From Apus apus (Eukaryota; Chordata; Aves; Apodiformes; Apodidae), in assembly GCF_020740795.1 (NCBI RefSeq), contig NC_067300.1:1922001-1986000 (forward strand): 64,000 nucleotides of DNA, written 5' to 3'. This document shows, piece after piece, positions 1 through 64,000 of the stretch (its first letter is position 1; each line of letters begins with the position of its first letter). The position numbers were made by a program, and so were the translations under genes. The notes under the pieces are model-generated. The model had not been told where the DNA came from. It did not search any database and saw nothing but the letters and a program-made list of their open reading frames with translations.

Positions 1-157
1 GGAGGTTGCATAAAATCAGGGAATGAGTTCCTGTCCAGGATGGATTAAGAGTAAACAAGTGCATGTTTTCCTGGTGCCAGTGGAAGGACCCGAGTGCTTT
101 CACTCTGGAGCTCTCCTGGCTGGTGCTCTGCCTTGACTGTTGGTTTTCTCCTGCTAG

Positions 158-18287
<18,130 letters not shown>

Positions 18288-18692
18288 CTCCAGAAAAAGA
18301 GACAAACTGTTGAGAACAGAGTGACTTTGGTGTCTCTGCCTGTACCTCACGGGAAGATGGTCAGGCCACCTTGCTCTCCTCCCTTGACTGTTCCATATTT
18401 AAGTTGAGATGTCCATGGCAGCTGCTCATTCTATTGGCCATGGTCTGACACACAGGACCAGAGGATCTCATTTGGTTGAAAAATCATCTCCTCTTCTGCA
18501 TCACTTCCTGGGAATACTGTGAGAGGGGGTTTTAACAGATACCCACACAGCTTTGGGCAAAATGAATGAGTTAAACTTGGAGGGACTTGGAGCTCTCTCC
18601 TGGGTGGGACAGAAGGCTCCTGGCGGGTGAGCGCGTTACCACTCAAGAACACATTTCTAGGAGTAAAGACTTCAGTCTTTTTTAACTATTCC

Positions 18693-18698
18693 ATTAAA
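18693..18698 (+). promoter_or_regulatory. Possible proximal polyadenylation signal (ATTAAA) of the DDR-like gene
   Basis: An ATTAAA hexamer lies about 400 bases after the DDR-like stop codon. It is the first plausible signal and would give a short 3' UTR. Use of the site is inferred. Confidence 0.35.
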
Positions 18699-19571
18699 TC
18701 AAATGGAAGTCTTGTGCACATGAGCAGGTGTTTCTGTATGTTCTTGCTACAGACAATGTGGATAGTGAGGACTAGAAGTGTCTGGAGCTAGGGAATGGTG
18801 TCATGGACTTGAGGACTGACGGAGCTGGATTTAGCAACCCTTTGGAAGTCGTGCTGCCAGGGTCTACAGAGGACACTGATTCAGGAGTCCAAGATCATGT
18901 TCTTTTTTCCTGTGGTTGTTAAGCACTGCTTTTGTTGTATATGTGCATTTTCCCCACACTGGATTTTTTTTTTTTCTAGAAAAAAGATGAAAATGAATGT
19001 TCAAGGTCTTGGGAAGGTCACTAGAGTAGATCTTCTTCTGACCAGCAAATTAAGGCTAGGGTAGGGAGTTTGTATTGAAAAGTAGCTGATACTGTACTAC
19101 TGTCACTATGTAGATTTATTAGCCTAATGAACTTGTAGCCACAATGGACTGATGTGCAATTAATCCTGTATAATTACCCATTAATATGAGGTCTCTAAGT
19201 CAATGCTGTTACATGTGCAGAGGGAACTTAGAGCAGAACCCACCGTGTCACTTGTCACAGCTCGTGTGAGAGGAGAAGGAGCAGAGTACGGGTCATCCCT
19301 GGCACACACGTGCACCCTGATACATTTTTCTAGCCTCAGTGGTTCTTCTCTGGGTCTGCAGTGATGGCATCTGGCTCTGGGAGATGTGACACACACATAG
19401 TTTGGGATTGTGCTTTATTTCAGATGCTCCCTGCACAGTGTAAGACAATTTACTCATTGAACTTGGGGTTGTTTTTTGTTTGTCGTGTCACAAACAGCTC
19501 ATTCTCTGGAGGGTTTTTAGAGGGCTCTGAAATCCACTTGGAGTGAGTTAGAGAATTCAGCTCATTTCTAC

Positions 19572-19577
19572 AATAAA
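19572..19577 (+). promoter_or_regulatory. Possible distal polyadenylation signal (AATAAA) of the DDR-like gene
   Basis: A canonical AATAAA lies about 1.3 kb after the DDR-like stop. Sequence between the stop and this point is AT-rich and CR1-free, as expected of a 3' UTR. This is the better candidate for the main cleavage site. Confidence 0.45.
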
Positions 19578-20067
19578 TCCCTTGTGGATTTTCCAGGTGC
19601 CTAGGGAATACACTGCTATTCCCTCTCTAATCATTTAGCAAGACAGTTAGGACCAAACCAGGTATTTCATAAGCTGGGAGAAGATGAAAGCTCAGCACTT
19701 GGCTTTATTTAAGGAGCATCCATAGCACATATTGCCAGTAAAGATTATAAAGATAATTTTTATCTTAGCCACAAGCATAGTATGAATGGCTGGCTGTGCT
19801 TTGAGCTTGGTGAGAGGGCACTGCTGGGAGAGGGAAAGGGTTTTAATATGAGAATAATGGTTACACTGAGAGAAAAAAACCTGCTTTTGAATTGACAGAT
19901 GCTAGGACGGAGTGTGGTGTGGCTGAGTCTGCTCCTCAGGCAGAACACACCCTGTTGAGATGTTTCCCAGCTGCAGCTCACTTGATAGAACTGTGCCCAG
20001 GTTGTCCTGCAGACTTGGTGTGGTGTTCTCCTGGTTGCACGAAGGCATCTCCAGCTGAGCTGCTCCT

Positions 20068-20230
20068 CACAGGATCACAGAATGGTTGGGGCTGGAAGGG
20101 ACCCCTGGAGATCATCTGGTCCAACCCCCCTGCTAGAGCAGGATCCCCTAGAGCAGATCCCACAGGAACACATCCAGGTGGGTTTGGAATGTCTCCAGGG
20201 GTGGAGACTCCTCTGAGCCCCCTTGACAAG
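20068..20230 (-). mobile_element. CR1 LINE 3' fragment
   Basis: Begins GATCACAGAATGGTTGGGG and continues about 150 bases in the subfamily that carries the CACAGGAACACATCCAGG text. Minus orientation. Confidence 0.8.
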
Positions 20231-20904
20231 TCATCCCATCTCCCTGTGAGGGCCACATGAGCTCGGGTGCCTCACCCCCAGATAGGTCCATTTTTTGTCT
20301 CCTTTGATGACCGTGGCACAGGCTGAGCTCTGCAGCTGGGCGGTGGGAGGCAAGGCCAGCCTGGGCCCTGCTGGAGCCTGGGGTCACTGGGCTGGCAGAC
20401 CACACATGGATTCTTTTATCCTGGAGTATTCCTGTCCTGTCCCAGAACATGTACCCAAGCACACCCATCTGTGTGTGTCCTCTCCTGGAGCTCAGAGACC
20501 CCAGAGCGCTGTAATGTCACCGGGACGGGCTCGGCCCTTCTGTTGGCTCAGGACGTGCTGTTCCTCCCTTGACATGTTGACATACAAAGTTTCTCTTGTA
20601 TCAATAAATTCTAATGATAACCTTGACAAAAGTGAAGTTCTACTTTTTTTTTTTTTTTGTTTACCCAGGTGTCTGCACTGAGGACTGATGTTTTGGTCTG
20701 GTTGTTCAGTAAGTGTGTGACCCCTGGGTTTGGTGTGAGCTTTGAAGGGGGTTTCTGGAAATGCTGGGAAGATGCTGGCCTGAACCTCCTCAGGAGCTGA
20801 GGAGGATGATGGGACCTGGAACAGCCTGGGGTTGTTGTTCTGTGCCATGAACATGGGGCTGCATTTCAGCAAGCCATTTGTTTTCATGGTTGTATTAAAC
20901 TCGG

Positions 20905-21215
20905 AGGAAGAAATCTAGTCTGGGAGGGACCTTCGTAGGTCTCTAATCCAGTTGTCCACTAAAAGCTGAGCTGATTTCAAAGCTGCATTGAGGTGCTCTG
21001 GGTGTTCCCCAGCTGGGCTTTGAAGATCTCCAAGAATGGAGATGCCACCATGTGCCAGGGCTGTTTCTCTCCCGTGGGGGAGGATTTTCTCCTTGTGTCC
21101 TTTGTTGCATCTTGTGCCTGTTCCCTCTAGTTCCACTGGGCACCTGAGAGGAGTCATCACACACCTCTTGGACCCACCCAGACCTGGGGTTGCCCCTGAG
21201 TAGAGCTCAGGTATT
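20905..21215 (-). mobile_element. Diverged CR1 LINE fragment
   Basis: Recognisable but strongly diverged CR1 text (GGGAGGGACC, then GAGATGCCACCATGTGCCAG), in minus orientation, so probably an older copy than its neighbours. Confidence 0.6.
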
Positions 21216-22093
21216 TGGACAAACTCAAAGGCTGGGAATTCCAGATGTCCCAAAGCATGTAGGGACTGAGGGCAAAGAGTCAGAGCAGCATTTTTATTTC
21301 CTCAGATGCAATTTCAGGTGGGGTTACAGGCACCTGAGCAGGTAAGAAGGACCTTCAAATACTCCATGATTTCTGGTCAGTAGCTTTGAAACTTGGCAGT
21401 GATTCTGCCAGTTCCTGGCCAAGCTCTGGGAGGCTGTGGAGGGTCTGTGGGTCTGAAGCAGGTTGGCTGTTGGTGGAGATGATGCTGGTGCCAACTAGGG
21501 GTGGTGGCCTTTGTCCCAAGGACACACTGGGCACAGCAGCTGTTCAGTGAACAGGAGATGACCTGGGCCTGCCCTCAGCTGCAGGGGGTGAAACCCACCA
21601 TGCACAAGACCACTGTGTCCATACACTTGTGAATGGGAACAACCTCCACCCTGTGTGAAGCACAGCAGAGAGGGATGGTTCCCTCACAGCCAGCCTGGGA
21701 GGGCAATGGGAAGCAGGGAGAGGAGGGATGAGCCATCCCAACCCCTGCCTTGGGGCTTCCTCAGCAGCAGGGTGTGGATGTGACCTGGTGTGTGCAGACA
21801 GCGTGGCCTGGCCACGTGGTGACCAGGACTTGCAGAGCCAGGCTCTCCCCACTTGTGTGGGTTGGATGTGAACTGTGCCATGAACATGTCTTTGTTCTGG
21901 GGCTGCTTCTGGGGAAGAGCTGGCACTGCTGTCCCCAGGGCTCTGAGCCTTCAGGAAACCTGACACAAGTGCTATGAAATCTCCGTGCTCATCCAAAATT
22001 TCCAGGTGGGAGACAAAACCAAAGGTGTGGCCTGAAAAACCTGCTGCTGGAGCTGGAAGCGTTGCTGGGGACTGAGATGGTGGCATCACAGAG

Positions 22094-22107
22094 GTTTCCC
22101 TGGTGAC
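22094..22107 (+). promoter_or_regulatory. Candidate RFX X-box upstream of CIMIP2A
   Basis: GTTTCCCTGGTGAC is an imperfect inverted repeat resembling the RFX consensus (GTTGCC, short spacer, GGCAAC). It lies 47 bases before the CIMIP2A start codon. RFX factors drive cilia genes from X-boxes close to the start of transcription, which fits this gene. Both half-sites deviate from consensus, so this is tentative. Confidence 0.4.
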
Positions 22108-22153
22108 AGCTCCTGTGGCCTCCCACAACCCCCCCAGAGCTGCCCACATTGCC

Positions 22154-34287
<12,134 letters not shown>

Positions 34288-34294
34288 AAAATGC

Positions 34295-34300
34295 TTTAAT
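34295..34300 (-). promoter_or_regulatory. Polyadenylation signal of TUBB4B (ATTAAA on minus strand)
   Basis: Reading the minus strand, ATTAAA occurs about 130 bases after the TUBB4B stop. It is only 8 bases beyond the CIMIP2A stop codon on the other strand. Cleavage 10-30 bases further on would fall inside the last CIMIP2A coding exon. Confidence 0.55.
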
Positions 34301-34429
34301 GGTGCCTGTACAGCATCAGAAGTGACTTGGAAACAGGAAAAGGAACACAACACGGACAGAGAAGTTCAGAATGAAAGAGTTCGTACAGCTTTAAACAAAA
34401 TTTACACGTGCTCATCAGCTGCATAGCTT

Positions 34430-36341
<1,912 letters not shown>

Positions 36342-36411
36342 GATGGCGGCTCAGCTCCCCGACCCAGCCCGCTCCTCTCAACCGACTGCCTGCGTGAGGC
36401 AACCGCCACCC

Positions 36412-36419
36412 CTTATATA
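36412..36419 (-). promoter_or_regulatory. TATA box of TUBB4B
   Basis: The minus strand reads TATATAAG here, 71-78 bases before the start codon. This places the cap site near 36385 and gives a short 5' UTR of some 40-50 bases. Confidence 0.75.
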
Positions 36420-36477
36420 GCAGCGGAATGCGCGCGCAGCCTGCTATTCCCCTCCCGGGCGGCCGTTCGCAGCAGCC

Positions 36478-36719
36478 ATTGGCTACTCATAACGAGGCTC
36501 TACAAGAGACGGCAGCTGATTGGCTGAGGCGCTGCCGCTCAAGCCGCCGGCTCCCGTCCGCCCCGCCCCGCTGTCTGTCGGTTTGACTGTCAGGCCACCC
36601 GGCCGCACGAAAGGCCCGCCCCACCCGCGCGGGGCGCTCCCGATTGGCTGAATTGAATGATTGATGTCGACCGTGATTGGCTGCCCGGTCTCCGGGATGA
36701 GCTCACGCCCTCTGATTGG
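36478..36719 (-). promoter_or_regulatory. Cluster of five CCAAT boxes (NF-Y) upstream of TUBB4B
   Basis: ATTGG on the plus strand (CCAAT on minus) occurs at 36478-36482, 36519-36523, 36643-36647, 36676-36680 and 36715-36719, all in the same orientation. Four are followed by GGCT- or GGAC-type flanks usual for NF-Y sites. The first lies about 60 bases beyond the TATA box, the standard position. Confidence 0.65.
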
Positions 36720-36962
36720 ACGAGCGCGAAGCGCCCCGGTAACCGCCGCAGTGGCTCCGCAGCCGGCGCGGGCGGCGGCTCCTCCTTCCTGCGGAGAGAG
36801 CGGGGCGGGGGGCGGCTTCCAGGGAAACCCGGCCGGGATGTTCCCCCCGCGCGGCTCCCGAGCACAACTCCCGCTCTCTCCTCTCTTTCCCCGTTCCCCG
36901 CCGGGCCCGGGACGCTGCGGCGGCGCCGTTGGGGCGGGGGGGGGGGGGGCAGACAGGCGCTG

Positions 36963-36973
36963 TGCGCATGCGC
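36963..36973. promoter_or_regulatory. NRF1 palindromic site
   Basis: TGCGCATGCGC is the full NRF1 consensus. It sits in the CpG island about 620 bases before the TUBB4B start codon and 57 bases from the X-box. Confidence 0.55.
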
Positions 36974-37029
36974 GGGCTGCGGCGCCGTTCTAGCACTTTC
37001 TGGCGCGCAGGCGCGGCAGCCGGGCGGGG

Positions 37030-37043
37030 GTTGCTATGGCAAC
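37030..37043. promoter_or_regulatory. Strong RFX X-box
   Basis: GTTGCTATGGCAAC is an almost perfect inverted repeat matching the RFX consensus. It lies about 690 bases before the TUBB4B start codon. It may be a distal ciliogenic element of TUBB4B or part of a separate rightward promoter with the NRF1 site. Confidence 0.6.
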
Positions 37044-37351
37044 CGGGCGGCGGGCCGGGCCGGGCCCCGCGTCACCGTGTGGGGGTTTGGGGGGTTCGGG
37101 GGGTCCGGCTCGGAGGTTTTGGGGGCTCGGGGGGTCCGGCACCGTTCCCGCCGCAGCTCCGGAGCGGGAGGGCCCCGCGCCGTTCCGGGTGGGCGGCGTG
37201 AGCGGCTGCCTGCCCGGCACGGAGCCCCCGTGAGGTGCGGGCCTGAGGGCCCCTCGTGGGGCCCCCGAGGTGGTTTCGGGGTGTTCTCATAAGGCTTGAG
37301 GTGTGTGTGTGTGTTGGGAGGGGTCTCGGGAGTGTTTGCACGAGGTTTGTT

Positions 37352-37645
37352 TCGTAGGATCGTTAAGGTTGGGAGGGACCGTCAGCAGCTTTGAGCGGAG
37401 CAGGGTGACATGAAAAGCTCGTGGGTTTCATAGAATCATGCAGGTTGGAAGGGACCTCAAACATCATCAAGCTCCAACCCCCCTGCCATGAGCAGGGACA
37501 CCTCCCACCAGACCAGGCTGCACAAAACCTCCTCCAACCTGGCCTGAAAAACCTCCAGGGATGGGGCATCAACAACCTCCCTGGGCAACCCGTCCCAGCT
37601 CCTCACCACCCTTAAAGGGAAGAATTTCTTCCCAGTATCTTTTTC
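37352..37645 (-). mobile_element. CR1 LINE 3' fragments beside the TUBB4B CpG island
   Basis: A short diverged piece (GTAGGATCGTTAAGGTTGGG, 37352-37382) is followed by a clearer copy starting TCATAGAATCATGCAGG at about 37428. Both are in minus orientation. Confidence 0.75.
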
Positions 37646-40139
37646 TTCCTAATATTTTTGCTAATTCTATCCCAGGCAGCTAGTGCTTCTCAGCTACCTG
37701 CAGATCCACAGGAAATTACAATTCTTTTTACAGTATTTTTTTTGCTGAGTCACCAAAGCTTCCCTCCAGCAAAGTGCTGTGCTGGGTTAGATCTCTCTCC
37801 TGGGCAGGATCCTGCAGCCCTGTCATGAGGCAGCCAAGCTGGATAAATGCCACCTTCACCTCATATCTCACTCTGCTGTGCTCTTCACCATCTACCATCA
37901 AACTTTGTTAGCCCAGTCTTGCATGGATGGTTCAGCCATTGGTCACAGCTTCTCCTGAGCACACTTTGATTGTTGTTTTAGCAGAGCCTTTTTATGGTTG
38001 TATATATTCATTAGGATGCCAGCAAGGTCTACAAGTCTTAGCATCTCTTCTTGTTTCATGATACATCTGAAACCTGAATCAGGCTCCTAATTGAGTTCTC
38101 CAAACCTGGCTAGTCTCAAACTCCTGCCTTGATGTGGCGTGGACTGAGGAGAAGGCAGCAGGTGACATCAATTCTACACCAACAGCAGGCTGGGGCAGTG
38201 CTGTGTGTCATCCAGGCACTCCTACAAGACCAGAGCTACATCAGGGCTTGTGCTTGTGCACGTTATGATCTGTGCTTGGAGAACAATAACCCAACTGCTG
38301 CTGTGAGTGGGTCAGATGAAGAGGTGGGCAGGAGAGGAACAGCACTGTGAGGCTGGAACTGGAATAGGCTCTGGTAGTTGGCTTAATGCAGAGGTTGTGG
38401 TGATTGATATTTCTGGCATGTAAACAACATATTCCTCCAGAGATGCTGGAAGGAGCCCAGGAGCAGTCCCAGAGATCGTGGCAGGAGCCCTAGGACATGA
38501 GGAGTGACCTGAGAGGATCCCAGGGAGCTCCAGGAGGTCTTTCATCAGCCCCAGAGCTGCCCAGGCAGGTCTAGGAAGACACGCAGGGCTCACCCTCCAC
38601 ATTCAAAGCCAGAATGCAGGAGGTTTTTGCAGTTTACTCTGAGATGAGCTGAGTGATGCAAAAAGCATCAGGGTGCAGATTTATCCCACCTGGTTACAGA
38701 CATTGATTTGAACAGCTAAGTGGGCTGTGTTCACAGCAGAGTCAGTGGGAAGGGATGGCCTGGCCCCCTGCAGCTCTGAAAGGCTCTGACAACACCTTTC
38801 TGTTCTCTGCAAAGCCCAAATCCAAAATCACAGTGTTGTTCCAGTCTCAAAGGCAGGTGGGATGAATCTGGAACCAGACGTGCTCCCAGTTTCCTACAAG
38901 GATCAGTAAAGAGAGCTTGTCCTCTGGGACGTGATGCCATCTCCTCAGGCTAATGGAAGAAGGAATCCCTTCTTTCTGAGTGAAAAGAGAGGCTGTAGAA
39001 TGTCTGGCCTGTGTTCTGCTGTCTAGGAAAGTACAGTCAGCAGGAATTCTCGGTGAGGCGTGCTCAGAGCAGCGTCAGTAATCTGTGCTCACCCAGCCAC
39101 TGCAGGGCTGCTGGGAGCTCTGCTGCTGCAAGGGCTGCTGTGTTTGATGCAGACACAGAGTTGTTTTTTCAGGCAGGAAGGGCTGCACCTCAGTGACAAA
39201 GATCTTTTTTTCCAGTTTGTTAGAAGTAGCCTTTGTAGCCGGGGCTTCTCACAGCCTGTGCTTCAGCCTTTGATGTTTGGGAAGCTGTTCTGCAAGGTGG
39301 AGAGTGAGAAATGGCTGCCACCCCCAGCATCCCCAGTAGCAGCAAAAACAAGTGGAAATACTCTGCTTTGTGAAGTCTTCTGATACCTCTCTCCAAACTG
39401 GCAGCAGGGTTGCACCCAGCAGAGCAGGGGTATCACCCTGTGGGGCAGCTAAAGCTTCTCTCTTGTGATGGAGCCTCCCAAGGTTTCCCTGGGAGACTGA
39501 GCCACCCAACAGTCTCAGGGTCAGGAGGCATTTCAAATTATTCACACAACGTTGATTCTTGCTAATTCTAACCCAGTCAGCTTGTATTCCTGTTCACAGC
39601 ACCGTGCAGATCCACAGGAAACAACAATTCCATTTTAATTATTTTTGCCTTTTTTTAAATTAAAAGCAAAATGCCAGTGTTTCTGAGCTGGCTGGGAGGT
39701 GGAACACAGCCAGGCTGCCAGGAATCTCCATGGAGAGCTGCTGGACCTGCCGACCATCTTAACCCTGGGACTTCTGATGCTGTGGCAGCCCAGCAACCTA
39801 ATTACCAGGTGCCAGAAGGTGAGCTGGCAAGTAACGAGGCAGGTTTCTGCCAGAGCCTTGTCTCACATGAAGCATTCCTTCAAAGGCAAACATGACACAC
39901 TGACAATTGGGCACATTCTGGGAGGGGAGAAAAAAATAATGGCACATTCCACGGTCCTGCCTGAGGAAAAATGCTGAAGTGGGTTTCTCATTGTGGTGGG
40001 TTTGGTGGCAGCACAGACACTGCTGCAGATTCCAGGGGCAGCTGGAAAGGAGCTGGGGTGGCAGAGAAGGGAACAGCTCGAGCAGGGTGGGGGTGTTTGT
40101 GGCTCCCACATCATGTCTCGCATTGAAGACATTTGTTAT

Positions 40140-40745
40140 TGAATCATAGAATCACAGACCGGTTTGAGTTGGAAGGGACCTTAAAGATCATCCAGTTCCA
40201 ACCCCCTGCATGGGCAGGGACACCTCCCACCAGCCCAGGTTGCTCCAAGCCCCATCCAACCTGCCCTTCAACACTGCCAGGGATGGGGCAGCCACAGCTT
40301 CCCTGGGCAACCTGTTCCAGTGCCTCACCAACCTCACAGGGAAGAATTTCCTCCTAATGTACAACCTCAATCTCCCTTTTCCACTTTTGATCCATCCCCC
40401 TTGTCCTCTCCCTCCCTGCCCTTGTCCCAAGTCCCTCCCCAGCTTTCCTGGAGCCCCTTCAGGCACTGGAAGCTGCTCTAAGGTGTCCCTGGAGCCTTCT
40501 CTTCTCCGGGCTGAACACCCCAACTCTCCCAGCCTGTCTCCAGAGCAGAGCTGCTCCAGCCCTGGGATCATCTTTGTGGCCTCTGGACTCTCTCCAGGAG
40601 CTCCATCTCCTTCTTTTGTTGGGAACTCCAAAACTGGACACAGTTCTACAGGTGAGGTCTCACAAGAGCTGAGTAGTTATTTGATGTCTTTGGAAGCTCC
40701 TCAAACCTTCCTGCAAGTGACAGCTGAGGATGTTTCACCTCATTA
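40140..40745 (-). mobile_element. CR1 LINE 3' fragment
   Basis: Begins GAATCATAGAATCACAGACC and is about 600 bases long, reaching the text with AACTGGACACAGTTCTACAG. Minus orientation. Confidence 0.85.
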
Positions 40746-41243
40746 GGTGCTTCTCAGTGTCCCACCTGTGGGTTTGCTGCTGCAATGGCTGTGACAGCCA
40801 CTCCAGAAACCTTCAGGGGCTGCTGCTACCAGGCCACAGTGCCTGGGCCTCAGCCAAAGAAAAAACATGGCAGTGCAGTTAAAACTAAGTTGGAAATTAC
40901 ATTTTTGTTTTGTTGAACTATAGATTAGTCATTTTTAAAAACTTTTTATTGTGTTTGTTGGGTTTTGTGGTTTGTGGGTTTGGTTTTTTCTAATCTATAC
41001 TGCTCCCAGCATGGAAACAGATTTTACTGTGAATACAATTGGTTTGAGCAGAGTGGGGAGACACTTTCTTTAACTTTTGAGTGTTGCCTTCCCCTTCTAC
41101 TGGATGTGGTTGCTGTGTGCACTGGTCTACAGAGATGATCCCTCCCCTTGGCAGCAGGCAGACAACAGCTGTAATTCTTCTCAGTGCTTGACCTGCAAGT
41201 GTGTCTGTCTCTGGAATAGCATCCTAGTCTGATCTGAGCACCT

Positions 41244-41320
41244 GGGGCTGGGATGCTGGTGGGGCTGGGATGCTGGTGGGGCTGAGATGCTGGTGGGGCT
41301 GGGATGCTGGAGGGGCTGGC
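41244..41320. repeat. 17-bp tandem repeat, four copies plus a partial one
   Basis: The unit is GGGGCTGGGATGCTGGT, nearly identical between copies. Confidence 0.9.
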
Positions 41321-42507
41321 AGGAGCCCAAACAGAAATCACAGCAGAAACCTGAAGCCCTAAGTTCAAGAGAGGGACACTAAGTGGGGGTGGAATCCAGG
41401 CCCCAACACGGAAAAGCTTTTGGTGTTGGAGTTATTCCAGGTTTATGGGAACACTGAAGTATGACTTGGGGACCTTTTGTGCAGACCTTTTGTCATTCTT
41501 GTTCTTCTGATAGTCACTTCTAAGGATAAACAATACTTAGTGTTCTATAAATTCTTGCTTCTGAGAGACTGAAGTTACTGAACTTGAGAAGCTGCTTCCA
41601 GAGACTGGTGAGATGTGCAGTTATGGGATTCCTGCTTGAGAGAAACAGGAATAGTTGAATGGGATTGAGCCACAAAAGTCCATCCAGTGGCTCATCTCTA
41701 CTGATCAGCAGTGGTTGCCAAAGAAGAACAAAGCAGACATTTATGGGTGTAGCAGCTGGTTCAGGCAATTCTTTAGCCACAAGCAAGTAACTTTTGGTTT
41801 CATAGACCTGATGGATTATTTTGACTTTATTTAATCAATTTTTGCAGCTGTGTAAACTTTTGGCATAATTAACCTGTTGTGAGTCCCAGCAGCTCTGTGG
41901 AAGAGCAGCTCCTTCCCTTTGGCTTGGTGCTTGCACTGAGTTCCTCTGGAAGGCAGCCCTGAGCCTGTCACTTCCAAGCTGGCATTCAAGAGAGTCTTAA
42001 ACGTTGTTGGTGATTATCATGAAACAGAAGGTAATGCTAAACCAGCTTTTACTTGTTCAGCATTAATTGGCAGTTTACTTCTCCTTCATGTTTAAAACCA
42101 GTGAACTTTGAACACTGTTCCCATCAAGCTTCCCTCATTTAGTTCCACAGCTGCTCTGCTGTACATGGTCCACTGATAAGGGCTGTAGGTATCACTTTCT
42201 TTAGCTCAGGAGATCTGTTTCTCTGGAGAATTTCCTGCAAGAAGTGGTGACTAATTCGATCACAAGGTTTGCACATGGTGACACTCCCTGCTGTGACCAA
42301 AAATAAGCTTTCCTTCACACACAAGTTGATTTTCTCATTCCTCTGTTTCTCTCCTTTTCTTCATTCCCAGTGCAGTCCTCTTCCTATTAGGGATTATTTA
42401 TCCTTCCTTTTGTTTCTAAATGAGCTTTACATCTGTACTCCATGCCCATCTCTCTGCACAGAGACCTTCTTCCTTTAAAGCCATGGCTTCTTAAACCCTG
42501 GGGTCAC

Positions 42508-43200
42508 AGACTCATAGAATGGTTTGAGTTGGAAGGGACCTTAAAGACCATCCAGTCCCAACCCCCTGCATGGGCAGGGACACCTCCCACCGGCCCAGGT
42601 TGCTCCAAGCCCCATCCAACCTGCCCTTCAACACTGCCAGGGATGGGGCAGCCACAGCTTCCCTGGGCAACCTGGACCAGGGTCTCACCACCCTCAGAGT
42701 GAAGAATTTGTTCCTCATGTCTCACCTAAATCTTCCTCTTCCAGTTTTCATCCATTCCCCCTCATCCCATCCCTCCCTGCCCTTGTCCCAAGCTCCTCCC
42801 CAGCTTTCCTGGAGCCCCTTCAGGGACTGGAAGCTGCTCTAAGGTCTCCCTGGAGCCTTCTCTTCTCCAGGCTGAACACCCCAACTCTCCCAGCCTGGCT
42901 CCAGAGCAGAGCTGCTCCAGCCCTGGTATCATCTTTGTGGCCCTCTCTGTACTCTCTCCAGGAGCTCCATCTCCCTCTTATCGTGGGGGCTCCAGAACTG
43001 GACACAGTTCTCCAGGTGAGGTCTCACAAGAGCCATGGAAAGTGGGAGAATCCCCTCCCTGGCTCTGCTGCCCACACTGTTGGTGACACAGCCCAGGACA
43101 CGGGTGGTTTCTGGGCTCCAGCACACAGTGCTGGCTCATGTTGAGCTGCTCATCACCCTCAGGTCCTTCTCCTCCGGACTGTAATCCCTGCTTAGAGCTG
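42508..43200 (-). mobile_element. Longest CR1 LINE 3' fragment of the window
   Basis: Begins with AGACTCATAGAATGG and runs through the CCAGCACACAGTGCTGGCTC text, about 690 bases. Minus orientation. Confidence 0.85.
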
Positions 43201-45009
43201 CTTTCACTTGCCCCACGTAGAGAGCTCCCACACCCCAGTGTGTCTTTCATCTGTGTCCACATCAGGAATCTCCTTGACGATTTTCCAGACAAGCCTGCTT
43301 GCTGATTGATTTGTGGTGGGAGCAGCTTCTCCAGTGCTGGAGATTCCCGAGGCTTCAGCGCTGTCCTGCCAGCCTCCCTCTTGTGACTCAACCCTGTCAT
43401 TGCACACTCGGGGCAGCAGCGATTCCTGATTTTGAGTTTATCTGACTGGGACAGGGATCTGAAAGAGCAGGAGGGCTCTGGATATCTCATACCGAGGGCA
43501 CAGCAGAACCTGGGGCAAAGACACTTCTTCTGCCCGCTCTCCACTGTGCACACAGGGATGTTTGCACTTGAACATCCAAACACTCTTGAGTTGCCTGGGT
43601 TGGATGGAATTCTGAAAGGACTTTTCTGTTAAGAGAGATGTGGCAAATGCTGGAGATTTGCTGGTCCCAGTATTCACTTGGACTTACTCTTCTGAAAACA
43701 TTTCCCCCTACTTAAGCACTGGGTTCTGAAGGAGCTCTTGGAGCAGGAGTGACAGTCCATAAGGTAGGACATCCACATCTGATGGCTTCCTGCTTCTCTG
43801 GAAGATGTTCAGGTACATGATCATAGGCAAGGTATAGGGACAACATAAAAATGTGCTGATGGACCTCTACACCCAGCCATCCCAGCAGCCATCCCTCTCA
43901 GCTCTGTAGAATGGACCATCATTCCTCTCAATTTGTGTGGGAAGTCGTTGGTACAATCTGGATGGGATGTACTGGTTGGGAATCCATGATGGTTTGGATA
44001 TGGTATAAACTGGAAGAAAGGCAGGACCTTCAAACATGCTGAAATGAAGTTTAGGCCACTCTAGCCAGCAAGCAGGTCAGCTAACCTGTTATGTTTCTGG
44101 AGCTAAAACAGAGAAAGAGCTTTTTGGTCCCAATTTTTGTATCTAATACTTTTGATTCCCTTCTTATTGATAGTTGTGGACAGCAGGAGAACTGCCATGC
44201 CATGTGGGCAGCCATTATCTGCCAGAAGAGCTCTCTGGTGCTTCACCCTGGGAGAGAAGGGAGGGAACTATGCATAAGGAATGTATGGACAATTAGAAAA
44301 TCCTCTTATTTAATTATTTACACAATTGTTTTGTAACCCAAGGGCTGCAAGCATTTTTGTTTCAGAGTGAGTGAATGTAGAGTCTCTTTTTAAGTAGATT
44401 TCTGCTGTCCAGGTGATCTGGGGGTCAATTCTGCAGACGTGCTGACATGAAGGAGCTGCTTCTACAGAGGGCTGGGAAAAAGGGGTTTATTCCTTGTATT
44501 AGTTTCCATTCTTCTAATAGATTCCCAGTTTGGGGGGTTTTTTTTTGCCTTTTTTTTATGGCTAAAAGCACACTTCAGGCCTTTTAAAATACTAGTTGAG
44601 CTCATGGTCTAGTAGATATCTGTAAGTGTGGGGGTTTTTCTTCTGCCAGGTAGAGAATGATGTGTCTGGCTGCCCATTCCAAGCCCAGTTCACCTGGTAA
44701 CCACGGCTGCTGGGAACTGGGCAGCACTGTCCTTGTCACTGTCCTTGTTTTGCTATTCCAGTGCAATGCAGACACATGTGTGGCTGGTTAGAGAAGGTCC
44801 CGTGGCTCAGGAATGTTGGCCACCTGGGGTCTGTGGCAGAAGGGAGAGCTTTGGAGTGCAGAGTAAATGGACACTGTAGAGGCAACGGTTGAGGAGGGGA
44901 TGGTAATAATCTGGATTTCTGTGTCTCTTCATTTGGAGAAATAAGGTGGGGAAGGATAAAGAGCGATATGAGGAGATGTATGTAGAGCTGGACATGGACA
45001 TGGAGCTGT

Positions 45010-45468
45010 TGGAGTGAGTCCAGAAGAGGCCACAAAGATGATCCAAGGGCTGGAGCAGCTCTGCTCTGGAGCCAGGCTGGGAGAGTTGGGGTGTTCAGCC
45101 TGGAGAAGAGAAGGCTCCAGGGAGACCTGAGAGCAGCTTCCAGTGCCTGAAGGGGCTCCAGGAAAGCTGGGGAGGGGCTTGGGACAAGGGCAGAGAGTGA
45201 GAGGACAGGGGGGAATGGATTTAAACTGGAAAAGAGAGATTGAGGTTGTACATTAGGAGGAAATTCTTTGCTGTGAGGCTGATGAGACATTGGCCCAGGT
45301 TGTCCAGAGAAGCTGTGGCTGCCCCATCCCTGGCAGTGTTGAAGGGCAGGTTGGATGGGGCTTGGAGCAACCTGGGCTGGTGGGAGGTGTCTCTGCCCAT
45401 GCAGGGGGTTGGAACTGGATGATCTTTAAGACGCCTTCCAACCCAAACCATTCCATGACTCCTGCCCC
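45010..45468 (+). mobile_element. CR1 LINE 3' fragment
   Basis: Contains GGAGCAGCTCTGCTCTGGAG and ends at CCTTCCAACCCAAACCATTC. Plus orientation. Confidence 0.85.
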
Positions 45469-48004
45469 CATGGCCTGCAGGAGAAGGCAGCAGCAGCACT
45501 ACTTGGAAGGAGTGATGGAAAAGGAGGGAATAGGGCTGGTGCCTGCCATGTGTGGACCATGAGGGAAAGATCTGCAGCCATTGAAATGTCTCGCTGTCCC
45601 TTTGATGGGAAGAGCAGCTTCTAGCTCAGGAGTTGAGGATCTGCTCTGAACCCAGTGGTTTTGGGTTGTCTTGGCTCTGCAGGGCATGGTTTGATGTCAA
45701 ATGGTCCTCAAGTGTGGTGGATTGAAGGCTCAGGTTGGACCATGGGTGTGTGACATCACTCAGAGCAGCTCAGTGGCACCTCTGAGGCAAAGTTCAGTGT
45801 CAGGAGGACACGCTGAGCTTCTTGCCTTATTGCTCATTTCTTAACTGCATGGAAGTCCCAAAGCTTCTAAAGAAGAGCTTGGGGAGGTCCCAGCAGCCAG
45901 TGTCCTTTCTCTTGGCCCCTGTGATCTAATATTCAAAATCAAGGTGTAATGGCTCAGCAGGCCAGAATCCCTGGAGTCCTGGGGTTCCTGGCATCTCCCT
46001 GCCTTATTTCCCTTTCTGACAGTGGTAGGATTCTTCTTGGGCAGGTTGCAGATCTCATCCAAGAATCCCACAGTTCTCCTATGTGCTGACAGGTCACAGA
46101 GCCAGAGCTCTGTTTAATGGTTGTGTTTCCAGATGCAGGAGGAATGAAGCCTCAGGAATTGCCCTCACACTGCTGACTCCCCAGTAACCTCACTGTTTAT
46201 TTTTTTTCCATGGGCTTTGCCTGAACCCCTCCTGCCTTCTTCAGATGGTTTGAGCAAAGAACACATCAAAGATGGGGGCACATCTCTCATCATCTAAATA
46301 CCAGGAGCCAGGTTATCTGCAGTCATTTTCTGCCTGCCTGCCACTGGGAAGAAAGTGCCTTCAGGGGTTCTCATTGTGTACCCCGAAAGTACCCAGCATA
46401 ACAGCCCTTGATCAACCAGAGGCACCCTCAGCATCCCCCCTCCTCCTCCCTGAAACACTCTGTGTTCACAATAAACCCCCTGCTTTCATCTCTAGCCAAG
46501 AAGAACACAGACAGCCTATTAAAATATCTTTAATAACATGATATAATTAAAAATATCTAACGTGCAACTCAAAGAAATGAAGATGAAGCTTGTTCAAATC
46601 TGTTTCCACACCCCTCCAAACTTGACTGACAGGTTCCAAACCTTCATTAATAGGCCTGAAAGTTGATGAATACCCCAATATTATGGGGAAGGGAGAAGAT
46701 GAGTTGGCAGCATAAGGGACTAATGATCATATTTTAAAAGATTTATGTGCCATGGTAGCTTTAAAAATCCTGCAAGGCACATCCCAGCATCTGTGAGCAT
46801 TTACATGTCTGTCTAAAGTGGCCTGAAATGAGGAGGAGACACTTGTCCCTTAGGCTTTTAACAGCCCATGTGTTTAAGTCTCTGAAGCAACCAGAGAAGT
46901 AAACTCTAAATTCTTTGGTCAAAGGACAGTGTTAGGCTAAATCCATCCCTTTTCTTCACAACAACACAGAGAATTCGTACAGCACCTCATCTTTTAGATG
47001 AGCAGAACAGACCAGACCAGAGGAGCTGGAATGACCAGAAGGTCCCAGAGGAATCCTGAGTATTGGATTATAAAGTAACTCTGGTCACAGTCTAATAGGG
47101 AAGTAATGGGACAGACAATCAGCAGAGCCTCTGTTCCTGGGTCTGCTCCTCTCTACTGGGCAGTGTTAGATGAAGAGCTGCACCCTCAGACTCAGGGAGA
47201 CAGGCAGCTCAGTGCAAAGGAGCAAACTGGTGAACCTCAGCCCACCATGCCCTCAATTTTAGTAGATGTGAAATGAAATGTGTTAATAAGTCCTGGTTAA
47301 AGAGTTTAAATTGACAGCTCTAACCCTGCGTTGCCATGACTCAGCTGAGACAGCAACTCAACTCTGGCTGTGCCCTTGGTTTCTCCTTTGATGCTCTGCA
47401 CATCCGAGACCAAACCCCATTGCTTTTGGAGGATTCTTGGCCAGCAGGAGCTGGGAGGGACACAGAGGTGGAGGAACAGACAGATCAGTAACAGCAGGCA
47501 GAAAATACCTGCTTTCTCTCCTAGAACATGGAAGCAGGGTGGCTGTTACATTCGATATTTTAATGCTGTTCCAGTCTTCACTAGTGGTGACACTGGAGGT
47601 GTCCTCTCTCTTGCAGGCACAGAAGAGGACACAGCCCCTTTTTCAGCCACCACCTCTCCTGACTAGACAGGATTCTTCAATATTAACTGTACAGTAGCTC
47701 AGAGCCTGCCTGCTCAGAGGCATCGTTTCGTTAGCTTAATGTGAGTAATTTCAGCTGCAACCCAAGCAAGATCTGATCATGCTGCTCTCCTCTGGAGAAG
47801 GAACAACTTGCCATCCAGCAGGAATCACAGCTTCCTGCAGAGCAGGATCCGTTGTCTCCAGGTACAGTAGTGCAAGTGCTGGCAAGGTGACAAGGCACTG
47901 GGAGCCCTGCCCTCTTGCATCCTCCAGTGACTTACACCTTTGGGATGTCTGTGTGTACCCTGTTAGCTGCCCTCTGGCAGGAGGATCACATCCCAGGATA
48001 CGTG

Positions 48005-51000
48005 TCAATTGTCATCAAAAACACTGCTGTTCCTGTCACTGGGGCTGTTCTCCTTGACCATCACTCGGTACGAGATGCGCATGAAGGAGCCAGTGAGCAG
48101 CACAACAAAGAGGATGAGGAGCAAAGACCAGACCCCTGGTTCAATCCCCTTGAGGAAGCTTGGGCTGTCCTTGGGGATGGTGTTGGTCAGATTCAGCAGG
48201 TACCCAAGAGTCCAGCCAGATGATGGATCACCCATCTGTGGAGTTAAGAAGGAGGAGAGGTCAGAAGTGAAGACAGCTGGACCCAGCTGTGTTCCTGTGC
48301 ACAGGCCCAAGGCCTCGTGTGCCTTATTTGAGACTGAGCCAAGGATTAGGCTTGAAATGAGGAGCTCTCCCAGCTGAGTGCACTAATAGGCCCTCACTGC
48401 CCTGACCAGTCTCACCTGGGACTTCCACCCCTTCCATGGGCCTGGGAGCTCCATTTAAGCTCTGGCCTGGGCAGCCATCTCCTTTTCCTGAGCAGCCATT
48501 CCTTTCCTGAGCTATAGGTGTGTGCTGTTCCTTCTTCTGCTCACTGACTGGTTGTCTCAGGTCTACATTGTGGGTAGTTCCATCTCTGGCCCTGTTGCCT
48601 GGTTGAACCTCAGACCTATGTTGTAGGCTCCCTGGATGGACCCTGGACCTGCCTTGCCTTAGTCTGCTGGTCAGCACTGGCTGCCCTGCTGTCCCTGAGG
48701 TGGTCCCTGCTCAGTGGGACTCTGCCTGGGCTGGCGAGTTGTGAAGAGGGCTGGGAATGGGCTTTCATTCCTTTTGTGAAGGGCAGGACCCAAATAAAAT
48801 GCCCCTGTCCTTAGGGGCTCCTCATCCTGAAGGAATTTCAGAGCTTATAAGCCAGTTATGAATCCTCACTAGTAGAAAGGTGGTTGCAAGGGGGTAGGGC
48901 AGCTTCTTTTGGCTCAGGAAGTACTATCAGCAGTTTGTCCTTAGCATGAAGTGCTGATCAGGTCATACTTCCTTCCCTCTTGGGCACAGACTCTCAAAGA
49001 AGATATTGCTCCAGATGAGGTTTTGACTCCTATTTTCCAGTGGGGACAAGTGGAATCTCTAGCTCTCTGACACTGGTTTTCTTCCTTATCATAATTGTGA
49101 GCTTATTTTGGAAAAAAAACATCTTGCTGGAGAAGCCCAGCTGGTCAGGGCCTGTGGGAGCAGGCCAGGTTGGCTTTACTGAAACCAGCCCTCCCTTGTA
49201 ACTGGAAATACCACAATGCAGGTGACTGACCTTCTTCTGGAATGCAGTCCAAACAGACCCATCAAAGTCAAATGTGTATCCCTGTGTACTGAGATGAAAG
49301 ATGAAGGCAGACACAAGGCAGTAATCAGCAAGGGTGTCCAGGCTTCTCTTGGACTCCTTGACCAGCTGGTGTCATTTCCAAAAGAAGATGGGGGGGGGAA
49401 AAAAAGAGGTAAATATTCAGTAGCTGACTTTCAGGCTTGCTGTAACCTCTGCTTTCCTGCTCTGGGCCTGACTGTGGGACTGGTTTGTGTCCTGAGCAGA
49501 CTGAAATGGCATCTATCTCCTGGGCTGTGGTCTGGGAACCCGTGTCAGCTCTTAGTGCCTTGGTTCCCATCTTATTACAGACCAGGCAGCTCCAAGAGCT
49601 GCAGGACTGGCAGCCAGGTCTCCTGCAATTGCCTTGCAGGGGAACTGCTTGGTCTGACTCTCTGCTCTCTAATTAGGCTGAGCTGATGCCACAGCCTTTC
49701 TCTTAACAGGAACATTAATGAGAGAGGGAGATGGTTATGGGCTTTGCTACCCCATTAGCAAACCCTGTAGAAATTGCCCAGTTTGAAGGTTACTGTGAGT
49801 GCTCAGTCAGTGCAGATCAGCACTCCTCAGTGTGCTCCTCAGCCACCAACTGAGGAAAGAACTTGGAAGTTCCCTTGGCTTGGTCTCCATGGGCCCTGGA
49901 GATGGGGAAAGCCCTGGAGTCTGAGTGGATCTGTTCCTTGCACTTGAGGAGTGAGCAGAGAGCCTTCCTGTTTACTCTGTAATAGGCAGTAGAAGGTTCT
50001 TGTGGCTTTTCATTGAATTAAGTCCAGGTGTTACCAGCAGCAGCTGGGATTTGAGAGGAAGGGAAATAAGTGGAGCCTGTTTCCTCAAAGTAGAAAAACC
50101 AAAAACCAGGTGAATCCAAGTTTTCCCCTGAGGGAGCCTGTAAGTTATGGCTGGGTCAGTCTGAGCCCCATGGGTTTTTGTAACAAACTGCTCCTTGCTT
50201 CCCACTCTCCCTGCACACAAAGTTATTCCACAGTTACCTCTTTGGCAGACATCCCACACAGCCTGTTGACTGCCTGACCCAAATCAGGAGAGGGCACAAC
50301 TTCTCTCATGAAGTCCATGGCCTCAGAGATCACCTACAACAGCAGCAGAAGAAATGATCAGTGACTGTAGGAAAGTGTGAGCAGCTGTGGGGCAGGTTGA
50401 TGGGTGCCTTCCTGGTGGGCCTGTGGTGGTGGTTATGGGGTCTCTGGTGGTGGTGCAAGGAAGACAAGCAGCTCTGTTGCTGCCTGGAGGTGGAGACAGG
50501 ACAGTTCCTACCTTGCATGCAGGTAGGAACCTTCCTGGCCCTGCCTGAGTAAATAGACTAGTACAGATGCTCCTTGGCACCGTGTCCATGGAAGGCTCTC
50601 AGGAGCAGGGAGCTGTGGAAATTTCCATAATTCCTCCCTCTGAAAAACACTCAGTTTGTTCTAGGATCTTGAAGTGGCCCTGGCTTAACAACCCAATGAC
50701 TTTGGACACTAGGTCCAGGGGCTCAGGGATGAGCATGCTTGTGGGTGGGAGATGCCCACATGTTTGTTAAAGGATCTTCAGCTTTACTACAGAGTTGGTG
50801 TGGGAAGACCTGCTCAGCATGCAACTCCTGGCTGTTCTATCCCCACTGGCTCTGTGGAGCTCCAAAGTTTCTCTTGCAGGCAGACATTGCTGAGACATGG
50901 ATAAAGAAAAGCCCTGTCATAGTCATTGCTGGGAAGCCTGTGGTCCATATTTGACCAGCTGCATGCCAATGAGGGGGAGAGGGCAGGAGTGGCCAGAGGA

Positions 51001-54000
51001 GATCATGAAGATGATGGGAGGGCTGGAGCAGCTCTGCTCTGGAGACAGGCTGGGAGAGTCGGGGTGTTCACCCTGGAGAAGAGAAGGCTCCAGGGAGACC
51101 TTAGAGCACCTTCCAGTGCCTGAAGGGGCTCCAGGAAAGCTGGGGAGGGGCTTGGGACAAGGGCAGGGAGGGAGTGGACAAGGGGAATGGATTAAAACTG
51201 GAAGAGGGGAGATTTAGGTGAGATATTAGTAAGAAGTTCTTTAGTGTGAGGGTGGTGAGAGCCTGGCCCAGGTTGCCCAGGGAAGCTGTGGCTGCCCCTT
51301 CCCTGGCAGTGTTGAAGGGCAGGTTGGATGGGGCTTGGAGCAGCCTGGGCTGGTGGGAGGTGTCCCTGCCCATGCAGGGGGTTGGATCTAGATGATCTTG
51401 AAGGTCCCTTCCAACCCAAACAAATCTAGGAGTGCATGTGTGCAGCACTAGCCAGGGCACTGGCCCTCTTGGCTAGCACAGAGCCCAGCGTGGCTGTTCC
51501 CTCTGTATTTTTTAATGCTCAAACCAGTCCCATTTCCTGTGGTTTTCACACCACTTGCATACCCAAGTGTAAATGAGAACCCACCAAAAACCTGGTCCGG
51601 AGGGGCTTGGAAACACTGCTGAGGGAATGGTTGGAGAAGCTGCAGGAGGAGGAAGAGCTGAGCAGGCTCTGCACGAGGCTGGTGCAGGCGGTGGGATCGC
51701 TGGAGCCGGTGATGTTGAAGATCTCCTCAGGGCCAGGGATGTCCAGTGTGTCACCACTGACAGCACAAGGCCCGGCGTGCACGGACTGCCACTGCACCTC
51801 CTGGGAGTAGGTGAGGGGCCAGCAGGGGTTAGACACAGCTGTAGCACTTCTCTGGTCCTAGAGACAATACAAGAAGGACAGAGGCCGCAAGAGAGGGTTT
51901 GGTGTCTCAGGGCTTCACAAAGGAGGACAAAATGCGACACAGTCATTGATCTGGCACGTTCATCAATGTTGTCATTGAGCAGGCAGGCTGCAGATGTTTC
52001 CCAAACCTTCTCTCAGTTCATCAACTGCAAGGCCCAGATGGATGCAGCTCCTGCAGGGTGCAGGGGAAGCTGCAGTCACTGGACCTGCTGGGGGAGGCTG
52101 AGGTGTCCCAGCCCCACCTGCTCACCCTTCGACCAAAAATGCAATTTCCATGAATCCTGTGCTCTTTCTAATTTGAAAGAAGAGGCTGTGCTGGTCTGCC
52201 TTTCAAATTGCAGATTTGTTCTGCTTGGAAAAGAGCTTTAAGATCATCAAGTCCAACCATAAGCCAACTCTACCAGGTGTAGTGCTAAACCATGTCACAG
52301 AATCAGAGAATGGTTTGGGTTGGAAGGGACCTTAAAGACAATTTAGTTCCACCCCTGCATGGGCAGGGGCACCTCCCACCAGCCCAGGTTGCTTCAAGCC
52401 CCATCCAACCTGCCCTTCAACACTGCCAGGGATGGGGCAGCCACAGCTTCCCTGGGCAACCTGGACCAGGATCTCACCACCCTCATAGTGAAGAATTCTT
52501 TCCAATGTCTAACCTAAATCTCCTCTCTTTCAGTTCTGATGTCCCTCAGCACCACATCTATAGGCCGTTTAAACACCTCCAGGGGTGGTGATTCAACCAC
52601 CTCCCTGGGCAGCCTGTGCCAGTGGCTCAACCCCTGAAGAACCAGTGTTCAGGAATTCCCCAGTATGAAGCTGTGATGAAGTGGGTCTTCATGTGGGACG
52701 TTCAGGTCCCAGAGAGGGAAGGTGTGGTTCCTAGGGAGGCAAGGGGATGTGCAGTGAGTAGTTTATCTCTGAAAATTAGATTTTGGTGGAGACTAAAATG
52801 GCTCGTGAGTTTGCATCAGATCCTGCCCCCTCCAAGTGAAATCAAGTTTGGAAGAACCAAAACACCTGCATGTTTTCCAAATCAAGTGTTGCTTTTTGAA
52901 AGATGCTTCAGGGTTAATGTCAGCAAAGGAAACGCCCCTCGGGGAGGGTCCTGGTTGGTTCCCAGGTGCTGCTGGTTAGGCTGCCCTAGGTTGGAGGGGC
53001 AGTTCAGAGGAGCCAAGGGAGGCCTTTGCCTCTCTTCACCCTAAAGGTGACCTTAGCACCTCTGGAGGGCAGTTTTAAGCTCGTGTGTGTGAAGGAAGAG
53101 CCTGCAGGTAGGAAACTGTGTGTGGCTGCTCGGGGGGCACCGACTGAGGCACAGAGAGTATGTTTTCCAAGTGCACTGGGCTTTTTTAGACACATGCAAA
53201 TGCCTTCTCCTAGTGATTGACATTTTGCCCCTTTTGCTACACCCTGTGAAGCTGCTGTTTAGTGATATTGTATCCAGGATCCTTGCAGGTGCCCTTCTGG
53301 CAGGTACTCACCTGGATGAGCCTGGAGAGCAGCCGGTGGCGGAGTTGCTCTGTGGTGTGGCAGGGGCAGGGCTGAGTCTGCACCTGGTGTGTCTGCCCGT
53401 ACAGCTGCAGCCTCACTGCCTCCTTGGGTGCCTGCTTCTCTCCTTCCACCTTGGAAGTGAGCTGTGTTGAGGTTCCTCCCACGGACAGGACTCCTGCCAT
53501 CCCCTTCCTGGATGGGACCAACTGCCCTCGCCAGTCGTACTGACCCAGAAAGAACCAGAGAGGACAGGTCTTAAGAATTCTACACCTGAGTCACAGATGC
53601 AAGCATTAGTGCACAGAGGGAGAAAGCAGCTCTCTGGTGCTGTACAGCCTGACTTTTATTCCCCCTCTCCCCCCACAGGACCTAAGGATGGTGAACTGGT
53701 GGCTTTGGAGGGAGCAGGAGCCGTTGCACAAGCACTTCTCACAGCCAGCAAGAGCTCACGGCCCTGGATGGCTGCTCAAGGCACTGGTTTCAGCAGGTAT
53801 GAGCAGGGGAGAGAGGAGAGGGGTGGTGGTGAGGAACAGGAGGGAGGTTTCCAGGTGGGCAGTTGTGGGCTTCAAGTGCTGCCTTGAAGCTGAAGTGATC
53901 CTCCTGCTGAAGAACCCTGTGGTTTCATCTCTTGCAGAGATGATCCAGGCAAAGTTCTCAGCACAAAGAGGAGAGTTCAGGTGGGTGTGAGCACTCTGGC

Positions 54001-57000
54001 CCTGGCTGGGGAGCCTGTGTTGCTGCCAGCAGGGCTAGCAGTTCCCTAACTAGTGCCTGCTTGCTGCTGGTTATCAGGACTACCTTTCACTTCCCTGATG
54101 TGGAATAACTCGGTCTAACCCACCTTTTCCTGCCCTTTGAGTTCTTCTTGACACCCTTTGGCTGGAGAAGCCATGGGTAGAGCAAGGAAAGTAAATGTGT
54201 TCTTTGTTTAGCAAGTGCCTTCTGAACACAGAGCAGGCCCCATGCTGGGACACCCAGCTGTGCTCCAACTCCTGGTGAGGGGAAATGTGATGGGCTTTTG
54301 TTTTGGCAGCAAAAGCCTCTGCTCTTCTGCCCCCATGCACAGGATGCTGTGTGGGACAGCTGGGCTCCAGCAGCAGCAGTGCCTGCTTGACAGCAGTGCT
54401 GAGCTCAGAGCTGGGCAGTTCTTTTTCCCCAGGACCAGGCTGTGTAAGGTCACCTCTGGGAGCACCCTGGATGTGTCATCCAGAAAGCCTCACATCTGTA
54501 AGGGTTTCTGCCTGAACATGTCCACAAAAGGCTGTGTTAAAGCTTTGTTCCTTCAGCCTAGCTATAACCATCTCACCTTATGTCCCCCAGCCAGCTGATG
54601 TGGGACATAACCTGCCCCCTCTGCAAGGCAGTTGTGCTTAAGCATTGTTTGAATGACCCCTCCACGTGTCTCTGTGGCTGTTTGTTCCTGGCAGGTGCTC
54701 AGCTGAGCTCTGCACTCCCCAGGCAGGGCTGTTCCTTTACCTTGAAGAAGTTCTCCAGGACATAGTTAATGGCAACCCAGTTGAAGGCTTCCTTGTCTTG
54801 GCTGGACAGGATTTGTGCCCCCTGAAAGTCAAAGGGGGATGACTTCAGGGCCACAGCCAGGGCAGCAGGGAGACCATCAGAGAGGGCAGGATGGCTGAGG
54901 CTACACAGAAAAGAAAAAGAAGGCACATTTGTTGTTACAGGGCCCTGCCAGGGGCAGGCTGCAGTGGGGGCACAGCTGCAGGGCTTCTGCTCTGCTCCCC
55001 ACTTTGGGTTGTAGCACAGAGACACGGTGACAATCCCACTCCTGCTGCTGCTTCTTCTCTCTCCCCTCACGTGGCACTGGGGGCAAGAGCAGCAGAGGGA
55101 TGATTTGAGCAGTTGTGCCACCGTTCAAGTTTGGGAGCTTAGGAGGCCCTGCCACTGAGGGGATTCTGTGGCCTTGCCCCACTGACCTGGTCCCCTCAAG
55201 ACCTTCCTTTTCCCCTGGGTCTAAAAGGAGGCAAAGGTCCCAATAATGAGGTGACTGAGAACAAGATCCACAAAAGTGTGTATGATGAGGGGGCTCTTCC
55301 CACCACCATTCCCAACCTGCTGACAAGGAGCACCCCTGCAAGCCCAGGTGGGTTGTCACATACACTGAAAACCCTTTAGCTCCCAGACCTGGGTGTTTTA
55401 CCCAGCACTAATTCCTCGTGGCTGCTTGTGAGGACAGTGTGGAGACACAGCCCTGCTGTGCTCCCCTGGAACACATGGGGACCTGTGGAAGGTTTACCTG
55501 ACTAGCAGCTTAGGGGTGGAACACACTGCAGAGCAGACAGGGTGAGGTGCATTTAGGGAATGATCCACATGGCGTGTGCTGATCTCTGGGTGTGGGTTTG
55601 CAACATTCACTCACTTCAGCTGCCCCGTGCTGGCGGTTGCTCCCAGGTAGAGAGGGGTTTGGCTGTGCTGCTCTGCTGGGATCTCTTTCTGGGCCCAGTT
55701 CAGACATGGCTCCAAGCTCTTCCCAGCTTTCTGAGGAGAATCCAAGTAGCTGGAGACTCCCAGATCTGAAGACAGAGGGGGAAATAATGAAATTTTCTAA
55801 GGAAAGGTTTGGGAGAAGTGTGAGAGCTGTTATCCCAAGAGGTTGCTGCCTTGGGCATGGTTAAAGAGGACCTCTCACAGCAGAATGAAGTTCTTCCAAG
55901 TGGCTGTCCGGCTAAAATATGGTGCTGGGAGCCAAATGTGTGTGTGTAAATGCCAAATTGGAGTGAGAGAACCTGGCTCTGCTGCTGGGACATCCCCTGT
56001 GTGGCCTCAGCCACGGGACTGCTGCAGCAGGGGGTGGCTCAGCCCACAGAGGAAGAAATGTGGCTTTAGCCACTATGCGAGATAAGCCAGAGGACACGGT
56101 GTCATGCAGGTGGAGCTGAGACAAACGTCAGCTCTGTCCTCCAGCCACTTCCTGCTGTGTTGGTGGGGGTGGCTTCTGAGCCTGCAAGCGAGATGCCTCT
56201 GCTCTAGAGGCAGCTGGTGCTGTGCAGAGGGAAGCTGTGTGCAAGCCTTGGCTCCTGTCCAGATTCAATGGGGTCTTAAATGCTGGTTCTGAGGTACTAC
56301 CCAGAAGGAGCTTCACTTCCCCATCCTCTGGCTCTCACCACATGCTGTGCTCCCCTGGGCCCTGTCTGGGCTGAGCTGCATCTTGCCTCCAGCTGCTGAA
56401 AGGCCACACTGCCCTGCAGACAGAGACTGCTTTGCACTTCTGGGCAAGAGACCTGCCTGGACCTCCTGCTGCTGCTGACAAACTGCTGCACTGAGCTGCA
56501 GTTCCTGTTTCTGGCCCAGCCAGGGAACATGGCAGCAGTCAAGGGACACATACAAGGTTTCAGGGAGCTCCTGTTGCATCTTCTTTGTGGGGTTTGTTTT
56601 GCTTACAGTCTTCAAGGGCACAAACCCTCTTCCCTGCTTGTGCAGCTGCCCTCCCACAGCACATGGAGCTGAGAGTTCAGGGCTTCCCAGCATCCTGCTA
56701 TAATCAGGTTTCAACATCAAAGCAAGATTGAGAGATAGAGAAAGAAAGCCCAAGCATTCGTGCATGAAACCCTTCCAGCTGGCTTTGGCAGGGCTGAACT
56801 GCTTCAAACTAGTGAGGAAGACCCCAATATCCTCCAAGCTGTAACACCTAAAACCAAGATGAACTCGTGCTTGTGCTGTCAGACCCCACGTGGGGGTTGG
56901 AGTCTTGGCACCACTGGTGGAGCTACACCATGTATTGTCCAGGGTACAGTCAAGAGGAGGCAGAAGATACCAGGAGTCACCCTGCAGCCAGATTTATTTC

Positions 57001-60000
57001 TGTTGCTTTTCACTATCTCATCTGGGTGAGAAGCTCTGCCAGTGATCCATGTGAGCACCAGGACCAGCCCCATCCTCTCTGTGTGCCTCCCAGCCTGCTG
57101 CAGGCCAAAAAACAAGTCACCTGCTACTGCCAAGTGCTCTGATGTCCAGTTGTGTGGCTAAATCTGCCTGTGTCAGGAAGTCTCATGCTGAAAATAAGCA
57201 GCTTGTTCTTCACTGTCACCACTCAGTGTGCAGCTGGATGGTCCAGGAGCCAAGGAACTTGCAGCAATGGTCCAGACACAGATCTCTGGGCTTCCATCCA
57301 TCCCATGCCAGCCCCTCAGACCACCAAGCATGAATCAGGCACCTTACCTGGCACAGGACAGGAGCTCCAGTCCCTGATCACCCCGGTCTTGTTCACCTTG
57401 GTAGTGGTCCACTGGTAGATGAACAGGATGGTGTGGGATGGGCCAGCATCCAGAACAATTCCATACTGGAAAACCCCAAAAACATTCCAGGTAAACACTA
57501 CTGAAATGCACCTTGCTTTGTATTGGTAGGGTTACTCAGCAGTTTGTAGGTGCTCTGGGTAACCCACGGGTCTGCACTGCAGTGTTTGAGTTGGCTTTTT
57601 ACATTCAATGAATGAGTGAAGCCAGAAGATGATCTGGGTTTGCAGGGAACCATCTGCACTTCTGAATATGCATGAGGGGTGGCAGAGCAGAGAGACACCC
57701 AGAAACACATCAGAGCTCCAGTGGCAGGCTCTGTAGCTGTTCCTGAAACCAGGCACAGGGCTTCCACTGAGAGCTGAGCCACCTGGAGCTCAGGAAAAAA
57801 AGGTCCTAAAGCAGAGGGAGATGGCACTATCCAGGCTCTTGGCTGATTCTGGGCCTCAAACTGCTGCCAGGTTGGTTTGCTAAAGCTTTTGTGCAGGAAC
57901 CAGAGGGCTGCAGCTTGCTCCTGCTTCTGAGGACCCCCAGGCTCCCATGTCTGTTTGATGCCCCACTGCAGAGCTGGTGTGACACGGGCTGGGTTTGTCC
58001 CCATGCCTGCCAGACCTGTGGGAGCTGCAGCACATTGTGACCAACCAGCAGACCCACTGTCCGGGGCAGCAGCCCCACGGAGACCAAGATAATGTCAGAA
58101 GCAGCAGCAGCAAATGTGAGACTTCTCAACAGCTTGTCCACTGCCAGCTCTCCTGTGTCCTAGCAGGGAGGCCCAGGGCTTTCTCAGCGAGTCATTGGGG
58201 CTGGAAGGGACCTGTGAAGATCATCTGGTCCAGCCCCTCTGCTAGAGCAGGGTCACCTACAGCAGATCCCACAGGAACACATCCAGGTGGGTTTGGAATG
58301 TCTGCAGAGAAGGAGACTCCACAGCCTCTCTGGGCAGCCTGTCCCAGGGCTCTGTTAAACTCACAGTAAAGAATTTTTTCCTTGTGTTTAACTTGAGCCT
58401 CCTGTGCTCCAGCTTGTGCCCATTGCCCCTTGTCCTGTCCTTGCTGGAGTCTGGCCCCACCCTCCTGACGCCCCCTGTGTGTATTTATAAGCACTGATGA
58501 GAATCAAAGAATCATTAAGGATGGAAAAGACCTTCAGGATCATCAAGTCCTATACCCTATCACTAAATCTTCTCCTGAAGCACCATGTTTACCTGGTTTT
58601 TGAAAACCTCCAGGGATGGTGCCTCCACCCCTCAGAGAGACCCCCCCTTCAGGCTGAACAGCCCCAGGGCAGGTGCTTCAGTCCCCCCATCATCTTTGTG
58701 AGCTGAGCCGGACTCTCTCCAGTAGCTCCTTGTCTTAGTCTCTTTGCAGCCCAGTCTGGTCTCTTTGCTGCTGACCAAGCCTTGCTGAGCTGCACCTCGT
58801 ATGTGAGGGTTAGGAAATGAGAAGTCAGTGCTCTGTGGCTGTGCTGCAGGTTCCCACACTCAGAATAGCCCTGATGGTAGCCAAGGGTCTCCTCCTCCCC
58901 CCTCCATTACATGACCCCAAACTGGGACATCTACACAGACAGGAAGCAACTCATGGGACCTGGGAGGTAGGTGGCAGTGCACAGTCTCAGCTGTATCCTG
59001 CACAGAAACAGTTGTTATCTGGGGCTGAAGAGGAGGAGAAACCTCCTGAGAGGTTGATGTTGACATGGTCAGAAGGTGTTTTAGCACAAGACCTTCCTGG
59101 GAGCTCCCAGCTACACCAGTCAGCGCCTGGGCCAGGAACTGGTGGGATTGGAGCTGGAGCAGAAATGTGGAAGGAGGATGGAGCTCCCTGCCTGAGCCTG
59201 CTGCCATCCTGTGAGTGACAGCTCCTGTTTCTTGCTGCTACACCAGCTGCCTCAGAAGAGGAAGAAATGAATTGGTGTTGGTGGAAAAACCCGGATTATT
59301 TTTTTTTCCCTTCACAAAACCAGAGGCTGCTCCTCAGAGCACAAAGGAGAAGAGATCCCTGCCTTTCTGCCCCAGCTCAGCACCAGGGAATGACAGAGCA
59401 TGGAGCAATAAGGTGTCTTGTTTTGTTTTGTTTTGTTTTGTTTTAATCCAATGCTGTTTCTTGGAGCAGTGTGGAGGAGGGGTGGCATCTAAACCTGCAG
59501 GTTAACCTACTTCTGCTTGATGACACCATCAGTGCCACGGGGCTCAGCTCAGCCTGCAGCAAGAGGCAGAGTGGATGGGCATTAACCCCCTGGTCACCAC
59601 CAGCAGGTTGGCTCTGCAGTTAAAATCAAGGACAGAAGAAGAGAAAGCATGGAAGAGGATATTTATTTAAGACACAAGCAGCAGGTCAGGGCCAGATTCC
59701 CACAGACTTTCAGGAGGGACCTAGCACTTTCCCTCCACTGGTTGCTGGCTGCTCTGGGGTAGCTCTACGCCTGGACTGTCTCTCCTCAGCCTGTGGTGGG
59801 CATCTCTGCTGATCCGTGGACCATATCCAGCCTGTACTTCCCTGACCAGCCAAAGGGACTGCCTTGCTTTTGGTTGGAAAAGCTACAGCATGTTGAAGGA
59901 TGCCAACCTGTCCCCTCCTCAGCCTGCGCTCCGGGCTCAGTAGCGCAAGGAATGTGAAAAGCAACAAACCAGACCCGTTTAAATTCCCAGCTTGCACAAG

Positions 60001-60198
60001 GAAACAGGCAGGTTCTCCTTAAGCAGCAGCCCCACCAACAAGGAGAAGATCCTCTGCTTATTGCCCCGGCTTGGCTGCTCTTACCTTGGTCCTGAGAGGT
60101 GGGATGGGCACATCTTTGGTGGAGACACAGAGCAGCACGATGCCCGTCAGCCCGGCTGTGATCACCAGCCACGGGGGCAGCAGCTCCCGCCAAGACAT
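48005..60198 (-). CDS. ENTPD2/8-type ectonucleotidase homologue with degenerate active site, 9 exons, complete
   Basis: Homologue of cell-surface NTPDases, which hydrolyse extracellular ATP/ADP. Exons in coding order: 60198-60085, 57465-57348, 55765-55615, 54900-54741, 53539-53312, 51857-51585, 50333-50238, 49365-49231, 48235-48005. Frames and GT/AG junctions all join, giving 501 residues (human ENTPD2 about 495). N-terminal membrane helix about 7-26, C-terminal helix about 460-477, ectodomain between; sequons NKT, NIT, NHS and NLT. Exons 2-5 and 8 appear to have the same lengths as human ENTPD2. The apyrase regions are damaged: DAGPSHT (residues 44-50) for DAGSSHT; GATASTGQL (119-127) for GATAGMRLL; QDKEAFNW (162-169) for QEEGVFGW; LSVGGTSTQ (199-207) for MDLGGASTQ; no FSAFFY. 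The catalytic glutamate is K164 and the catalytic aspartate S200. It is probably a pseudoenzyme; early pseudogenisation is the alternative. ENTPD2 versus ENTPD8 orthology is unresolved; the N-terminus favours ENTPD2. Confidence 0.85.
50985..51432 (+). mobile_element. CR1 LINE 3' fragment in an ENTPD-like intron
   Basis: Carries the GGAGCAGCTCTGCTCTGGAG text and ends at GTCCCTTCCAACCCAAAC. Its right end is about 150 bases from ENTPD-like exon 6. Plus orientation. Confidence 0.85.
52218..52640 (-). mobile_element. Older CR1 copy interrupted by a younger CR1 (nested)
   Basis: The outer copy runs from about 52218 to 52292 and resumes at 52541 with text that continues it (CAGCACCACATCTATAGG, then AAACACCTCCAGGGGTGG). 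The inner copy, about 52297-52538, begins ACAGAATCAGAGAATGG and belongs to a different subfamily. ATGTC flanks the inner copy on both sides. Both are in minus orientation. Confidence 0.8.
58188..58494 (-). mobile_element. CR1 LINE 3' fragment in ENTPD-like intron 1
   Basis: Begins with GGGGCTGGAAGGGACC and includes CACAGGAACACATCCAGG. Minus orientation, directly followed by another CR1. Confidence 0.85.
58500..58790 (-). mobile_element. Second CR1 LINE fragment abutting the first
   Basis: A different subfamily begins at AATCAAAGAATCATTAAGG only a few bases after the previous copy. Minus orientation; the distal part is diverged. Confidence 0.75.
59419..59445. repeat. (GTTTT)n microsatellite
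   Basis: Five uninterrupted GTTTT units in ENTPD-like intron 1. Such tracts are common. Confidence 0.9.
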
Positions 60199-61329
60199 GA
60201 AGGGTTTCCTCCTGTTGCAGAGTCAAGAAGAGGAAGCAGCAGAGCAGCAGAGCTGGCAGCAGCTGCTTGGAACAGCCTTTAAACGGGGGAGAAAGGCGGG
60301 GCAGGGCCGGGCTCCAGCTTCAGCCCAGCCCAAGCCACAGGGACCACAAGGAGAGCGTGGGCCCGAGCTGGGATGTGTCAGGCAGGTCTATTGCTCCATG
60401 CAAGGAAGAAACCCAGGGCTTGGTGCCCAGTGCTGGCTTTGTGAAGGCATGGGAGCAACCTCGAAACTGCCCCAGGCAGCGGGGTTGAGGGAAACAGAAA
60501 TGGGGGGTTAACTCAGCTGTGTCGTCAGCAGAAAGGAGGCAAAACTCATCCCTTTGGTATTCTGTGCCTGGCAGTGCTGGCTGCCAAAATTAGAATGGGG
60601 AAGCTCCTTGTTGCTGGGTTTATTTTCTATCTGAGGACTCCAAGGTAGACCTGGGGCACTTCCCTGTCCACTGGGCTGTGGTGGAGTGTGGGCACTGGGC
60701 CTGGTTCCTTCAGACCACTCCTGCTTCCTCCTTCCCTCTCAGGTGGCACCGGGGACAGGAAAATGTCTGGGTTTCCACCCAGAGGAGGCTCTGCCTGGTT
60801 TGGACTTTGCTGTGGAGGCTGCTCGGGTCTTTTGTCCCCAGCAGGCCAGAGTCAGGGTAGCTGCCTGTATTCCCCTTCCTGACAGCCACCCAGGAAAGAC
60901 AGCCAGCTCCCTGGATTTACAAAATATCTGCCTGCTTTCTCATTTCCAGTGCCAGAACACATCCCTGGGACCAGAATTTCTGAAGAAAAACATGTGATTC
61001 CCAGGGGAGGTGCTGCTTCCAGGCTGTCCCAGCTGATTCCCAGGGACTGGGTCTAGGAATGAAAGTGCAGCTTCTTTACCAAGAATATTCTGGTTTGTGT
61101 GAGCTGGGCCATTCATTGGCCAGGCCATCTTGTCCCCACCAGAGAACTTCACCAACCAAGCCTCTGTCTGCAGAGCTAAAGGAACGACACCTTCTTGGTC
61201 TGGCAGGGGCATTTGGAGACACATCTCTCCATCTTAGAGTTGCTTTAAGCAAAGGTCTGGGAAGGCCTCATCTTCCTGCAGAGTTTGGACTCCAGGTTTT
61301 GCTGGTCAGCAAGTAGAATGTATCTGCAG

Positions 61330-61585
61330 CTGTCCTGTAGTGGCAGGACAAGGGAGAAGGATTTTAAACTGAAAGTGGGCACAGTTAGATTGAACATAAG
61401 GATGATGAGGATGGTGAGACCCTGGAACAGGTTGCCCGGAGTAGTAGTGGACATCCCATCATTGCAAGGGTTCAAAGCCAGTTTGGGTGGGGCTTGGAGC
61501 AAGATGTCCTTGCCTGTAAGCAGAGGAGCTGGGCTAGAAGATCTTTAAAGGTCCCTTCCAACCCAAACCATTCTGTAATTCTTTG
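61330..61585 (+). mobile_element. CR1 LINE 3' fragment
   Basis: Ends in GGTCCCTTCCAACCCAAACC and ATTCTGTAATTC. Plus orientation; moderately diverged. Confidence 0.8.
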
Positions 61586-61690
61586 CTTTCCTTACACTTG
61601 GGCTGGCAAAGCTCTGCTTTCCAAAGGGGATGGGGATTAAACTGCTGGAGTGCTGACAGCCTCCCTGCCCCTGCTCTCAGGGCTGCCCAG

Positions 61691-61841
61691 GACAGGCAGC
61701 AGGAGGACAGGCAGCAGGACAGGCAGCAGGACAGGCAGCAGCAGGACAGGCAGCAGGACAGGCAGCAGGACAGGCAGGAGGACAGGCAGCAGGAGGACAG
61801 GCAGCAGGACAGGCAGGAGGACAGGCAGCAGGACAGGCAGC
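61691..61841. repeat. 12-bp minisatellite
   Basis: About twelve tandem copies of GACAGGCAGCAG, three of them followed by an extra triplet (GAG or CAG). All spacings are multiples of three, so an open frame persists on both strands. Confidence 0.95.
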
Positions 61842-62499
61842 TTTCACGTGCTTCAGCTGTGAGGATTTGTGCAGCGGTTCCTCTTGCTGCAAAGCCCCCA
61901 ACCAAAGGAGCGCCCGGCGTCCTGCCCCAGCGCTGCGTGCGGGATGCGCGGGGCGGCTGCTGGCACCGGGGGGTGGCAACCCGCTGATGGCATTATCGTG
62001 ACATACCGTGACACCTAAGGGTACCCAGGGGCTCTGGAGGAGCTGCCAGACCCCGCTGTGCCCAGCCCAGTCCTGCTGCTCCCCAGCAGCAGCCGGGATG
62101 TGAGGGCGGCCCGAGGGCTCCATCCTGGCCGGGAATGGCAGAGCTGATCCCTCCTGCCCGCTGGCTGGTGGGGCTCAGGGGGCTTTGCTGACACAGCCAA
62201 GTGCCGTGGGGCTCTAAATCACTCGGGGTTTGCCTCCAACTTGGGTTGCACCAAGCGCCGGGCGGGCGGCAGAGGGGTTTCTGCGCCGGGTTGGGCTGAG
62301 GCAGCCCCGCACAGCCCTGGGGCCTGGCAGCAGATCTCAGGAGTGTGATAAAGGACTCGTTCCCAAGTGGGATCTTTATCCAAATTTGTACTTTATGAAG
62401 CGAACGGAAGCAAGCAAACACAACAGCAAGCTCCACCAGGACGTGCCCCAAACAGTTCCAGCTCTCAGGTTTTATCTTTTTGACTAACACGTGTGCATG

Positions 62500-63480
62500 A
62501 CTATTTTGGCTTATGTTAATTATTTCCAAGAATCTGCTTCATAACATTCTCATGGTTAACAACAAAGCTGGTCTATGCTAAAAAAAAAAACACCTTTAAG
62601 ATGTTTGCTCAGTGTCTGCTACACAATAGAAGAATCACGTGCAGAAGATCCACAATAGAAGAGCAATATGCAATGCAAGCAGAAGATACAAATTTCGTTA
62701 CACTATACAAAAGCAGGCAGCACAAGCAAAGATATGACACATCATAGGATATTCGTTAGTAAATTCAATAGAAATATATCCTAATAAAAGTTTACTAAAA
62801 TAATGAGTTTGCTATACTAAGGGTTGCTTTCAAAACAAGGTGCTTTGTGAAACGGTCAGTCAGCTCTGCCAAGCATCCTGTAGGTTGGGATAACATCAAG
62901 TCTTCTAAGAACCTGTAGCTCCTACAGACACACTGATGTGGATTCTGACCCACCTGGGGAATCTACCAGCAGGAGACTGGAGACAGGACCAGGAGGGGAG
63001 ACAGCACCAAGACAACAAAGGACTAGAATCAACAAAGACCCCCCCCAGGAGACCCTCAAGCACGCATCAGTACAAAGATAGCCAATGCCAGGAAATAAAA
63101 TGACTATGTAAAAGAACTCTGGGAACTCACTGACATGGAACTGAATATGCCTGGTTTTGGTGTCTATTAGTCGGGGTGTTTCACTGACTCCTCGGAGCAC
63201 TCGTGGTGGAAATATCCCCAGTGGTGGAAATATCCCCAGTGGTGGAGAATCCCCAGTGCTGCCCAGCGCTGCAGTAAGGAATGCCTGCTCAAGAACAGCT
63301 TGTTTATTGTGATTGGGTCTGGATCTGGGAATCCTCACCCAGCCTCCCGCTGCGCTGAGGAGTGTTAGAAAGCAGGGGGGGGGTTGGAAGCTCCGACATT
63401 TTTGTTTCAGATCCTATACACAAGGAGTTATTCTTCACCCTGTGACTCTAACGTTGCTCCACAAAGGATTATTCTTCGCC
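62500..63480. other. AT-rich block of unknown, possibly LTR-derived, origin
   Basis: Composition changes abruptly to AT-rich at about 62500 and then back. Both an AATAAA at about 63094 (plus strand) and one near 63302 (minus strand) are present, with GC-rich short repeats between. The layout recalls a solo LTR of an avian endogenous retrovirus, but termini, a primer-binding site and target duplication were not identified. No viral gene is seen. Confidence 0.3.
63205..63257. repeat. 18-bp tandem repeat, three copies
   Basis: The unit is GGTGGAAATATCCCCAGT; the third copy lacks one base. It lies inside the AT-rich block. Confidence 0.9.
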
Positions 63481-63492
63481 CTGTGGCTCTAA

Positions 63493-63997
63493 CATTACGG
63501 AATCACAGAATCACAGGATCCCAGGGGTTGGAAGGGACCTGGAAAGATCCCCCAGCCCAACCCCCCTGCAGAGCAGGGGCACCCAGAGCACATCACACAG
63601 GAACGTGTCCAGGGGGGTTTGAATGTCTCCAGAGAAGGAGACTCCACAGCCTCTCTGGGCAGCCTGGCCCAGGGCTCTGTCACCCTCACAGGAAAGAAGT
63701 TTTTTCTGATATTCACACGCTCCAGTTTGCACCCACCGCCCCTTGTCCCATCACTGGACCCCACTGAACAAAGCCTGGCTCCATCCTCCTGACACTGCCC
63801 TGAACGTGTCTGTAACCACTGCTGAGCTCACCCTCAGCCTCCTCCAAGCTCAGGACCCCCAGCTCCCCCAGCCTCCCCTCGCAGGGACCGTTCCTCTCCT
63901 CCATCCCCTCCGTGTCTCTGCCCTGGGCTCCCTCCAGCACTTCCCTGCTCCACCCGAGGGGCCCGGGGCTGCACACAGCGCCCCAGGCGCGGCCCCC
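63493..63997 (-). mobile_element. CR1 LINE 3' fragment at the right edge
   Basis: Begins ACGGAATCACAGAATCACAGG and continues to the window end. Minus orientation; it probably extends beyond the window. Confidence 0.85.
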
Positions 63998-64000
63998 CCG

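What the first reader, a model, noticed from the sequence alone, without database searches (positions are those of the whole stretch)
48005..60198. Full-length ENTPD-like gene with a dismantled active site: likely secreted-face pseudoenzyme
All nine exons join in frame to 501 residues, and five appear to have exactly the human ENTPD2 exon length. Yet the residues needed for nucleotide hydrolysis are changed. By alignment with NTPDase2 numbering: S48 is P, E165 (catalytic base) is K, D201 is S, R245 is T, R394 is T, and the region with Y350 is shortened. The ACR2 core GMR is STG. Residues equivalent to D45, H50, S206, Q208 and W436 remain. Random decay would be expected to break frames or splice sites across about 1.5 kb of coding sequence; none is broken. 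This points to a non-catalytic role such as nucleotide binding, regulation of a partner NTPDase or adhesion.
Basis: partly seen in the sequence, partly recalled or inferred. Interest (0 to 1): 0.9.

Follow-up and report, generated by a model that had tools for sequence, protein, structure and literature searches.

The report
Conserved reptile-bird dead ecto-ATPase relative
A gene kept in birds, turtles and crocodilians looks like a cell-surface ATP-cutting enzyme but has lost parts needed to cut ATP, while its membrane helices have become its best-preserved part, suggesting it now works by holding or tuning other membrane proteins.

Summary
Nine exons on the minus strand (60198 to 48005, all introns GT-AG) give an unbroken 501-residue ENTPD protein. 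It is not ENTPD2: the same genome holds a separate ENTPD2 with catalytic motifs intact. It belongs to a clade annotated "ENTPD2-like", seen only in birds, turtles and crocodilians among the listed hits, and sits near a TUBB4B-like tubulin as chicken ENTPD2L does.

The active site was lost early in the clade: D201 is absent in 75 of 75 scorable rows, Y350 is nearly always Glu, a 9-residue deletion shortens the base-binding loop, and S48 is usually Pro.

The protein is still constrained. It changes about 1.6 times as fast as catalytic ENTPD2, keeps 9 of 10 ectodomain cysteines, and birds show one clean cysteine swap. Conservation is turned over: the membrane helices are much better kept than the ectodomain, the reverse of ENTPD2.

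Best reading: a pseudoenzyme that probably no longer binds metal-nucleotide and acts through its membrane helices, plausibly as a partner of other NTPDases. The partner is inferred. No dN/dS could be computed and no activity was tested. My ten literature searches found no report of it as a pseudoenzyme.

The parts
60085..60198 (-). exon 1: start codon, cytosolic MSWRELLPP and membrane helix 1 (aa 8-27 = 60118-60177)
   Evidence: hydropathy; conservation
57348..57465 (-). exon 2: ACR1, DAGPSHT at 57430-57450 (S48 replaced by P)
55615..55765 (-). exon 3: ACR2, GATASTG instead of GATAGMR
54741..54900 (-). exon 4: ACR3, SSQDKEAF; E165 position is Lys (codon 54792-54794)
53312..53539 (-). exon 5: ACR4, VLSVGGTSTQ; D201 position is Ser (codon 53483-53485); bird-specific Cys239 (codon 53366-53368); R245 position is Thr
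51585..51857 (-). exon 6: ectodomain lobe 2; the Cys equivalent to rat C328 is absent here and in the other bird rows
50238..50333 (-). exon 7: shortened loop (32 codons here, 40 in the same genome's ENTPD2); Y350 position is Glu (codon 50322-50324)
49231..49365 (-). exon 8: R394 position is Thr
48005..48235 (-). exon 9: W436 region, membrane helix 2 (aa 460-482 = 48065-48133), cytosolic tail and stop
34433..36350 (-). neighbouring tubulin gene, taken as TUBB4B (isotype by place and by a C-terminal tail recalled from memory); orthology landmark, not part of the gene
   Evidence: chicken TUBB4B-ENTPD2L neighbourhood in passages of PMC8667585

Best explanation
This is the orthologue, probably in a swift, of ENTPD2L, an ENTPD2 paralogue of birds, turtles and crocodilians that is a conserved pseudoenzyme. 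Shown: an intact gene with two hydrophobic helices; loss of the ACR4 Asp, the base-stacking Tyr and part of its loop in all three groups; conserved ectodomain cysteines; membrane helices far better conserved than the ectodomain, the reverse of catalytic ENTPD2. Inferred: it reaches the cell surface as a folded NTPDase-shaped protein, does not hydrolyse and probably does not bind metal-nucleotide, and acts through its membrane helices, most plausibly by forming mixed oligomers with catalytic NTPDases (ENTPD2, ENTPD8 or ENTPD1) and changing their activity or surface level. Step confidences: constrained gene product 0.95; no NTPDase catalysis 0.9; helices are the main functional part 0.65; the partner is an NTPDase 0.35.
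For: Gene intact. Separate ENTPD2 with intact motifs in the same genome. Orthologues: 80 of the 120 listed hits are of this kind (60 bird rows, 16 turtle, 4 crocodilian; isoforms and fragments included). The turtle query lists no such protein from squamates, mammals or amphibians in its 120 rows; its 30 newly listed non-ENTPD2L rows all keep S48, E165, D201 and Y350. Clade support 100/100. D201: lost in 75 of 75 rows with the column; Asp in 40 of 40 ENTPD2 rows. Y350 is Glu in 47 and Asp in 1 of 48 birds; S48 is Pro in 44 of 47 birds; of ten ectodomain Cys eight are kept in 48 of 48 birds and a ninth in 47. Loop 29 residues in 56 of 56 ENTPD2L rows, 38 or 40 in 36 ENTPD2 rows. Rate: median 1.63 times ENTPD2 over 45 taxon pairs. 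Neutral change would give about 0.05 stops per amino-acid change; times 2.09 changes per site over 22 bird tips and about 500 sites, about 52 stops; none in these rows, which are intact by selection. Helices: bird-crocodilian identity 0.91 (N-terminus and helix 1) and 0.80 (helix 2) against 0.57 and 0.54 in ENTPD2, ectodomain 0.53 against 0.71; helix/ectodomain ratio of change 0.35 of ENTPD2's, 95% 0.21-0.54, in nine matched taxa. Precedent: membrane helices regulate, and oligomers are needed for full activity (passages of PMC7954995). Transcription: full-length ORFs on contigs of 3.0-3.3 kb (P0014, P0015, P0040), too short for a 12-kb gene; P0040 is 99% identical to chicken isoforms.
Against: No dN/dS, expression profile, protein detection or assay. 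ENTPD2L changes faster than ENTPD2 in most pairs, and its former active-site positions change at 1.15 times the protein average, so the ectodomain is partly relaxed. The excess of active-site change over other ENTPD2-slow sites is borderline (permutation p=0.04; the site list is recalled). Helix conservation does not exceed ENTPD2's in every comparison: turtle-crocodilian helix 2 is 0.67 against 0.73 and bird-bird helix 1 is 0.96 against 0.97; the bird-turtle tail is only 0.35 against 0.42. Only one crocodilian row stands on each side. Databases hold intact models, so broken copies could be missing. Helix conservation could serve trafficking. No partner was identified. The structure model is middling (mean pLDDT 66).
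Confidence: 0.6

Rival explanations
1. A receptor, adhesion or scaffold protein whose partner is not an NTPDase: the helices and short cytosolic ends bind another membrane or cytosolic protein.
For: Of 26 residues fixed in ENTPD2L (97% or more of 56 rows) and rare in ENTPD2 (under 20% of 36 rows), 15 lie at aa 2-13 or 453-483, that is in or beside the helices, including Trp3, Glu5, Arg478 and Tyr481.
Against: No evidence for any named partner; homo-oligomerisation is the only assembly of this family in the passages read.
Confidence: 0.25
2. A hydrolase or nucleotide binder with changed chemistry (neofunctionalised active site).
For: D45, S49, T122 and W436 are almost always kept, R126 in 44 of 48 birds, and Glu165 in 27 of 48 bird and 13 of 15 turtle rows. 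The Glu that replaces Tyr350 is itself fixed in 98% of 56 rows.
Against: D201 is lost everywhere and replaced by Ser, Thr, Ala, Leu, Val or Ile; H50, M125, Q163, E165 and G204 vary freely among orthologues, which is not expected of a working pocket.
Confidence: 0.08
3. A dying gene: relaxed selection, no retained function, intact by chance or by database selection.
For: Higher rate than ENTPD2 in most pairs; active-site positions vary; protein databases favour intact models.
Against: About 52 stops expected and none seen over the 22-tip bird tree, with the database caveat; cysteines kept; helices more conserved than in the working paralogue; intact rows in turtles, crocodilians and birds; rate at or below that of ENTPD2 in two turtle pairs shown (0.81 and 1.00).
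Confidence: 0.05
4. The helix exons are conserved for a DNA or RNA reason (overlapping regulatory element or antisense transcript), not for the protein.
For: The most conserved parts are in the first and last coding exons; a lncRNA lies between TUBB4B and ENTPD2L in chicken.
Against: Constraint follows helix 2 (relative rate 0.36) and weakens in the tail of the same exon (0.85); Rfam finds no family in the window.
Confidence: 0.05

Closest known systems
ENTPD2 / NTPDase2 (surface ecto-ATPase; rat structures 3cj1, 4bqz, 4br5)
   Same: Fold, two membrane helices, 9 of 10 ectodomain cysteines, exon phases and 5 of 8 compared exon lengths
   Different: Lacks D201, Y350, usually S48, G124 of ACR2 (Ser in 48 of 48 birds) and 9 loop residues; separate locus from the same genome's ENTPD2; helices more and ectodomain less conserved than in ENTPD2
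Chicken ENTPD2L (chromosome 17, beside TUBB4B and a lncRNA; PMC8667585, two passages read)
   Same: Same neighbour and, by protein rows from chicken, same clade: the window gene is its orthologue
   Different: Nothing essential found. The passages name the gene only as a flanking landmark and say nothing of its activity
ENTPD5/mt-PCPH, a catalytically inactive NTPDase-family protein (PMC3829800, abstract and section 16 read)
   Same: An NTPDase-family protein without detectable NTPDase activity but with cellular effects
   Different: An oncoprotein form of one other family member, shown inactive by assay; here an old lineage across three animal groups, with inactivity inferred from sequence

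Membership tests
GDA1/CD39 (E-NTPDase) protein family | Significant match to the family profile over the ectodomain | tested here: met
   PF01150 E=7e-55, residues 37-447
GDA1/CD39 (E-NTPDase) protein family | NTPDase fold | tested here: met
Surface NTPDase subgroup (ENTPD1, 2, 3, 8) | Two membrane helices, N- and C-terminal | tested here: met
   Hydropathy peaks for 19-residue windows starting at aa 5-10 and 452-465; helices 9-23 and 457-486 in the Chaetura model
Surface NTPDase subgroup (ENTPD1, 2, 3, 8) | Ten ectodomain cysteines as in NTPDase2 | tested here: inconclusive
   9 of 10 conserved in birds; the tenth absent and a new Cys239 present in 47 of 47 bird rows
Catalytic NTPDase | Intact apyrase-conserved-region residues (S48, E165, D201) and base-binding Y350 | tested here: not met
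   P, K, S, E at these places in the window; D201 lost in 75 of 75 ENTPD2L rows
Catalytic NTPDase | Hydrolysis of nucleoside tri- or diphosphates | not testable with these tools
   Needs an enzyme assay
ENTPD2 orthologue group | Groups within ENTPD2 and is the genome's ENTPD2 gene | tested here: not met
   Separate ENTPD2 within G000:C20:242000-251000 with intact motifs; ENTPD2L is its own clade, 100/100
ENTPD2L orthologue group | Groups with named bird ENTPD2-like proteins | tested here: met
   Sister to Chaetura P0001, 95% identity
ENTPD2L orthologue group | Chromosomal place near TUBB4B | tested here: met
   Tubulin gene at 34433-36350; chicken neighbourhood in PMC8667585. That this tubulin is the 4B isotype is by place and recalled tail
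Pseudoenzyme | Catalytic residues lost while the protein stays under purifying selection | tested here: met
   by protein-level proxies; no dN/dS and no assay

The most novel reading that the evidence does not exclude
Birds, turtles and crocodilians carry an old dedicated regulatory subunit of surface nucleotidases: a dead ENTPD whose job moved from the pocket to the membrane helices, joining catalytic NTPDases as a modifier and so setting extracellular ATP signalling in a way that mammals lack.
Probability: 0.3. Interest if true: 0.8.

Novelty: new variant of a known kind. Interest (0 to 1): 0.6.

Why it matters
Automatic annotation calls this protein a diphosphohydrolase, so bird, turtle and crocodilian datasets may count it as an ATP-degrading enzyme when it very probably is not. 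If it tunes partner NTPDases, it would be a regulatory subunit of a signalling pathway that mammals appear to run without one, and a natural test of what NTPDase membrane helices do apart from catalysis: evolution has switched off the pocket and kept the helices.

Tried and rejected
Pseudogene: judged very unlikely, see rivals. Orthologue of ENTPD2: rejected by the separate ENTPD2 in the same genome. Date of the duplication: the tree puts ENTPD2L outside all tetrapod ENTPD2, but grouping with sauropsid ENTPD2 (AU p=0.42) or archelosaur ENTPD2 (p=0.361) is not rejected and the outgroup rows are fragmentary (19-45% of columns), so I do not date it. Nucleotide binding: judged unlikely, not excluded. 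dN/dS: not possible, no coding DNA of other birds was available. AlphaFold with 39 rows gave mean pLDDT 66; a second job with 109 rows (A2) was asked for twice and not accepted, so the cysteine swap was not examined in three dimensions. A Pfam scan of ten of the longest window ORFs found only the tubulin. The third protein search was not used. Literature: all ten searches showed no paper on ENTPD2L as a pseudoenzyme; one search listed 20 of 31 papers and 20 of 41,184, unread apart from PMC8667585, and the library lacks most subscription papers. Rows dropped: the site table uses 48 of 60 bird rows (10 under 480 aa, and P0064 and P0069, not entered); one search then checked D201 in all 80 ENTPD2L rows, 5 without the column. 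Region and rate analyses use 47 birds including the window, 8 turtles and 1 crocodilian. In the taxon pairs two 'taxa' are mixed genera (woodpeckers Dryobates/Melanerpes; Crocodylus/Gavialis). The swift was left out because exon 1 of its ENTPD2 was not found. Helix 2 was taken as aa 456-478 and 460-482.
Full report
WHAT IS THERE. The window's minus strand carries a nine-exon gene from 60198 to 48005. All eight introns are GT-AG, the exons join in frame to 501 residues, and third-position GC is 0.713 against 0.50-0.55 in the introns. The product matches GDA1_CD39 with E=7e-55 and rat NTPDase2 best among solved structures. ENTPD2 of the same genome (within G000:C20:242000-251000) has the same phases and identical lengths in 5 of the 8 exons compared; its exon 7 has 40 codons where the window gene has 32.

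WHO ITS RELATIVES ARE. A protein search gave 177 hits, of which 120 were listed; 80 of these are of the same kind (60 bird rows, three of them unnamed, 16 turtle, 4 crocodilian; some are isoforms or fragments), the other 40 are true ENTPD2 of many tetrapods. The closest is Chaetura pelagica, 95% identical, so the window is probably from a swift (inference). A second search from a turtle sequence listed no such protein from squamates, mammals or amphibians among its 120 rows; of its 31 newly listed rows one is a turtle ENTPD2L (P0121) and the other 30 keep the catalytic residues. The clade is supported 100/100 in a 61-row tree. A tubulin gene at 34433-36350 matches the chicken neighbourhood TUBB4B - ENTPD2L on chromosome 17 (two passages of PMC8667585). 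The window gene is therefore ENTPD2L, already in databases as a predicted 'ectonucleoside triphosphate diphosphohydrolase 2-like', but in my ten literature searches not described as a pseudoenzyme.

WHEN THE ACTIVE SITE WENT. D201 is lost in 75 of 75 ENTPD2L rows that have the column (Ser 47, Thr 16, Ala 5, Leu 4, Val 2, Ile 1; 5 more rows lack it) and is Asp in 40 of 40 ENTPD2 rows. Y350 is Glu or Asp in all 48 bird rows of at least 480 residues and Glu in 10 of 11 turtle and 3 of 3 crocodilian rows. The loop around it is 29 residues in 56 of 56 ENTPD2L rows against 38 (35 rows) or 40 (1 row) in ENTPD2. S48 is Pro in 44 of 47 birds, 15 of 15 turtle and 4 of 4 crocodilian rows. These losses are shared and so old. 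In contrast E165 is Glu in 27 and Lys in 21 of 48 birds, Glu in 13 of 15 turtle and 4 of 4 crocodilian rows; H50 is Arg in 32 of 47 birds but His in the window; G204 and M125 vary; R126 is kept in 44 of 48 birds though not in the window; R394 varies in ENTPD2 too (Arg in 20 of 40) and is no guide. So D201 and the base-binding loop went first and the rest of the pocket then drifted, differently in related birds. The roles of these residues are recalled from the NTPDase2 structures, not from a call.

IS IT UNDER SELECTION. I could not compute dN/dS. Proxies: over 45 taxon pairs ENTPD2L distances are a median 1.63 times those of ENTPD2 (range 0.81-2.75). A neutral change of this coding sequence makes about 0.05 stops per amino-acid change; the bird part of the tree sums to 2.09 changes per site over 22 tips, so about 52 stops would be expected and none is seen. 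The rows are intact by database selection, so this is an argument, not a probability. Of the ten ectodomain cysteines of rat NTPDase2, eight are Cys in 48 of 48 bird rows and a ninth in 47 of 48. The tenth (rat C328) is absent in 47 of 47 birds, which all have a new Cys239; 8 of 9 turtle or crocodilian rows and 36 of 36 ENTPD2 rows show the opposite state, and the ninth has neither. That is one linked swap on the bird stem, consistent with a re-paired disulfide (inference). Glycosylation sequons are kept in most birds at aa 63 (42 of 48), 128 (43) and 305 (47), but the one at aa 440 in only 11 of 48.

THE UNEXPECTED PART. In ENTPD2 the membrane helices are the looser part and the ectodomain the tighter one. 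In ENTPD2L this is reversed. Mean bird-crocodilian identity is 0.91 for the N-terminus plus helix 1, 0.80 for helix 2 and 0.53 for the ectodomain; in ENTPD2 it is 0.57, 0.54 and 0.71; bird-turtle values are 0.80, 0.70, 0.55 against 0.59, 0.56, 0.70 (one crocodilian row each). Exceptions: turtle-crocodilian helix 2 is 0.67 against 0.73, bird-bird helix 1 is 0.96 against 0.97, and the cytosolic tail is poorly kept between birds and turtles (0.35 against 0.42). Relative site rates are 0.44 and 0.36 for the two helices in ENTPD2L against 1.15 and 0.99 in archelosaur ENTPD2, with none of 10,000 permutations as extreme. With nine matched taxa that have both genes (two of them mixed genera), the helix-to-ectodomain ratio of change is 0.35 of that in ENTPD2 (95% 0.21-0.54). 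Former active-site positions change at 1.15 times the average in ENTPD2L and 0.20 in ENTPD2; against other ENTPD2-slow sites the excess is borderline (p=0.04). Of 26 residues fixed in ENTPD2L and rare in ENTPD2, 15 lie in or beside the helices.

HOW IT MOST LIKELY WORKS. [quoted passage not shown] A dead protomer that keeps its helices best is well placed to join and tune catalytic oligomers. That step is inferred; other membrane partners remain open. Transcription is supported by full-length open frames on contigs of 3.0-3.3 kb, shorter than the 12-kb gene, in source 'lgn' (P0014, P0015, P0040); P0040 is 99% identical to chicken isoforms. I take these as assembled RNA reads; the tool does not say so.

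VERDICT. Observation confirmed; pseudoenzyme reading supported with corrected reasons; nucleotide binding unlikely; function through the membrane helices is the best-supported mechanism, partner unknown.

Noticed in passing
L022 (G000:C20:843000-852500) and L023 (G000:C20:852500-861500): Two inverted ENTPD8-like genes with 98-99% identity over about 3 kb covering the middle exons, while the last exons differ, which looks like gene conversion or a recent partial duplication; a third, divergent copy lies in L024. That they are ENTPD8 is by likeness and place, not tested.
   Followed up: partly
window 57367-57369 (codon of aa 71): 42 of 47 bird ENTPD2L rows have an extra Cys at aa 71; the window (Trp), Chaetura and the hummingbird row P0029 are among the five that lack it.
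   Followed up: partly
P0040 against P0052 and P0054: A chicken-like ENTPD2L row reads GAGPSR at ACR1 where two chicken isoforms read DAGPSR, so even D45 may vary within chicken; a sequencing error is possible.
   Followed up: no
window 61688-61841: Tandem array of a CAGGACAGGCAG unit about 1.5 kb upstream of the start codon.
   Followed up: no
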